Source: Agrobacterium rosae (GTDB lineage Bacteria > Pseudomonadota > Alphaproteobacteria > Rhizobiales > Rhizobiaceae). Taken from it: a stretch of DNA of 64,000 nt. A program made the translations under genes and the position numbers. Location: NCBI RefSeq assembly GCF_002915175.1, contig NZ_NXEJ01000009.1, forward strand, positions 153,969 to 217,968, read 5' to 3'. Under the pieces are notes generated by a model. That model was not told the origin of the DNA. It made no database searches and saw only the letters and a program-made list of their open reading frames with translations. Shown here piece after piece: positions 1 through 64,000 of this stretch; within the stretch, counting starts at the first letter, position 1, and every line of letters starts with the position of its first letter.

Positions 1-1
1 A

Positions 2-13
2 GGGGGGGGGGGG
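2..13. repeat. Run of 12 G at window edge
   Basis: Twelve consecutive G residues lie at the very start, in a noncoding stretch before the first gene. Homopolymers this long are unusual in rhizobial chromosomes and often mark a contig edge or sequencing error, but a true tract cannot be excluded. Confidence 0.6.
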
Positions 14-100
14 AAGCCACACCCACCACCGTCCAATGCGCTCTTGCCCTCATACTTCAAACCATGTCATTTTCCCGCAATACCAGCAGGAGACATCACA

Positions 101-895
101 TTGCTCAGACGCTCTTTTTTCATCGCCATTGCCGCGACGCTTATTTCGCCTGTCATTTCATTTACCGCCGACCTGCCGGACCTCAAGGGCAAGACGGTTG
201 TCGTCGTTACTGAAAATGCCTATCCGCCGCTGCAATTCGTTGATCCGAAATCCGGCAGCGCCATCGGCTGGGAATATGATGCGATGGGCGAGATTGCCAA
301 GCGGTTGAATTTCAGGGTCGAGTATCAGAACATATCCTGGGATGCGATGATCCAGGCGGTGTCGGACGGGCAGTACGACATCGGCATGACCGGCATCAGC
401 ATCAAGGAGGAGCGCAAGGAGAAGGTGGATTTCTCCAATCCCTATATGCGCTCGGAAATGTTCATGCTGGTGCGGGCCGACGAGACGCGCTTTACCGACG
501 CCAAGAGCTTTGCCGCCTTCGACAAGGGGCTGGTGGGTGCGCAGGCGGGCACGACGCCGTTTTATACCGTTGTCTACGACGTGCTTGATGGAAACGAGCA
601 GAACCCGCGGGTCAAGCTGATGGAAACCTTTGGAGCGACCGTGCAGGCGCTGAAGACCGGCGATGTAGATCTGGTGCTGACCGATGGCGTTGCGGGCAAG
701 GGTTATGTCGATGCGTCCGGCGGTGCGCTGAAGTTGATCGGTGGTCCTCTGGGTGGCGATGATTTCGGTTTTATCTTCAAGAAGGGGTCCGATCTGGTGG
801 CACCTGTAAATGCGGCGATTGCGGCGCTGAAAGCAGATGGCACCTTTGCCGCGCTCGATAAGAAGTGGTTTCTGGACTACAAACTTGGCCAGTAA
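101..895 (+). CDS. Amino-acid ABC transporter substrate-binding protein
   Basis: Periplasmic solute-binding protein of the SBP_bac_3 (family 3) type, which delivers polar amino acids or opine-like compounds to an inner-membrane ABC importer. The 264 residues open with a signal peptide (LRRSFF then a hydrophobic stretch ending near ISFTA). The mature protein has the family signatures ENAYPPLQF, GWEYDAMGEIAKRL, DGQYDIGMTGISI and EERKEKVDFSNPY. I chose the TTG at 101 because AGGAG lies 8 bases upstream and the signal peptide starts there; a longer reading from 44 adds 19 non-signal residues. The matching permease follows 33 bp downstream. No ATPase gene lies beside them. The ligand cannot be named from sequence. 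Confidence 0.85.
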   Translation: MLRRSFFIAIAATLISPVISFTADLPDLKGKTVVVVTENAYPPLQFVDPKSGSAIGWEYDAMGEIAKRLNFRVEYQNISWDAMIQAVSDGQYDIGMTGISIKEERKEKVDFSNPYMRSEMFMLVRADETRFTDAKSFAAFDKGLVGAQAGTTPFYTVVYDVLDGNEQNPRVKLMETFGATVQALKTGDVDLVLTDGVAGKGYVDASGGALKLIGGPLGGDDFGFIFKKGSDLVAPVNAAIAALKADGTFAALDKKWFLDYKLGQ

Positions 896-928
896 GCCTT
901 TGCAAAGCAATAACCGAAAGACAGCGGC

Positions 929-1744
929 TTGAGCCCTCGGCGCAAATCCACCACGGCTGATGATTTTCCGTGGTGGCTGGTGGCGCTTGTGGGCATAGGG
1001 CTGGTGCTGGCCGTCGTGATTGCGGTCAACGGCATCTATGCGCAGGTGTTTTCCACCGTCATCACGGGCATCGGCATGACGGTATCAGTGACGCTGGTGG
1101 CGTTTGCGCTGGCCTCGCTGTGGGGGCTGGTGATTGCCATCATCGGTATGTCGGATACGCTCGTCCTGCGACAGATGTCTCGCTTCTATATCGAAACGGT
1201 GCGCGGCATTCCCGTTCTCGTCGTGCTGTTCTACATCGCCTTCGTCGGCGCGCCCGCCGTCGTCAGCCTATTCAACTGGATGATCACACCACTCATTCAG
1301 GCCGGATGGGTGGAGGCGATGCTGGTGCGGGATTTTTCGCTGACATGGCGGGCCATTCTGGCGCTGACCATCTGCTACGCTGCCTTTATCGCGGAAATTT
1401 TCCGCGCAGGTATCGAGGCGGTGGATGAAGGGCAGATCGAGGCGGCCAAGGCGTTGGGGCTCAACCGTTACCAGCGCTTCCGACTGGTAATTTTTCCGCA
1501 GGCGATCCGCACGATCTTTCCGCCGCTGTCGAACGATTTCGTCTCGATGGTCAAGGACAGTTCGCTGGTGTCAGTGCTGGGGGTGATGGATATTACCCAA
1601 TTGGGCAAGGTCTACGCGGCGGGGTCGTTCCGGTTTTTCGAAACCTATTCCATCGTCGCCTATATCTACCTCATCCTGACGCTGGGGCTTTCGCTGGTGT
1701 TGCGGCGCGTGGAAAAATCCCTGCGCCGCAGTCCGCGCGGGTAG
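929..1744 (+). CDS. Polar amino-acid ABC transporter permease (HisM/GlnP family)
   Basis: Inner-membrane permease of the HisMQ family, expected to pair with the binding protein just upstream. The 271 residues contain about five hydrophobic segments (near 20-40, 45-70, 90-115, 140-160 and 240-262). The cytoplasmic EAA loop that contacts the ATPase is clear: EAAKALGLNRYQRFRLVIFP, followed by SMVKDSSLVSVLGV. Translation appears to start at TTG. The gene converges on the next one with only 4 bp between stop codons. With no ATPase here, the transporter must use one encoded elsewhere, or the operon was split. Confidence 0.85.
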   Translation: MSPRRKSTTADDFPWWLVALVGIGLVLAVVIAVNGIYAQVFSTVITGIGMTVSVTLVAFALASLWGLVIAIIGMSDTLVLRQMSRFYIETVRGIPVLVVLFYIAFVGAPAVVSLFNWMITPLIQAGWVEAMLVRDFSLTWRAILALTICYAAFIAEIFRAGIEAVDEGQIEAAKALGLNRYQRFRLVIFPQAIRTIFPPLSNDFVSMVKDSSLVSVLGVMDITQLGKVYAAGSFRFFETYSIVAYIYLILTLGLSLVLRRVEKSLRRSPRG

Positions 1745-1748
1745 GTTT

Positions 1749-2264
1749 TTACTCGCCCTTGAGCGCTGAGTCCCAATGTTCGTCCGCTTTGCCATCCACG
1801 AAGCGCCATGTGTCGAACCATGTCGTCGTGTAGGTCTTGGCAGGGTCTTTCGGGTCCTTGACCTCATGCACGAAACCGACGGTGACGAGATCGCCTTCTG
1901 CCGTGACGAAGGCGACGGGGGAGCTGATTTTATCAGGGATCGGCTTTTTCGGGACTTTCAGCACTTCGGTAAAGAATTTGATGACGCCATCGCGGCCCGA
2001 TGCGGCATTGGGATTGTGCTGGATATAACGCTCGGTCAGATATTGATCCGCTTTGTCCCAGTGGCCCGCTTCCAGAAGATCGCGGATGATCTTGTAGGTC
2101 ACCTGCTTGTTGGCGTTGAGCTTCGGGTCGGGGCTGGTGAACAAGGCTTCGGCATCGGGTGCCTTGACAACGGCTTCCTGGGCGTGGGCTGGCAGGGTAG
2201 CAAGCGAGAATGCTAGCAGAGCAAGGGCGCAGCCAAGTGCGATGTTTCTGATGAGGTGGATCAT
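1749..2264 (-). CDS. Secreted SnoaL-like (NTF2-fold) protein
   Basis: 171 residues with an N-terminal signal peptide (hydrophobic segment near 8-24, cleavage probably after AHA). The mature part resembles SnoaL-like / NTF2-fold proteins: DLLEAGHWDKADQYLTERYIQ, then HNPNAASGRDGVIKFF and TWFDTWRFVDGKADEHWD. Such folds bind small hydrophobic molecules or act as cyclases or isomerases, but many bacterial members have no known function. The predicted location is the periplasm. It stands alone on the minus strand, upstream of which lie a hairpin and the end of a transporter gene. No substrate can be inferred. Confidence 0.7.
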   Translation of the reverse strand: MIHLIRNIALGCALALLAFSLATLPAHAQEAVVKAPDAEALFTSPDPKLNANKQVTYKIIRDLLEAGHWDKADQYLTERYIQHNPNAASGRDGVIKFFTEVLKVPKKPIPDKISSPVAFVTAEGDLVTVGFVHEVKDPKDPAKTYTTTWFDTWRFVDGKADEHWDSALKGE

Positions 2265-2340
2265 GATGTTCTCTTAGAGGGCGCGGCGGTGGATGCGCGG
2301 ACCATAGGACGTGCAGAACGGTGCCGAAAGGAGGCAGTTT

Positions 2341-2378
2341 TTCCGCCGCTGGTAACGTGCAGGGAACCAGCGGCGGAA
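2341..2378. repeat. 13-bp-arm inverted repeat (hairpin)
   Basis: The arm TTCCGCCGCTGGT (2341-2353) is repeated inverted at 2366-2378 with a 12-nt loop. It sits just past the stop codon of the minus-strand MFS gene. It could act as a transcript-end hairpin, but the minus-strand sequence after it is A-rich, so it is not a classical U-tract terminator. Confidence 0.7.
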
Positions 2379-2385
2379 AGATGGG

Positions 2386-3678
2386 TCAGGCGCGGACGTC
2401 GGCCTGCTTGTTTGCCTGCGCCGCAATCATGCGACCGGCGATGATGACGAGGACACCGGCCACCGCCAGGCAGGCGGAGAGGAAGAACATCGGGGCGATG
2501 GTGCTGCCCGTTTCGTCCTTGATCCACGGCACGACGTTCTGGGCGACGAAACCACCGAGATTGCCGACCGAGTTGATGGCGGCAAGACCGGCTGCTGCAC
2601 CGGCACCCCTCAGGAAGCGGCCCGGCAGGCTCCAGAACACGGGCTGGCCCGCGAAGATGCCTGCGGCTGCAACGCAGAGGAAAGCGAATTGCAGGACCGG
2701 CGTGGTCACAAGTGCCGACATCAACAGGCAGAACGCGCCGACGAAAGCGGGGCCAACGATATAGGGGATTTTGCTTTCCGACCGGTCCGCTGCTGCCGGA
2801 ACGACGTACAGCGCAATGGCAACGCCGATCCATGGGATGATGTTGATGAAGCCATTGGTGGTGTTGGACACGCCAAAGCTCTTGACGATGGTCGGCAGCC
2901 AGTAGCTGAGGCCATAAGCCGCCAGCGGGAAGCCGACGAAGCACAGCGACATGAACAGCACCTGCTTGTTGATCAGTGCCCGGAAGCCATTTTCGGCATG
3001 TTCTTCCATGTTGGAGTTTTCCGAGGCGATCTTCTTGTTCAGCCAGTCCTTCTCATCTTGGGTCAGGAACTTTGCCTTCTCAGGCGTATCGTCCAGATAG
3101 AAGATGGTGAAAATACCGGCGATGACGGCGGGAACGCCAGTGGCGAGGAACACCCACTCCCAGCCCGCCAGACCCATGAGGCCATCGAGATCCAGCAACA
3201 TGCCGCCCAGCGGTGCGCCTATGGCGTTGGCGAGTGCGCTGAAGATCATGAACAGGCCGACCATGCGACCGCGATAATCACGCGGGAACCAGATGGTCAG
3301 GAGATAGAGAACGCCGGGGAAGAAGCCGGCTTCACAGGCACCCAGCAGAAAGCGCAGAATATAGAACATCGTCTGGCTGCTGGTGAAGGCCAGCGCGATC
3401 GTCACCAGACCCCAGGAGATGATGATGCGGGCAAACCAGCGGCTGGCACCGAAGCGGGTCAGCAGCAGGTTGCTGGGCACTTCGAAGATGAAATAGCCAA
3501 TGAAGAACAGCGATGCGCCCAGGCCGTAGGCATATTCGCTCAAACCGAGATCGCCGACCATTTGCAGCTTGGCATAGCTGACATTCTGCCGGTCGATATA
3601 AGCGATGAGGTATAGAAGCCCCAGAAATGGCATGAGCCGCCATGTGATTTTTGAAATAAGTGCCTTTTCAGATACCAA
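2386..3678 (-). CDS. MFS transporter, anion:cation symporter (ACS) family
   Basis: Twelve-helix major-facilitator protein of 430 residues. The N-terminal signature WRLMPFLGLLYLIAYIDRQN, the segment GYFIFEVPSNLLLTRFGASR and the loop FPRDYRGRMVGLFM are typical of the ACS family, which takes up organic anions such as tartrate, phthalate, glucarate or hydroxyphenylacetate by proton symport. It probably starts at the TTG at 3678, preceded at 7 bp by GGAGG. The gene is monocistronic and divergent from leuC across 414 bp. No catabolic genes or regulator lie beside it, so the substrate is open. Confidence 0.85.
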   Translation of the reverse strand: MVSEKALISKITWRLMPFLGLLYLIAYIDRQNVSYAKLQMVGDLGLSEYAYGLGASLFFIGYFIFEVPSNLLLTRFGASRWFARIIISWGLVTIALAFTSSQTMFYILRFLLGACEAGFFPGVLYLLTIWFPRDYRGRMVGLFMIFSALANAIGAPLGGMLLDLDGLMGLAGWEWVFLATGVPAVIAGIFTIFYLDDTPEKAKFLTQDEKDWLNKKIASENSNMEEHAENGFRALINKQVLFMSLCFVGFPLAAYGLSYWLPTIVKSFGVSNTTNGFINIIPWIGVAIALYVVPAAADRSESKIPYIVGPAFVGAFCLLMSALVTTPVLQFAFLCVAAAGIFAGQPVFWSLPGRFLRGAGAAAGLAAINSVGNLGGFVAQNVVPWIKDETGSTIAPMFFLSACLAVAGVLVIIAGRMIAAQANKQADVRA

Positions 3679-4092
3679 AACGTATCCTCCCTCTCCTGCA
3701 GAAAATGCAGTTATGCCCTGATCATTGCACTCCCCTTCACGGCGGCGTTATTGCGTCGTGATGTGGTTGTGGCAGAGCGTAACGCATGAAACGGCCATTA
3801 TATCCCTCGGCTGAAAACTTATAGCGATGTTCGGCAGGTTCGTTTCGCTCCAAAAGGCAATATTGCCGTGGAAAAGCCGATCTGCTATGAGAGAGGCATG
3901 GGATCGAAATTCGGATGTCTCGCGCAAAACATTTTCGTGCTGCAGGACCACAAGCGTCTGCCGGCACGGTTTTTTGCGCGCATTTCCGGTGCGTTCAGCG
4001 GCCGACTTACGTTCGCCTGATAGCTCTTTTAAAGAGACTGTCAGTTTTGCTGCGAACCCAATTTCCTTATTCAAGATACAATGGATAAAGCC
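3679..4092. other. Divergent intergenic region, MFS gene / leuC
   Basis: 414 bp without a convincing gene. It must carry the promoters of the MFS gene (leftward) and leuC (rightward). A short palindrome, CTCTTTTAAAGAG (4024-4036), lies about 57 bp before the leuC start and could be an operator. I saw no leucine-codon-rich leader peptide or riboswitch. The short open frames here lack coding character. Confidence 0.5.
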
Positions 4093-5502
4093 ATGAGCGC
4101 ACCTCGCACCCTCTATGATAAAATCTGGGATGATCACGTCGTTAATCGCGACCCGGATGGAACCTGTCTTCTCTACATCGACCGGCACCTCGTGCATGAG
4201 GTGACGAGCCCGCAGGCTTTCGAGGGTCTGCGCCTGGCCGGTCGTCCCGTTCATTCCCCGACCCGAACGCTGGCGGTGGTCGACCACAATGTTCCCACCA
4301 CGGCGGATCGTCTTGAGGGTATCAAGAACGAGGAAAGCCGCATTCAGGTTGAGGCGCTGGCCCAGAACGCTGCGGAATTCGGTGTCGAATATTATTCCGA
4401 GCGCGACAAGCGCCAGGGCATCGTCCACATCGTCGGCCCGGAGCAGGGATTTACGCTGCCGGGCATGACGATCGTATGTGGTGACAGCCATACGTCGACG
4501 CACGGTGCCTTCGGCGCTTTGGCGCATGGTATCGGCACGTCAGAGGTCGAGCACGTTCTGGCGACGCAGACGCTGATCCAGAAAAAGGCCAAGAACATGC
4601 TGGTGCGTGTGGATGGCAAGGTGCCGGACGGCGTGACGGCCAAGGACATCATCCTTGCCATCATCGGCGAAATCGGCACGGCGGGTGGTACCGGCCACGT
4701 CATCGAGTTCGCTGGCGAGGCGATCCGGTCGCTATCCATGGAAGGCCGCATGACGGTCTGCAACATGACTATCGAAGGTGGCGCGCGTGCCGGTCTGGTC
4801 GCACCAGACGAGACGACATTCGATTACATCAAGGACAAGCCACGTTCGCCCAAGGGTGAAGTGCTGGAGCAGGCCATTACCTATTGGAAGACCCTGAAGT
4901 CCGACGAGGGCGCGCATTACGACAAGGTGGTCGTGCTGAACGCCGCCAACCTGCCGCCCATCGTTTCCTGGGGCTCATCCCCGGAAGACGTCGTATCCGT
5001 GCAGGGCGAAGTGCCTGATCCGGCAACGATCGAGGATGAGAACAAGCGCAACTCCAAGCAGCGCGCTCTGGAATATATGGACCTGACGCCGGGTACGAAG
5101 ATGACGGATATCGCCATCGACCGCGTCTTCATCGGTTCCTGCACCAATGGCCGTATCGAGGATTTGCGGGCTGCCGCGAAGGTTGTCGAGGGACGCAAGG
5201 TTGCGCCGACCGTATCCGCCATGATCGTTCCGGGTTCTGGCCTCGTGAAAGAGCAGGCTGAACAGGAAGGTCTGGACAAGATTTTCCTCGATGCGGGCTT
5301 CGAGTGGCGCGAGCCGGGCTGCTCCATGTGCCTTGCGATGAATGATGACCGCCTTGCCCCCGGCGAGCGCTGTGCGTCCACCTCCAACCGCAACTTCGAG
5401 GGACGCCAGGGCTACAAGAGCCGCACGCACCTCGTTTCGCCCGCCATGGCGGCGGCGGCGGCGGTGGCTGGTCACTTCGTGGATATTCGTGAGTGGAAGT
5501 GA
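4093..5502 (+). CDS. leuC: 3-isopropylmalate dehydratase large subunit
   Basis: LeuC with LeuD isomerises 2-isopropylmalate to 3-isopropylmalate in leucine biosynthesis, using a [4Fe-4S] cluster. The sequence shows the aconitase-family signatures [27 protein letters not shown], the cluster cysteine in [14 protein letters not shown] and the second pair in [11 protein letters not shown], plus [21 protein letters not shown] at the end. From the ATG at 4093 the protein is 469 residues, the usual rhizobial length; an ATG four codons earlier (4081) is possible. leuD and leuB are not in the window, as is common in rhizobia. A hairpin terminator follows. Confidence 0.97.
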
Positions 5503-5514
5503 GGTTGTGACCGA

Positions 5515-5541
5515 GGCCGGGAACAGTGACTGTTCTCGGCC
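5515..5541 (+). terminator. Hairpin terminator after leuC
   Basis: A 12-bp stem, GGCCGGGAACAG / CTGTTCTCGGCC with one G-U pair and a TGA loop, begins 12 bp after the leuC stop. The T-run is poor, but it sits exactly between two convergent genes and probably serves leuC. Confidence 0.7.
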
Positions 5542-5546
5542 TTGTG

Positions 5547-6104
5547 CTACAAAACCTCTATTTTTCTGCCCTTCCGCAGAAACGGCAAGATGCGGCGCAT
5601 ATCCCGAGGGTGCAGCGCTACGCATCCGGCGGTTGGCTCATAGCCGGGGCGAATCATGTGCATGAAAATGGCAGAGCCCAGATTGCGGCGGCGTGATGTG
5701 ATGTTCCAGTCCAGCACGAGACAGACATCGTAAAGACCATCCTGCCGCTGCAGTTCTTCGTGGCTTGGCTTGAAGGGCGCTTTGGTAAGGCGATTGTAAT
5801 TTGGGTCCGTGGGCGCGTCGCACCACAGCATATTGAAGCGTGTGCGATACATCGCCAGCGGTGTTTTCAAGGCACCAGTCCTTTCGCCGCGCTGAAAACC
5901 ATATAGGATCGGCATGCTGGTGATCGGGGTTTTTCCGTCGCCCTCTCGCTTGAAGGCCGTGCGTCCATTGCGACCAATCGCGGCCTGAAATGCCAGGTGG
6001 CCAAGCTGGACGATAGCACGGCTTTTATGGCGCGGTGCGGCGCGAACGATGAGTTTTGCAGGCGGTTTTGGCTGATTTTGTGTGTTCTTGAGCATCGTTC
6101 TCAC
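5547..6104 (-). CDS. L,D-transpeptidase family (YkuD domain) protein
   Basis: 185 residues dominated by a YkuD/ErfK L,D-transpeptidase domain, the fold that makes 3-3 peptidoglycan crosslinks or anchors proteins to peptidoglycan through a catalytic cysteine. The active-site signature is present near the C-terminus: HMIRPGYEPTAGCVALHPRD, with catalytic Cys and preceding His. Earlier, FKREGDGKTPITSMPI matches the usual start of the fold. I see no signal peptide: the N-terminus is MRTMLKNTQNQPKPP, polar and basic. Either the true start is different or this belongs to the signal-less subgroup. It converges with leuC and is monocistronic. Confidence 0.85.
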   Translation of the reverse strand: MRTMLKNTQNQPKPPAKLIVRAAPRHKSRAIVQLGHLAFQAAIGRNGRTAFKREGDGKTPITSMPILYGFQRGERTGALKTPLAMYRTRFNMLWCDAPTDPNYNRLTKAPFKPSHEELQRQDGLYDVCLVLDWNITSRRRNLGSAIFMHMIRPGYEPTAGCVALHPRDMRRILPFLRKGRKIEVL

Positions 6105-6267
6105 GAGATTTTGCTTTGCAGGTGAGCCAACGTGACCTCATAGCTCCGCCTATTCTGATGACGAAGGGTTGACGTAGCGGCCGCAAACCGCTGAATTGGC
6201 TCACTAAAGCGAAAGGCATGTCATTCCTGCAAAATGAGCAATCAGTTTTGCGCGGCATGTTTTACTA

Positions 6268-6273
6268 TATAAT
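6268..6273 (+). promoter_or_regulatory. Possible -10 element before response regulator
   Basis: A perfect TATAAT lies 18 bp before the ATG at 6292, which would give a short leader of about 12 nt. The -35 region (around 6246-6251, TTTTGC) matches poorly, so this is only a candidate. Confidence 0.35.
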
Positions 6274-6291
6274 GAAAGGCTGAGATATCCC

Positions 6292-6975
6292 ATGACGGCC
6301 CGTACACTTCTCCTTGTGGATGACGATGACGACCTTCGCGAGACACTTGCCGAGCAATTGTCTCCCTATGAGGAGTTTAATCTTCTCACCGGTGCCAACG
6401 CCAATCACGCGATACAGACAGCGAAATCCACGCAGGTCGATCTGCTGATCATGGATGTCGGTCTACCTGATATGGATGGGCGCGAGGCCGTGAAGCTGAT
6501 GCGCAAAAACGGCTTCAAAGCCCCCATCATCATGCTGACCGGCCATGATACGGATTCCGATACGATTCTTGGTCTGGAAGCCGGTGCCAACGATTATGTA
6601 ACGAAGCCGTTCCGCTTTGCCGTGCTTCTGGCGCGCGTCCGTGCGCAGCTTCGCCAGTATGAACAGAGCGAAGACGCGGTGTTTACCGTTGGTCCGTACC
6701 AGTTCAAACCGAGCCAGAAGCTGCTGACCACCGAAGACGGCAAGAAAATCCGCCTGACGGAAAAGGAAGCAGCGATCATCCGCTATCTTTACCGCGCTGG
6801 CAGCGCTGTTGTGACGCGCGATGTGCTGCTGGAAGAGGTCTGGGGCTATAATTCCGGCGTGACGACTCACACGCTCGAAACTCACGTCTACCGTTTGCGC
6901 CAGAAAATCGAGCGTGACCCGTCGAATGCCGAGCTTCTGGTGACGGAGAATGGTGGCTACAAGATTGTGCCGTAA
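6292..6975 (+). CDS. OmpR/PhoB-family response regulator, CenR-like
   Basis: Two-component transcription factor of 227 residues. The receiver domain (about 5-118) has the acidic pocket DDDDD, the phospho-acceptor Asp in LLIMDVGLPDMDGREAVKLM, the conserved Thr in IIMLTGHD and Lys in ANDYVTKPFRF. A winged-helix DNA-binding domain follows (about 130-227): IRLTEKEAAIIRYLYRAG, then TLETHVYRLRQKIERDPSN. The sequence resembles the alphaproteobacterial essential cell-envelope regulator CenR, but I assign that from memory and cannot align it. No sensor kinase gene is adjacent, consistent with an orphan regulator. A cyclic-nucleotide-domain gene follows 86 bp downstream. Confidence 0.85.
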   Translation: MTARTLLLVDDDDDLRETLAEQLSPYEEFNLLTGANANHAIQTAKSTQVDLLIMDVGLPDMDGREAVKLMRKNGFKAPIIMLTGHDTDSDTILGLEAGANDYVTKPFRFAVLLARVRAQLRQYEQSEDAVFTVGPYQFKPSQKLLTTEDGKKIRLTEKEAAIIRYLYRAGSAVVTRDVLLEEVWGYNSGVTTHTLETHVYRLRQKIERDPSNAELLVTENGGYKIVP

Positions 6976-7061
6976 GCACAATTCTGGCGGCGCGGGCTTG
7001 TCATGACCGCGCCGTTGTTCGAAAACCGATCATTCCTTAGGCTCCCGGGGCTTCGAACCAG

Positions 7062-7517
7062 ATGGCACTGAACGACGATATCCAGCTCTTGGCGCAGGTT
7101 CCTCTATTTCAGGGGTTGAGCGACGACCAGTTGCGCCTGATCGCCTTCGGTGCCGAGCGCCGCAAGATTGCGCAGGGGCAGGCACTGTTTCGGGAGCATT
7201 CGCCGTCTGAGTGCGCTTTCGTGATCGCACGTGGCGGCTTTCATCTCTATAGCACCGGGCGCAGCGGCAAAGCCGAGCTTCAGGCAACGCCGACGGCAGG
7301 CACGATGCTGTCCGAACTAGCGCTTTTTACGCTGTGCGAGCGCAAATATACAGCAGTGGCGTCGGAGGATTCTGAGGCCATCCGCATCACCCGCATCCTC
7401 TTCCATCGCATGATCGAAGAGTTTCCCAATGTCGCGGATGTTGTCATGACGCGGATCAGAGACAATATCGCAGCGCTTTCAGCAGGAGCGACGGCGCTTC
7501 AGGGGCGGTTTTCTTAG
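7062..7517 (+). CDS. Cyclic-nucleotide-binding-domain protein (Crp-like, no HTH)
   Basis: A single cNMP-binding jelly-roll domain fills the 151 residues: LAQVPLFQGLSDDQLRLIAF, then GQALFREHSPSECAFVIARG and GTMLSELALF. There is no helix-turn-helix after it, so it is not a Crp/Fnr transcription factor. The phosphate-binding cassette is weak: SELALFTLCERKYTAVASED has the Glu but lacks the usual Arg-Ser/Thr-Ala pair in standard form, so cAMP or cGMP binding is uncertain. It lies between the response regulator and hicA on the same strand. Function unknown. Confidence 0.75.
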   Translation: MALNDDIQLLAQVPLFQGLSDDQLRLIAFGAERRKIAQGQALFREHSPSECAFVIARGGFHLYSTGRSGKAELQATPTAGTMLSELALFTLCERKYTAVASEDSEAIRITRILFHRMIEEFPNVADVVMTRIRDNIAALSAGATALQGRFS

Positions 7518-7552
7518 GGTCACCGCCTGAAAATTTGAATTGACCAACTTAT

Positions 7553-7582
7553 CTTTTCATGTGTATTTATACACATGAAAAG
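7553..7582. promoter_or_regulatory. Perfect inverted repeat over hicA start (operator candidate)
   Basis: Arms CTTTTCATGTGTA (7553-7565) and TACACATGAAAAG (7570-7582) are exact inverse copies around TTTA. The right arm contains the hicA ATG (7575-7577). This is a likely autoregulatory site for the ribbon-helix-helix antitoxin HicB, and it could also fold in the mRNA and mask the hicA start. Confidence 0.75.
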
Positions 7583-7763
7583 CAGTGACGTTATATCTGC
7601 GCTTAAAAAGGCTGGCTGGTTTGATGTGGCAACTAAGGGGAGCCACGTTCAGTTCAAACATGCTGTATTGCCTGGTCGCGTGACGGTTCCGCATCCTAAG
7701 CGAGATTTACCGGTAGGCACACTGAAAAGCATCGAAAAACAATCTGGTTTGAAACTGCGGTGA
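7575..7763 (+). CDS. hicA: HicA-family toxin (mRNA interferase)
   Basis: HicA toxins are small dsRBD-fold ribonucleases that cleave mRNA and tmRNA when free of HicB. This 62-residue protein has the family pattern: MKSSDVISALKKAGW, the catalytic histidine in TKGSHVQFKH, then VTVPHPKRDLPVGTLKSIEKQ and a basic C-terminus. The start codon lies inside a 30-bp inverted repeat and no good ribosome binding site precedes it, suggesting deliberately weak or regulated translation. It overlaps hicB by one base (TGATG), so the two are translationally coupled, toxin first, as in many hicAB loci. Confidence 0.93.
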   Translation: MKSSDVISALKKAGWFDVATKGSHVQFKHAVLPGRVTVPHPKRDLPVGTLKSIEKQSGLKLR

Positions 7764-8170
7764 TGATCATGCGTAACTATATTGGACTGATCCACAAGGA
7801 TGCCGATAGCGACTTCGGTGTTTCCTTTCCCGACTTTGCTGGCGTCATAACCGCTGGCTGTGATCTTGATGACGCACGGAGCATGGCTGAAGAAGCGCTC
7901 GCGCTTCATGTCGAAGGCATGATGGAAGATGGGGAGGTGATTCCTGAGCCATCCAGCCTCGATACCATCATGGGGGATCCCGAAAACAGGGACGCTGTTG
8001 CAATCCTTGTTTCGCTCAGGACCGAAAGTAAGAAGGCCGTTCGTCTGAATATCACCCTTCCGGAAGATGTCCTCAAGGACATCGACGCTTATGCGCAAGC
8101 GCACGGGCTAACGCGTTCAGGCTTTCTTGCGCGAGCGGCAAAGCATGAAATCTCTGCTGCTGCGCCTTAG
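7763..8170 (+). CDS. hicB: HicB-family antitoxin
   Basis: HicB neutralises HicA and represses the operon. The 135 residues have the degenerate RNase-H-like domain at the N-terminus (MRNYIGLIHKDADSDFGVSF, then PDFAGVITAGCDLDDARSMA and EEALALHVEGM). A ribbon-helix-helix DNA-binding domain lies at the C-terminus (VRLNITLPEDVLKDIDAYA, then HGLTRSGFLARAAKHEI). The start is the ATG at 7763, overlapping the hicA stop; the GTG at 7760 or ATG at 7769 are alternatives. The RHH domain makes it the natural ligand of the inverted repeat at 7553-7582. It converges with xthA, 9 bp away. Confidence 0.93.
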   Translation: MIMRNYIGLIHKDADSDFGVSFPDFAGVITAGCDLDDARSMAEEALALHVEGMMEDGEVIPEPSSLDTIMGDPENRDAVAILVSLRTESKKAVRLNITLPEDVLKDIDAYAQAHGLTRSGFLARAAKHEISAAAP

Positions 8171-8179
8171 AGCTAAACC

Positions 8180-8983
8180 TCAAAACTTGAAATGCGCGGT
8201 AACAGGAACGTGGTCGGATGGGCGGTTCCAGCCGCGGGCTTCGCGGAGGATTTCGATGCGGTCGAGCGAGGGGCCGAGGTCTTGCGAGGACCAGATGTGG
8301 TCGAGGCGGCGGCCGCGATTGGCGGCTTCCCAGTCCTTGGCGCGGTAGCTCCACCAAGTGTAGATTTTTTCGGTCTCGGGCACGTTGAGGCGCATCAGGT
8401 CCAGCCAGTTACCCTTTTTCATGATCTCCAGCATGCCGTCCGTCTCGACGGGTGTGTGGCTGACGATTTTCAGTAGTTGCTTGTGCGACCAGACGTCGTT
8501 TTCGAGCGGCGCGATGTTGAGGTCACCGACGAGGATGGAAGACGTGCCGGGAACGCCATCGGCGCTCAGTGCCTTCATTTCCTCGATAAAATCCAGTTTA
8601 TGGCCGAATTTCGGGTTGATCGAGCGATCCGGTTCGTCACCACCTGCGGGAACGTAGAAATTGTGCAGGCGAATTTTGCGCGAACCGACTTGGATGATGC
8701 CGGAGATGTGGCGTGCATCGCCAATTCCGCAGTAATCCTGGCGGTGGTCTTCGGTCAAAGGCAGTTTCGAGGCGATGGCCACGCCGTGATAGCCCTTCTG
8801 ACCGTGGATAATGATGTGTTCGTAACCCAGTGCCTTCAAAGGCTTCAGCGGAAACTCGCCATTGGGGCATTTCGTTTCCTGAAGGCAGAGGACATCAGGC
8901 TTGTAACGCACGAGAAACTGCTCGACCAGCGGCATGCGCAGCCGCACCGAGTTGATGTTCCAGGTGGTTACTGAAAAAGTCAT
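8180..8983 (-). CDS. xthA: Exodeoxyribonuclease III
   Basis: Class II AP endonuclease / 3'-5' exonuclease of base-excision repair. The 267 residues carry all the ExoIII motifs in order: TWNINSVRLR, LCLQETKCP (metal-binding Glu), GYHGVAIASK, NFYVPAGGDEP, the catalytic VGDLNIAPLENDVW, RRLDHIWSS and the final SDHVPVTAHF with catalytic Asp-His. Length and motif spacing are normal for the family, so it should be active. It is monocistronic and faces hicB. Confidence 0.96.
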   Translation of the reverse strand: MTFSVTTWNINSVRLRMPLVEQFLVRYKPDVLCLQETKCPNGEFPLKPLKALGYEHIIIHGQKGYHGVAIASKLPLTEDHRQDYCGIGDARHISGIIQVGSRKIRLHNFYVPAGGDEPDRSINPKFGHKLDFIEEMKALSADGVPGTSSILVGDLNIAPLENDVWSHKQLLKIVSHTPVETDGMLEIMKKGNWLDLMRLNVPETEKIYTWWSYRAKDWEAANRGRRLDHIWSSQDLGPSLDRIEILREARGWNRPSDHVPVTAHFKF

Positions 8984-9059
8984 GCCTGCGCTCCGTTCGT
9001 CCTTCGGGTAAAGGTGGAGGCAGGCTTATTACATCAGGCCGAAAACGGAAATCCTTTTC

Positions 9060-9725
9060 TCAGCCGCGTCCACGGACTTCCTCGTAATTGATGGCGAAGA
9101 CCTTATCGTCCAGCGCGACGCCGGTCTGAACGTTAAAGATCATGACCGTCGTGTCCTTGTTCTGGGCATCCGTTGTGGTCCACTGGCGCAGATCGAAGGT
9201 TTTTGGATCGAACATCAGCGTGATGGTCGAATCGCCAAAGACGCTCTTGTCGCCAAGAACGATGGTCGTCAGATCCGACTCCTGTTTGACGTCGCGGACC
9301 TTCTGGTTTCCCAGATCGATCTTGTCGGAGAGAAGCAGGCTGAGCGGGGTCTTGGACAGGGGATAGAGGTCCCACGTCTTGAGCTTATTGTTGCCGATGA
9401 CGACATTTCTGCCATCGGAAATGACCCGCATGGGCGATGGGTCTTCGTAATTGAAGCGAAGTTTACCGGGGCGGGCAATATAGAATTTGCCGCCCGTCTG
9501 TTCGCCGCGGGGCCCGAATTGCACGAATTCGCCCATCATTGTTTTGACGGAAGAGAAGTGGTTGGCAATTTTCTGGGCGGTCGCATCGGCTTGCGCAAAG
9601 GCTGTCAACGGCTGGAGAGCCGCCAGCGCTGCCGTCGCAGAAAACAGGGTCATCACACCACGGCGCGTCATATTGCCGTCCAGGCCACGGGACTGCGCGG
9701 AAACGACCGGAATATTCTTCTTCAT
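9060..9725 (-). CDS. lolA: Outer-membrane lipoprotein carrier protein LolA family
   Basis: LolA ferries lipoproteins across the periplasm. From the ATG at 9725 (preceded 6 bp by AAGGAG) the protein has 221 residues. It starts with a long leader, MKKNIPVVSAQSRGLDGN then MTRRGVMTLFSATAALAALQ, cleaved probably after AFA. The mature LolA fold is recognisable: ATAQKIANHFSSVKTMMGEF, FVQFGPRGEQTGGKFYIARP, GKLRFNYEDPSPMRVISDG, then IVLGDKSVFGDSTITLMFDP. The Arg-Arg in the leader could suggest Tat export, but this is weak. It lies downstream of ftsK on the same strand, an arrangement common in alphaproteobacteria. Confidence 0.9.
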   Translation of the reverse strand: MKKNIPVVSAQSRGLDGNMTRRGVMTLFSATAALAALQPLTAFAQADATAQKIANHFSSVKTMMGEFVQFGPRGEQTGGKFYIARPGKLRFNYEDPSPMRVISDGRNVVIGNNKLKTWDLYPLSKTPLSLLLSDKIDLGNQKVRDVKQESDLTTIVLGDKSVFGDSTITLMFDPKTFDLRQWTTTDAQNKDTTVMIFNVQTGVALDDKVFAINYEEVRGRG

Positions 9726-9890
9726 TCTTTTCTCCTTCATCGCATTCCATATGCCGAAAAAACGCGGCGGCTTCATGACATAGACAGTTTGCTATAACGC
9801 CGGAACCACGCCTTGGTTGCTGATATTTCCGTGAGGGGGCACGGTATTCAGCCACCGTTCCGTTGTTGAGCGCTGTTCGCCGTTTCTTGA

Positions 9891-12506
9891 TCAGTCCTGT
9901 TCGGTCGGAACCAGAATCTCGCGTTTGCCCGCATGGTTGGCGGGACCGATGATGCCTTCCTGCTCCATGCGCTCGATGAGCGAGGCGGCGCGGTTGTAAC
10001 CGATGCCGAGGCGGCGCTGGACATAGGATGTCGATGCCTTGCCATCCCGCAACACAACGGCGACAGCCTGATCATAAGGGTCTTCCGAATCGGCCATATT
10101 GCTCGTGCCTGCCGGACCTGCGCCTTCTTCTTCGTCATCGTCTTCGGTGACGGCTTCGAGATAATCCGGCGAGCCTTGCGTCTTCAGATAAGACACGATC
10201 TCTTCGACCTCGTTATCGGCAACGAAGGGACCGTGAACGCGCTGGATACGACCGCCACCGGCCATATAGAGCATGTCGCCCATGCCCAGCAGCTGCTCTC
10301 CACCTTGCTCGCCCAAGATGGTGCGGCTGTCGATCTTGGAGGTGACCTGGAAGGAAATACGCGTCGGGAAGTTGGCCTTGATGGTGCCGGTGATGACGTC
10401 CACGGACGGGCGCTGCGTGGCCATGATGACGTGGATGCCGGCGGCACGTGCCATCTGTGCCAGACGCTGCACGGCACCTTCGATGTCTTTCCCGGCGACC
10501 ATCATCAGGTCGGCCATTTCATCGATGATGACGACAATGTAGGGCAGGGGCTTCAGATCGAATTCTTCGGTCTCATACATCGCCTCGCCGGTCTGGCGGT
10601 CGAAACCGGTCTGCACGGTGCGGGTCAGTACCTCGCCCTTGTCGAGCGCCTGTTGTACGCGAGTGTTGAAGCCATCGATGTTGCGCACACCGATCTTCGA
10701 CATCTTCTTGTAGCGCTCTTCCATCTCGCGCACGGTCCATTTCAGCGCGACGACGGCCTTCTTGGGATCGGTGACGACAGGGGAGAGCAGGTGCGGAATG
10801 CCGTCATAGACGGAGAGTTCCAGCATTTTCGGGTCGATCATGATCAGGCGGCACTGTTCCGGCGTCATGCGATAGAGCAGCGACAGGATCATGGTGTTGA
10901 TCGCCACCGATTTACCCGAACCCGTCGTACCCGCGACCAGTAGATGCGGCATCTTGGCCAGATCGGCGATGACGGCTTCGCCGCCAATGGTCTTGCCGAG
11001 TGCCATGGGAAGCTTGGCTTTGTTGTTTTCGAAATCCCGCGACGCCACGAGTTCGCGCAGATAGACGGTTTCGCGTACCTTGTTTGGCAGTTCGATGCCG
11101 ATGGCATTGCGGCCGGGCACGACGGCGACGCGGGCTGCAATCGCGCTCATGGAGCGGGCGATATCGTCGGCAAGGCCGATGACTCGCGACGACTTGATGC
11201 CCGGTGCCGGTTCGAGCTCGTACATGGTCACGACAGGGCCAGGGCGGACATGAATGATCTCGCCCTTGACGCCGAAATCTTCCAACACGCCTTCCAGCCT
11301 GCGGGCATTCTGTTCGAGAACATCTGCGTTCAACGTGCTGTCGCGCACGACGCTTTTGGGCTCGGCGAGAAGGTGGACGGAAGGAAGCTGGAAACCGTCT
11401 CTGGCGATGAAAGATGGCTGCGCATCGCGGGCAAGGCGTTCACTGGGCTTGGGACGCGCCGATGGCGGGGTGATGCGGGTCTGGCCTGCGGGTGGGCGGG
11501 CGGAAAACTGGGTGTCACCGGAGAGGACACCAGCGGGCAGGCTGTCGTCGTCGTCTTCGTCACCCATCGAAATTGGTGGCGGGGACACGTCGATGCGGGC
11601 GCGGGCTTCAGCGCGTTCCTCAAAGGATGGATCGGCGCGGTCGAGCCTGTTGATGGCCGTCTTCAGACGCGATGGCTCATTCAACGTGCCGAACTCGTAG
11701 TCGTTGAAGTCGTAGGGCTGCTCGAATTCATTGCGCATCGACTTCGGCTTCACGCCGAACAGACGGCGGAAACGGGCCTGGGTGATGTACCAATAGTGGG
11801 CGATTGCGCCGAAGGCGAGCAGGTTGGCGAAAAAGCCGTCGCCATCCTCTTCTTCCTCGTCCAGTTCCTCGACCTTGCGGGCCTTGCTGGTTGCGGACGC
11901 CTTGGGAACGAAAACCTCGTCGGCATCGTCAGGCGCGCCAAGCAGGCCGGAAGCAAACAGCATGAGCCAGGCTGCGGGAAGGGCGAAAATGACGCCGAGA
12001 ACGGTGGCGAAGGTACCGGTGGGGTAAGCGCCAATGAACAGGGCCGGAAAGCGCAGGATCATATCGCCGATGACGCCGCCGATGCCATTGGGGAGCGGCC
12101 ACGTCAAAGGAGCTGGAAAACAGCCGAGAGAGGCCGACGCGATGAAAGCGCCGCTGATCCACGCGACGAGGCGGGCGGGAATGCGGTTGAAATTTCGGCC
12201 AGAAATCAGCGCGAATGCCCATGCGAGGATAGGTAGCATGGCGATCAGCGCGGACAGGCCGAGAAACTGCATCATGATATCGGCAAAGATCGCGCCGCTA
12301 TGGCCGAGAAGGTTCGTGGGCTCGTTGCCGGTGGCGTAGGACAGGCTCGGGTCGGCGACGTTCCAGGTGGCCAGCGCGGTGATGCCGAGCGTCAGCACCG
12401 CCAGCACTGCAAAGCCACACAGGGCCATGATCTGGCGCACCACGAATGCCGTCAGTACGAAGCGGTTATCGCGACCATTGAAAGTCGGAGACGTCACTCT
12501 GTCCAT
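9891..12506 (-). CDS. ftsK: DNA translocase FtsK
   Basis: Septum-anchored dsDNA pump that clears chromosome termini and activates XerCD recombination at division. The 871 residues comprise four N-terminal membrane helices (within about 25-210), an acidic Pro-rich linker, and the RecA-like motor. Walker A is GTTGSGKSVAIN (about 525) and Walker B IVVIIDEMADLM (about 660), followed by ATQRPSVDVITG and ILGEQGGEQLLG. The C-terminal gamma winged helix that reads KOPS is intact (DGKASTSYVQRRLGIGYNRA). I start at the ATG at 12506, where the leader lacks an extra Cys-rich 24 residues present in a longer reading. A CtrA-like site lies about 90 bp upstream. Confidence 0.96.
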   Translation of the reverse strand: MDRVTSPTFNGRDNRFVLTAFVVRQIMALCGFAVLAVLTLGITALATWNVADPSLSYATGNEPTNLLGHSGAIFADIMMQFLGLSALIAMLPILAWAFALISGRNFNRIPARLVAWISGAFIASASLGCFPAPLTWPLPNGIGGVIGDMILRFPALFIGAYPTGTFATVLGVIFALPAAWLMLFASGLLGAPDDADEVFVPKASATSKARKVEELDEEEEDGDGFFANLLAFGAIAHYWYITQARFRRLFGVKPKSMRNEFEQPYDFNDYEFGTLNEPSRLKTAINRLDRADPSFEERAEARARIDVSPPPISMGDEDDDDSLPAGVLSGDTQFSARPPAGQTRITPPSARPKPSERLARDAQPSFIARDGFQLPSVHLLAEPKSVVRDSTLNADVLEQNARRLEGVLEDFGVKGEIIHVRPGPVVTMYELEPAPGIKSSRVIGLADDIARSMSAIAARVAVVPGRNAIGIELPNKVRETVYLRELVASRDFENNKAKLPMALGKTIGGEAVIADLAKMPHLLVAGTTGSGKSVAINTMILSLLYRMTPEQCRLIMIDPKMLELSVYDGIPHLLSPVVTDPKKAVVALKWTVREMEERYKKMSKIGVRNIDGFNTRVQQALDKGEVLTRTVQTGFDRQTGEAMYETEEFDLKPLPYIVVIIDEMADLMMVAGKDIEGAVQRLAQMARAAGIHVIMATQRPSVDVITGTIKANFPTRISFQVTSKIDSRTILGEQGGEQLLGMGDMLYMAGGGRIQRVHGPFVADNEVEEIVSYLKTQGSPDYLEAVTEDDDEEEGAGPAGTSNMADSEDPYDQAVAVVLRDGKASTSYVQRRLGIGYNRAASLIERMEQEGIIGPANHAGKREILVPTEQD

Positions 12507-12592
12507 ATGCTGAACCTGTCGTTTTTTCGTTGCTTCCGAAGTCCGGCCACAGGTGGCGCAGACGGGATGACAGGGCAAAATAGCGGGTGGGT

Positions 12593-12611
12593 GGTTAATA
12601 TGGCATTAACC
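12593..12611 (-). promoter_or_regulatory. CtrA-like binding site upstream of ftsK
   Basis: TTAA-N7-TTAA occurs at 12595-12609, continuing as TTAACCAT, the full CtrA half-site. The element is also a perfect palindrome, GGTTAAT-ATGGC-ATTAACC. It is centred about 96 bp before the ftsK start. CtrA control of division genes is established in Caulobacter and rhizobia; binding here is inferred. Confidence 0.6.
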
Positions 12612-12642
12612 ATGCAAAATCAGGCGTAACCAATGGCTTTTA

Positions 12643-12672
12643 AAACGAAAAAGCCCGGCAAAAGCCGGGCTT
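12643..12672 (-). terminator. Rho-independent terminator of glnK-amtB
   Basis: Stem AAGCCCGGC / GCCGGGCTT with a 4-nt loop; read on the minus strand it is followed by TTTTTCGTTTTA. It lies 47 bp after the amtB stop. Confidence 0.88.
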
Positions 12673-12718
12673 CCATTTGGATGATGCTTGAGCCGTGACC
12701 GGCCTGCGCATCTTTTTC

Positions 12719-14074
12719 TTAGGAGTGGTAAGCCGCTTCGCCGTGTGATGCGAGGTCGAGACCTTCGCGTTCGGCTTCGACTGGAACGCGCAGACCGACG
12801 ATGAGATCGACCACCTTGTAGAGGATCGCAGAGCCGATACCGGTCCACAGCAGCGTCACGACGACAGCCTGTACCTGAACCAGGAACTGACCGCTCATCG
12901 TCTGTTCGCCAGCATAACCCACGCCGCCAAGCGATGCGCTTGCGAAGATGCCGGTTGCGAGAGCGCCGAAGATGCCGCCAACGCCGTGGACGCCGAAGAC
13001 GTCTGCCGTGTCGTCATAGCCGAACTTGTTCTTCACGACGGAGACGAAGAAGTAGCACAAAGGCGAGACGATCGCGCCCATGACGATCGCACCCATCGGG
13101 CCGACGATACCGGCTGCCGGTGTGATGGCAACCAGACCGGCAATCATGCCGGATGCTGCACCCAGCATGGATGCTTTTCCGCGTGTGAAGCTTTCAACCA
13201 AGCACCATGACAGGATGGCCGCTGCCGTTGCAACGAATGTGTTGACGGTTGCAAGCATTGCGCCACCGGAGGCTTCGAGGTTGGAACCGGCGTTGAAGCC
13301 GAACCAGCCGACCCAGAGCATGGCTGCACCGACATAGGTCAGCGTCATGGAGTGAGGCGCCATCATGTCCTTGCCGAAGCCTGTGCGCTTGCCGACCATG
13401 ATCGCGCCGATCAGACCGGCAACACCGGCGTTGATGTGAACGACCGTGCCGCCAGCGAAGTCGAGCGCGCCGAGGCCGAAGAGATAGCCCTTTGCGTCCC
13501 AGACCATGTGGGCAATCGGGAAGTAGACGAAGGTGACCCACAGAATGCAGAACAGGATGGAAGCGGAGAACTTGATGCGCTCGGCAAAGGCACCGATAAT
13601 CAGCGCCGGTGTGATGGCAGCAAAGGTCATCTGGAACATCACGAAGATGTATTCCGGAATGACGACGCCCTGCGAGAAGGTCGCAGCCGTGCTGTCCTTG
13701 GTAACGCCGGAGAGGAACATCTTGGCAAAGCCGCCGAAGAACGGGCTTTCAGAACCGCCAAAGGCGAAGGAATAACCGTAGACGACCCAGATGATCATGA
13801 CCGACGCGGCGATGACCGTGCACTGCATCAGGACGGACAGCATGTTCTTGGAGCGAACGAGGCCGCCGTAAAACAGGCCAAGACCTGGAACGGCCATGAA
13901 CAGAACGAGGATGGTGGAAAGGAACATAAAGGCGGTGTCGCCCTTATCAGGAACGGCTGCGGCGGCAGTCGCAACCGGGGCTGCGGCGTCTTGCGCAAAC
14001 GCAAAGGCGGGGGCGAGAAGAGCCGCCGCGCCGGCACCGAGGCGGCCGAGTGTTGAAATTTTGTTGAATTGCAT
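12719..14074 (-). CDS. amtB: Ammonium transporter AmtB
   Basis: Inner-membrane trimeric ammonium channel. The 451 residues start with a cleavable signal peptide (ending near FAFAQ), then 11 membrane helices. Family hallmarks are FYGGLVRSKNMLSVLMQ, DFAGGTVVHINAGVAGLIGA (pore His168 region), GWFGFNAGSNLEA and the second pore His in DVFGVHGVGGIFGALATGIF. The C-terminal cytoplasmic tail (LRVPVEAEREGLDLASHGE) is the part contacted by GlnK. glnK lies 28 bp upstream in the same operon, the classical arrangement in which GlnK blocks AmtB when nitrogen is sufficient. Confidence 0.97.
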   Translation of the reverse strand: MQFNKISTLGRLGAGAAALLAPAFAFAQDAAAPVATAAAAVPDKGDTAFMFLSTILVLFMAVPGLGLFYGGLVRSKNMLSVLMQCTVIAASVMIIWVVYGYSFAFGGSESPFFGGFAKMFLSGVTKDSTAATFSQGVVIPEYIFVMFQMTFAAITPALIIGAFAERIKFSASILFCILWVTFVYFPIAHMVWDAKGYLFGLGALDFAGGTVVHINAGVAGLIGAIMVGKRTGFGKDMMAPHSMTLTYVGAAMLWVGWFGFNAGSNLEASGGAMLATVNTFVATAAAILSWCLVESFTRGKASMLGAASGMIAGLVAITPAAGIVGPMGAIVMGAIVSPLCYFFVSVVKNKFGYDDTADVFGVHGVGGIFGALATGIFASASLGGVGYAGEQTMSGQFLVQVQAVVVTLLWTGIGSAILYKVVDLIVGLRVPVEAEREGLDLASHGEAAYHS

Positions 14075-14102
14075 GGTTTGAAAACTCCCCTGTCAGCCGA
14101 GC

Positions 14103-14633
<531 letters not shown>

Positions 14634-14665
14634 TTAATATGCGAAATTCTAAAATTGCATAATAA

Positions 14666-15559
14666 TTAATCATTTGCCATTTTGCGGATCAGGCCTTCCT
14701 GGGCCATGGACGCAACCAGAACACCGTCGCGGGTAAAAAGACTGCCCCGTGTCAATCCACGTGCACCTGAAGCACTGGGGCTATCCTGACTATAGAGCAG
14801 CCAGTCGTCCAGCTTGCAGGGACGGTGGAACCACATGGCGTGGTCGAGGCTTGCGGCCTGAACGGCGGGGTCGAAGATCGTCGTGCCATGGGCGTAGAGC
14901 GATGTATCGAGCAGCGTCATGTCGGAAAGATAGGCCAGAACAGCCGCCTGATAGTGCCTGTCATCGGGGACGTCACCCACGGCTCTGACCCAGATGTTCT
15001 GATGCGGATCGAGCTTTTCCTTCGAGATGTAATGCGTCAACGACACCGGCCTGATCTCGATCGGGCGCTTGTTTTCCCAGTATTTTCGGATGGCGGGCGG
15101 AGCCTTGGCGAGAAAAGCATCGCGCATCTGTTCTTCGCTCATCAACTGTTCCGGCTGTGGAACGTTGGGGATCGTGGCCTGATGGTCGAAGCCACCCTCA
15201 TCGATCTGGAAAGAAGCCGACATGGAAAAGATCGCATGACCATGCTGGATGGCGACGATGCGCCGTGTGTTGAAGCTGGCTCCATCACGAATGCGGTCGA
15301 CCTGATAGATGATCGGCACCAGGGGGTCGCCTGGGCGCATGAAATAGGCATGCAGGGAGTGGACGAAACGGTTGTCAGCCACGGTGCGCTGTGCCGCCAT
15401 CAGCGCCTGGGCGATGACCTGGCCGCCGAAAACACGTTGCCAACCAACCTGCGGGCTGGTGCCGCGAAACAGATTTTCCTCGAGCTTTTCGAGATCGAGC
15501 GTGGAAATCAGTTTTTCCAGTGGCGCTGTATTTTCGAAAGGGCGCGACATTTTCGACAT
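14666..15559 (-). CDS. tesB: Acyl-CoA thioesterase II
   Basis: Hydrolyses acyl-CoA to free fatty acid and CoA. The 297 residues form the double hot-dog fold of TesB: LEENLFRGTSPQVGWQRVFG, GQVIAQALMAAQRTV, and HSLHAYFMRPGDPLVPIIY in the first half. The second half has AASLDHAMWFHRPCKLDDW and GLTRGSLFTRDGVLVASMAQ, which contain the Asp / Thr / Gln catalytic residues of the family. Length is normal. It is monocistronic and divergent from the ubiH-like gene with a 74-bp shared promoter region. Confidence 0.95.
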   Translation of the reverse strand: MSKMSRPFENTAPLEKLISTLDLEKLEENLFRGTSPQVGWQRVFGGQVIAQALMAAQRTVADNRFVHSLHAYFMRPGDPLVPIIYQVDRIRDGASFNTRRIVAIQHGHAIFSMSASFQIDEGGFDHQATIPNVPQPEQLMSEEQMRDAFLAKAPPAIRKYWENKRPIEIRPVSLTHYISKEKLDPHQNIWVRAVGDVPDDRHYQAAVLAYLSDMTLLDTSLYAHGTTIFDPAVQAASLDHAMWFHRPCKLDDWLLYSQDSPSASGARGLTRGSLFTRDGVLVASMAQEGLIRKMAND

Positions 15560-15633
15560 GCTCCGGCTGTAGGAAGACCTTTGGTGATGGTCTATAGTGC
15601 GGCTGTGAGATTCACAAGAATGCGGGAGAAGTC

Positions 15634-16851
15634 ATGATGTTGGATGTGGTTGTTGCAGGCGGCGGATATGTCGGACTTGGCGTTGCTGTTGCCATCAAGC
15701 AGGGCGCGCCACATCTGAATGTCGAGGTCATCGAGGCGGCTCCTGAAGATGTCTGGAAGAAGGACATGCGGGCGTCCGCCATCATCGCGGCGGCATCGCG
15801 GATGCTGGATGTTTTCGGCATCTGGGATGAATTGTTGCCGGAAGCACAGCCGATCAACAGGATGATCGTGACGGATTCCAAGACCTCCGACCCGGTCCGC
15901 CCGGTTTTCCTGACCTTCGATGGCGACGTGGCCGACGGCCAGCCTTTTGCGCATATGGTGCCCAATGTCGCCATGGTGGGTGCGTTGCGCGGGCTGTGCG
16001 AACGGCTGGGCGTGACCATCCGCCATGGCCTGAGCGTTTCCGGCTTCGAGGCCGGGCCACGCAGCAATCTTATTACGCTGTCTGACGGCTCCACATTTGA
16101 AACCCGGCTGCTGGTGGCCTGCGATGGTGTCCGCTCGGCGCTTCGCGATATGGCCGGCATCAAGACGGTGCATTGGGCCTATGATCAGTCCGGCATCGTC
16201 ACAACAGTGGAACACGAGCGTCCGCATAATGGCTGCGCCGAAGAGCACTTCCTGCCATCCGGGCCTTTTGCCATTCTGCCGCTCAAGGGCAATCGCTCGT
16301 CGCTGGTGTGGACGGAACGCACTGCTGACGCCGATCAACTGGTGGCAGCCGATGATCTGGTCTTCGAGGAAGAGCTGGAACGCCGCTTCGGCCATAAGCT
16401 CGGTACGATCAGGCCGGTCGGTCCACGGCGGGCATTTCCGCTGGGTCTGACGCTGGCCCGCGCCTTCGTGGCACCGCGCCTGGCACTTGCGGGTGATGCG
16501 GCACACGGTATTCACCCGATTTCGGGTCAGGGCCTCAATCTCGGCTTCAAGGATGTCGCAGCACTTGCCGAAACCATTGTCGAGGCGGATCGTCTTGGCC
16601 TCGATATCGGTTCGCTGAACGTGCTGGAGCGTTATCAGTCCTGGAGGCGCTTCGACACGGTGCGCATGGGCATTACCACCGATGTGCTGAACCGACTGTT
16701 TTCCAATGATGTCGGTCCCATTCGTGTGGCGCGCGACTTTGGTTTGGGGATAGTGGACCGGATTCCGGGCCTCAAGTCCTATTTTATCGGTCAGGCCGCA
16801 GGCACCAATGACAAGGGCGGGCCGCGATTGTTGGCGGGTCAGCCGCTTTAA
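15634..16851 (+). CDS. UbiH/UbiF-type FAD-dependent monooxygenase
   Basis: Flavin hydroxylase of the UbiH/COQ6 family, most likely for a ring hydroxylation in ubiquinone synthesis. The 405 residues contain the FAD dinucleotide fold at the N-terminus (VVVAGGGYVGLGVAVAI, with a Gly-Gly-Gly core), the middle motif LLVACDGVRSALRDMAGI and the second FAD motif RLALAGDAAHGIHPISGQGL, followed by NLGFKDVAALAETI. Which position (C1, C5 or C6) it hydroxylates cannot be decided; alphaproteobacteria often use one broad-range UbiL/UbiM-like enzyme. ATGs at 15634 and 15637 are both plausible starts. Confidence 0.88.
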   Translation: MMLDVVVAGGGYVGLGVAVAIKQGAPHLNVEVIEAAPEDVWKKDMRASAIIAAASRMLDVFGIWDELLPEAQPINRMIVTDSKTSDPVRPVFLTFDGDVADGQPFAHMVPNVAMVGALRGLCERLGVTIRHGLSVSGFEAGPRSNLITLSDGSTFETRLLVACDGVRSALRDMAGIKTVHWAYDQSGIVTTVEHERPHNGCAEEHFLPSGPFAILPLKGNRSSLVWTERTADADQLVAADDLVFEEELERRFGHKLGTIRPVGPRRAFPLGLTLARAFVAPRLALAGDAAHGIHPISGQGLNLGFKDVAALAETIVEADRLGLDIGSLNVLERYQSWRRFDTVRMGITTDVLNRLFSNDVGPIRVARDFGLGIVDRIPGLKSYFIGQAAGTNDKGGPRLLAGQPL

Positions 16852-17132
16852 TCCAGATGGGATGATTCAGGATTTGGTTGGCGATAACACCGACACAGGC
16901 CACATGTTGCCGTGAACAAAAGCTGAATCCGCAACTTTAGCGATTCGTCGCTGATTCGTTCGCAAGATGTTCCAGCCAATGTAATCACGGCAAAAGCCCC
17001 GTTGAAAGCGCCTTTCGCGTGCTGGCACCTTGCCTTTGACCGTCACGATTGCCATGTGTGGTGGGAAGAGGCGGACGGAACGTTTCCGAATGGTTCTAAA
17101 ACAGCAGTTCAGTCGATCTTACGGATAGTACG

Positions 17133-20100
17133 TTGAATTCTCGCCCCATGATCTTGAGCGGCCGCGGTGTTACGGCCGTTCTTGGACCCACCAATACCGG
17201 CAAGACGCATTATGCCATCGAGCGCATGGTTGCCTATGGAAGCGGTGTCATTGGCCTGCCTTTGCGGCTGCTTGCCCGTGAAGTCTATACGCGGCTGGTG
17301 GAAAAAGTCGGCGCGCCCAATGTGGCGCTGATTACCGGCGAAGAGAAGATCACCCCGCCCAAAGCGCCCTATTCCGTCTGTACCGTTGAAGCCATGCCGC
17401 GTGAAACCACGGCGGCTTTCGTGGCCATCGATGAGGTGCAACTGGCCGGAGATCTCGAGCGCGGCCATATCTTTACCGATCGCATTCTGCATCTTCGCGG
17501 GCGTGAACAGACGCTGCTGCTGGGTGCCGCCACCATGCGGCCCATTCTGGAAAAGCTGCTGCCCGGCATCGTGATGGTGGAGCGGCCCCGGCTTTCTCAA
17601 CTGTTTTATGCCGGACAGAAGAAAATCACCCGCCTGCCGCAACGCACGGCCATCGTCGCGTTTTCCGCGGACGAGGTCTATGCCATCGCCGAACTGGTGC
17701 GGCGCCAGCGGGGCGGGGCGGCCGTGGTGCTGGGTGCATTGTCTCCGCGCACCCGCAATGCGCAGGTCGGTCTCTATCAGAACGGCGATGTCGAATATCT
17801 TGTTGCGACGGATGCCATCGGCATGGGTCTCAATCTCGATGTCGACCACGTTGCCTTCGCGCAGGACCGTAAATTCGACGGCTACCAGTTCCGCAACCTG
17901 AATGCGGGTGAGATGGGGCAGATTGCCGGTCGCGCCGGTCGCCACCTTCGCGATGGCACATTTGGTGTGACGGGCCAGGTCGATCCATTCGATGACGAGT
18001 TGGTGCACCGCGTCGAATCACATCAGTTCGATTCGGTCAAAGTGCTTCAATGGCGCACGAAGAACTTCGATTATTCTTCTATCGGTAATTTGCGGGCAAG
18101 CCTCGATACGGCTCCGAGCATTCAGGGATTGACGCGCGCACTGCCGGCAATCGACCAGCAAGCGCTGGAACATCTTGCGCGTTACCCCGAGATCGTCGAC
18201 ATAACCACCAATGCTGCGCGCGTGGAAAAACTGTGGGAGGCCTGTGCCTTACCGGATTTTCGTCGCATCGCGCCGGCACAGCATGCCGACTTGATTTCGA
18301 CGCTTTATTTCGACCTCGTGAAACATGGTGCCGTCAACGAGGATTTCATGGCCGAACAGGTGCGTCGGGCAGACCGCACCGACGGTGAGATCGATACGCT
18401 CTCTGCAAGGATTGCGCAGATCAGAACATGGACGTATGTATCAAACCGCCCAGGATGGCTTGCCGATCCGACACACTGGCAAGAAAAGACTCGGGAAATC
18501 GAAGATCGATTGTCCGATGCTTTACATGAAAGGTTGACGAAACGCTTTGTTGATCGCAGGACATCTGTGCTCATGAGGCGCCTAAGAGAGAATGCGATGC
18601 TTGAAGCTGAAATCAGTGTGAATGGTGATGTCTTTGTTGAAGGACATCATGTCGGCCAATTGGCGGGTTTCCGGTTTACACCGGTGGCCGGAGCCGAAGG
18701 CCCAGATGCCAAGGCTGTGCAAGGCGCAGCGCAGAAGGCGCTTGCGTTGGAATATGAGGCGCGTGCTGCGCGCCTGCATGCCAGTGGCAACGGCGATCTC
18801 GCGCTGAGCTCTGATGGGCTGGTCCGCTGGTTGGGTGAGCCTGTTGCTCGTCTTACGGCTGGCGACAATATCATGAAGCCGCGTGTCATCATGCTGGCCG
18901 ACGAACAGTTGAGCGGCAATGCGCGTGACCACGCCATTGCCCGCATCGAGCGTTTCGTGAACCACCAGATCGCAACCGTGCTGAAGCCGTTGGACGATAT
19001 TTCCCGCGCCGAAGACCTTCAGGGTCTGGCGAAGGGTCTGGCGTTCCAGCTCGTGGAAAATCTCGGCGTTCTGTTCCGTCGCGACGTGACCGAAGAGGTC
19101 AAGACGCTGGATCAGGATGCGCGCGCCTCCATGCGCCGCTACGGCATTCGTTTCGGTGCATACCACGTTTTCCTGCCTGCGCTTCTGAAGCCTGCTCCGG
19201 CAGAGCTGGTGACGCTGCTTTGGGCGTTGAAGAACGATGGTCTGGGCAAACCGGGTTACGGCGATCTCATTCCGGTTCTCGCTGCTGGCCGCACGTCTGT
19301 CGTGACCGACGCCAGCTATGAGCGCATGTTCTACAAGCTTGCGGGCTTCCGCTTCCTTGGCAAGCGCGCCGTGCGTATCGACATTCTAGAACGTCTGGCC
19401 GATCTTATCCGTCCGCTGTTGCAGTGGAAGCCGGGTACGCAGCCGCGCCCTGAAGGTGCCTATGACGGTCGTCGTTTCACCACGACCACTGCCATGCTTT
19501 CCATTCTGGGTGCGACGCTCGACGATATGGAAGAAATTCTCAAAGGTCTTGGCTACCGCGCCGATCAGGTAAGCGCCGAAGACGCTGCGACCTTCCTTGG
19601 CCAGACGACCGACGCTGTAAAGACTGAAGCACCTGCGGACGCTGCACCGTCTGAAGAGACCGCATCGCATGACGACGCTGATGCCGAGACATCTTCGGAA
19701 GACGCGTCCGCTGTGGAAGCGCCTGCCGACGTGAAGGCGGAAGACGCGCCTGTCAAGGCAACGGAAGAAGCAGCAGCACCGACTGAAGCCACTGAGACGG
19801 CGCAGGAGCCAGCCGCTGAGGCTGCACCTGCCGAGGTCAGCGAACCGAAGCCGGTTCTGCTGTGGCGTCCGGGCGGTCGTAACGACACCCAACGCAGTGA
19901 TAACCGTCGTCCAGCCAACCGTGGCCAGGGTGAACGCCGCGCAGAGGGTGGCGAAGACCGCAAGGCTGCGCCGCGTGACAATGCTTCGCGTGATGGTGCA
20001 CCTCGCGATGGTGATCGCAAGCGTGACGGCGACCGTAAGCGCGATGGTGGTCGTCCAGACCGCAACGGCAACAACAATCGCAATGATCGTCCCGATCGTG

Positions 20101-20255
20101 GCGAGCGCAAGGACAGGCCCGATCGTAACGACCGTAGCGGCAAGCCGCAGGGTCAGCAGCGTTTCGAAGCCAAGCCACCACGCAAGGAGAAGCCGATGGA
20201 CCCGGATTCGCCTTTCGCCAAGCTCGCTGCTCTGAAGGACCAGCTGAAGAAGTAA
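17133..20255 (+). CDS. SUV3-like DExH-box RNA helicase with long charged tail
   Basis: Superfamily 2 helicase resembling mitochondrial SUV3, the partner of RNA-degrading enzymes. Walker A is GPTNTGKTHYAIE (residues 18-25 core), followed by the DExH-type box AIDEVQLAGDLERGH (about 100) and motif VI QIAGRAGRHLRDG (about 264). The catalytic part and C-terminal region run to about residue 810. The last 220 residues are low complexity: an Ala/Glu/Asp stretch (about 825-930), then an Arg/Asp/Asn-rich stretch with repeats of RDGDRK, ending in PFAKLAALKDQLKK. Start is TTG at 17133 or ATG at 17148. It is coupled to the S4-domain gene 3 bp downstream, suggesting joint work on RNA or ribosomes. Confidence 0.9.
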   Translation: MNSRPMILSGRGVTAVLGPTNTGKTHYAIERMVAYGSGVIGLPLRLLAREVYTRLVEKVGAPNVALITGEEKITPPKAPYSVCTVEAMPRETTAAFVAIDEVQLAGDLERGHIFTDRILHLRGREQTLLLGAATMRPILEKLLPGIVMVERPRLSQLFYAGQKKITRLPQRTAIVAFSADEVYAIAELVRRQRGGAAVVLGALSPRTRNAQVGLYQNGDVEYLVATDAIGMGLNLDVDHVAFAQDRKFDGYQFRNLNAGEMGQIAGRAGRHLRDGTFGVTGQVDPFDDELVHRVESHQFDSVKVLQWRTKNFDYSSIGNLRASLDTAPSIQGLTRALPAIDQQALEHLARYPEIVDITTNAARVEKLWEACALPDFRRIAPAQHADLISTLYFDLVKHGAVNEDFMAEQVRRADRTDGEIDTLSARIAQIRTWTYVSNRPGWLADPTHWQEKTREIEDRLSDALHERLTKRFVDRRTSVLMRRLRENAMLEAEISVNGDVFVEGHHVGQLAGFRFTPVAGAEGPDAKAVQGAAQKALALEYEARAARLHASGNGDLALSSDGLVRWLGEPVARLTAGDNIMKPRVIMLADEQLSGNARDHAIARIERFVNHQIATVLKPLDDISRAEDLQGLAKGLAFQLVENLGVLFRRDVTEEVKTLDQDARASMRRYGIRFGAYHVFLPALLKPAPAELVTLLWALKNDGLGKPGYGDLIPVLAAGRTSVVTDASYERMFYKLAGFRFLGKRAVRIDILERLADLIRPLLQWKPGTQPRPEGAYDGRRFTTTTAMLSILGATLDDMEEILKGLGYRADQVSAEDAATFLGQTTDAVKTEAPADAAPSEETASHDDADAETSSEDASAVEAPADVKAEDAPVKATEEAAAPTEATETAQEPAAEAAPAEVSEPKPVLLWRPGGRNDTQRSDNRRPANRGQGERRAEGGEDRKAAPRDNASRDGAPRDGDRKRDGDRKRDGGRPDRNGNNNRNDRPDRGERKDRPDRNDRSGKPQGQQRFEAKPPRKEKPMDPDSPFAKLAALKDQLKK
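20003..20050 (+). repeat. Short tandem repeat coding for RDGDRK
   Basis: About three imperfect copies of an 18-nt unit (GATGGTGATCGCAAGCG type) in the tail of the helicase gene encode repeated Arg-Asp-Gly-Asp-Arg-Lys. Such tracts can change length by slippage; the synonymous differences between copies suggest it is not very recent. Confidence 0.7.
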
Positions 20256-20258
20256 GGT

Positions 20259-20675
20259 ATGGGTGAGAAGCAACAGCCACATGATGCAGGCCGTCAGCGC
20301 CTCGACAAGTGGCTGTTCTTCGCCCGTATGGTCAAATCCCGCTCCCTTGCCCAGAGCTATATTCTATCCGGCAATGTGAGGGTCAACGGCAACGCCGTTC
20401 GCCAGTCCAGTCACTTGGTGAAGCCGGGTGACAAGCTGGAACTGTCCTTCGAGCGTTCAAGCAAAATTCTGGTGGTGCTGGCATCCGGCGAGCGGCGCGG
20501 GCCTTACGAGGAAGCCAAGCTTCTCTACGACGACCAGACCCCGCCGCCAGCACCGGGAGACCGCATGACACCGCTGGAGCAGGCGATGCGCGAGCCGGGC
20601 AGCGGGCGCCCGACGAAGAAAGAACGCCGCGCGCTCGACCGGTTTATTTCAGACAGTGGCGAAGGCTTCGAATGA
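20259..20675 (+). CDS. S4-domain RNA-binding protein (HSP15-like)
   Basis: 138 residues with an N-terminal S4 domain (RLDKWLFFARMVKSRSLAQS, then GNVRVNGNAVRQSSHLVKPG), as in E. coli Hsp15, which frees stalled 50S subunits carrying peptidyl-tRNA. The C-terminal third is charged and Pro-rich, ending in basic PTKKERRALDRFI. Only 3 bp separate it from the helicase stop, so the two form an operon. Its role in this organism is inferred only from the domain. Confidence 0.88.
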   Translation: MGEKQQPHDAGRQRLDKWLFFARMVKSRSLAQSYILSGNVRVNGNAVRQSSHLVKPGDKLELSFERSSKILVVLASGERRGPYEEAKLLYDDQTPPPAPGDRMTPLEQAMREPGSGRPTKKERRALDRFISDSGEGFE

Positions 20676-20882
20676 TAGTGGCTTTACGGCAGTCCGCCGA
20701 TTGAAGACATCTGAACGGATCGGAATAATCCACTCATATAGCCTGGTCTTTCAGAAACGTTTATCCTTGCTATCTCTCAGCAAAGGCATTACCTCACTTG
20801 CAAAAATGCCCTGTCTGAATTCCGGGCGACGGCTTGTGTTTCGATAGCCCAATGACCCGGCCTGCATATTCTGGAGTCCATC

Positions 20883-21221
20883 ATGACGTATGTCGTGACT
20901 GATAATTGCATTCGCTGTAAATATACCGACTGTGTCGAAGTATGCCCTGTCGACTGCTTCTATGAGGGCGAAAATTTTCTGGCGATCAATCCCGACGAAT
21001 GCATCGATTGCGGTGTGTGCGAACCTGAGTGTCCCGCAGAGGCGATCAAGCCGGATACGGAACCAGGTCTCGACAAGTGGCTGACGCTGAATGCCGAATA
21101 TGCGGCGATCTGGCCCAATATCACGATCAAGCGCGACCCGATGCCGGAAGCCAAGGAAATGGACGGCGTCAACGGCAAGCTCGATCTGTATTTTTCAGCT
21201 GAGCCTGGCAAGGGCGACTGA
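20883..21221 (+). CDS. fdxA: 7Fe ferredoxin FdxA
   Basis: Small electron carrier with one [3Fe-4S] and one [4Fe-4S] cluster. The 112 residues show the two cysteine sets typical of the Azotobacter FdI type: [20 protein letters not shown] near the N-terminus and [16 protein letters not shown] in the middle, followed by the C-terminal extension [20 protein letters not shown] found in alphaproteobacterial FdxA. It has its own 200-bp upstream region and a strong terminator, so it is monocistronic. The redox partner is unknown. Confidence 0.96.
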
Positions 21222-21244
21222 TCCATCTTTTGTCGCATGATTTG

Positions 21245-21279
21245 AAAAGCCTCCCGGTTTGCGCCGTGGAGGCTTTTTT
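21245..21279 (+). terminator. Rho-independent terminator after fdxA
   Basis: Stem AAAAGCCTCC / GGAGGCTTTT with a loop that can itself pair (CGG/CCG), followed by a T-run. It lies between the convergent fdxA and holA and may serve both. Confidence 0.9.
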
Positions 21280-21287
21280 GTTTTGGC

Positions 21288-22325
21288 TTAGCTGCCACGC
21301 CCGGATTGCAGTGTGGTGGAGAGCAAGGTCAGCAATGCCACGCTTTCCTCCAGGCTTTGCCGCTGACGGCTTTGGAGGATGGCAGACTGTAACCGGTTCA
21401 TCTCACGGGCAATCGCCGCTGGCTGCCATGTCCGCAGCGCTCTTTCGATAACGGGTTTGCGGCGGAAGTGGACACCGCGCCCCAATGTCAGCATGACCTG
21501 ACCGGCCTGCAGCTTCTTGTCGTCCATTTCGGCGCGCATCTGATCCAGCAACTGAAACTGTCGCAGGCAACCTTGCAGCACCAAGAAAATTGGCGTCTTG
21601 GAAGCGATGATCTTCTGGGTGGCGTGGAAAAAGGCGTTGCGGTCGCCCTTCAGGATTGCGTCTACGGCATCATCGGCGGACACGGCGCTGGCATCTCCGA
21701 TAATCGCCAACACGTCATCTTCTTCGATCACATCACGGCCACGACAGTAGAGCGCCAGCTTGCGTACCTCGTTGCGCGAGGCGATGCGGTCTCCGCCCAG
21801 CGATTCGGTCAGGCGCTGGCGGGCGGCGGGAGCGATGCGCAGATGTTCGGTCGAAAGCTCGTGGTCGATCAACGCGTTCAGCGCGCGGGCATCGTCTGCA
21901 TAACAGGGAATGGCGGCAATGGTGCGCGAGGGTTCGGCGATCTTGCGAAGGCCAGTGCCTTTCTTCAGATCACCCGCTTCGATAATCAGAAAACTCGATT
22001 CGGGCGGTGTTTCCGAAAGAATTTGCAGCGCGTCCACCAGCGCCTTTTCGTTGGCGGCACCCTTGACCCAAACCAGCTTCTCACCGCCGAACAGGCCGAT
22101 AGAGTTGACCTCATCCAGCAAACGGCCCGGATCGCCTTGCAGATCGGATGCCGTCAGTTTCAAGGACGCAAAGGCATCGTTGGGGTCTATGCCTGTCTTG
22201 GAAGCGATGAGAGAGGCCCGCTCGGAGACCAATCCACGATCGGGACCATAGAGAACGAATACGCGAAAACGCTCCGCCGGTTTTTCGGCGAAGCGTTCGA
22301 ATTCATGGGATTTGATTTCCGTCAT
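21288..22325 (-). CDS. holA: DNA polymerase III subunit delta
   Basis: Delta is the clamp-loader wrench that opens the beta clamp. The 345 residues match the HolA family in layout: an N-terminal AAA-like domain with FRVFVLYGPDRGLVSERASL and SIGLFGGEKLVWVKGA, then LESLGGDRI-type segment (LTESLGGDRIASRNEVRKLA) and the C-terminal collar domain. No Walker A is expected in delta. It is the last gene of leuS-lptE-holA, 11 bp after lptE, an order shared by many alphaproteobacteria. Confidence 0.92.
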   Translation of the reverse strand: MTEIKSHEFERFAEKPAERFRVFVLYGPDRGLVSERASLIASKTGIDPNDAFASLKLTASDLQGDPGRLLDEVNSIGLFGGEKLVWVKGAANEKALVDALQILSETPPESSFLIIEAGDLKKGTGLRKIAEPSRTIAAIPCYADDARALNALIDHELSTEHLRIAPAARQRLTESLGGDRIASRNEVRKLALYCRGRDVIEEDDVLAIIGDASAVSADDAVDAILKGDRNAFFHATQKIIASKTPIFLVLQGCLRQFQLLDQMRAEMDDKKLQAGQVMLTLGRGVHFRRKPVIERALRTWQPAAIAREMNRLQSAILQSRQRQSLEESVALLTLLSTTLQSGRGS

Positions 22326-22336
22326 CAGCCGGTTTC

Positions 22337-22885
22337 TTAGCGGCCAAGCGTGGCGGCGATATCTGTGCTGATGATTTCCGCCAGTTCCCGCGCGGCACGG
22401 TTTTCACCATCCCGGATAGCGCGAATTTTGGCGAATTCCTGTTGTGGCAGGTCAAGCATGGCAGTGACGGTGCGGGTTGCTGCGCGCAAAACCTGACCGT
22501 CCGAAATACGGGTAATCACATATTTGCCGGTCATGCTGACACGGCCGGGATAAGGACCGTCATAATTGTTCTTGCTGACAGAAAGGCTCGTATCGTCAGT
22601 GACCTCAGTCGAGGTCGCGCTGGATTTGACGGTCAGCTTGACCTCGTATTCCTTGGTTTTCGGAGCGCCTGCGCCGCCGTAAGCAAGGAATACCAATTGG
22701 TTGCGCACTTCCTGGGTGACCCGATCGCTGGCTGCGGTGAAGTTTACGGTTTCGAACTTCTCACGCGTGCCGGATGCCTGGCTATACAGCGGGCGCACCT
22801 GACAACCCGCGAGGGCTCCAGCCAAGAGAACGACAGAGATTGCGGCTGCTATGCGGCCCCATTTGGAATAGGCATCAGACAACAA
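22337..22885 (-). CDS. lptE: LPS-assembly lipoprotein LptE
   Basis: LptE plugs the LptD barrel that inserts lipopolysaccharide into the outer membrane. The 182 residues begin with a lipoprotein signal: hydrophobic segment [20 protein letters not shown] with lipobox LAGC near residue 28. After it comes the short family motif RPLYS. The gene starts with TTG (22885 or the adjacent TTG at 22882) and its first bases overlap the end of leuS by about 11 bp, implying translational coupling. Confidence 0.88.
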
Positions 22886-25505
22886 TGTTCACAATCCTTT
22901 GTGGTACCACAATGATTTTCTTGGGCTCGGCTCCGGCCAGCGCCGTTTTCACGGCATCCAGTTCCATAACCGCCGCTTTGACGGCATCTTGATCCGCATC
23001 GCGCGCAATTGTCAATTCGCCACGCTTCTTGCCGTTGATTTGCACCGGCATGACGACGTCATTTTCTTCGATCAAAGCAGGCACGAAGACAGGCCATGGG
23101 CTTTGCGCAACGAGGCCTTCATTGCCCAGCGTCGTCCAGCATTCCTCAGCCAGATGCGGCGTCATCGGCGCAATCAGGCGGATGAGGATTTCGGCAGCAT
23201 CACGGGCAGCAGCCTTCACATCATCCGGCTTGCCGCCATTGGCGATATCCGCAAACGGACCGGCCAGCGTGTTGACGAGTTCATAGATGCGGGCAATCGC
23301 CTTGTTAAAGGCCAGCTTGTCGAGATCGTCCTGGACAGCCTTCAGCGTCTTGTGGGCTGCCTTGGAAACGACAAGTCCTTCGCCCTGCGTGGCCGGAGCA
23401 GGCTTGACGGACTTCAACTCTTCCGCTGCCTCGCCAATGATGCGCCAAACGCGCTGGACGAAGCGGTGTGCGCCTTCGACGCCGGCTTCCGACCAGATAA
23501 CATCACGGTCCGGCGGGCTGTCCGACAGAACGAAGAACCGGGCGGTATCGGCACCATAGGACGCGATGATATCGTCCGGGTCGACAACGTTCTTCTTCGA
23601 CTTCGACATCTTCTCGATAGAGCCGATCTGAACCTCGTCGCCGCCCGACAGAAGGAAGGCACGGCGTGTGCCATCGACTTCTTCGATGCGGATATCGGCA
23701 GGCACGACCCATTGGCCGTTCTGACCTTCGCCAAGACGGTAGGTTTCGTGCACGACCATGCCCTGCGTGAACAGGCCCTTGAAGGGCTCCTTCACGTCCA
23801 CATGGCCGGTCGCCTTCATCGCGCGGGTAAAGAAGCGCGAATAGAGCAAATGCAGGATCGCGTGTTCGATGCCGCCGATGTACTGATCAACGGGCAGCCA
23901 GTGGCTGGCGACCTTCGGGTCGGTTGGCTGGCTTTCCCACGGTGCCGTAAAGCGGGTGAAGTACCAGCTCGAATCAACGAACGTGTCCATCGTGTCGGTT
24001 TCGCGGCGCGCCGCGTGGCCGCATTGCGGGCAGGAGACGTGACGCCATGTGGGGTGGCGATCCAGCGGATTGCCCGGCACATCGAAGGTCACATCATCAG
24101 GCAGCTTGACCGGCAGATCCTTCTTCGGCACCGGCACGACGCCGCAGACTTCGCAATGGATGACCGGAATCGGGCAACCCCAGTAGCGCTGGCGGGAAAT
24201 GCCCCAGTCGCGCAGACGGAAATTGACCTTGCGTTCTGCCTGCGGCTCGCTGCCCAGCGTCTGCTCCGACAGCTTAGCCACGACGGCTTCAAAAGCCTCC
24301 GTCGTCGTCATACCATCGAGGAACTGCGAATTGATCATGACGCCGTCATCGACATAAGCGGTGTCGGCAACGCCGAAGGTCTCAGCGTTTTCGCCTTCCG
24401 GCATGACGACGGCCACGACCGGCAAATCGTATTTGCGGGCGAAATCCAGATCGCGCTGATCGCCAGACGGGCAACCGAAGATGGCACCGGTGCCGTAATC
24501 CATCAGCACGAAGTTGGCGACATAGACCGGCAGTTCCCAGCTCGGGTCCAAGGGATGTACGACCTTGACGCCGGTGTTGAAACCGCGCTTTTCAGCCGTT
24601 TCGAGGGCTGCCAGCGAGGTGCCCTGACGACGGCATTCGTCGCAGAACTGTGCGATTTCGGCATTGGATTCGGACAGGGTCTTGGCCAATGGGTGATCGG
24701 CAGCGATGGCCAGGAACGATGCGCCGAACAGCGTGTCGGGGCGGGTCGTATAAACGGTAATGTCATCGAAGCCCGCAGGAGCCGTGGAGGCGACGGTCTG
24801 CCAGCGCAAAGACAGGCCTTCCGACTTGCCGATCCAGTTCTTCTGCATCAGGCGGACTTTTTCCGGCCATTGGTCGAGCTGGTCCAGTTCATCCAGCAAA
24901 TCCTGGCTGAAATCGGTGATGCGGAAGAACCATTGCGTCAGTTCGCGCTGTTCAACCAGCGCACCAGAGCGCCAGCCGCGCCCATCTATGACCTGCTCAT
25001 TGGCCAGAACCGTGTGATCGACCGGGTCCCAATTGACCTTGGACTGCTTGCGGTAGACCAGACCCTTTTCCATGAAGTCGATGAACAGCGCTTGCTGTTG
25101 GCTGTAATATTCCACGTCGCAGGTGGCAAATTCACGGGTCCAGTCCAGAGACAGGCCCATGGATTTCAACTGGCCGCGCATGCTGGCGATGTTCTGATAG
25201 GTCCAATCCTTGGGATGGACGTTGTTCTGCATGGCCGCATTTTCCGCAGGCATGCCGAAGGCGTCCCAGCCCATGGGGTGCAGCACGTTGAAACCGCGCG
25301 CGCGCTTGTAGCGAGCCACGACGTCACCCATCGCATAGTTGCGAACGTGGCCCATGTGGATGCGGCCGGATGGATATGGAAACATCTCGAGAACGTAATA
25401 TTTCTCGCGGGCATCGCTGTTGTCGGTCACGAAGACATTGTCTTCATTCCATTTTTGCTGCCAGCGCGGCTCGGCGTCGCGAGGATTATAACGTTCGATG
25501 GCCAT
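22875..25505 (-). CDS. leuS: Leucyl-tRNA synthetase
   Basis: Charges tRNA-Leu. The 876 residues are a complete class I synthetase: HIGH-type motif [17 protein letters not shown] near the N-terminus, the CP1 editing domain with [20 protein letters not shown] and [17 protein letters not shown], the tryptophan-rich [14 protein letters not shown], the zinc-binding Cys pairs (CEVCG, CPQCG), and [13 protein letters not shown] as KMSKS loop near 620. It is the first gene of an operon with lptE and holA and is divergent from yggS. Confidence 0.98.
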
Positions 25506-25699
25506 ACTTCTGTAATCCGGGTATCAAGGGGAAAATTCGCGCTGACCTTCACCACGAAACGGCGTATGCGTCAAGTTTGGTGGGGCTGCTGCGGGTGCAA
25601 TCTTAAGCGACAGCGTTCAAATGGTGACAATGGTGCTTGGCATCAAGTCCAGCGGCGGCTACTGAAACCCTCTCCTCGAGTTTAAATGAAGGTCTAATC

Positions 25700-26359
25700 A
25701 TGGAAATCGAAGCGCGCCTTTTGGATGTCACGCAGCGCATTGAAGCGGTTGCGGAAAAAGCAGGGCGGAAAGTCGACAGCGTCAGTCTCGTTGCGGTGTC
25801 CAAGACATTCGAGGGTGATGCGATCCAGCCGGTGATCGATTGCGGGCAGCGCATTTTCGGCGAAAACCGCGTGCAGGAAGCGCAGGGCAAGTGGCCCGCG
25901 CTGAAGGAAAAGACCGCTGGTATCGAGCTGCATCTGATCGGACCGCTACAATCCAACAAGGCTGCGGATGCGGTGGCGTTGTTCGACGTGATCGAAACCG
26001 TCGATCGTGAGAAGATTGCCAAAGCTCTTGCCGATGAGGCTAAGAAGCAAGGGCGGGCGCTGCGTTTCTATGTTCAGGTCAATACGGGGCTTGAGCCGCA
26101 AAAGGCGGGTATCGATCCGCGCGAGACCGTAGCGTTCGTTGCGATGTGCCGCGACGAGTTGGCGTTGAATGTGGAAGGGCTGATGTGCATTCCCCCCGCC
26201 GAGGAATATCCGGGACCGCATTTTGCGCTTTTGGGGAAGCTCGCCAAGGAATGCGGGTTGGAGAAACTCTCCATGGGCATGTCGGGCGATTTCGAAACGG
26301 CTATTGAATTCGGCGCGACGAGCGTGCGGGTGGGGTCGGCGATTTTCGGCACGCGCTGA
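25700..26359 (+). CDS. YggS family PLP homeostasis protein
   Basis: Single-domain alanine-racemase-fold PLP-binding protein (YggS / PLPBP / COG0325) that buffers pyridoxal phosphate. The 219 residues from ATG 25700 (GAAGG upstream) contain the PLP lysine in VSLVAVSKTFEGDAIQPVI, FGENRVQEAQGKWPAL, LHLIGPLQSNKAADAV, and the phosphate-binding C-terminus LSMGMSGDFETAIEFGATSV followed by RVGSAIFG. It is divergent from leuS. A cluster of palindromic repeats follows directly. Confidence 0.95.
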   Translation: MEIEARLLDVTQRIEAVAEKAGRKVDSVSLVAVSKTFEGDAIQPVIDCGQRIFGENRVQEAQGKWPALKEKTAGIELHLIGPLQSNKAADAVALFDVIETVDREKIAKALADEAKKQGRALRFYVQVNTGLEPQKAGIDPRETVAFVAMCRDELALNVEGLMCIPPAEEYPGPHFALLGKLAKECGLEKLSMGMSGDFETAIEFGATSVRVGSAIFGTR

Positions 26360-26380
26360 GTGTAGGAAGTCGAGGGTACG

Positions 26381-26443
26381 GCGGTAGCAGCCCTCGTCCT
26401 TCGAGGCCCCTGCGGGGCACCTCAGGAGGAGGGCTGCTACCGC
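26381..26443. repeat. Palindromic repeat element A
   Basis: A 63-bp element with 20-bp arms (GCGGTAGCAGCCCTCGTCCT at 26381-26400 and its inverse at 26424-26443, one mismatch) around a self-complementary core, GAGGCCCCTGCGGGGCACCTC minus its last base. It starts 22 bp past the yggS stop. Confidence 0.85.
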
Positions 26444-26520
26444 TGCGCCATCAACTCTTGGTACCAAATGCGAACATCTTACTAACCAGTAGTAGACCGC
26501 TCGGTTTTTCGCGCAACGCA

Positions 26521-26571
26521 GCAACCCTCATCCTGAGGTGCCCCGCAGGGGCCTCGAAGGACGAGGGTTGC
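26521..26571. repeat. Palindromic repeat element B (inverse of A)
   Basis: 51 bp with 14-bp arms (GCAACCCTCATCCT and AGGACGAGGGTTGC, one G-T pair). Its core is the same sequence as element A in the opposite orientation, including GAGGTGCCCCGCAGGGGCCTC less one base. Confidence 0.85.
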
Positions 26572-26602
26572 GGGCCGAGGGTAACGTGTTGCGCCAACCA
26601 AA

Positions 26603-26660
26603 GGATGCTTCGAGGGCGCTGCGCGCCACCTCAGCATGAGGGTGGAGTATGCCGCTCCAC
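26603..26660. repeat. Palindromic repeat element C
   Basis: A second repeat type: GATGCTTCGAGGGCGC pairs imperfectly with GCGCCACCTCAGCATG, followed by GGTGGAG...CTCCAC. Related to element E by the blocks GATGCTTCGAGGG and CACCTCAGCATGAGG. Confidence 0.75.
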
Positions 26661-26726
26661 GAAGTATAGCCCCCACTCCTAGCAAGGTTTTAAAGCTGAT
26701 GTAAAAGGCACGGCGGCAGCAACCTC

Positions 26727-26790
26727 ATCCATCATCCTGAGCTTGTCGAAGGAGAGGTGCCCCGCAGGGGCCTCGAAGGGCGAGGGGTGC
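26727..26790. repeat. Palindromic repeat element D
   Basis: A B-type copy carrying an extra GCTTGTCGAAGG segment after CATCCTGA. It shares with B the run GAGGTGCCCCGCAGGGGCC and then TCGAAGGGCGAGGGG. Confidence 0.75.
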
Positions 26791-26812
26791 GGGCTTGGGA
26801 CAGAGTGCGCGG

Positions 26813-26865
26813 CGGATGCTTCGAGGGTCGCTTCGCTCCCACCTCAGCATGAGGTGGAGTGTGTG
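26813..26865. repeat. Palindromic repeat element E
   Basis: A C-type copy: GGATGCTTCGAGGGTCGC, then CACCTCAGCATGAGGTGG. It lies 22 bp after element D, as C lies shortly after B, so B-C and D-E look like repeated pairs. Confidence 0.75.
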
Positions 26866-26930
26866 GCTTCAGGTCACGAGCCACCGTCACTGGCGATCTA
26901 TGTCGCATTCAGACAAAGCTTACCAAACAT

Positions 26931-26965
26931 AAAAGCCACGGCACCGTTTGGGGCCGTGGCTTTTT
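26931..26965 (-). terminator. Terminator of ndvB
   Basis: Stem AAAAGCCACGGC / GCCGTGGCTTTTT, 12 bp, loop 10 nt. It lies 33 bp past the ndvB stop; T-runs exist on both strands so it may work both ways. Confidence 0.85.
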
Positions 26966-26997
26966 GCTGAGCAGTCGGGGGCCGAAGCCCCAAATCC

Positions 26998-29900
26998 TTA
27001 ATCGAACGGGATTGCTCTGTCCTTGCCCGTGACAGGCTTGCCATCCACGGAGACCTCGATATCCGGCGAGCCTGCGGTACGCTTGACAGCGACTTCGCGG
27101 ACCTTGCCTTCGAGCGTGATCTTGGCAGAGAAGGTATCCCATGCTTCCGGCAAGGACGGTGCAATGTGCAGCGTGCCGTTGACGCGGGTTATGCCGAGAA
27201 TGCCTTCGACGGCGGCGCGGTAGAGCCAGCCGGCAGAACCTGTATACCAGCTCCAGCCACCACGGCCTGCATAGGCACCTTCACCATAGACATCCGCCGT
27301 CACCACATAGGGTTCGACACGGTAGGTTTCCGAAGACGAGCGGTCGAGCGCGTGGTTGACAGGGTTGAGCATCGAGAAGCATTTCCATGCATCCTCGTTG
27401 CGGCCCAATTTAGCCAGTGCCAGAACAACCCAGGTGGCGGCGTGTGTGTACTGGCCACCATTTTCACGGACACCCGGTGGATAGCCCTTGATGTAACCGG
27501 GATCCTGCGGAGAACGCTTGAAGGGGGGCGTGAAGAGACGGATGATGCCCGTTTCCTCATCAACGAGTTCCTTCATCACCGCGTCCATGGCTTGGCCCGA
27601 ACGCTGCTCTTCGCCTTCGCCTGACAAAACACTCCAGCTCTGGCCGAGCGAATCAATGCGGCATTCCTCGCTGGTGATGGAGCCGAGCGGGGTGCCGTCG
27701 TCGAAGTAACCGCGACGGTAGTAGTCACCGTCCCAGCCAGCGGTTTCCAGCGCTGCCCGTAGTTTATCGCGATGCGTTTTCCACTTTTCGACACGGTCCA
27801 GATCGCGGCGCTCTTCGGCAATCTCGATGAAATCGCGAAGGGTGCCGGACAGGAACCAGCCGAGCCAGACGCTGGTGCCTTTGCCAGCAACGCCGACCCG
27901 GTTCATGCCGTCGTTCCAGTCACCGCCGAGGATCAGCGGCAAGCCGTTTTCCCCGGTGCGATGAATGGCCAGATCGAGCGCCAGTGCTGCGTGTTCATAG
28001 AGGCTGACGGCGTTGTCCGTCGTCTCCGGCTGGAAGAAGGCGTCGTGCTGGCCTGGCGTCAATGCCTGGCCTTTGAGGAACGGAATGCTTTCCTCTAGGA
28101 TGGCTTTGTCGCCGGTGGCGACGATGTACTGATGCGTGGCATAGGCCAGCCAGACGACGTCATCGGAGATGGTCGTGCGGACACCGGCACCCGTCAGTGG
28201 CAACCACCAGTGTTGGACGTCACCTTCGGGGAACTGTCGACCGGCAGCGCGCAGGATCTGCTCGCGGGCGAGATCCGGTTGATAGAGCAGGAATGCCAAC
28301 GTATCCTGCAGCTGGTCACGGAAGCCGAAGGCACCGCTGGACTGGTAGAAAGCCGTGCGGGCCATGATGCGGCAGGCCAGTGCCTGGTAAGGCAACCAGC
28401 TGTTGACCATGTGGTTGAAGCCTGCATCCGGCGTGGACACCTGCAGCTGGCCGGTGAAGCCGCTCCAGAATTGCTTGTTGGCATCCAGCACCGCATCAAA
28501 GTCGGACTGGCGAATATCCTTTACCAATGCGCGTGCTTCTTCGGCAGTATCGGCATCACCGACATAGAACAACAGGTGCCGTTCTTCGCCCGGCTTCAGG
28601 TGGATTTCCTGCATGACGGCGGCGCAAGGCGCGCCGTCCAGTTCCACGCTGCCGGAAAGCGCAACACCCGACAACACGGCCTGCGGAGCATGGATCGAGC
28701 CATAGCGGCCGATAAATTCGCGCTTGCTGGTGGTAAAGCTGCTGGCTGGACCTTCCAGAGCAAGGAAGGCGGTGCGGGCATTATAGTCGATGCTGTATGG
28801 GTTGGACGCAAACAGCGCGCCGCTTTCCTCATCATGAGAGCTGAGAATGAACGGTGCAGACTTCTGGGTGTTGTTGCCCAGAACCCATTCGACGTAACCA
28901 TAGGTCTTCAGACGGCGGTTTTGTGTGCCGACGTTGCGAACCGTGAGGCGCGCAAGCTTGACCGGCTTTTCACGATCGACCGTCTGCGTGACTTCGATAT
29001 CGAGACCGTCTTCGACGCTTCTGAACACGGAATAGCCGAGGCCATGACGGGTTTCGAAAACCGCTTCCGGGTTGCGAGACAGTGCAGCGAATGGGGAGTG
29101 TATCTTGCCGCTATCGACGTCTGCGACATAGATGGCTTCGCCCGGACGGTTGACGACGGGGTCGTTGCTCCATGGGGTCAGCTGATAGTCACGCGAGTTG
29201 CGGCTCCATGTGAACGCAGCACCTTCAGCGGAAACGTGGAAGCCGAAATTCTCGTTGGAGATGACGTTGATCCAGGGATGCGGCGTCGACTGGCCACCGT
29301 GGAGGCGCACGACATATTCGTCACCAGCCTTGGTGAAGCCGCCAAAGCCGTTCCAGAAATCCAGATCATGAGCATCTTCGACCGGCTCTGCATGCGGGAA
29401 CGTTGGCGCGGGCAGGCGGGCCTGCGCTGTGTCGCTGCCATCAGGCCCACGGTGGGCGGCAAATAGAGACACGGCGCGGTTGACCTGATCCACGATCTTG
29501 CCATTGCGGACGTGAAGAACGACACGCGACGCTGCCAGCAACGCCGACCATGTTTCCTCATCGATCAAATCACGACGGACAGAAAACACATGCTGTCTGC
29601 CGCCATCTGCCGGGTTGATGCGGCGCTGCGCCTCGGAGATGAAGTCCAGAGCGTGCTGCATATCCTGAGCGTAGGAGGCAGCGCGTTCATTGACGATGAC
29701 GAGATCGAAGATGACGCCACGGGCGCGCAGATATTCATGCGCACTCAGGGCTTCCTTGGCGATATCCATGTCCATGTCGTCATTGATACGCAGGCTGAAG
29801 ATCGGGAAATCCCCGGAAATTGCCAGCGGCCATAGCGAGCGCTGGGAGCCAAGGCCGGTCTTCAGCGTATCGGCATCCGCGCGCAGATGCATGTCGGGAT

Positions 29901-32900
29901 AGACGAGGTAACGGGCCAGATGCTGGAACGCAGCCGCCTGCTGCGAGGTCACGCCCACATGGCGCATCTGCACCTGTGTGCGGGTCCACGCATGCACCAG
30001 CTCATGCGCGAAGGCATCCGGGTGGCGGTAGCGATCAATCGCCTTGTCCACGTCTTCGCGGTTGGGTGCGGCAATTGTCCAGAAGATGACGCTGACCTTC
30101 TTGCCTGCCGGTACGCGCACGACACGGCGCAAAGACAGGATAGGATCGAGCGTAAATCCATCGGTGTTGGAGAGCGTGGCGGCGGCATCGAAAGCCGCAG
30201 CTTCGCCCAGCGAGCGTCCACGACCGATGAACTTGGCGCGGTCCGTTTCATATTCGGTGGGGCGCGTCGGGCCGGCATTGTCGGCGGCGAGATGCGCGAT
30301 GACTGTGCCGGGCTCGCTCGGGCTACGCTTGTTGCGCCATGCGCGGATAACATCGCCACGTTTGCCGATCTCGGTCTGTACGAACATGCGCGAGAAGAGA
30401 GGGTGGGCGTTGTCGTCATCCTCATTGGCGATGACGGGCTCCATGTAGGAGGTGACTTCAATGTAACGGTCTTCAGAGCCGACATTGAGGAGCGTCACGC
30501 GACGGCCTTCGGCATCATGCTCTGTGGCAACGATGCATTCGACTACGCTTTGCAGATCGCCCACGGTTTTGTGGAACTCGACCTTGTCGTCCGAGAAGAC
30601 AGTCTTGGTCTTTTCGCCTTCGGCAACCCGTGGTTCGGCCGTTGCACTCCACCACTGTCCAGATGTCGTATCGCGCAGGAACAGGAAGGTACCCCAGCGA
30701 TCTTCGGTCGGATCAGCCTTCCAGCGCGAGATTGCCTGACCATTCCACTTGGAATAACCGGCACCCGTTGCCGTCAGCATGGTCGAATAGTGACCGTTCG
30801 ACAGGAACACGACTTCACGGTCGCGCACGGCAGGATCGTTGATGGTGCGAACTTCTGCACGCAGAAGATCTGCCTGTTCCTTGCCGGGTGTTTCCGGCTC
30901 GTATTTGGCACTCATGACCGGCACTTCGCGTGGTGCCTTTTCCTGAAGCAGCAGTTCAGCTGCTTCGATCACCGGATCGGCGTGGAAGAGTTCACGCAAT
31001 ACGCCGTCCATGACAACGTTGGCAACAGCCGCAATCGACATGCCATGGTGGTGGGCATAGTAGTTGTAGACGATGGCGCAGACCTTGCCATCCGGCACGC
31101 GGGTCGGCGTGAAGTCAACAGCATCGTGGAAACCGTATTGGCCCAGAGCGCCCAGCTTACGCAGCTTGTCGAGGTTCTCTAGAGCCGCGTCCGGGTCGTA
31201 TTGCGACGCAAGGATCGAAGCATAAGGCGCGATAACCGCGTTCTGGCCAAGGCCACGCTTCAAGCCCAAGGTGGGTACGCCGAAGTTGGTGTACTGGTAG
31301 TTCATGTTGTGATCGCGGGCATTGAAGGCCGCTTCGGAAATACCCCAAGGCGTGCCGAGGCGACGGCCATGGCTGATCTGTTCCTTGACGATCAGATTGT
31401 TGGTCTGGTTGAGAATACCGCCGTGGCGCTCCTGCATGACCAGCGGAGGCATCAGATATTCGAACATCGAGCCGGACCAGGAGACCAGTGCGCCCTGTGC
31501 ACCGATCGGCACGACCTGACGACCGAGACGATACCAGTGTTCTGTCGGCAGATCGCCCTTGGCGATGGCAAACAGGCTGGTCAGACGGCATTCAGACGCC
31601 AGAAGGTCGTAGCAGGCCTCGTCCAGTTCCTGGCTATCCACGCGGTAGCCGATGGACAGAAGGCGACGATCCTTGCGGTACAGGAACGCGAAGTCCATCG
31701 AGAAGGCGAGGTTGCGGCTGCGATCGCGAAGCGAGTTCAGACGATCACGCAGCGGATCGATGGTGGAGAGATCAAAGGCGCTATCGGAAATATGCGCTTC
31801 GCAGCAATCGACCAGCGACTGAGCCCAACGGGTAACTTCCGCGCTCTGTTCGGATTTGACCTCGAGGTTGAGGTTGGATGCGAGCTTCTGAATATCCCGC
31901 GCCAGAACGGCGAGGTTGATAACGCGGATGGATGCGAATTCGTGCTCGCGCTTGACCGAAGCAAGAGCGTTGGAGAAGCCGATGATGCGTTCTTCCAGAC
32001 GGCGGTGCAGGGGACGCAGGTTCTTGCGATCATCCGGCAGCTCTTTCAGGGTTTCGCGCAGGATACCCGCGACATCGCCGATGCCATCGAGGTTACCCTG
32101 GAGGTGAGCCGACGGAGCTTCCGCCCATTGGCGGCAGGCAGACGAGATGGCGATCAGGTGACCGGCGAGGTTGCCGCTATCGACAGCGGAAACATAACGT
32201 GGACCCAGCGTCTGAAGGGTATCGGTATGATACCAGTTGTAGAGATGGCCGCGGTATTTCTCCATCTTCTCGACCGTCTCGATGGTTTTTTCCATCCGCT
32301 CAACGGTTTCGGAGAAGCTGATCCAGCCGAACTGGCGCGCCGAAATGACCGACAGAAGATAGACACCGATGTTGGTCGGTGAGGTGCGGCTGGCAACGAC
32401 GGGCTCTGGCGTTTCCTGATAGTTATCAGGCGGCAGATAGTTCTCTTTCGCGTTCACGAAAGCTTCGTAGTAGCGCCATGTGCGGCGTGCGATCTTGCGC
32501 AGTTCGCTGGACACATGTTCGGAGACGAACAGGCGATCTTCGGTTTCGGCGGACTGGCTGACGAACCATGCGACGGCAGGGGACAGAATCCACAGAAGCG
32601 CGAAGGGGAGGCCGACCAGGAAGGCGTTGTCGCCGGGAAGAGAGGCGAGCGCGAGGCCCAGCAATGCAGCAACCGGGGCATGCCACATCTGACGGTAATA
32701 GTCGAAAATGCTTCCCTGTGCGCTGGACTGGATGCTGGCGGCCGTGCGCCATTCGAGCATCAGCTTGCCGCTGACGAACAGGCGGTAGAGCGAGCGGCCG
32801 ATGGCATCGGCCATCATGCAGGCACTATCGGCGATGAAAACGATACGCAGGGCAACCTGTGCATTCGTTGCGCGGATTTCAGCCCACAGCGTGTGGAAAT

Positions 32901-35490
32901 GCGCCTGTGGCACGATATCGGTGGAGCGCGGCACGATGCCGGATAGCAGGGAAATGGTGGGTGCGACGAACAGCGAGAAGATCAGCAAAATCTGCCAGAT
33001 CAGCGCGCCGAGCGGGCCCATGAAATACCATCCGAGAACCGAGGCGGCAAACCAGGCAATCGGCGTCAGCGAGCGGCGCAGGTTATCGACCATCTTCCAG
33101 CGACCGATGGCAGTCACGCCGCGCTTGGCATCCATGATGTAAGGCAGGAGCTGCCAGTCGCCACGCGCCCAGCGATGCTGACGCGAGACTTCGACTTCGT
33201 AACGGGTCGGGAAGTCTTCCACCAGTTCTACGTCGGTGACCAATGCGCAGCGGGCGAACGAGCCTTCGAGAAGGTCGTGGGACAGAACGGCGTTTTCATC
33301 GATACGGCCTTTGAGTGCGGTTTCGAAGGCGTCGACATCATAAAGTCCCTTGCCGGTGAAGGTGCCTTCGGAGGTCAGGTCCTGATAAACGTCGGATACG
33401 GTGAAGACGTAAGGGTCGATACCGCGGTTGATGGAGAAGACGCGCTGGAAGACCGAGGCGTCCTTACCCGTGGTCAGCGACGGCGTTACGCGTGGCTGAA
33501 GCAGGCCATAACCATGGATGACGCGGCCCGTGACGGGATCGTGAACCGGGCGGTTCATCGGGTGGTGCATCTTGCCGACGAGCTTGGTGACGGCATCGCG
33601 CATCAGGCGGGTGTCGGCGTCCAGCGTCATGACATATTTGACGTTCGCAGGCACCATATTGGCACCGTTGAGGAAGGTCGTGTCCTTGTCGCCGCGCAGC
33701 AGCATGTTCAATTCATGCAGCTTGCCGCGCTTGCGTTCCCAGCCCATCCAGCTTCCTTCAGCCGGGTTGAACAGGCGGCGGCGGTGCAGCAGGTAGAACC
33801 GCGTCTTGCCATCAAAGGCATAACGGGCGCTGAGTTCTGCGACTTCACGCTTGGCATATTCGAGGATTTCGATGTCTTCCGCAGATTGCTCAAAGGCGGC
33901 GTCGCGCCAGTCACTGATCAACGCGAAATAAATCTCGCCGTGTGGATTGGCGAGATAATGCACTTCTATGTTGCGGACCATTTCGTCAACGCTATCGCGG
34001 CTGGTCAACATGCAGGGGACGGCCAGGAGCGTGCAGGCGTCCTGCGGAATACCTTCCTTGAACTCGTAACCGACCAAACGGAACGGCTTGACGAAGAACG
34101 TCACGAGCGTGTTGAAGAGACCCGTCGCGCCTTCCGATGCGGGCAGAGCAAACATCAGCAGGAATGCGGTGACGACGTACCACGGCATGCCAGCTTCGGC
34201 CAGGAACCAGCCGACAACTGCCATAGCCAGCGCGGTGAACGCCATGACCGGGACTGCGATAGAAAGCCAGTTGAACTTGCGCATGAAGCGCACGACGCGC
34301 TGCGAGAAGAGCGGCGAATAGCCGATCCGGTCTTCCAGTTCCTGGCGACGTTCACCGATCAGGAAGCTGCCGACATTCGGCGCATGCGGATGGATTTCGC
34401 TGGAATTGGCGGTTTCGGTCACCATATCCACGGCAACCTGGGCCACTTCGATTTCCGTCTTGGGCGAACGGCGCGCTAGAAGTTCGATCGTGTTGCGGTA
34501 GGTGTTGCGCGATCCGAAATCGAGCGTGTCGTAATCCGTCTGCTCGCGCAGAACCTTGTCGATATGGCTGACTTCCTCGAACCAGACCGACCATTCGGTG
34601 TCATCGATTTCGCGCAGGCTCTTGACGATGTTACCCATCGTGACATTGCCGGAGGCAAGGCGGTTATGTTCCGCCATCATGATGTTTTCGGCGTCGGTTC
34701 CCGATTTGTGAAGGCGCTCTTCCAGCCAGTTCAGCGCGAAACCGGAGGTCTGCGAGCCGTTTCTGAGGCGATACAGGAACTGCGTGGAAAAGGTTGGGTC
34801 GGCGACTAGATCGTCAATCTGCTTGAGAAGACCTGCGGACGCCTCGGCATCGTTGAGGCGGATGATTTCATCGACCACCTCGTTTGCGCGCTGACGCATG
34901 CGGCGGGAGCGTTCGACGCGGATGGAAATACGGCGCAGATTTTCGATGAGGACGAAACGCAGGATCGACGGCAGAGCCCAGAGTTCGCCGATCTGCAACG
35001 TCTTCGACGTCTGATAGCCCTCGACCAGAGCCGTCATGCTTTCGCGGGAGATCGTGCTGTGCGTGTGCGCAACGTAAATCCATGCGAGTGCCATGACGCG
35101 GGGGATTTCGATGTTGCCGATCTTCACAGTCGGCAACTGACGATAGAATTTGCGCGGGAAGTCGCGACGCACTTCCTGGATGGCCTCTTCGATCACATAG
35201 TGATTGTCGAGCAGCCATTCGGCGGCAGGCGTGATGTTCTGACCGTTTTCAGCATCCACCGCCGTCGTGCGGTAAACGCGGAGAATTTCTTTTTCGTTTT
35301 CACGATGTCTCGCGAAGAAATCGAACTCCATAAAACCCGGCAGGCCATCGGCTCCGGATTTGGAGAGTTCGGCTCCACAATCCCTCAATTCCTCGATGGT
35401 GAAGTAAACGGAGCGGATCGAATCATTATGATCGATCTGCTTTGTTTCTGAATCACGGGCGGCGGCGGTCGGCGTAATATGAAATGACAT
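26998..35490 (-). CDS. ndvB: Cyclic beta-1,2-glucan synthase
   Basis: Giant inner-membrane enzyme (2830 residues; ChvB/Cgs/NdvB family about 2820-2870) that starts, extends, trims and cyclises osmoregulated beta-1,2-glucans needed for plant interaction and low-osmolarity growth. Membrane helices lie near 410-480, 820-870 and 930-980. The glycosyltransferase part (GT84) between them shows TLDADTRLMRDAV (about 620) and RQHRWARGDWQLLPYI (about 775, the QxxRW type motif). The C-terminal half has glycoside-phosphorylase (GH94) sequences that control ring size: GRQFPEGDVQHWWLPLTGAG (about 2420) and GGDWNDGMNRVG (about 2525). It is intact and monocistronic. The exporter ndvA is 9 kb away. Confidence 0.97.
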   Translation of the reverse strand: MSFHITPTAAARDSETKQIDHNDSIRSVYFTIEELRDCGAELSKSGADGLPGFMEFDFFARHRENEKEILRVYRTTAVDAENGQNITPAAEWLLDNHYVIEEAIQEVRRDFPRKFYRQLPTVKIGNIEIPRVMALAWIYVAHTHSTISRESMTALVEGYQTSKTLQIGELWALPSILRFVLIENLRRISIRVERSRRMRQRANEVVDEIIRLNDAEASAGLLKQIDDLVADPTFSTQFLYRLRNGSQTSGFALNWLEERLHKSGTDAENIMMAEHNRLASGNVTMGNIVKSLREIDDTEWSVWFEEVSHIDKVLREQTDYDTLDFGSRNTYRNTIELLARRSPKTEIEVAQVAVDMVTETANSSEIHPHAPNVGSFLIGERRQELEDRIGYSPLFSQRVVRFMRKFNWLSIAVPVMAFTALAMAVVGWFLAEAGMPWYVVTAFLLMFALPASEGATGLFNTLVTFFVKPFRLVGYEFKEGIPQDACTLLAVPCMLTSRDSVDEMVRNIEVHYLANPHGEIYFALISDWRDAAFEQSAEDIEILEYAKREVAELSARYAFDGKTRFYLLHRRRLFNPAEGSWMGWERKRGKLHELNMLLRGDKDTTFLNGANMVPANVKYVMTLDADTRLMRDAVTKLVGKMHHPMNRPVHDPVTGRVIHGYGLLQPRVTPSLTTGKDASVFQRVFSINRGIDPYVFTVSDVYQDLTSEGTFTGKGLYDVDAFETALKGRIDENAVLSHDLLEGSFARCALVTDVELVEDFPTRYEVEVSRQHRWARGDWQLLPYIMDAKRGVTAIGRWKMVDNLRRSLTPIAWFAASVLGWYFMGPLGALIWQILLIFSLFVAPTISLLSGIVPRSTDIVPQAHFHTLWAEIRATNAQVALRIVFIADSACMMADAIGRSLYRLFVSGKLMLEWRTAASIQSSAQGSIFDYYRQMWHAPVAALLGLALASLPGDNAFLVGLPFALLWILSPAVAWFVSQSAETEDRLFVSEHVSSELRKIARRTWRYYEAFVNAKENYLPPDNYQETPEPVVASRTSPTNIGVYLLSVISARQFGWISFSETVERMEKTIETVEKMEKYRGHLYNWYHTDTLQTLGPRYVSAVDSGNLAGHLIAISSACRQWAEAPSAHLQGNLDGIGDVAGILRETLKELPDDRKNLRPLHRRLEERIIGFSNALASVKREHEFASIRVINLAVLARDIQKLASNLNLEVKSEQSAEVTRWAQSLVDCCEAHISDSAFDLSTIDPLRDRLNSLRDRSRNLAFSMDFAFLYRKDRRLLSIGYRVDSQELDEACYDLLASECRLTSLFAIAKGDLPTEHWYRLGRQVVPIGAQGALVSWSGSMFEYLMPPLVMQERHGGILNQTNNLIVKEQISHGRRLGTPWGISEAAFNARDHNMNYQYTNFGVPTLGLKRGLGQNAVIAPYASILASQYDPDAALENLDKLRKLGALGQYGFHDAVDFTPTRVPDGKVCAIVYNYYAHHHGMSIAAVANVVMDGVLRELFHADPVIEAAELLLQEKAPREVPVMSAKYEPETPGKEQADLLRAEVRTINDPAVRDREVVFLSNGHYSTMLTATGAGYSKWNGQAISRWKADPTEDRWGTFLFLRDTTSGQWWSATAEPRVAEGEKTKTVFSDDKVEFHKTVGDLQSVVECIVATEHDAEGRRVTLLNVGSEDRYIEVTSYMEPVIANEDDDNAHPLFSRMFVQTEIGKRGDVIRAWRNKRSPSEPGTVIAHLAADNAGPTRPTEYETDRAKFIGRGRSLGEAAAFDAAATLSNTDGFTLDPILSLRRVVRVPAGKKVSVIFWTIAAPNREDVDKAIDRYRHPDAFAHELVHAWTRTQVQMRHVGVTSQQAAAFQHLARYLVYPDMHLRADADTLKTGLGSQRSLWPLAISGDFPIFSLRINDDMDMDIAKEALSAHEYLRARGVIFDLVIVNERAASYAQDMQHALDFISEAQRRINPADGGRQHVFSVRRDLIDEETWSALLAASRVVLHVRNGKIVDQVNRAVSLFAAHRGPDGSDTAQARLPAPTFPHAEPVEDAHDLDFWNGFGGFTKAGDEYVVRLHGGQSTPHPWINVISNENFGFHVSAEGAAFTWSRNSRDYQLTPWSNDPVVNRPGEAIYVADVDSGKIHSPFAALSRNPEAVFETRHGLGYSVFRSVEDGLDIEVTQTVDREKPVKLARLTVRNVGTQNRRLKTYGYVEWVLGNNTQKSAPFILSSHDEESGALFASNPYSIDYNARTAFLALEGPASSFTTSKREFIGRYGSIHAPQAVLSGVALSGSVELDGAPCAAVMQEIHLKPGEERHLLFYVGDADTAEEARALVKDIRQSDFDAVLDANKQFWSGFTGQLQVSTPDAGFNHMVNSWLPYQALACRIMARTAFYQSSGAFGFRDQLQDTLAFLLYQPDLAREQILRAAGRQFPEGDVQHWWLPLTGAGVRTTISDDVVWLAYATHQYIVATGDKAILEESIPFLKGQALTPGQHDAFFQPETTDNAVSLYEHAALALDLAIHRTGENGLPLILGGDWNDGMNRVGVAGKGTSVWLGWFLSGTLRDFIEIAEERRDLDRVEKWKTHRDKLRAALETAGWDGDYYRRGYFDDGTPLGSITSEECRIDSLGQSWSVLSGEGEEQRSGQAMDAVMKELVDEETGIIRLFTPPFKRSPQDPGYIKGYPPGVRENGGQYTHAATWVVLALAKLGRNEDAWKCFSMLNPVNHALDRSSSETYRVEPYVVTADVYGEGAYAGRGGWSWYTGSAGWLYRAAVEGILGITRVNGTLHIAPSLPEAWDTFSAKITLEGKVREVAVKRTAGSPDIEVSVDGKPVTGKDRAIPFD

Positions 35491-36062
35491 CGGCTCGTAT
35501 TCTGCACTCTGCTAAGGGTCTGGTCTCGTGTAACCGGAACTTGTTTCAGATTGCGTTAGGAAATTGAAACAACTGTGGCAGCTTTATTTCGTGCTGATCC
35601 TGAACCTTTGCTGAACCATCGCAAACCAGCGAACGATGGCTCCCCCTGAAATCCGTTGTACGCGGCCCTGCAATGCGGGGCAAATGGCTTCGCGCCTCAA
35701 GACTTTCGACTATTTGATGGGAAAAGGCAGGTAAAGCGCGGTCTCGCGCCATGCGGTTCGTGAAACATCTTGTACGCTCCCCCAAAGCGAAAACACGTCA
35801 TGCTGCACCCGTCCCCCATTTTCTCATCGAACCCGTTGGTAACATAGGCCTTCCATGAAGGCGCAGTGTCACCCGACTGAGGGAATGATTAAAGGCGCTT
35901 TCAGTTCCATGCCACCTGTTTTGCCCGCGCGCAAGCGCTGAATGGAAGGTGGTGGATGCTGGCACTTGTGTCTCACGCCTACTCTTATCAAAGTCCGGTT
36001 ATGCTGCTAAACGAAAGCCACGTAAAAACGCTTAACAGACGCAAACATGCCGGACTTTAAAA
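35491..36062. other. Divergent intergenic region, ndvB / amidohydrolase
   Basis: 572 bp with no convincing gene. It should hold the promoters of ndvB (leftward) and of the M20 gene (rightward). A short hairpin GCCTTCCATGAAGGC occurs at about 35851-35866. Short frames here have no ribosome binding site or recognisable product, and no known RNA family was recognised. Confidence 0.45.
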
Positions 36063-37244
36063 ATGACGATTGAGCCCAAAAACACCGCTGCATTTGCCAA
36101 TCATATGCCGGATGTCGTGGCGATCAGGCATCATCTTCATCGCAACCCGGAAATTGGACTTTCAGAGTTCAAGACATCGGATTTCGTCGCAGCTCAACTG
36201 GAGGCGATGGGTTACGAGGTCACGCGTGGTCTGGCCGGCACGGGTGTGGTTGCGACTTTGCGCAATGGCAACAGCAACCGATCCATTGGCATCCGCGCCG
36301 ATATCGATGCCTTGCCCATTCACGAGGAAACCGGCGCGGAATATGCCAGCGAAAACCCGGGCGTCATGCACGCCTGCGGCCATGACGGGCATACCGCAAT
36401 GTTGCTGGGAGCGGCTAAGATCATCGCTGAACGTCGCAATTTTGACGGCACGGTTCACCTGATTTTCCAGCCGGCGGAGGAAAACTTCGGCGGCGCGCGC
36501 ATCATGATTGAGGACGGGCTGTTCGAACGATTTCCCTGCGATGCCGTGTTTGCGCTTCATAACGAACCCAACCTACCCTTCGGCCATTTCGTGCTGCGCG
36601 ACGGGCCGATCATGGCGGCGGTGGATGAGTGCAAGATCACCATCAACGGTCATGGCGGGCATGGCGCGGAGCCGCAAACCACGCTCGACCCAATCGTCGC
36701 AGGTGCCAGCATCATCATGGCGCTGCAGACCATCGTGTCACGCAACATACACCCCCTGACGCCGACTGTGGTGACGGTGGGTGCGTTTCATGCGGGTGTG
36801 GCGAGCAATGTTATTCCTGAGACGGCGGAAATGCTGCTGACGATCCGTTCGTTCGATGCGGACGCCAGAGACGAGCTGGAAAAGTGTATTTGCCAGATCG
36901 CGCAGGGGCAGGCGGCGAGCTATGGGATGAACGTGACGCTGGATTACCAGCGCGGCTATAACCCGACCGTCAATCACAAGGCGGAAACGGACTACATTGT
37001 GGGTCTGGCGACGCGCTTTGCGGGGGCGGACAAAGTTATCGAAATGCCGCGACCGACGATGGGTGCTGAAGATTTTGCCTATATGCTGGAAGAGCGCCCT
37101 GGAGCCTATTTCTTCCTCGGCACCCAGCGCACGGAAAACGACCCGTCGCTGCATCACCCGAAATTCGATTTCAACGATGAGATTTTGCCCATCGGTACGG
37201 CGTTCTGGGTGGAACTTGCGGAAGATTATTTGAAGTTGGGATAA
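36063..37244 (+). CDS. M20 family amidohydrolase (hippurate / IAA-amino acid hydrolase type)
   Basis: Zinc-dependent carboxypeptidase/amidohydrolase of the M20D type, which cleaves N-acyl amino acids such as hippurate or indole-acetyl amino acids. The 393 residues have the metal-binding motifs MHACGHDGHTAMLLGAAK, PAEENFGGARIMIEDGLFE and the C-terminal MGAEDFAYMLEERPGAYFFL. The dimerisation domain carries NGHGGHGAEPQTTLDPI. There is no signal peptide, so it is cytoplasmic. It is monocistronic with a terminator 12 bp after the stop. The physiological substrate is unknown; rhizobia often carry several paralogues. Confidence 0.92.
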   Translation: MTIEPKNTAAFANHMPDVVAIRHHLHRNPEIGLSEFKTSDFVAAQLEAMGYEVTRGLAGTGVVATLRNGNSNRSIGIRADIDALPIHEETGAEYASENPGVMHACGHDGHTAMLLGAAKIIAERRNFDGTVHLIFQPAEENFGGARIMIEDGLFERFPCDAVFALHNEPNLPFGHFVLRDGPIMAAVDECKITINGHGGHGAEPQTTLDPIVAGASIIMALQTIVSRNIHPLTPTVVTVGAFHAGVASNVIPETAEMLLTIRSFDADARDELEKCICQIAQGQAASYGMNVTLDYQRGYNPTVNHKAETDYIVGLATRFAGADKVIEMPRPTMGAEDFAYMLEERPGAYFFLGTQRTENDPSLHHPKFDFNDEILPIGTAFWVELAEDYLKLG

Positions 37245-37256
37245 CTCTTCAACGAA

Positions 37257-37283
37257 AAAAGGCCGATCGATGACCGGCCTTTT
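37257..37283. terminator. Bidirectional terminator
   Basis: Stem AAAAGGCCG / CGGCCTTTT with loop 9 nt, between the M20 gene and the convergent small membrane-protein gene. A/T runs on both sides suit termination from either direction. Confidence 0.85.
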
Positions 37284-37304
37284 AGACTATGAATCTCGTA
37301 TATG

Positions 37305-37448
37305 TCAGGGCACCAGACCGAAAATCACCGCTCCGACGAAGGCAAAGCACAAAGCAACCATTGCCGTGTGAAGCGTTGCCTGCCAATTCTTTGGCGTCGC
37401 GGCCTGTGGTGCAAAATCTCTGATTTTTCCGGCTTTGGAATAAGACAT
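37305..37448 (-). CDS. 47-residue single-span membrane protein (unknown)
   Basis: A short gene not obvious at usual length cut-offs. ATG at 37448 is preceded at 6 bp by GGGAGGG, an excellent ribosome binding site. The product begins MSYSKAGKIRDFAPQAATPK, a basic polar stretch, and ends with one hydrophobic helix, TAMVALCFAFVGAVIFGLVP, directly at the C-terminus. This predicts an N-in, tail-anchored inner-membrane micro-protein. A terminator lies 22 bp after the stop. Size and topology recall small respiratory-complex or stress membrane proteins, but the aa3-oxidase subunit IV motif is absent. Function unknown. Confidence 0.75.
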   Translation of the reverse strand: MSYSKAGKIRDFAPQAATPKNWQATLHTAMVALCFAFVGAVIFGLVP

Positions 37449-37729
37449 CGAACCCTCCCTTGTTGACCCTTCACCGTTTGACCGGCTGTTTGACTGTAAG
37501 TTCTAGAGTATCGCCATTTTCCAGTAATTCTGTAGAGAGGATTTTCCATAAGTTGCCACAATCGGAGAAAATACTGATCGCCACTTGCCTCCCAACAGGC
37601 ACCGATCTTCCGATTTGTTAACGTTCAACGCGCAACGACCCTTCCGGTTCAACACAAAATTAACGGATAGGACCTTTCGGGGCGATACGATGATTGTATC
37701 GACGGGTAGAAGAGCGCGTTCCGCCGCGC
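37449..37729. other. Intergenic region before small membrane-protein gene
   Basis: 281 bp between the small gene and the dehydratase stop. It presumably contains the small gene's promoter. A CGATAC...GTATCG hairpin lies at about 37684-37702, near the dehydratase 3' end. Nothing else was recognised. Confidence 0.4.
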
Positions 37730-38707
37730 CTAATTGGTGAAGCGGGACAACGCCGATGCCATGACGTCAGGGTCGACATTACCGCCCGACGCGACCGCGA
37801 TGACGGTTTCCGTTTGCAACTCTGCGCCGTGAAACAAGGCCGCCGCCAGAGCCACCGCACCGCCGGGCTCGACCACCACCTTCAATCGCAGAAATGCCAG
37901 TACCATGGCGCGCAGCGCCTCATCTTCGGTCACCGCGATACCGGTGCCGCAATGGCTGGCCATGATCGGAAAGGTAATGTTGCCGGGCTGCGGGGTGATG
38001 ATCGCATCGCAGACCGAGCCGGACAGTGCATCATTGCGCTCGATCTTGCCCGATGCCAAAGAGCGAGCGACGTCATCGAATTTTTCCGGCTCGCAGGTCC
38101 GCACCGTGTAATTCGGTGCCTTGGCTTCCAGCGCCAGCGCAATGCCCGATGTCAGGCCGCCACCGCCGCAGGGAACCAGAACCTCGGCCTGGTCGATGCC
38201 CAGTTCCTGACCCTGTTCTGCAATTTCGAGGCCGACCGTGCCCTGACCGGCAATGACCAGGGGTTCATCGAAGGGCTTGATCAGCGTCAGGCCGCGCTCC
38301 TGCGAAAGCTTCGCGCCGATGGCGTCGCGGTCGTCTTTCGAGCGGTCGAACAGGACGACCTCGGCCCCGTATGCCTTGGTGTTGTCGATTTTTATCTTCG
38401 GCGCATCCAGCGGCATGATGATGACGGCGGGCACGCCGTGCAATGCCGCGGCCAGCGCCACGCCCTGCGCGTGGTTACCCGAGGAAAAGGCGATGACGCC
38501 GCGCTGGCGCACATCCGGTGCGATGCCTGACACGGCAGACCAGCCGCCACGAAATTTAAAAGAACCGGTGCGTTGCAGGCATTCCGCTTTCACCAGAATC
38601 CTGCGTCCGGCAATCTCGTCCAGAAAGGGGGATGACAGCAAAGGCGTGCGGACCGCCTCGGACCCAATACGCTGGCGTGCCGCCTCGATCATCGAAATAT
38701 CTGTCAT
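37730..38707 (-). CDS. Threonine/serine dehydratase, short PLP form
   Basis: Fold-type II PLP enzyme of 325 residues, matching catabolic threonine ammonia-lyases and related serine/hydroxy-amino-acid dehydratases. PLP lysine lies in RTGSFKFRGGWSAVSG, the substrate loop in AFSSGNHAQGVALAA, and the phosphate-binding Gly loop in VPCGGGGLTSGIALAL. No C-terminal ACT regulatory domain is present, so feedback control by isoleucine is not expected; this argues for catabolism rather than isoleucine synthesis. An EutB-like hydroxyectoine role cannot be excluded, but no ectoine genes lie nearby. Confidence 0.88.
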   Translation of the reverse strand: MTDISMIEAARQRIGSEAVRTPLLSSPFLDEIAGRRILVKAECLQRTGSFKFRGGWSAVSGIAPDVRQRGVIAFSSGNHAQGVALAAALHGVPAVIIMPLDAPKIKIDNTKAYGAEVVLFDRSKDDRDAIGAKLSQERGLTLIKPFDEPLVIAGQGTVGLEIAEQGQELGIDQAEVLVPCGGGGLTSGIALALEAKAPNYTVRTCEPEKFDDVARSLASGKIERNDALSGSVCDAIITPQPGNITFPIMASHCGTGIAVTEDEALRAMVLAFLRLKVVVEPGGAVALAAALFHGAELQTETVIAVASGGNVDPDVMASALSRFTN

Positions 38708-38781
38708 GCTGTCCCTGTCTCGCTTCGTGATTTGCGCTCACACCATAGGCAGAAATCGCTGATGGAAAAGAGGCAAAAAAA

Positions 38782-38803
38782 ATCCCCGGACAGTGCCGGG
38801 GAT
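38782..38803 (-). terminator. Terminator after aldehyde dehydrogenase gene
   Basis: Stem ATCCCCGG / CCGGGGAT with loop 6 nt, followed on the minus strand by eight T. It lies 20 bp past the stop. Confidence 0.88.
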
Positions 38804-38823
38804 CGTTTTGTCAGATACCGATG

Positions 38824-40257
38824 TCAGGCCAGCGTATAGGCCGTTTTCACTGTGGTGAAGAATTCGCTCGCATATTTGCCCTGCTCACGCGGGCCAAAGG
38901 ACGATGCCTTGCGGCCGCCGAAGGGAACGTGGAAGTCCACGCCGGCGGTCGGCAGGTTGACCATGACCATGCCCGCTTCCGCATTGCGCTTGAAGTGGGT
39001 CGCATGCTTGAGGCTGGTGGTGGCGATGCCGGAAGACAGGCCGAATGGCGTATCATTGGCAACGGCCAGCGCCTCGTCATAATCCTTCACGCGGATGACG
39101 GCTGCGACAGGTCCGAAGATTTCCTCTTGCGAAATGCGCATGCTGTTGGTGGCTTCGGTAAACAGCGTCGGCTGAAGATAGAAGCCGGGTGTTTCGCGTT
39201 TGACGAGTTCGCCGCCGAAGGCAAGTTTTGCGCCTTCTTTTTTGCCGATCTCGATATAGTCAGTGTCCTGCTTCAGCTGCTTTTCATCAACAACCGGGCC
39301 GACATGGGTTTCCTTGTCCATGGCGTGGCCGACATTGATCTTGGCCAGACGCTCGGTCATGGCAGCAACGAACTTGTCGTGAATGCCTTCGGTTACGATG
39401 ATGCGCGAAGACGCCGTGCAGCGCTGTCCGGTGGAGTAGAAACCGGAGTTTGCAGCTGCTTCCACTGCAACGCCCAAGTCGGCATCATCGAGAACCACGA
39501 AGGGGTTCTTGCCGCCCATTTCCAGCTGGAATTTACGGTTGAATGGCAGCGAGGACGCCGCCACGCGCTGGCCGGTGCCGGTGGAGCCGGTAAAGGTGAT
39601 GCCGGACAGATGCGGGCTGTCGAGCATGGCCTGACCGACGACCGAGCCGCGACCCATAACAAGGTTCAGAACGCCCTTCGGCAGGCCGGCGCGGTGGAGA
39701 ATATCGACAATCGCCCAGGAGCAGCCTGGAACCAGATCGGCAGGCTTGAAGACGACGGTGTTGCCGTAGCAGAGCGCGGGTGCGATCTTCCAGGCTGGAA
39801 TGGCAATCGGGAAGTTCCACGGGGTGATGATACCGATGACGCCGAGCGGCTCGCGGGTGACTTCAACGCCGATATTCGGGCGGGCCGACGGAATGACTTC
39901 GCCAGCAAGGCGCAGCGCTTCACCGGCAAAGAAATCGAAGATTTGCGCGGCGCGGATGGTTTCGCCAATGCCTTCAGCCAGAACCTTGCCTTCTTCGCGG
40001 GCCAGAAGTGCGCCGAGTTCTTCCTTGCGGGCCAGAATTTCGTCAGCGGTCTTTTTCAGGATTGCGTGGCGTTCCAGAATGCCGGACCGAGACCAAGCCG
40101 GAAAGGCTGCCTTGGCGGCAGCAATAGCTTGCTTTGCTTCTTCGGCACCCGCTTGCGCATAAAGCCCCACGACCTCGTTGGTATCGGACGGATTGATGTT
40201 TTCCGACGTGTCGGCTCCGATCCACTCGCCATTGATCAGGTTCTGATGGATGGTCAT
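38824..40257 (-). CDS. NAD(P)-dependent aldehyde dehydrogenase (alpha-ketoglutarate semialdehyde dehydrogenase type)
   Basis: 477 residues from the ATG at 40257 (GGGAG 7 bp upstream). Aldehyde dehydrogenase motifs are complete: PWNFPIAIPAWKIAPALCYG, GITFTGSTGTGQRVAA, the catalytic Glu in FQLEMGGKNPFVVLDDAD and the catalytic Cys in YSTGQRCTASSRIIV. The overall pattern (start MTIHQNLINGEWIGADTSEN; C-terminal GGRKASSFGPREQGKYASEF) fits 2,5-dioxovalerate / alpha-ketoglutarate semialdehyde dehydrogenases of sugar-acid and hydroxyproline degradation. The exact substrate is inferred only. It precedes a reductase-like gene by its own upstream region with repeated TATGAC half-sites. Confidence 0.88.
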   Translation of the reverse strand: MTIHQNLINGEWIGADTSENINPSDTNEVVGLYAQAGAEEAKQAIAAAKAAFPAWSRSGILERHAILKKTADEILARKEELGALLAREEGKVLAEGIGETIRAAQIFDFFAGEALRLAGEVIPSARPNIGVEVTREPLGVIGIITPWNFPIAIPAWKIAPALCYGNTVVFKPADLVPGCSWAIVDILHRAGLPKGVLNLVMGRGSVVGQAMLDSPHLSGITFTGSTGTGQRVAASSLPFNRKFQLEMGGKNPFVVLDDADLGVAVEAAANSGFYSTGQRCTASSRIIVTEGIHDKFVAAMTERLAKINVGHAMDKETHVGPVVDEKQLKQDTDYIEIGKKEGAKLAFGGELVKRETPGFYLQPTLFTEATNSMRISQEEIFGPVAAVIRVKDYDEALAVANDTPFGLSSGIATTSLKHATHFKRNAEAGMVMVNLPTAGVDFHVPFGGRKASSFGPREQGKYASEFFTTVKTAYTLA

Positions 40258-40338
40258 GAACATACTCCCTTTGACGCTGAAGCGGCCTGTATCCTGCACC
40301 ACCTCGCTCGTTATGAAACGACCTTTCGGCCATCGATT

Positions 40339-40423
40339 TATGACATGGCACCCGGTTGCGGCTGCCACGAAGTTGGCGGGGATCTTATGTCATATTATCT
40401 CTTGACGAAAGTCGCCATATGAC
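40339..40423. promoter_or_regulatory. Repeated TATGAC/GTCATA half-sites
   Basis: Upstream of the aldehyde dehydrogenase: TATGACAT (40339-40346), TATGTCATAT (40387-40395 region) and CATATGAC (40416-40423). The last two form an inverted repeat GTCATAT / ATATGAC. They may bind a GntR-type regulator encoded elsewhere. Confidence 0.35.
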
Positions 40424-40490
40424 GGTGCTGGCAAATAATTCCATGGTACGGTGTGGGTAAGAGTGTTTCGGCGGGTCTGAAAATGCAGAT

Positions 40491-41381
40491 TTAGTGCTCA
40501 CGCTTATTCAGCTTTTCCAAATAGAGCAGAATGCCGCTGTGGTCGATATCCGCACCGCCATCGCCAACGAAATCAGCAAATTCCTCTGTGATGGTCTGCG
40601 TCAGCGGCAAATCCAGCGACAGGTCTGTCGCCGTCGCCAGCACGGCGTTCAGATCCTTGAGCTGGAATTTGGAGGGGCCACCGGGCACAAAATCGCGTTT
40701 GACCATGCGTTCGCCGTGCAGCTCCAATATTCGGCTTTCGGCAAAGCCACCGCGAATGGCATTACGGAACCCTTCACGCGAGGCACCGCCCGCCTCGACC
40801 AGCATCATAGCCTCGGCTACGGCCCCGATGGTGATGGCGACGATTTGTTGGTTCGCCAGTTTGCACAATTGTCCTGCGCCCGGTGGGCCGACATAGGTCA
40901 GCCTGCCCATGGCGGCAAAAACATCCGAAAGGCTTGCGACCAGCGCCTCATCACCACCGGCCATGATAGCCAGCGTACCCGCATTTGCGCCGACGACGCC
41001 ACCCGATACCGGCGCATCGATGTGCCCGATGCCGAGTGCGTTCAGCCTGCTGGAATGTTCGCGTGCAATCGGCGGGGCAATGGAACTGCTATCGATGACG
41101 ACAGCGCCCTTTTCAAGCACCTCCGCCACGCCGCTATCGAACAGCAAGTCGCTTACCGCCTTGCCATCGCTCAACATCGTGATGACGACATCGGCACCCT
41201 TCGCAGCGTTCGCTGGAGACGAGGCCAGCACCGCACCATCGGCCACCAGCGCCTGAGCTTTCTCAATGCTGCGGTTCCAGACGCGCAGGGTAAAGCCTGC
41301 CTTCAGCAGATTGTGCGCCATCGGCCCGCCCATCAGGCCAGTGCCAATAAATGCGATTACGCGGCCTTTTGAATTGTCCAT
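40491..41381 (-). CDS. NAD(P)-dependent beta-hydroxyacid dehydrogenase (HIBADH family)
   Basis: 296 residues from ATG 41381 with GGAGGAAA upstream. Family of 3-hydroxyisobutyrate dehydrogenase and tartronate-semialdehyde reductase. Rossmann start IAFIGTGLMGGPMAHNLLKA, substrate-binding DAPVSGGVVGANAGTLAIMA, and the catalytic lysine in GQLCKLANQQIVA are all present, as is the C-terminal KDLNAVLATA. Which beta-hydroxyacid is used is open; proximity to an aldehyde dehydrogenase suits a sugar-acid or valine catabolic role, but this is inference. Confidence 0.9.
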   Translation of the reverse strand: MDNSKGRVIAFIGTGLMGGPMAHNLLKAGFTLRVWNRSIEKAQALVADGAVLASSPANAAKGADVVITMLSDGKAVSDLLFDSGVAEVLEKGAVVIDSSSIAPPIAREHSSRLNALGIGHIDAPVSGGVVGANAGTLAIMAGGDEALVASLSDVFAAMGRLTYVGPPGAGQLCKLANQQIVAITIGAVAEAMMLVEAGGASREGFRNAIRGGFAESRILELHGERMVKRDFVPGGPSKFQLKDLNAVLATATDLSLDLPLTQTITEEFADFVGDGGADIDHSGILLYLEKLNKREH

Positions 41382-41464
41382 GTCGGTTTCCTCCCGTCCC
41401 TTCAATGTGCACATTCATGCAACGTCAAAAAGGCCAATCGAGGTACAAAACGTTCGCGGTCACA

Positions 41465-41501
41465 AAAACACCCGGTGACCGTGAGGTCTACCGGGTGTTT
41501 T
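41465..41501 (-). terminator. Terminator of acs
   Basis: Stem AAAACACCCGGT / ACCGGGTGTTTT with 13-nt loop, T-run on both strands. It starts 22 bp past the acs stop. Confidence 0.88.
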
Positions 41502-41523
41502 TTGATCGTTTTACCCTGTTCAG

Positions 41524-43482
41524 CTAAGCAGCCTTTGCCTTGTTCTGCCTGTTTTCGATGAGGTCATCCACCACGGCCGGATCGGCCAACGTGGACGTAT
41601 CGCCAAGTGCGCCAAAATCATCCTCGGCGATCTTGCGCAGGATGCGGCGCATGATCTTGCCCGAGCGGGTCTTCGGTAGGCCCGGCGAGAACTGGATCTT
41701 GTCGGGCGTGGCCACAGGGCCGATCTCGTTGCGGACATGTTTGACGAGTTCTGCGCGCAACGCGTCGTCACCCGTTTGCCCGGCCATCAGCGTGACGTAG
41801 CAATAAATGCCCTGTCCCTTGATGGAATGCGGATAACCGACGACAGCAGCTTCCGAGACGAGATTGTGCGACACGAGCGCCGATTCGACCTCGGCTGTTC
41901 CGAGACGATGGCCGGAGACATTGAGGACGTCATCGACGCGACCGGTAATCCAGTAATAGCCATCCTCATCGCGCCGGCAGCCGTCGCCGGTGAAGTATTT
42001 GCCCTTGTAGGTCGAGAAGTAGGTTTCGATAAACCGCTTGTGATCGCCATAGACCGTGCGCGATTGCCCCGGCCAGCTGTCAGCGATGCAGAGATTACCG
42101 TCTGCCGCACCTTCCAGCACCTTGCCCTCGGCATCGACCAGTTGCGGCTGGACGCCGAAGAAAGGCCGCGTGGCCGAGCCAGGCTTGAGATCGGTCGCAC
42201 CCGGTAGCGGCGTGATCAGAATGCCGCCGGTTTCCGTCTGCCACCATGTATCGACAATCGGGCTCTTATCCTCACCCACCACATGGTAATACCATTCCCA
42301 TGCCTCGGGGTTGATCGGTTCACCGACCGTGCCGAGCAGTCGCAGGCTGGAGCGCGAGGAGCGCTTGACGAACTCGTCGCCCGCGCCCATCAGCGAGCGC
42401 AGGGCCGTTGGGGCCGTGTAGAAGATATTGACCTGATGCTTGTCGATGACCTCCCAGAAGCGACCCTGATCGGGAAAGTTCGGCACGCCTTCGAACATCA
42501 GCGTCGTCGCACCATTGGCCAGTGGTCCGTAGACGATATAGGAATGGCCCGTCACCCAGCCGACATCGGCGGTGCACCAGTAGATATCGCCATCATGGTA
42601 ATCGAACACATATTCATGTGTCATCGACACATAGACGAGATAGCCACCCGTCGTGTGCAGCACGCCCTTGGGTTTGCCGGTGGAGCCTGAGGTGTAGAGA
42701 ATGAAGAGCGGGTCTTCCGCCTTCATCTTCACCGGTTCGCAGTGGGGTTTAACGGATGCGACTTCCTGATGGTACCAGAGATCGCGGCCCGGTGCCCAGT
42801 TGGTCTTGCCGCCGGTGCGGCGCACGACCAGCACCTTGTCCACCTTCACATGCTGTCTGGCGGCGATGTCGATCGCCTTGTCGGTGTTCTCCTTCAAAGG
42901 GATCGGCTTGCCGCCACGCACGCCCTCATCGCAGGTGATGACGAAGGTGGATTCGCAATCGACGATGCGGCCTGCCAGTGCATCCGGAGAAAAGCCGCCG
43001 AACACCACCGAATGCACGGCTCCGATTCGGGCGCAGGCGAGCATCGCATAGGTCGCTTCCGGTACCATCGGCATGTAGATCGTCACCCGGTCGCCCTTCT
43101 TGACGCCGTGCTTCTTCATGACATTGGCCAGGCGACACACCGCATCGTACAGCTGGTTATAGGTGATCTTCTTGTCGATATAGGGATTGTCGCCTTCCCA
43201 GATGATCGCGGTGCGTTCGCCATGGGTCTTCAGGTGACGGTCGATGCAGTTGTACGAGACGTTGGTTAGCCCGTCCTCGAACCACTTGATCGGCACCTTG
43301 CCGGTAAACGACGTGTTCTTCACCTTGGTATAGGGCTTGAACCAGTCTATCCGCTTGCCATGCTTGCCCCAGAACTTCTCAGGGTCCTCAACGCTCTGCT
43401 CGTACCATTTCAGGTATTTGTCATTGTCGAGCAACGTGGTCTTTTTTGCAGATTTCAGAACCGGATAGATTTTGGCAGACAT
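41524..43482 (-). CDS. acs: Acetyl-CoA synthetase
   Basis: Converts acetate, ATP and CoA to acetyl-CoA through acetyl-AMP. The 652 residues (usual length about 650) begin at ATG 43482 behind a strong GAGGAGG. Adenylation motifs: [35 protein letters not shown], and the hinge region [20 protein letters not shown]. The C-terminal [16 protein letters not shown] has the catalytic lysine that is acetylated in AMP-forming synthetases. It is monocistronic and divergent from trcR. Confidence 0.97.
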
Positions 43483-43717
43483 GAATTCCTCCTCAGATCG
43501 CATCGCGTCTTTTGCAATTACCGGAGACTCCTTTTCTCCAGTCATGTGCCAGATTCATAGCAGTTCAGTGACCTCAGGCAATTAGACAAAGGTCATTTGT
43601 TGCGCAAAGAATTGCAATTCTGATGCAATCCAGTTATAGACCGCTGATATCCCGGAAATTAGTGGTTAACATCCACGTCCCGCGCCACCGGAGCGGACGG
43701 ACAGAAGGACTGTATCT

Positions 43718-44419
43718 ATGGCTCAAACATTGCTCATGCCGAAAGCGACGGCCGTCTGGCTGGTGGATAATACCGCATTGTCGTTCGAGCAGATCGCCAC
43801 TTTTTGCAAACTGCACCCGCTTGAAGTCAAGGCAATTGCCGATGGCGAAGCAGCGCAGGGGATCAAGGGACTCGACCCGATTTCCACCGGACAGCTTTCC
43901 CGCGATGAAATCGAACGTGCGGTCGCCAATCCCAACCACAAGATCAAGCTTTCCGAGCCCAAGGTTCGCGTGCCTGAATCCAAGCGTCGTGGCCCGCGTT
44001 ACACGCCGGTTTCCAAGCGTCAGGATCGCCCGAACGCCATTTTGTGGCTGGTGCGCAACCATGCCGAACTGAAGGACGCGCAGATTTCACGTCTCGTCGG
44101 CACCACCAAGTCCACGATCGAACAGATCAGGGACCGCAGCCACTGGAACTCGGCCAATCTGACACCGATGGATCCGGTTACGCTTGGCCTGTGCAGCCAG
44201 ATCGACCTTGACCTTGAAGTCGAGCGCGCATCACGCGGTCGCCCCCTTCCAACCCAGGAAGAGCTGGACGCGACATTGCAGCCAGCGGCAGCAACAGAAA
44301 CCCTCGGCTACAAATACGAGCGCGAAGAAGAAAAAGAAATCGACGCCAACGCTGTCTTTGCCAAGCTCAGCTCTCTCAAGTCTACCCGCAAGGATGACGA
44401 CGAAGACGACAATTTCTGA
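43718..44419 (+). CDS. trcR: Cell-cycle transcriptional regulator TrcR (DUF1013)
   Basis: Alphaproteobacteria-specific DUF1013 protein of 233 residues. It carries a conserved N-terminal region (MAQTLLMPKATAVWLVDNTA, then LSFEQIATFCKLHPLEVKAI) and a second similar unit (RPNAILWLVRNHAELKDAQI, then SRLVGTTKSTIEQIRDRSHW). The two units look like duplicated helix-turn-helix elements. The C-terminus is very acidic (KDDDEDDNF). The TrcR name and role in cell-cycle transcription come from Caulobacter studies as I recall them. It has its own upstream region with a perfect palindrome GAATTGCAATTC (43609-43620) and a strong terminator. Confidence 0.85.
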   Translation: MAQTLLMPKATAVWLVDNTALSFEQIATFCKLHPLEVKAIADGEAAQGIKGLDPISTGQLSRDEIERAVANPNHKIKLSEPKVRVPESKRRGPRYTPVSKRQDRPNAILWLVRNHAELKDAQISRLVGTTKSTIEQIRDRSHWNSANLTPMDPVTLGLCSQIDLDLEVERASRGRPLPTQEELDATLQPAAATETLGYKYEREEEKEIDANAVFAKLSSLKSTRKDDDEDDNF

Positions 44420-44443
44420 TTTCACGTCTATCGATCAGAATAG

Positions 44444-44473
44444 AAAAAGCCCCGGCATCGACCGGGGCTTTTT
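44444..44473. terminator. Terminator between trcR and ndvA
   Basis: Stem AAAAAGCCCCGG / CCGGGGCTTTTT with loop 6 nt, between convergent genes; suitable for both directions. Confidence 0.92.
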
Positions 44474-44504
44474 GTTGAGCGGAATATTTCTTCTCAGAAA
44501 TTCC

Positions 44505-46289
44505 TTATGCGGTCAGAGCCGACTTTGCAGGCATCGACAGGACCGGCGCACCGGTCTTTTCATCGTCGTTTAGCAGGCCACTGGCTCGTAACAGTGACGA
44601 GAAACGACCGCCGCGCATGCTCAGCTCATCGAAGGTGCCTTTTTCCACGATCCTGCCATTGTCCATGAACAGGACTTGGTCGGCATCGCGCACTGTCGAC
44701 AAGCGGTGAGCGATGATGAAGGTCGTTCTGTTCTTGCGCAGCGCATCGACGGCGTCCTTCACGCGCGCTTCTGTTTCCACGTCAAGCGCACTGGTTGCTT
44801 CGTCGAGAACGAGGATCGGTGCGTTTTTCAACACGGCGCGAGCGATGGCGATACGCTGACGCTCACCGCCGGACAGACGGTTACCGCGTTCGCCGACCTG
44901 CGTCATGTAACCGGTGTTTCTGCTATCGATAAAGTCGGTCGCAGCCGCCGCAGCAGCGGCCTGAGCGATTTCGTCATCGGTTGCACTATCGCGACCCAGG
45001 CGGATGTTATCTCGGATCGAGCGGTTGAGAAGCCCGGCATCCTGGAAAACCGTTGCAATGGAGTGGCGCAGGGACTGGCGGGTAACGGTCGAGATGTCTG
45101 TACCATCGACAAGAATCTGGCCGCCATTGGGATCATAAACCCGCTGCAACAGATTGATCAGCGTAGTCTTGCCAGCACCGGTCGGTCCGACGATTGCGAT
45201 GGTTTCGCCCGCATTGGCCGTAAACGAAACGTCGTGCACGCCCTGCTTGGTGTTGGCAAAGCCGAAATTGACGTTCCGGAATTCCACCTTGCCGGAGACC
45301 TGGCCGAGTTCGACTGCACCGGTTGGCTCTTCGCGCTCCTGTACGGAATCTTCGAGCTTGAAGAAGTCGACGAGCTTGGCACGAGCCTCGAAAATTTGGG
45401 TAGCGAAAGCGCGCACCTGGTCCAGGCGGCCGATCAGCAGGTTCGCAAAGCCGATGAAGGCGATGATGTCACCGACCCGCAGCTCACCGTTCTTCACCAG
45501 GATGGCACCGACGACGAGGATGATCATCATCGAAACAGAAGAGGCGGTCCGGTTCAATGCACTGGCAAATGCCCACCAGTCCAGAACCGGATATTGCGCG
45601 CTGAGAAGTCGCTCCGTAAATGACTTCAGAGCTTTTGTTTCAGCTTCGATGCGGTTGTAGCTGTGCAACACAGAAACGTTGCTGATCGAATCGCTGACAT
45701 GGGCGAAAACCGTGTGGTAATGTTCTTCGACGGATGCCTGACCTTCCTTGGTGCGCTCCATCACCCACTTGCCGATGAACCAATAGACAATGCCCAGTCC
45801 CATCAAGACAAAGCTGAGGCGCAGGTCCATGGAAATGGCAGTGGGGATGAGAAGAATCAGCGCAACGAATGTCGCAAGATGGGTGCGCATGAACTCCAGC
45901 CACAGGCCGAACAGCGTTTCACTTGCGCGCAGAAGCGTGTGCAGCGCGTTGGATGTACCACGCTGGTGGTGCCATGAGAGCGGCATGGATATAATCCGGC
46001 CGAAGGCTTCCGTGAGCAAGGACGCGCGGCGCCCATGTGCCAACCGGTCAGCCTCACGCGCGACTGCCACATAGGCGACCGTATTGAAAAGGGCAAAAGC
46101 TCCCCAGAGGATGAGGATGTTGACCGGGATGGTGCCAGATGAAAGTCCATCGATGATGCGACCGAACAGCACCGGTTCCGCAATCGTGATTGCGGCCAGA
46201 ATGACGTTCGCGACGACGACGACGGTGACACGCAACTTGTTGTCGGCGAGATAGCGCAGAGCGCGAGTGTAAACCTGAAACAGTGTCAA
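44505..46289 (-). CDS. ndvA: Cyclic beta-1,2-glucan exporter NdvA/ChvA
   Basis: Half-size ABC exporter with an N-terminal six-helix domain fused to an ATPase, moving cyclic beta-1,2-glucan to the periplasm. The 594 residues contain the characteristic segment ITIAEPVLFGRIIDGLSSGT, Walker A VGPTGAGKTTLINLLQRVYD, signature RLSGGERQRIAIARAVL, and Walker B ILVLDEATSALD followed by IIAHRLSTV. I start at the TTG at 46289 (TLFQVYTRALRYL), because known NdvA/ChvA proteins begin with M-T/S-LFQVY at exactly this point; a longer frame to 46349 adds 20 residues without homology. It makes a functional pair with ndvB. Confidence 0.95.
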   Translation of the reverse strand: MTLFQVYTRALRYLADNKLRVTVVVVANVILAAITIAEPVLFGRIIDGLSSGTIPVNILILWGAFALFNTVAYVAVAREADRLAHGRRASLLTEAFGRIISMPLSWHHQRGTSNALHTLLRASETLFGLWLEFMRTHLATFVALILLIPTAISMDLRLSFVLMGLGIVYWFIGKWVMERTKEGQASVEEHYHTVFAHVSDSISNVSVLHSYNRIEAETKALKSFTERLLSAQYPVLDWWAFASALNRTASSVSMMIILVVGAILVKNGELRVGDIIAFIGFANLLIGRLDQVRAFATQIFEARAKLVDFFKLEDSVQEREEPTGAVELGQVSGKVEFRNVNFGFANTKQGVHDVSFTANAGETIAIVGPTGAGKTTLINLLQRVYDPNGGQILVDGTDISTVTRQSLRHSIATVFQDAGLLNRSIRDNIRLGRDSATDDEIAQAAAAAAATDFIDSRNTGYMTQVGERGNRLSGGERQRIAIARAVLKNAPILVLDEATSALDVETEARVKDAVDALRKNRTTFIIAHRLSTVRDADQVLFMDNGRIVEKGTFDELSMRGGRFSSLLRASGLLNDDEKTGAPVLSMPAKSALTA

Positions 46290-46784
46290 TTGCCAAATCC
46301 CGTATTCTGTCAGTCTAGTAGCGCGATTGTAACGTTCCAAGCTCGGCAAGCCGACGCAATGGCGGCATATGCCAGCAAGTTAGTGTGTTATCGCTTTTTT
46401 CACATGAATGGCCGCTTAACGGGGGTGACTTAAACCTTTGAGTGCTAAAAAAATTATCGGGTCTTCGCAGCAACTGCTCCATCGGATCATGGCATAAACC
46501 AGCGGTCTTCACCCATAGTTTTCTGGCGCAATAACGATTTTTCTTTTGCTTCGAAGCATCAGAGCAAGACGAAGACACTTCCGCATTCATGAGCACTGGA
46601 TACGCGTTTTTGGCTGGTCCGCGTCGAAACACGTTGCAAAATTTCGCGGTATAGTTTTAATCATTTGATTACCTTATGAGGTACAACTTACCATTGGTGA
46701 TATCGACGTCAACGGCGCTTCCGGGGGACGTATGGGTCTTCCAAACATCGATATCGTTTCATTTCTTCCAGGGTATTCGCTTCA
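46290..46784. other. Divergent intergenic region, ndvA / luxR
   Basis: About 495 bp, more AT-rich than its neighbours. Two palindromes overlap by two bases in front of the LuxR-type gene: TAATCATTTGATTA (46658-46671) and TACCTTATGAGGTA (46670-46683). No lux-box consensus was found. Short frames here lack support. Confidence 0.5.
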
Positions 46785-47522
46785 ATGCACAATGTTTTCC
46801 AGTTTTTGACTCTGTGCAACGAGGCAAGAACCGAGGAGCGGTTTGTCTCGGCATTTCATGAGCTGACGCGTCGCCTCGGATTTGAATTTTATCGCATCGT
46901 GCGCCGTGACGCGGAGGATCTGACCTTTACGGGGACGGTGCTGTCTGAACATCTGCCCAGCGGCTGGAAGGACGTTTATCACGCCAAGAAATACGGCAAC
47001 AGCGATCCGGTCAAGCGGACGCTCGGCCTTTTGCATCAGCCTTTTCGATGTCGCGACGTGGTGGCCATGTTGCCGCAAACGACGCAGCGTAAACGTGCCG
47101 CAAAGATGTTTCAGGATGCGGCGCGGTTTGGCCTGCGCGAAGGGTATGCGTTTCCCATTCACGGTCGAAGCGGCTTGCTCGGCGGTGTTTACATCTTCGG
47201 AGACGGACGGCTTCTTTCCACGTCGGAACTGTTCATCATCGATACGGCTATGCGTGTGGCGTTCTGGCGTCTGCTGGACTTCGCCGGTCAATCGGAAACC
47301 GTTCTTTCCATCCCCGATATGTCCGTCACGCAGTTCACCCGGCGCGAGCTGGATGTGTTGACGCTGCTTGCCCAAGGCAGGACGTCGCCGGAAATCGGCA
47401 AGAGCCTTTCGATTTCCAGTCACACGGTCGACTGGTATATAAACGGCATTCAACGCAAGCTGGACGCCAGAAACCGCCAGCATGTGGTAGCGCTTGCGCT
47501 CCGTCACGGAATTATCTCGTAA
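46785..47522 (+). CDS. LuxR-family regulator with autoinducer-binding domain (solo)
   Basis: 245 residues: an N-terminal autoinducer-binding domain (about 10-165) and a C-terminal LuxR/FixJ helix-turn-helix (FTRRELDVLTLLAQGRTSPE, then IGKSLSISSHTVDWYINGI). Against TraR numbering, Trp57, Tyr61, Asp70 and Pro71 are present with exact spacing (GWKDVYHAKKYGNSDPV), and a Gly near 113 (LREGYAF). The aromatic Trp85 is missing: that stretch reads LHQPFRC. No luxI-type synthase is in the window, so it is a LuxR solo that could answer host, foreign or non-AHL signals. It lies between ndvA and pyc. Confidence 0.88.
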   Translation: MHNVFQFLTLCNEARTEERFVSAFHELTRRLGFEFYRIVRRDAEDLTFTGTVLSEHLPSGWKDVYHAKKYGNSDPVKRTLGLLHQPFRCRDVVAMLPQTTQRKRAAKMFQDAARFGLREGYAFPIHGRSGLLGGVYIFGDGRLLSTSELFIIDTAMRVAFWRLLDFAGQSETVLSIPDMSVTQFTRRELDVLTLLAQGRTSPEIGKSLSISSHTVDWYINGIQRKLDARNRQHVVALALRHGIIS

Positions 47523-47556
47523 AACATTCCGCGTTCTACAGGACAGCCATCGACAA

Positions 47557-47582
47557 AAACGCCCTTTCCAACAGGGGCGTTT
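47557..47582 (+). terminator. Weak hairpin after luxR-type gene
   Basis: Stem AAACGCCC / GGGCGTTT, loop 10 nt, with no T-run after it. Lies between the LuxR-type gene and pyc. Confidence 0.45.
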
Positions 47583-47639
47583 ACTGCTTAATTTCGCGCT
47601 GCAGCATATATGTTTGCTTGCGAGGTTTGGGAGGCCGTC

Positions 47640-50600
47640 TTGAAAATATCGAAAATCCTTGTCGCCAATCGTTCTGAGATTGCGATCCGTGTGTTCCGTG
47701 CCGCCAATGAGCTTGGCATAAAAACGGTCGCGATCTGGGCAGAAGAGGACAAGCTTTCGCTGCATCGGTTCAAGGCGGACGAGAGTTATCAGGTCGGCCG
47801 TGGCCCGCATCTGGCCAAGGATATGGGGCCAATCGAGAGCTATCTGTCGATTGAGGAAGTGATCCGGGTTGCCAAGCTCTCAGGGGCCGATGCCATCCAC
47901 CCCGGCTACGGCCTTCTGTCGGAAAGCCCGGAATTCGTGGAAGCCTGCAACGAGGCAGGTCTGATCTTTATAGGACCGACCGCTGATACTATGCGCCGCT
48001 TGGGCAACAAGGTCGCGGCACGCAATCTGGCGATTTCCGTCGGCGTACCCGTCGTTCCGGCTACAGAACCGCTGCCTGATGATATGGCGGAAGTCGAGCG
48101 GATGGCCGAGGAGATCGGCTACCCGGTGATGCTTAAGGCTTCCTGGGGTGGCGGTGGCCGCGGCATGCGCGCCATCCGTAAAAAGGAAGACCTTGCCCGC
48201 GAGGTGACGGAAGCCAAGCGTGAGGCGAAGGCTGCTTTTGGCAAGGACGAAGTCTATCTGGAAAAACTTCTGGAGCGCGCCCGCCACGTCGAAAGCCAGA
48301 TATTGGGCGATACGCACGGCAATGTCGTGCATCTGTTCGAGCGCGACTGCTCCATCCAACGCCGTAACCAGAAGGTGGTCGAACGCGCGCCAGCGCCGTA
48401 TCTGTCTGATGAGCGCCGTCAGGAACTGGCCAATTACTCGCTGAAAATTGCCGGTGCCACCAATTATGTCGGCGCTGGCACGGTCGAGTATCTGATGGAT
48501 GCCGATACCGGCAAATTCTACTTCATCGAGGTCAATCCGCGCATTCAGGTGGAGCATACGGTGACCGAAGTCGTCACCGGCATCGATATCGTCAAGGCGC
48601 AGATTCATATTCTCGAAGGCGAAACCATCGGCACTCCGGAATCGGGTGTGCCGGCGCAAAAGGACATTCGCCTCAACGGCCACGCGCTTCAGTGCCGCAT
48701 CACCACTGAGGATCCCGAGCATAACTTCATTCCCGATTACGGCCGCATCACCGCGTACCGCTCGGCATCGGGCTTCGGCATCCGTCTGGATGGCGGAACG
48801 TCCTATTCGGGCGCGATCATCACGCGCTATTACGATCCGCTGCTGGTCAAGGTGACTGCCTGGGCTCCGCAGGCCGATGAAGCCATCGCCCGCATGCACC
48901 GTGCGCTGCGCGAATTCCGTATTCGTGGCGTGGCGACAAACCTGACCTTTCTGGAAGCGATTATCAGCCATCCGAGCTTCGTCGGAAACACCTACACGAC
49001 GCGCTTCATCGATTCGACGCCTGAATTGTTCGAGCAGGTCAAGCGACAGGACCGCGCGACCAAGCTTTTGACCTATCTGGCCGACGTTACCGTCAACGGT
49101 CATCCCGAAACGAAGGGTCGCGTTCAGCCTGCCGCCACCGCACCTGTGCCGATTGTGCCCTATATCGACAAACCGACACCTGACGGCACCAAACAGCTTC
49201 TCGACAAGCTCGGTCCAAAGGGTTTTGCCGAGTGGATGCGCAACGAGAAGCGCGTTCTCGTAACCGATACGACCATGCGCGACGGCCACCAGTCGCTGCT
49301 GGCCACCCGCGTCCGCACCCATGACATCGCCCGCGTTTCCAGCGTATATGCGAAGGCCCTGCCGCAGCTTCTGTCGCTGGAGTGCTGGGGCGGTGCTACC
49401 TTCGATGTGTCGATGCGCTTCCTGACCGAAGACCCGTGGGAGCGTCTGGCGCTGGTGCGTGAAGGCGCGCCGAACCTGCTGCTGCAGATGCTGCTGCGTG
49501 GTGCAAACGGCGTCGGCTACAAGAACTATCCTGATAATGTCGTCAAATATTTCGTCCGTCAGGCGGCAAAGGGCGGGATCGATCTGTTCCGCGTGTTCGA
49601 CTGCCTGAACTGGGTCGAAAACATGCGCGTATCGATGGATGCGATCGCGGAAGAGAACAAGCTCTGCGAAGCAACCATTTGCTATACGGGCGATCTTCTG
49701 AACTCCGCCCGTCCGAAATACGACCTCAAATATTACACCAATCTGGCCGCTGAACTTGAAAAGGCGGGCGCGCATATCATTGCCGTCAAGGACATGGCGG
49801 GCCTGTTGAAGCCTGCTGCCGCGCGGGTTTTGTTCAAGGCTTTGCGTGAAGCGACCAGCCTGCCGATCCATTTCCACACGCATGATACTTCCGGTATTTC
49901 TGCCGCCACCGTGCTTGCGGCGGTTGAGGCGGGTGTGGATGCCGTAGATGCGGCTATGGATGCGCTTTCAGGCAACACCTCGCAGCCATGCCTTGGCTCC
50001 ATCGTCGAAGCGCTGAAGGGCACGGACCGCGATACGGGCCTTGATACGGAATGGATCCGCCGCATCTCGTTTTATTGGGAAGCGGTGCGTGGCCAGTATG
50101 CGGCGTTTGAGAGCGATCTCAAGGGACCGGCCTCGGAAGTCTATCTCCACGAAATGCCCGGCGGCCAGTTCACCAACCTCAAGGAACAGGCCCGTTCGCT
50201 GGGCCTCGAAAGCCGCTGGCACGAGGTGGCGCAGACCTATGCGGACGTCAACCAGATGTTTGGCGATATCGTCAAGGTGACACCGTCTTCCAAGGTTGTC
50301 GGCGATATGGCGCTGATGATGGTGAGCCAGGACTTGACGGTGGCCGATGTCGAAAACCCGGATAAGGAAGTCTCCTTCCCGGATTCGGTCGTCTCCATGC
50401 TCAAGGGCGATCTTGGCCAGTCGCCGGGCGGATGGCCGGAAGCCTTGCAGAAGAAGGCACTGAAGGGTGACAAGCCCTATACGGTCCGTCCCGGCTCGCT
50501 GCTTGACGATGCTGATCTGGATGCAGAGCGCAAGGAGATCGAAACGAAGCTGGAGCGCCCGGTCGATGACTTCGAGTTTGCGTCTTATCTGATGTATCCG

Positions 50601-51101
50601 AAGGTCTTTACCGATTTTGCGCTGACATCAGAAACCTATGGCCCGGTCTCGGTTCTGCCGACGCATGCTTATTTCTATGGCATGGAAGATGGCGAGGAGT
50701 TGTTTGCCGATATCGAGCGTGGCAAGACGCTTGTCATCGTCAATCAGGCCTCATCCGGCATTGACGACAAGGGTATGGTGACGGTCTTCTTCGAGATCAA
50801 CGGCCAGCCACGACGCATCAAGGTGCCGGACCGTGCTCATGGCGCGTCCGGCTCTGCCGTGCGCCGCAAGTCCGAACCCGGCAATGCCGCCCATGTTGGC
50901 GCGCCGATGCCGGGCGTCATCTCCCGTGTCTTCGTCAATCAGGGGCAGGATGTGAAGGCGGGCGACGTGCTGGTTTCCATCGAAGCCATGAAGATGGAAA
51001 CGGCGCTTCACGCGGAGCGCGACGGCAAGGTGGCCGAAGTGCTGGTCAAACCCGGCGACCAGATCGATGCCAAGGATTTGCTGATCGCCTATGGCGAGTG
51101 A
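47640..51101 (+). CDS. pyc: Pyruvate carboxylase
   Basis: Anaplerotic biotin enzyme making oxaloacetate from pyruvate and bicarbonate; allosterically activated by acetyl-CoA in the rhizobial form. The 1153 residues contain the biotin carboxylase domain (about 1-455; KISKILVANRSEIAIRVFRA, MLKASWGGGGRGMRAIR, FIEVNPRIQVEHTVTEV), the carboxyltransferase domain (about 530-800; TTMRDGHQSLLATRVRTHD, HFHTHDTSG metal site) and the C-terminal biotinyl domain with the biotin lysine in SIEAMKMETAL. Start is TTG at 47640, where GGGAGG precedes by 5 bp and the sequence matches known Pyc N-termini; an ATG at 47610 adds ten odd residues. Confidence 0.97.
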   Translation: MKISKILVANRSEIAIRVFRAANELGIKTVAIWAEEDKLSLHRFKADESYQVGRGPHLAKDMGPIESYLSIEEVIRVAKLSGADAIHPGYGLLSESPEFVEACNEAGLIFIGPTADTMRRLGNKVAARNLAISVGVPVVPATEPLPDDMAEVERMAEEIGYPVMLKASWGGGGRGMRAIRKKEDLAREVTEAKREAKAAFGKDEVYLEKLLERARHVESQILGDTHGNVVHLFERDCSIQRRNQKVVERAPAPYLSDERRQELANYSLKIAGATNYVGAGTVEYLMDADTGKFYFIEVNPRIQVEHTVTEVVTGIDIVKAQIHILEGETIGTPESGVPAQKDIRLNGHALQCRITTEDPEHNFIPDYGRITAYRSASGFGIRLDGGTSYSGAIITRYYDPLLVKVTAWAPQADEAIARMHRALREFRIRGVATNLTFLEAIISHPSFVGNTYTTRFIDSTPELFEQVKRQDRATKLLTYLADVTVNGHPETKGRVQPAATAPVPIVPYIDKPTPDGTKQLLDKLGPKGFAEWMRNEKRVLVTDTTMRDGHQSLLATRVRTHDIARVSSVYAKALPQLLSLECWGGATFDVSMRFLTEDPWERLALVREGAPNLLLQMLLRGANGVGYKNYPDNVVKYFVRQAAKGGIDLFRVFDCLNWVENMRVSMDAIAEENKLCEATICYTGDLLNSARPKYDLKYYTNLAAELEKAGAHIIAVKDMAGLLKPAAARVLFKALREATSLPIHFHTHDTSGISAATVLAAVEAGVDAVDAAMDALSGNTSQPCLGSIVEALKGTDRDTGLDTEWIRRISFYWEAVRGQYAAFESDLKGPASEVYLHEMPGGQFTNLKEQARSLGLESRWHEVAQTYADVNQMFGDIVKVTPSSKVVGDMALMMVSQDLTVADVENPDKEVSFPDSVVSMLKGDLGQSPGGWPEALQKKALKGDKPYTVRPGSLLDDADLDAERKEIETKLERPVDDFEFASYLMYPKVFTDFALTSETYGPVSVLPTHAYFYGMEDGEELFADIERGKTLVIVNQASSGIDDKGMVTVFFEINGQPRRIKVPDRAHGASGSAVRRKSEPGNAAHVGAPMPGVISRVFVNQGQDVKAGDVLVSIEAMKMETALHAERDGKVAEVLVKPGDQIDAKDLLIAYGE

Positions 51102-51120
51102 AGCGATAGAGTAGAAACGA

Positions 51121-51147
51121 AAAGCCCACCGAAAGGTGGGCTTTTTT
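51121..51147 (+). terminator. Rho-independent terminator of pyc
   Basis: Stem AAAGCCCACC / GGTGGGCTTT, GAAA tetraloop, six T. It starts 20 bp after the pyc stop. Confidence 0.93.
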
Positions 51148-51189
51148 ACGCGACTATTATTTTGCCTGTAGCGCGGATGCGCTGTCAGT

Positions 51190-51855
51190 TCATCCGTTCT
51201 GCGTCAGCGGTGAAATCAGCACTTCGACGCGGCGGTTCTGAGCGCGGCCATCGGCTGTCGCGTTGGATGCAATCGGCTGCGATGGACCGAAGCCCATCGT
51301 GGAAATACGGCGCTGATCGACACCGCCACGTTCGCCGAGATAGTTGGCAACGGATGCGGCGCGACGTTCGGACAGACCCTGGTTATGGGCAAGGCTGCCG
51401 GTCGAATCGGTATGGCCGTTGATGTCGATGTAGGTCTTGTTGAACTTGTTCAGCACGATGGCGACCGAGTTCAGCGTTGGGTAGAACGGCGGAATGACCT
51501 GATCCTGATCCGTGGCGAAGGTGACGTTGGACGGCATGTTGAGAACGATGCTATCACCGCGACGCGTCACGGAAACACCGGTGCCCTGGAGCTGCTGGCG
51601 AAGTTCAGCTTCCTGATTGTCCATGTAGCCGCCGATAGCACCACCGGCCAGAGCGCCGATACCGGCACCGATCAAGGCATTGCGCCCCTTGTTGCCGCCA
51701 CCGATGGCCAGACCACCGACAGCACCGGCAAGCGCACCGATGCCAGCGCCGCCCGCCATGTTGGAAACCTTCTGCTCACCCGTGTAGGGGTCGGTGGTGG
51801 TGCAGGCAGAAAGGTAAGTTGCGGCCAGCGCAAGAACGACAAACTTCTTGATCAT
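51190..51855 (-). CDS. OmpA-family lipoprotein (YiaD-like)
   Basis: 221 residues, predicted outer-membrane lipoprotein: signal MIKKFVVLALAATYLSACTT with lipobox LSAC near residue 18. A glycine-zipper segment follows (GAGIGALAGAVGGLAIGGG and GAGIGALAGGAIGGYMDNQ), then the peptidoglycan-binding OmpA domain: DINGHTDSTGSLAHNQGLSE, ERRAASVANYL, and GRAQNRRVEVLISP. The Asp and Arg that bind diaminopimelate are present. It should tie the outer membrane to the wall. It is monocistronic. Confidence 0.92.
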   Translation of the reverse strand: MIKKFVVLALAATYLSACTTTDPYTGEQKVSNMAGGAGIGALAGAVGGLAIGGGNKGRNALIGAGIGALAGGAIGGYMDNQEAELRQQLQGTGVSVTRRGDSIVLNMPSNVTFATDQDQVIPPFYPTLNSVAIVLNKFNKTYIDINGHTDSTGSLAHNQGLSERRAASVANYLGERGGVDQRRISTMGFGPSQPIASNATADGRAQNRRVEVLISPLTQNG

Positions 51856-51923
51856 GAATTCCAGTGCTCCGTGAGTTCACGTAACGTAAGACAGATGAAT
51901 TTTGGCATTTTCACGGTCGAAAC

Positions 51924-53174
51924 CTACTCCGCCGCGTCCTTTTGGCCGAAACGTTTCTCGATATAGTCGATGACCAGTGCCTCGAAATCCTTGGCGATAT
52001 CGGGGCCGCGCAGGGTCAGCGCCTTTTCCCCATCGATGAAGACGGGAGCAGCCGGGTTTTCGCCGGTGCCGGGCAGTGAAATGCCGATATCGGCATGTTT
52101 GCTTTCGCCGGGACCGTTGACGATGCAGCCCATGACCGCGACGTTGAGCGCTTCTACACCCGGATATTTTTCGCGCCAGATCGGCATGTTCTTGCGAAGG
52201 TCATTCTGGATGTTCTGCGCCAGTTCCTGAAACACGGTGGATGTCGTGCGTCCGCAGCCGGGACAGGCCGCAACGACGGGAACGAACTGGCGAAAGCCCA
52301 TGACCTGAAGAATTTCCTGCGCCACCTGCACTTCGCGGGTGCGGTCGCCATTCGGCTCGGGCGTCAAGGACACGCGGATCGTATCGCCAATGCCGTGTTG
52401 CAGGACGTAGCCCATGGCAGCGGATGAGGCGACGATGCCTTTCGATCCCATGCCCGCCTCGGTGAGGCCAAGATGCAGCGCGTGGTCGGAACGCTCTGAC
52501 AGCATGGAATAAACGGCGATCAGATCCTGCACCTGGCTGACCTTGGCCGATAGAATGATGCGGTTGCGCGGCAGGCCGATCTCTTCGGCAAGCTCAGCGG
52601 AAATCAAGGCGGACTGGACGATGGCTTCGCGCGTGACCTGACGGGCAGACAGGGGAAAGCCTTGGTCCTTGTTCTTGTCCATCAGGGTCGTCAGCAATTC
52701 CTGATCCAGCGAGCCCCAGTTGACGCCGATTCGCACCGGCTTGTCATAGCGGATCGCCATTTCGACGATATCGCCGAACTGTTTGTCTTTCTTGTCCTTG
52801 AAGCCGACATTGCCGGGATTGATGCGATACTTCGCCAGCGCTTCGGCGCAGGCAGGGTGATCTGCCAGCAGCTTGTGGCCGATATAATGGAAGTCGCCGA
52901 CCAGCGGTACATCCATGCCCAGACGCAGCAGTCGGTCACGAATTTTCGGAACGGCAGCGGCGCTTTCATCGCGGTCTACGGTAATGCGCACGATTTCGGA
53001 ACCGGCGCGGAACAGGGCCGCCACCTGCTGCACGGTGGCATCGATATCGGCCGTATCCGTATTGGTCATGGATTGCACCACGACCGGCGCCCCGCCACCG
53101 ACGATAACGCCACCGACATCGACAGCAACCGAGGACCGGCGCGGCTTGGGATCAAAATCGGCGTGTGACGTCAT
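51924..53174 (-). CDS. ispG: 4-hydroxy-3-methylbut-2-enyl diphosphate synthase (flavodoxin)
   Basis: GcpE/IspG performs the penultimate step of the MEP isoprenoid pathway, reducing MEcPP to HMBPP with a [4Fe-4S] cluster. The 416 residues contain [52 protein letters not shown] and the cluster cysteines in [12 protein letters not shown] and [16 protein letters not shown]. Start at ATG 53174. The gene is followed on the same strand (upstream) by no other MEP gene; ispA lies 2.3 kb away. Confidence 0.96.
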
Positions 53175-53329
53175 GGTGTTCTCGAACAATTGCGGTAAAT
53201 CTGATCATTCAGGTGGAACAAGGCGCGCGCCTTGTCAACATCGAAGCGATCAACTCCTATTTTACCGCAATCATGGCGAAATTCGAGACTTGTCGATGGC
53301 AGGCATCTCACTTTTGCGAAATTGGGATA

Positions 53330-54520
53330 TCAATGCCCGCTTGCGCCATCCGCATGACGGGCAAGTTTCGACAGCATGAGAACCACCACATGCAAAAGCG
53401 GCAGACCGATGAACACGGCGGCAAGCCCCGTATGCTCTGCAATGAAGCCGATGGCCGATGGCGCGACGAGAATGCCGGAATAACCCATCGTCGTAACCAC
53501 TGAAAGTGCAATGCCTGGTGCCATGCCCGGCATGTTGCCAGCGGCCGAAAAGGCAATTGGGACCATGTTGGAAATGCCGATGCCGGCAATCGCAAAGCCT
53601 GCAATGGCGATAAAGGCATTGGGGGCGAAACCGGCAATCAGCAGACCCACGATCGATATGGCTGAACAGAATTGCAGCGTGCGGACGGCTCCGAAACGGT
53701 CACGCACCAGATCTCCCGCAAAACGCATGATGGCCATGGTCATCGAAAAGGCGGCAAAACCGAAACCGGACAGCGTGACGGATGCGCTAAGTTCATTGCG
53801 CAGATAAAGCGCGCCCCAATCGAGAATGGCACCCTCCGGAATCATCGAAAACAGCGCCATGATGCCGATGATCCACGGCAGCGGTGTCATGGGCAAGCCA
53901 CCCTTGGGGCGCTCTTCTTCCGGGTGAGGGCGATCCACCTGCACCCGTGGCCATGCGACAGCAAGCAGGGCTGCGGCAATGATCGTCAGCGTAATGGCAT
54001 GTCCGTAGATGCCGGTTTTGGTGATCAGCAGACCGCCAAGACCTGCGCCGAGCAAGCCGCCCAAGCTCCAGAATGCGTGGCAAGACGACATGATGGCGCG
54101 GCGCATGCTGCGTTCCACCACGACGGCATTGGCGTTCATGGCCACATCCATGGCACCGGTCAGTCCGCCGAAGAGGAAGACGGCGATAACGCCGGCCCAG
54201 AGGGAATTTGCCAGTGTGATCAAGAGCAGCGTCGGCACCATGATGAGAGCCACCGTCAATGTGACGGTTCTCGAACCGAGGCGACCAATCTGCGAACCGG
54301 CAATGGGCATGAAGGACAGCGAACCGAGGCCGTAAACGAGAATGACGAGGCCCAACGTGCTTTCGCTGAGCGCAAAGCGCTTGGCGAATTCCGGGATCAT
54401 CGGTGCCCAGGAGCCCATCATGAAACCGTTCATCAGGAACAGCAAGGAAACGCCGAGGCGTGTTCGCGTCATATAAGGTAAACGGGCGGTTGTGGGCGTT
54501 GGCGTGGCAGTGCCGGTCAT
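53330..54520 (-). CDS. MFS transporter, sugar-type
   Basis: Twelve-helix MFS protein of 396 residues resembling the YbjJ/FucP-like sugar branch: LFLMNGFMMGSWAPMIPEFA, GSQIGRLGSRTVTLTVAL, HAFWSLGGLLGAGLGGLLI. Its start overlaps the stop of the DeoR regulator gene by 4 bp (ATGA), so the regulator and transporter are translationally coupled and very likely functionally linked. No kinase or dehydrogenase follows, so the substrate and direction (uptake or efflux) are unknown. Confidence 0.85.
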   Translation of the reverse strand: MTGTATPTPTTARLPYMTRTRLGVSLLFLMNGFMMGSWAPMIPEFAKRFALSESTLGLVILVYGLGSLSFMPIAGSQIGRLGSRTVTLTVALIMVPTLLLITLANSLWAGVIAVFLFGGLTGAMDVAMNANAVVVERSMRRAIMSSCHAFWSLGGLLGAGLGGLLITKTGIYGHAITLTIIAAALLAVAWPRVQVDRPHPEEERPKGGLPMTPLPWIIGIMALFSMIPEGAILDWGALYLRNELSASVTLSGFGFAAFSMTMAIMRFAGDLVRDRFGAVRTLQFCSAISIVGLLIAGFAPNAFIAIAGFAIAGIGISNMVPIAFSAAGNMPGMAPGIALSVVTTMGYSGILVAPSAIGFIAEHTGLAAVFIGLPLLHVVVLMLSKLARHADGASGH

Positions 54521-55341
54521 CGGGACTGGTCCTTCGATAATTGCATGTGAGATGAGATGCCGGACGACGATCCAGCCTGATGAATATTGATGCCGGTGTC
54601 CGCCAGAGTGTCGATCATATCGCTATTAGCATCCTCTTCCAGAACGAGTGTGAGCGTGGAGGAAAGTGATGCGACCTGAAAAGCGGCAATGGCACCGAGC
54701 TTTTCTGAGGTAACGGCTGCGAGTGTTTTTGCGCTGGTCTCGCAGGCCAGCCGTTTGAATACGGCATCCTCATAGATATCGGCGCAGAGACCCCGATCCA
54801 GTGTCAGGCCGCAGACGCCGACGATGCAGAGATCGGGGCGAATTTGCTCCAGCTGACGGATCGCGGTCGTATCGATGGCGGCGCCCACGGCCGGATCGAC
54901 CCTGCCGCCAATCAGAATGAGTTCGATGTCGGCGTTACCGGCAAGTTCTGCGGCAATCGCTGGTGTGTTGGTGACGATGGTGAGTTTCAGGCCAACAGCC
55001 AGATTTTTTGCGATGGCCAAATTGGTGGAACCGGCATCGAGAAAAACGATCATGCCGTTCTGCACGAATGACGCTGCAGCTTGTCCGAGTGTCGCCTTGC
55101 GATCCGGCATTTCGCCCATGCGGGTTTTCAGCGGAACGGTGGTGCCTGCTGCCAGCAACGCGCCGCCGTAGACGCGTTCGCATTCGCCTCGGGCCGCCAT
55201 TTCGCGCAAATCGCGCCGCACCGTGTCTTCCGATACGTCGAAGCTCTGCGCAAGCTCCTGCGCCAGCACACGGCCATGCCGGTGCAGTTGCGCGTAAATC
55301 AGAGCCTGTCGCTCGCTGACGAAGTGATCGGTTTTGGACAT
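54517..55341 (-). CDS. DeoR/GlpR-family transcriptional regulator
   Basis: 274 residues: N-terminal DeoR helix-turn-helix (RQALIYAQLHRHGRVLAQEL, then DVSEDTVRRDLREMAARGE) and the C-terminal sugar-phosphate sensor domain of the isomerase-like type (VFLDAGSTNLAIAKNLA, LILIGGRVDPAVGAAI, GVCGLTLDRGL). Such regulators respond to phosphorylated sugars. It is upstream of and overlapping the MFS gene, and should control that two-gene operon from the 104-bp region after ispA. Confidence 0.9.
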   Translation of the reverse strand: MSKTDHFVSERQALIYAQLHRHGRVLAQELAQSFDVSEDTVRRDLREMAARGECERVYGGALLAAGTTVPLKTRMGEMPDRKATLGQAAASFVQNGMIVFLDAGSTNLAIAKNLAVGLKLTIVTNTPAIAAELAGNADIELILIGGRVDPAVGAAIDTTAIRQLEQIRPDLCIVGVCGLTLDRGLCADIYEDAVFKRLACETSAKTLAAVTSEKLGAIAAFQVASLSSTLTLVLEEDANSDMIDTLADTGINIHQAGSSSGISSHMQLSKDQSR

Positions 55342-55445
55342 AATGAATCAATCGGAGAAATCGTGCACAAACACGCATAACCCGGCGCAATTGTTTTCTC
55401 AAGCGGAAATCGCAGGATTAAGAACCGTGATGCTGGGAGCAGGCT

Positions 55446-56345
55446 TTAGTTCTTCCGTTCTGCAACGAACTTTGCCGTCTCGATCAGAATATCCGCATGG
55501 TCACCATAGGGTGCCAGCAAATCCGTTGCTTCTTTCACCAGTTCACGCAGGCGGGCGGTTGCCCAATCCGCGCCGCGCAGGGCAACCAGCGTGCCTTTGC
55601 CGCGTCCCGCATCCTTGCCGGTTGCCTTGCCCATGGTGGCGGCGTCGGAGGTGAGGTCGAGAAGATCGTCGGCGAGCTGGAAGGCGAGGCCGATCTTTTC
55701 GCCGAAGCTGCGCAGGCGTTGCCTTTCCACGTCGTCGCTTCCGGCAATGATTGCGCCGGCTTCGCAGGCGAACCGGATCAACGCGCCGGTTTTCATGGCC
55801 TGTAAGGTGATGATACCTGATTCGTCCGGGGCATTCTTTTCTGCTGCCAGATCCAGCGCCTGGCCACCGGCCATGCCGCCGATGCCTGCGGCCCTTGCCA
55901 AGGCCAGAACGAGCGCTGCCTTGCGGTCATCGGGCAGATGTGTTTCCGGTGCGGCAATGATGTCGAAGGCGAGCGTTAGCAGGCTGTCGCCAGCCAGAAT
56001 GGCCGTGGCCTCATCGAATTTCCTGTGAACCGTGGGCTGGCCGCGGCGCAGGTCGTCATTGTCCATGGCGGGCAGGTCATCATGGACCAAGGAGTAACAA
56101 TGTAGGCATTCCAGGGCCGCGCCGACGCGAAGCGCGACATCGGCATCGCCGTTCAAAAGAGCTGCGGTTTCGATGACCAGAAAGGGACGCAGACGTTTCC
56201 CACCGTTCAGGACACCATGGCGCATGGCCTCGGCCAGGTTTTCGGGCCGGGTGATCTCGTCGGCACGCGTTTCGCTGGACAGAAGCTTGGCAAGCAAGGC
56301 TTCCGTCCGCGCGGCGTTGTCACGGAGCTGCGTTTCGAATGTCAT
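55446..56345 (-). CDS. ispA: Farnesyl/geranyl diphosphate synthase
   Basis: Short-chain trans-prenyltransferase, 299 residues from ATG 56345. First aspartate motif VHDDLPAMDNDDLRRGQPTV with DDxxD, and second motif FQLADDLLDLTSD. GGKRLRPFLV and GGQALDL are also typical. It makes farnesyl diphosphate from IPP and DMAPP for quinone, bactoprenol and hopanoid precursors; exact chain length cannot be set from sequence alone. Divergent from mtgA. Confidence 0.93.
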   Translation of the reverse strand: MTFETQLRDNAARTEALLAKLLSSETRADEITRPENLAEAMRHGVLNGGKRLRPFLVIETAALLNGDADVALRVGAALECLHCYSLVHDDLPAMDNDDLRRGQPTVHRKFDEATAILAGDSLLTLAFDIIAAPETHLPDDRKAALVLALARAAGIGGMAGGQALDLAAEKNAPDESGIITLQAMKTGALIRFACEAGAIIAGSDDVERQRLRSFGEKIGLAFQLADDLLDLTSDAATMGKATGKDAGRGKGTLVALRGADWATARLRELVKEATDLLAPYGDHADILIETAKFVAERKN

Positions 56346-56500
56346 AGGGCCCGTTCCTTGTAATGAGCGCTGTTTGGCATGGGGAAAAAGGGCTGGCAAT
56401 GGTTTTTGTGACGCGGTTGGGGAACTTCGTTATCGGGACTCGCCTTGATGGTTCGCGCGGAATATGAAAGGCTCCGATCTGGAGCGAGTGGGGACAGGAT

Positions 56501-57247
56501 TTGAGCAGCACGCCGGACAGCGAGACGGACTATGAAACGCTTGCCGAGAGCGGGAGCAAACCGAAAGTGGATGTTCGAAGCCTCGTGAGACGTGCCCTCC
56601 TGATCATTCTGGCTCTGCTGGTTTTGCCTTACCTGTTGATCCCGATTTATGCGCTGCCCTTCATGCGTCCGGTCTCGACGCTGATGCTGGCCGAGCTGGT
56701 GACGTTTCAGGGTTATGATCGCCGCTGGGTACCGCTCGAAGACATTTCACCGCGCCTCATTCAATCGGTGATGATGTCGGAGGACGGTCAATTCTGTTCC
56801 CATGGCGGCGTGGACTGGAACCAGATGCAGACGGTCGTGAGCAGCGCGCTGGAGGGTGAATCCACCCGTGGTGCCAGCACCATTCCCATGCAGACGGCCA
56901 AGAACCTGTTTCTATGGAATGGACGATCTTTCATCCGCAAAGGTCTGGAGTTACCGCTGGCCGTCGTGTCCGACTTCATCTGGTCGAAAAAGCGAATGAT
57001 GGAGATTTATCTGAACGTCGCCGAATGGGGGCCGGGAATCTACGGCATCGAAGCGGCCTCGCAATATCATTTCAAGGTATCTGCCTCGAAGTTGAGTTCT
57101 CGGCAGGCGGCGCTTTTGGCGGTGGCCCTGCCAAACCCGATCGACCGCGTGGCTGGCAAGCCTGGTCGTGGCATGCAGCGTCTGGCCGGACTCATCGAAA
57201 GACGAGCCCGGGGTTCAGGCGCTTATGTCGGTTGCGTGCTGGACTGA
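56501..57247 (+). CDS. mtgA: Monofunctional biosynthetic peptidoglycan transglycosylase
   Basis: GT51 transglycosylase that polymerises lipid II, without a penicillin-binding domain. The 248 residues have one N-terminal membrane helix (about 30-52) and the GT51 motifs: [20 protein letters not shown] (catalytic Glu), [19 protein letters not shown], and [20 protein letters not shown]. Start is TTG at 56501 with GGGGACAGGA just upstream. It converges with galM, 3 bp apart. Confidence 0.95.
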
Positions 57248-57250
57248 CGA

Positions 57251-58273
57251 TCAGCCTTTGGTGAAGATGTAGTCGGTTTCCTGTCGCAGGGTTTCGCCGG
57301 GGCGCAGGATGGCGTCGGGGAAGCCTTCGTGATTGACGGCATCCGGCCAGATCTGGGTTTCCAGGCAAAAGCCTGCGACTGGGCCGTAGTGGCGCCCATC
57401 AAGGCCCGGTACGGCGACGTTGAGCTTGAAGGCAGAGTAGAATTGCACGCCCGGCTCGGTGGTGTGGACATCCATTGTGATGTTTGAGGCAGGGGCATAG
57501 ACGCGCGCGACTTTGCGCTTTGCCACACGCTGGGGCGAGAGGCAGAAATTATGATCGTAACCGACCTGCTGGCCGTTTTCTTCGCGCCGCATCGGGGTGG
57601 ATTTACGCAGGTCGAATACGGTGCCATCCACCGGTCGGATTTCGCCGGTGGGAATCTGCCGTTCGTCCGTCGGCAGATAGTGATCGGCAGCAATTTCGAT
57701 TTCGTGGCCGAGTGCAGATTCCGCGCCATCCAGATTGAAATAGGAATGCTGGCAGACATTGGCGATGGTTGGCGCGTCGGTAGTGGTTTCATAGGCCACA
57801 GATAGTACGCCGCCGTCGCGGATCGTGTAGGTCGCCCGCACCGTGCAATTGCCGGGATAACCGGCGCGGCCATCGGGATCGACGATCTGCAACACCACAT
57901 GGCTTGGACCATGTTCCATGATCATCCAGTTGCGTTTGCCGATATTATCGCTGCCGCCGTGAAGATGGGTAACGCCCTTCTCGTTCAGTTCGAGCTGGTA
58001 GTCTTTGCCATCGATAGCGAACTTGCCGTCACCGATACGGTTGGCGTTGCGCCCGGGTGTCGCGCCGAAATAGGAGGAGTATTTGGGGTAATCGTCAAAT
58101 TTGTCGAATCCGAGCATGAGAGGCGGTCGATGGCCATCAAGGCGCAGATCTTGAATGACAGCGCCCCAAGTCATGACATGTGCCGTCAGCCCGCCTGCCG
58201 AAATCGTGACGCGCTCGACTTTCTCGCCCGTCGCCGTCAATCCGAAATTTTCCCGTGCGCCGCTCTCGCTCAT
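57251..58273 (-). CDS. galM: Aldose 1-epimerase
   Basis: Mutarotase interconverting alpha and beta anomers of galactose/glucose. The 340 residues include GATPGRNANRIGDGKFAIDG, LHGGSDNIGKRNW, the catalytic His in NVCQHSYFNLDGAES, YLPTDERQIPTGEIRPVDGT and the catalytic Glu in VAGFCLETQIWPDAVNHEGF. No other galactose genes are adjacent. It lies on the same strand just downstream of metA. Confidence 0.93.
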   Translation of the reverse strand: MSESGARENFGLTATGEKVERVTISAGGLTAHVMTWGAVIQDLRLDGHRPPLMLGFDKFDDYPKYSSYFGATPGRNANRIGDGKFAIDGKDYQLELNEKGVTHLHGGSDNIGKRNWMIMEHGPSHVVLQIVDPDGRAGYPGNCTVRATYTIRDGGVLSVAYETTTDAPTIANVCQHSYFNLDGAESALGHEIEIAADHYLPTDERQIPTGEIRPVDGTVFDLRKSTPMRREENGQQVGYDHNFCLSPQRVAKRKVARVYAPASNITMDVHTTEPGVQFYSAFKLNVAVPGLDGRHYGPVAGFCLETQIWPDAVNHEGFPDAILRPGETLRQETDYIFTKG

Positions 58274-58344
58274 GCCGTCATTCTCCCAATCTAAGCCATA
58301 AGGCCGGACGTTGCTTCATTTTCCGGCACCGCGCAATCTTTGAA

Positions 58345-59271
58345 TTATGCTGGCTGCTGGCCGATATTGTCCAGATCATAGGGCGTGGTCTGGTAAATCT
58401 CGTTGATCCAGTTGCCGAAAAACAGATGCGCGTGGCTGCGCCAGCGGTTGAGCGGGGTCAGCGCCGGATCGTTGTGCGGGAAGTAATCATGGGGCAGCTT
58501 GATCGGCACGCCCGCATCCGCGTCACGAAAATACTCTTCCGACAATGATGTGGAATCATATTCGACGTGGTTGAACATGTAGAGACGCTTGCCGCGCTTC
58601 TCATGCACCAGGCACACGCCCATTTCTTCCGATTCCATCAGGATTTCGAGATCAGGATGCTTTTCGATGTCTGTGCGGCGCACCTCTGTCCAGCGCGATA
58701 CAGGAACCTGAAAATCATCCGAGAAGCCGTTGAGGTAAATGGAGGCGGGGCTAAGATTGCGGTGACGGTAGACGCCGAATGCCTTCTCCTTCAGCTCGTG
58801 CTTGGGTACATCGTGGAAATGATAGATGGCAGCCATCGCGCCCCAGCATACATTCAGCGTTGAATGAACGTTGGTTTCCGTCCATTCGAAAATCTTCTGC
58901 ATCTCATCCCAATAGGTCACATCTTCATAGGTGAGCTTTTCGACAGGTGCGCCGGTGATGATGAAGCCATCGAACTTGCGGTGGCGCACCTCTTCCCATG
59001 TTTCGTAGAAGGACAGCAGATGCTCCTCCGGCGTGTTCTTGGCGCGGTGACCGCCAATGCGCACCAGCGACAGTTCCACCTGAAGCGGGGAGGCACCAAC
59101 GAGCCGTGCCATCTGTATCTCGGTCTTGATCTTGTTCGGCATGAGATTGAGAAGCCCGATCTGGAGCGGGCGAATATCCTGCCGGATAGCCGCCGTTTCA
59201 GTCAGCACCCGCACGCCCTCTTGGATGAGGGTTTCAAAAGCAGGCAAGGTATCGGGAATTTTAATCGGCAT
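58345..59271 (-). CDS. metA: Homoserine O-acyltransferase (probably acetyl)
   Basis: MetA activates homoserine for methionine synthesis. The 308 residues have the catalytic triad signatures: [20 protein letters not shown] (Cys), [13 protein letters not shown] (His) and [20 protein letters not shown]. Residue 111 is Glu ([13 protein letters not shown]). In the family a Glu here goes with acetyl-CoA and Gly with succinyl-CoA, so an acetyltransferase (MetAA) is predicted. A SAM-II riboswitch and a terminator precede it, so SAM should repress its expression. Confidence 0.96.
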
Positions 59272-59309
59272 GTCGAACTCACTTCCGTGGCGGCGAGGGC
59301 CTTAAACAC

Positions 59310-59339
59310 AAAAAAACCGGCAACGAAATCGCAGCCGGT
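59310..59339 (-). terminator. Attenuator between SAM-II riboswitch and metA
   Basis: Minus-strand stem ACCGGC / GCCGGT, 12-nt loop, then TTTTTTT. It lies between the riboswitch (59369-59417) and the metA start (59271), the place for SAM-dependent premature termination. Confidence 0.75.
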
Positions 59340-59368
59340 CCTCGGAAATTGACGTGTTTCCTCGACCA

Positions 59369-59417
59369 TTTAGCGACTTCTTTAAAGTGGCTGCAAGCCG
59401 GTCGGCAAATCACCACT
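59369..59417 (-). ncRNA. SAM-II riboswitch (metA leader)
   Basis: On the minus strand: AGTGGTGATTTGCCGACCGG, then CTTGCAGCCACTTTAAAGAA, then GTCGCTAAA. This matches the compact SAM-II pseudoknot class first described in alphaproteobacteria, including CUUGCAGCCAC, UUUAAAGAAG and the downstream GCUAAA. It binds S-adenosylmethionine and should turn metA off. Confidence 0.95.
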
Positions 59418-59516
59418 GGCAGGTGTCATAATCCTCTCGTTCAAGAAAATCAATATCACCGCTTTCCAAGGCGTTTCGGCCTTCCCATCCAACACCGTTC
59501 CGGGCTATGGCAGGGC

Positions 59517-60167
59517 ATGACGACCAGCCATTTCACCATTTTGCTCGGCGGCAACATCACCGTGACGGATCGCTTGCGAAAGGCGGTAGCGGATACGCGT
59601 GTGATTGCAGCCGATAGCGGCATGCGGCATGCGCAGCCGCTTGGACTTGTGCCGGAACTGTGGGTCGGTGATTTCGACTCCTCAGATATGGCCTTGCAAG
59701 AGCTGTGGCCTGATGTGGAGCAGCAACCGTTCCCGGCTGCCAAAGGCGTGACGGATGGCGAGATTGCCGTATCCGAAGCCCTGACACGCGGCGCAAAACG
59801 GCTGACGCTGGTGGGCGCGCTGGCGGGGGAGCGATCTGATCATGCGCTGTTTCATCTGCTCTATGCGGTCTCGCTTGCCGAGCGTGGTTTCGAGGTGGTG
59901 CTGACATCGGGTGACGAAGAGGCCTATCCACTGATGGAAGGCGCGTTCGAGCTCGATCTTCCCTCGGGTTCGCTGTTTTCGGTTGCCGGTTTCACGGCAC
60001 TGGAAGGGCTCGATATCGACAATGCGCGTTATCCGCTCGCCAATTTCGCGCTTGCTTTCGGCTCGTCGCGCACTATTTCCAACGTGGCGGAAGGGCCTTT
60101 GCGCCTTCGCCTTCAAAGCGGCAAAGCCATCGTGCTTGCCCGTCCTTATGATTTGACCGGAGCCTGA
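59517..60167 (+). CDS. Thiamine pyrophosphokinase
   Basis: Transfers pyrophosphate from ATP to thiamine to make TPP. The 216 residues from ATG 59517 contain FTILLGGNITVTDRLR, VIAADSGMRHAQPLGLVPEL, WVGDFDSS (metal-binding Asp), GVTDGEIAVSEALTRGAKRL and GERSDHALFHLLYAV, all typical of bacterial TPK/ThiN-like enzymes. A longer frame reaches back to 59349 but crosses the divergent metA riboswitch. Placement just before the thiamine transporter is consistent: imported thiamine is converted to TPP here. Confidence 0.9.
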   Translation: MTTSHFTILLGGNITVTDRLRKAVADTRVIAADSGMRHAQPLGLVPELWVGDFDSSDMALQELWPDVEQQPFPAAKGVTDGEIAVSEALTRGAKRLTLVGALAGERSDHALFHLLYAVSLAERGFEVVLTSGDEEAYPLMEGAFELDLPSGSLFSVAGFTALEGLDIDNARYPLANFALAFGSSRTISNVAEGPLRLRLQSGKAIVLARPYDLTGA

Positions 60168-60171
60168 ACCC

Positions 60172-61992
60172 TTGGCACCCCCTATTCTAAAACTCGACAA
60201 TATCATGCTGACCTTCGGCGTCACACCGCTGCTGAATGGTGCAAACCTGCAAGTGGAGCCGGGGGATCGCATCTGCCTTGTCGGCCGCAACGGCTCTGGC
60301 AAATCGACGCTGATGAAGATCGCTGCCGGTCTGGTCGAGGCGCAATCGGGTGAAATCTTCCGGCATCCATCGGCCACCATCCGGTATCTGGATCAGGCAC
60401 CGGATTTTGCAGGTTACGAGACGGTTCAGGCCTATGCCGAAGCGGGTCTGGGACCGGGAGATGATGCTTACCGGGTGACCTATCTGCTTGAACATCTGGG
60501 TCTGACGGGTCAGGAGCATCCGTCCAGTCTTTCGGGTGGTGAGGCGCGCCGCGCCGCTCTCGTGCGCGTTATGGCACCGGAACCCGATATTCTGATGTTG
60601 GACGAGCCGACCAACCATCTGGATCTGCCGACCATCGAATGGCTGGAAGGTGAATTGCAGCAGACGCGCAGCGCGCTGGTTCTGATTTCGCATGACCGTC
60701 GCTTTCTGGAGAAAGTTTCCACCGCCACTGTCTGGCTGGATCGCGGCCAAGCGCGTCGCCTCAGCCGTGGTTTCGGCCATTTCGAAGAATGGCGCGACAA
60801 GGTGCTGGAAGAGGAAGAGCTGGAACAGCACAAACTCGGCAAGGCCATCGAGCGTGAAGAACACTGGATGCGTTATGGCGTGACCGCTCGCCGCAAGCGC
60901 AACATGCGCCGCGTGGGTGAACTTCAGGCGATGCGCGCCGACTACCGTGGACATAAAGGCCCGACGGGGAGCGTGCAGGCGACGGCGGCCGAGGGCCGCG
61001 AGTCCGGCAAGCTCGTCATCGAAGCAGACCAGATTACCAAGGCCTATGGCGACCGCACCATCGTCGCACCGTTTTCGCTGCGCGTTCATCGCGGTGATTG
61101 CATCGGTTTCGTTGGCCCGAACGGTGCCGGCAAGACGACGCTTTTGAAAATGCTGACAGGTCAGCTGAAGCCAGATAGCGGCTGGGTCAAGCTCGGCACT
61201 AATCTGGAAGTGGCGACGCTGGACCAGAAGCGTGAGGATTTGAACCCGAACGATACGCTGGCGCATTATCTGACCGACGGGCGCGGTGAAAACCTTCTGG
61301 TCAATGGCGAGCTGAAACACGTGACCGGCTATATGAAGGACTTTCTGTTCCAGCCGGAGCAGGCCCGCACGCCGATCCGCAATCTCTCCGGTGGGGAACG
61401 TGCACGCCTGATGCTTGCGCGCATTCTGGCCCGCCCGACAAACCTTCTGATCCTCGATGAGCCGACCAACGACCTCGATATCGAAACGCTCGATCTGTTG
61501 CAGGAAATCGTCTCCGGCTTTTCCGGTACCGTCATTCTTGTCAGCCATGACCGTGACTTTCTCGACCGGACCGTCACCTCCACCATCGCGCCTGTAAACC
61601 CGGATGCACCGGATGGGCGCTGGATTGAATATGCCGGTGGTTATTCGGATATGATGGCGCAACGTAAGGGCGCGTCGGACGAAAAGAAGAAGGCTGAAAA
61701 GCAGGAAAAGGCAAAATCTGCTTCGAATGCAGGTGTCGAACCGGCTAAAGCGAAGGGCAAGATGTCCTTCAAACAGAAATTCGCGCTCGAAAATCTGCCC
61801 AAGGAAATGGAAAAGACCCAGTGGGAGATCGCTCAGCGCGAAGAGCGTATGGCCGACCCCAATCTTTTCGCCAAGAACCCTGAGATTTTCAGCAAGCTTG
61901 CCGATGAAATGTCGAAACTCCGGCAGAAGCTCGAGACCATGGAAGAAGAATGGCTGGAGCTGGAAATGCTGCGCGAGGAGCTCGAAAACTAA
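60172..61992 (+). CDS. ABC-F family ATPase, Uup-like
   Basis: Soluble twin-ABC ATPase, 606 residues. First domain: Walker [18 protein letters not shown], signature [26 protein letters not shown]. Second: [47 protein letters not shown] linker with Arg-rich helices joins them and a C-terminal coiled coil (about 520-605, [20 protein letters not shown]) resembles Uup. ABC-F proteins act on ribosomes or, for Uup, on DNA-related processes. TTG start at 60172, 4 bp after the TPK stop, so it is co-transcribed with it. Confidence 0.92.
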
Positions 61993-62053
61993 AGCGGATC
62001 GCTTCAACGCCATCTTGCTAATTGATGGATCACCGATTACATCTTTGCCTAGA

Positions 62054-62146
62054 TCTAACGGGGTGCTTTGTCCTATCCGGGACAAGGCTGAGAGGCTTAG
62101 CCAACCCGAAGAACCTGATCCGGTTAACACCGGCGGAGGGATTAGA
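62054..62146 (+). ncRNA. TPP (THI-box) riboswitch
   Basis: Contains the THI-box landmarks GGGGTGCT, GGCTGAGAGGC, ACCCGAAGAACCTGATCCGG and TTAACACCGGCGGAGGGA, with outer stem TCTAA (62054-62058) / TTAGA (62142-62146). It lies 55 bp before thiB, so TPP should lower thiBP expression. Confidence 0.97.
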
Positions 62147-62200
62147 CGGCTTCCATTCAGACGCCTGTTCCCCGTTGCCCATTTCGAGGAGGTGCTCTTG

Positions 62201-63214
62201 ATGTATCGTCGTTTTTTCCTTCATTCGCTTGTCGCTGCGTCCGTTTTGCTGCCCGCTATCGCCGTGGCGCAAGATAAAAAGACGCTGACGGTCTATACTT
62301 ACGAAAGCTTCGTTTCCGAGTGGGGTCCCGGTCCCAAGGTCAAGGCTGCTTTTGAAGAGACATGCAACTGCACCGTCAATTTCGTGGGCGTTGCCGATGG
62401 TGTCGCGCTGTTGAACCGGCTGAAACTGGAAGGTCCCGGCTCCAAAGCGGATGTGGTTGTCGGCCTCGATACCAATCTCATTGCCGAGGCCAAGCAGACC
62501 GGTCTTTTCGAGGCGTCGGGCTTCGATCCGTCCGCAGCCAAGGTGCCGGGTGACTTCAAGGATGACGTTTTCGTCCCCTATGATTACGGCCATTTCGCCG
62601 TTGTTTACGACACGCAGACGCTGAAAAACCCACCCAAGAGCCTCAAGGAGCTGGTCGAGGGCGATCCGTCGCAAAAAATTGCGATCCAGGATCCGCGTAC
62701 CTCGACGCCGGGCCTCGGACTGTTGTTGTGGGTGAAATCCGTCTATGGCGACAAGGCGCCGGAGGCCTGGGCAAAGCTGAAAAACCGCGTGTTGACTGTC
62801 ACGCCCGGCTGGTCGGAATCCTACGGTCTGTTCACCAAGGGCGAAGTGCCGATGGTGCTGTCCTACACCACCTCGCCTGCCTATCACATGGCCGCGGAAA
62901 AGACCGATCGCTATCAGGCGGCCAGCTTCGAAGAGGGTCATTATATCCAGATCGAAGTGGCCGGTATCTTGAAGAATGCGCCGGAAAAGGAACTGGCAAA
63001 GCAGTTTCTCGCCTTCATGCTGACCACGGGTTTTCAAGACGCCATTCCAGAAAACAACTGGATGATGCCGGTGGCCGCAACGTCTGCGCCCCTGCCGGAT
63101 GCGTTCTCCAAGCTGGTGCAACCCACAAAAACATTCCTGATGGACCCGGAAGTGGTGGCCAAGAACCGCAAGGTATGGATCGACGAATGGCTTACGGCCA
63201 TGAGCGTGAAGTAG
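62201..63214 (+). CDS. thiB: Thiamine ABC transporter substrate-binding protein
   Basis: Periplasmic thiamine/TPP-binding protein, 337 residues, signal peptide [20 protein letters not shown] ending near VAQ. Motifs: [73 protein letters not shown] and [23 protein letters not shown] precedes the ATG at 62201. It is the first gene under the TPP riboswitch, with thiP following 9 bp after its stop. Confidence 0.95.
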
Positions 63215-63223
63215 TCTTCCGCC

Positions 63224-64000
63224 ATGATACAGCGTCGCGACAGTCGCAGGTTCATCTATAGCGGAGCGGTGGCATTTGCCGCGGTTCTGATGTTCATGGG
63301 CCTTGCTGTTGCGGCCTTGCTGTCTTTCGATGCCGGGGCGTCATCGGCGGCAGTTTTCGATCCCTATACGCTGCGCATCCTGCGTTTCACGCTGTGGCAG
63401 GCAAGTCTTTCCACGCTGATCTCGATTGTTACAGGGCTGCCGGTGGCGCTGGCCCTTGCCCGCCAGCGCGATTTCCCCGGCCGCATCTGGATCATCAGGC
63501 TGATGGCGGTGCCGATGGGCCTGCCGGTTATCGTGGGCGCGCTGGGCATTATCGCGATATGGGGCAGGCAGGGTGTGTTCAACGCCGCCCTGCTGGCTTT
63601 GGGTGCAGACCAACCGTTCAGCATCTATGGTTTGTCCGGTATCCTCATTGCCCATGTCTTCTTCAACCTGCCGCTGGCCGTGAGATTCTTTCTGGCCGGT
63701 CTGGAGCGCGTGCCGGATGAATATTGGCGCATGGGCGCAAGCCTTGGCCTTGGACCCGTCTCCACGTTTCGGTTCATCGAATGGCCAGCGGTCGCAAAGC
63801 TCGTTCCGGGCGTTGCGGGGCTGATCTTCATGCTTTGCGTCACCAGTTTTACCCTCGTTCTGCTGCTGGGCGGCGGGCCCTCCGCGACGACGATCGAGGT
63901 GGCGATCTATCAGGCCTTGCGATTCGATTTCGACCCGCCACGGGCCATTGCGTTATCGCTTGTGCAGATCGGAATGACCGGCATTCTGTTGGCTTTGCTG
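63224..64000 (+). CDS. thiP: Thiamine ABC transporter permease ThiP (partial, cut by window end)
   Basis: The first 259 codons of a permease. Start ATG 63224, MIQRRDSRRFIYSG, then membrane helices near 15-35, 62-82, 95-115, 140-160 and 200-222. The EAA loop is RMGASLGLGPVSTFRFIEWP. ThiP proteins usually have about 540 residues with two permease domains, so about half is missing here. thiQ (ATPase) is expected just beyond the window. Confidence 0.93.
   Translation, partial: MIQRRDSRRFIYSGAVAFAAVLMFMGLAVAALLSFDAGASSAAVFDPYTLRILRFTLWQASLSTLISIVTGLPVALALARQRDFPGRIWIIRLMAVPMGLPVIVGALGIIAIWGRQGVFNAALLALGADQPFSIYGLSGILIAHVFFNLPLAVRFFLAGLERVPDEYWRMGASLGLGPVSTFRFIEWPAVAKLVPGVAGLIFMLCVTSFTLVLLLGGGPSATTIEVAIYQALRFDFDPPRAIALSLVQIGMTGILLALL

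Follow-up and report, generated by a model that had tools for sequence, protein, structure and literature searches.

A perfect inverted repeat over the start codon of the toxin gene hicA in Agrobacterium rosae is well supported as an operator for the antitoxin HicB that coincides with the core promoter of the hicAB operon, and the toxin gene probably starts without an mRNA leader. A hairpin formed by the same letters in mRNA is not a conserved feature. We analyzed a 64,000-nt stretch of the genome, here called the window, together with relatives in which the half-sites of the repeat, their association with hicB and the promoter spacing are conserved, and in which a Shine–Dalgarno (SD) motif is absent before the toxin gene and present before the antitoxin gene.

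The 30-bp repeat at positions 7553–7582 comprises two 14-nt arms (7553–7566 and 7569–7582) that are 100% complementary across a 2-nt spacer. We confirm the initial annotation in its description of a perfect inverted repeat with the hicA ATG (7575–7577) in the right arm, and its figure of 13-nt arms corresponds to the RNA fold of the repeat, which has 13 bp and a 4-nt loop. No other perfect inverted repeat in the 64-kb window with a loop of up to 10 nt is as long, and none of 12 dinucleotide shuffles contained a perfect inverted repeat of 13 bp or more. Two more perfect inverted repeats, with 12-bp arms, lie at 26931–26964 and 44444–44473. The operator core TGTGTAT-TT-ATACACA (7560–7575) is formed by half-site 1, TGTGTAT, on the forward strand (7560–7566) and half-site 2, ATACACA, on the reverse strand (7569–7575), defined from sequence and relatives, whose last base is the A of the hicA ATG. 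Flanking the core, an outer left arm CTTTTCA (7553–7559) pairs with an outer right arm TGAAAAG (7576–7582), which is hicA codons 1–3, to add 7 further pairs that are found in the window only and are not conserved. The core pattern TGTGTAT-NN-ATACACA has exactly one copy in the A. rosae genome (5.46 Mb, 23 contigs), and at two mismatches it appears in two more places, fewer than the 7 for a reversed control pattern.

The repeat leads into adjacent toxin and antitoxin genes, with the toxin first. hicA (7575–7763, + strand) encodes a HicA-domain protein (PF07927, E 1.2e-20, 73.8 bits versus a cut-off of 27), the one HicA match in the 5.46-Mb genome. hicB (7769–8170, + strand, or from a GTG at 7760) encodes an antitoxin with a DNA-binding ribbon-helix-helix (RHH) domain, matching PF15919 (E 5.3e-37) and RHH_5 (E 4.4e-8) above cut-off, and the alignment of most relatives to HicB begins at residue MRNY. 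The pair thus has the composition and order of a HicAB type II toxin–antitoxin module. The gene upstream of hicA, which ends at 7517 on the same strand, is a cyclic-nucleotide-binding gene, and over its stop codon lies a predicted GC-rich stem (7503–7528), not followed by a U-run, and this stem could limit read-through into hicA.

Conservation of the half-sites and association with hicB

Relatives were gathered by HicB from overlapping sets of 39 same-genus, 394 family and 397 order genomes and from named collections, and 12 further stretches were added. With the window copies L001, L002 and L066 removed beforehand, 104 loci were examined, of which 22 were dropped because they have no usable hicA start (L004, L005, L011, L012, L013, L021, L029, L033, L040, L043, L048, L055, L056, L073, L082, L083, L084, L092, L099, L100, L101 and L103). 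Exclusion of the duplicates L046 and L088 and of L061, in which no ATG was found and the start was mis-called, reduced the remaining 82 to 79 distinct loci: 63 close relatives, whose HicB identity is 57% or more, and 16 distant ones, below 50%. Start codons of hicA were picked by alignment position first, with ties going to ATG. The clade forms one branch of 63 rows (support 100/99) on a tree in which 20 of 75 inner branches are weak; L057, with a short hicB, is absent from the tree and L081 (49%) falls inside the clade, so that counts are given on 63 or 64 rows. The relatives are non-independent, and Fisher and similar values ignore their kinship.

A pair of 7-bp half-sites is the element common to the hicA–hicB loci (79 distinct loci). 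When at most one mismatch is allowed, 54 of 63 close relatives have a half-site 1 that begins 15–18 nt ahead of the hicA start, and the other nine lack it at that position. In 28 of the 63 the partner has the window's arrangement, inverted and downstream of half-site 1 (TGTGTAT-NN-ATACACA), and reaches or comes close to the ATG; in 21 it is upstream and inverted (ATACACA-N4 or N5-TGTGTAT), in two it is upstream and direct, and in three it is missing. Partner arrangement requires at least 7 changes on the best tree compared with 13–22 when labels are shuffled (200 trials), indicating that arrangement follows descent yet is not fixed. Single loci show further variants: L075 has an extra dyad, TGTGTAT-N2-ATACACt, 33–49 nt upstream of hicA and beyond a single -10 half-site, perhaps a second operator, and L062 has three consecutive half-sites around the -10, upstream of hicA.

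Of the 11 dropped loci inspected for half-sites, L005, L021, L033, L040 and L048 carry them as a pair, and in L033 a very long dyad (18 pairs, -35 included) stands beside a hicA with an out-of-frame ATG. Nine loci keep hicB with hicA missing, shortened or broken; the operator is kept in three of these (L005, L021 and L048) and was not found in the other six (L004, L043, L029, L055, L056 and L099), where the 260 nt in front of hicB contain no exact half-site. In L004 (genome G012, of the same genus as the window), 290 nt at hicB are identical to Rhizobium nepotum L043.

The exact core, searched for independently of hicB, occurs at 14 sites in 394 Rhizobiaceae genomes, and ATACACA-N4-TGTGTAT at 9, against 1 and 3 sites for reversed control patterns. 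Every one of these 23 exact sites lies upstream of a HicB match, 22 at 185–206 bp and one at 50 bp in genome G363, which has lost most of hicA; 43 of the 394 genomes encode such a HicB, 20 of them with neither exact arrangement. Of all our evidence that the dyad serves the hicAB module as its operator, this complete association is the strongest. The suggestion in the initial annotation that the repeat is a HicB operator is accordingly strengthened, since the PF15919 HicB has an RHH domain and all 14 exact cores adjoin hicB, and the sequence patterns indicate that HicB most probably docks at this repeat. Viral contigs contain nine stretches in which the core is followed by TG; none of the nine frames from that ATG is HicA-like, and we took these matches as chance.

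Published binding data from S. meliloti also back a HicB operator. S. meliloti HicB, as well as its RHH domain alone, shifts a 221–223-bp probe (PMC6327479), and both probe primers given in that paper match our locus L058 without mismatch and enclose the same half-sites in the upstream-inverted arrangement. HicB of L058 is 76% identical to window HicB, and on the basis of these matches we propose that the core half-sites are the operator behind the reported binding. Toxicity of HicA and rescue by HicB are documented for the S. meliloti pair only (PMC6327479). Within HicB, the RHH beta-strand VRLNITLP (8039–8062, + strand) contains an Asn (8048–8050) that we propose as a base contact. The five clade rows without exact TGTGTAT/ATACACA, L076–L080, have TGCATA-like half-sites (TATATG-like in L077) and are exactly the five in which Ser replaces this Asn, and the exact half-site is kept in all 57 Asn rows and one Arg row. 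Residue identity goes with half-site type in 62 of 62 Asn or Ser rows, a link that amounts to two independent pairs on well-supported branches, both in the expected direction, and thus cannot be significant.

Promoter spacing and translation signals

The dyad falls at a conserved distance from a -35 element. In the window, TTGACC (7540–7545, + strand) is followed 18 nt later by a -10 region, TATTTA (7564–7569, + strand), that matches TATAAT at 3 of 6 positions, with TATAAA or TATAAT in many relatives; -10 elements of sigma-70 promoters are poorly conserved in S. meliloti (PMC3616915). Of 64 clade members, 53 have a TTG[AC] motif that begins between -37 and -33 relative to the hicA start, against at most 5 in each of 13 other 5-nt windows between -107 and -43. 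The TAT of the half-site sits 15–18 nt behind the best -35 hexamer, with spacers taken as the best of six tried per row, and setting this TAT as -12 places +1 between -2 and +1 of the start-codon A in 54 of 54 rows with an adjacent half-site. For the window, the spacing rule predicts a start within 7573–7577 (+ strand) with A7575 favored, and these patterns place the expected transcription start no more than about 2 nt from the hicA ATG. Judged from sequence only, the operator overlaps the core promoter as expected for a HicB-autorepressed promoter. A generic promoter scan reported no promoter at the dyad because it demands T as the last -10 base, and family comparison was used instead. Upstream of -40, mean pairwise identity is 0.21–0.31, equal to background (9 and 13 non-redundant rows), which argues that no further promoter is common to the clade. 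In agrobacteria, purines make up 92.3% of primary starts and the median leader is 61 nt long (PMC10469942), so a leader of 0–2 nt would be exceptional.

Translation signals differ sharply between the two genes. No SD motif precedes hicA in the window, in agreement with the earlier remark that a good ribosome binding site is missing there, and among close relatives the motif occurs before hicA in 1 of 63 versus before hicB in 53 of 63, with median anti-SD pairing of 0.4 versus -6.9 kcal/mol. The contrast shrinks with a longer anti-SD tail (medians of -2.55 versus -7.8), and in 58 of 64 loci hicA pairs more weakly than the hicB beside it. As a control, the motif precedes 10 of 35 window ORFs of at least 200 aa and 14% of random positions, and part of the hicA deficit arises because the operator letters force it. 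In distant loci a hicA SD motif is found in 8 of 16, and operator-like half-sites, where present, are mostly further upstream. Of 54 rows with an adjacent half-site, 53 start hicA with ATG, compared with 9 of 15 in distant families, and the combination of an AUG start with no SD is a feature of leaderless mRNA.

The probable hicB SD, GGTGAT (7759–7764, + strand), is located in the hicA tail and pairs at -10.1 kcal/mol with the longer anti-SD tail and at -3.0 with the short one. Across 7759–7769 the window hicA ends in CGG TGA, and most relatives have AGG plus a stop, making GAGGT the hicB SD; GGTGAT is able to pair with the anti-SD in its place. A degraded ribosome site for window hicB was considered and dropped once the longer tail was used.

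Leaderless translation of hicA is plausible, given that 171 leaderless starts, on AUG by definition, have been mapped in S. meliloti (PMC3616915) and that leaderless translation is documented for trpL (PMC10117765). In L039 and L096 the half-sites are direct repeats that start 37 and 47 nt upstream, SD-like pairing is -5.8 and -5.9, and the start codons are GTG; these two loci may have reverted naturally to a toxin mRNA with a leader. L095 has a GTG start with an adjacent half-site and an altered RHH strand. In the cloning of S. meliloti hicA, the NheI site of the parent vector presumably precedes the vector's SD, and if this is right the toxicity of the clone in E. coli indicates that hicA is translated without an SD. 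The cloned fragment carried the native 19 nt before the ATG and was toxic in E. coli (PMC6327479).

Proposed mechanism and alternatives

Together, these data make it likely, though well short of certain, that the HicB operator is the -10 and start region of the hicAB promoter, with a leaderless toxin gene and an antitoxin gene that has its own ribosome site. The RHH domains of HicB would grip both 7-bp half-sites, and the bound protein would block RNA polymerase. Upon relief of repression, which by analogy with E. coli may be brought about by excess HicA, transcription would begin at the hicA ATG or within about 2 nt of it, producing a hicAB mRNA with neither leader nor SD for the toxin and with a hicB ribosome site inside the hicA tail. 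Because the toxin would lack both signals and hicB has its own ribosome site, this toxin-first operon would yield more antitoxin than toxin, and an mRNA started at the hicA ATG would form no hairpin. The model predicts HicB binding in A. rosae, a start at the favored position and weak leaderless translation of the toxin.

A distinctly less probable alternative, yet one that deserves weight, retains the same operator and promoter but has the SD-less mRNA yield HicB only, with toxin made from an upstream promoter or by read-through. This is the published design of E. coli hicAB, in which a HicB-repressed promoter, P2, with operator hicO next to the hicA start, gives a transcript that yields antitoxin only and is accompanied by a promoter P1 (Turnbull and Gerdes 2017, via PMC6957337, PMC10865869 and PMC11594946). 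The A. rosae operon resembles P2 in being toxin-first with a transcript that lacks a usable toxin SD, and the same-strand gene ending at 7517 could supply read-through. E. coli hicA, however, is preceded by GGGAGG, which serves P1, whereas in nearly all of the clade the DNA holds no SD even for a longer transcript: the intact toxin SD of an E. coli-type double promoter occurs in 1 of 63 close relatives and not in the window. ATG is moreover retained in 53 of 54 starts with an adjacent half-site, and nothing is conserved upstream of -40, though a promoter there could be unconserved.

Dual control, in which the DNA operator is joined by an mRNA hairpin that masks the hicA start codon, was raised in the initial annotation and now appears improbable. 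On read-through RNA the 30-nt stem of the window is stable (-14.8 kcal/mol) and buries the ATG (unpaired probability 0.00), and seven extra pairs are improbable by chance at a given site. These outer 7 pairs nevertheless occur only in this genome, the other 27 of 28 relatives with the same arrangement having 0–5, and the closest relative, L003, has the core with no adjoining outer pair. Outer positions 1–8 pair in 17, 7, 5, 7, 9, 5, 10 and 6 of 28, where about 7 are expected by chance, so that position 1 alone exceeds chance-like pairing. The dyad lies entirely upstream of the ATG in 21 of the 63 close relatives, and the median unpaired probability of the ATG is 0.34 in the 29 loci with the window arrangement versus 0.40 in the 35 others, with no clear difference. 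The hairpin proposal also depended on transcription starting outside the repeat, and the start predicted from spacing falls in the right arm, which would remove the hairpin from that mRNA. Since the outer pairs are unconserved and ATG accessibility is alike across arrangements, we reject the hairpin as a conserved second layer; any role it has would be confined to this genome and to read-through RNA.

Very improbable in our assessment is a promoter internal to hicA that drives hicB, with the dyad merely a HicB site. Other toxin-first systems have such promoters, as in H. influenzae toxTA (PMC6957337), and the S. meliloti probe is numbered -213 to +8 (PMC6327479), which with that paper's own primers puts +1 about 119 nt inside hicA and would fit an internal start. 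This numbering could not be reconciled with the primers and comes without explanation in the available text of that paper, and the conserved -35/-10 spacing at the dyad argues against an internal start. The idea that the repeat arose by chance or has nothing to do with hicAB has only the AT-rich sequence in its favor and is contradicted by the 23 of 23 exact sites beside hicB and by the shuffles, leaving it a negligible probability.

Relation to known systems

The preferred reading, an operator fused to the core promoter and a leaderless toxin start, can be placed among characterized HicB proteins. E. coli HicB has an HTH domain (PMC11594946), unlike window HicB with its RHH domain and predicted start on the ATG. 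The S. meliloti HicAB pair SMc04441/SMc04269 belongs to the same clade, and HicB and its RHH domain bind the region (PMC6327479); its half-sites are upstream-inverted, unlike those of the window, and the available text of PMC6327479 maps no operator. A 2024 review, as far as its available text goes, lists the S. meliloti HicB site as unknown and a double promoter as shown for E. coli only (PMC11594946). In Y. pestis HicB3 and B. pseudomallei HicB, RHH-type antitoxins occupy inverted repeats over the -10 of the hicA promoter as proposed here, but the promoter regions are longer with two sites, and overlap with the start codon is not described in that same text (PMC11594946). Window HicB is related in sequence to HicB chains of known structure, 4p78 and 6g1n. 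RHH dimers of omega (ParB) of pSM19035 also read 7-bp units, direct or inverted, although omega acts on heptad arrays in plasmid partition and serves as an analogy for orientation freedom, not as proven kinship (PMC9499535). Among the open-access papers listed by our searches, we noticed none that deals with a leaderless hicA or with a TGTGTAT-NN-ATACACA operator. Compared with E. coli P2, what looks new from these sequences is a clade-wide form in which the toxin gene is apparently leaderless.

A toxin-first operon has to keep its antitoxin in excess of its toxin. Here a single sequence seems to provide for this by stacking the repressor site, the promoter and the start codon of the toxin on one another, so that the toxin is left without a leader. 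The question of the ratio in RHH-type hicAB operons would thereby be reduced to a start-site lookup, and the natural operator variants provide test material for the tolerance of RHH dimers to half-site orientation. We tentatively offer a broader scenario, possible but somewhat doubtful, in which HicB reads single 7-bp half-sites freely, so that the second has switched among downstream inverted, upstream inverted and direct forms at least 7 times around a static -10 half-site, and in which the clade has fused operator, -10 and toxin start and makes toxin by leaderless initiation only. If true, such leaderless-only expression would tie HicA output to the state of the ribosomes.
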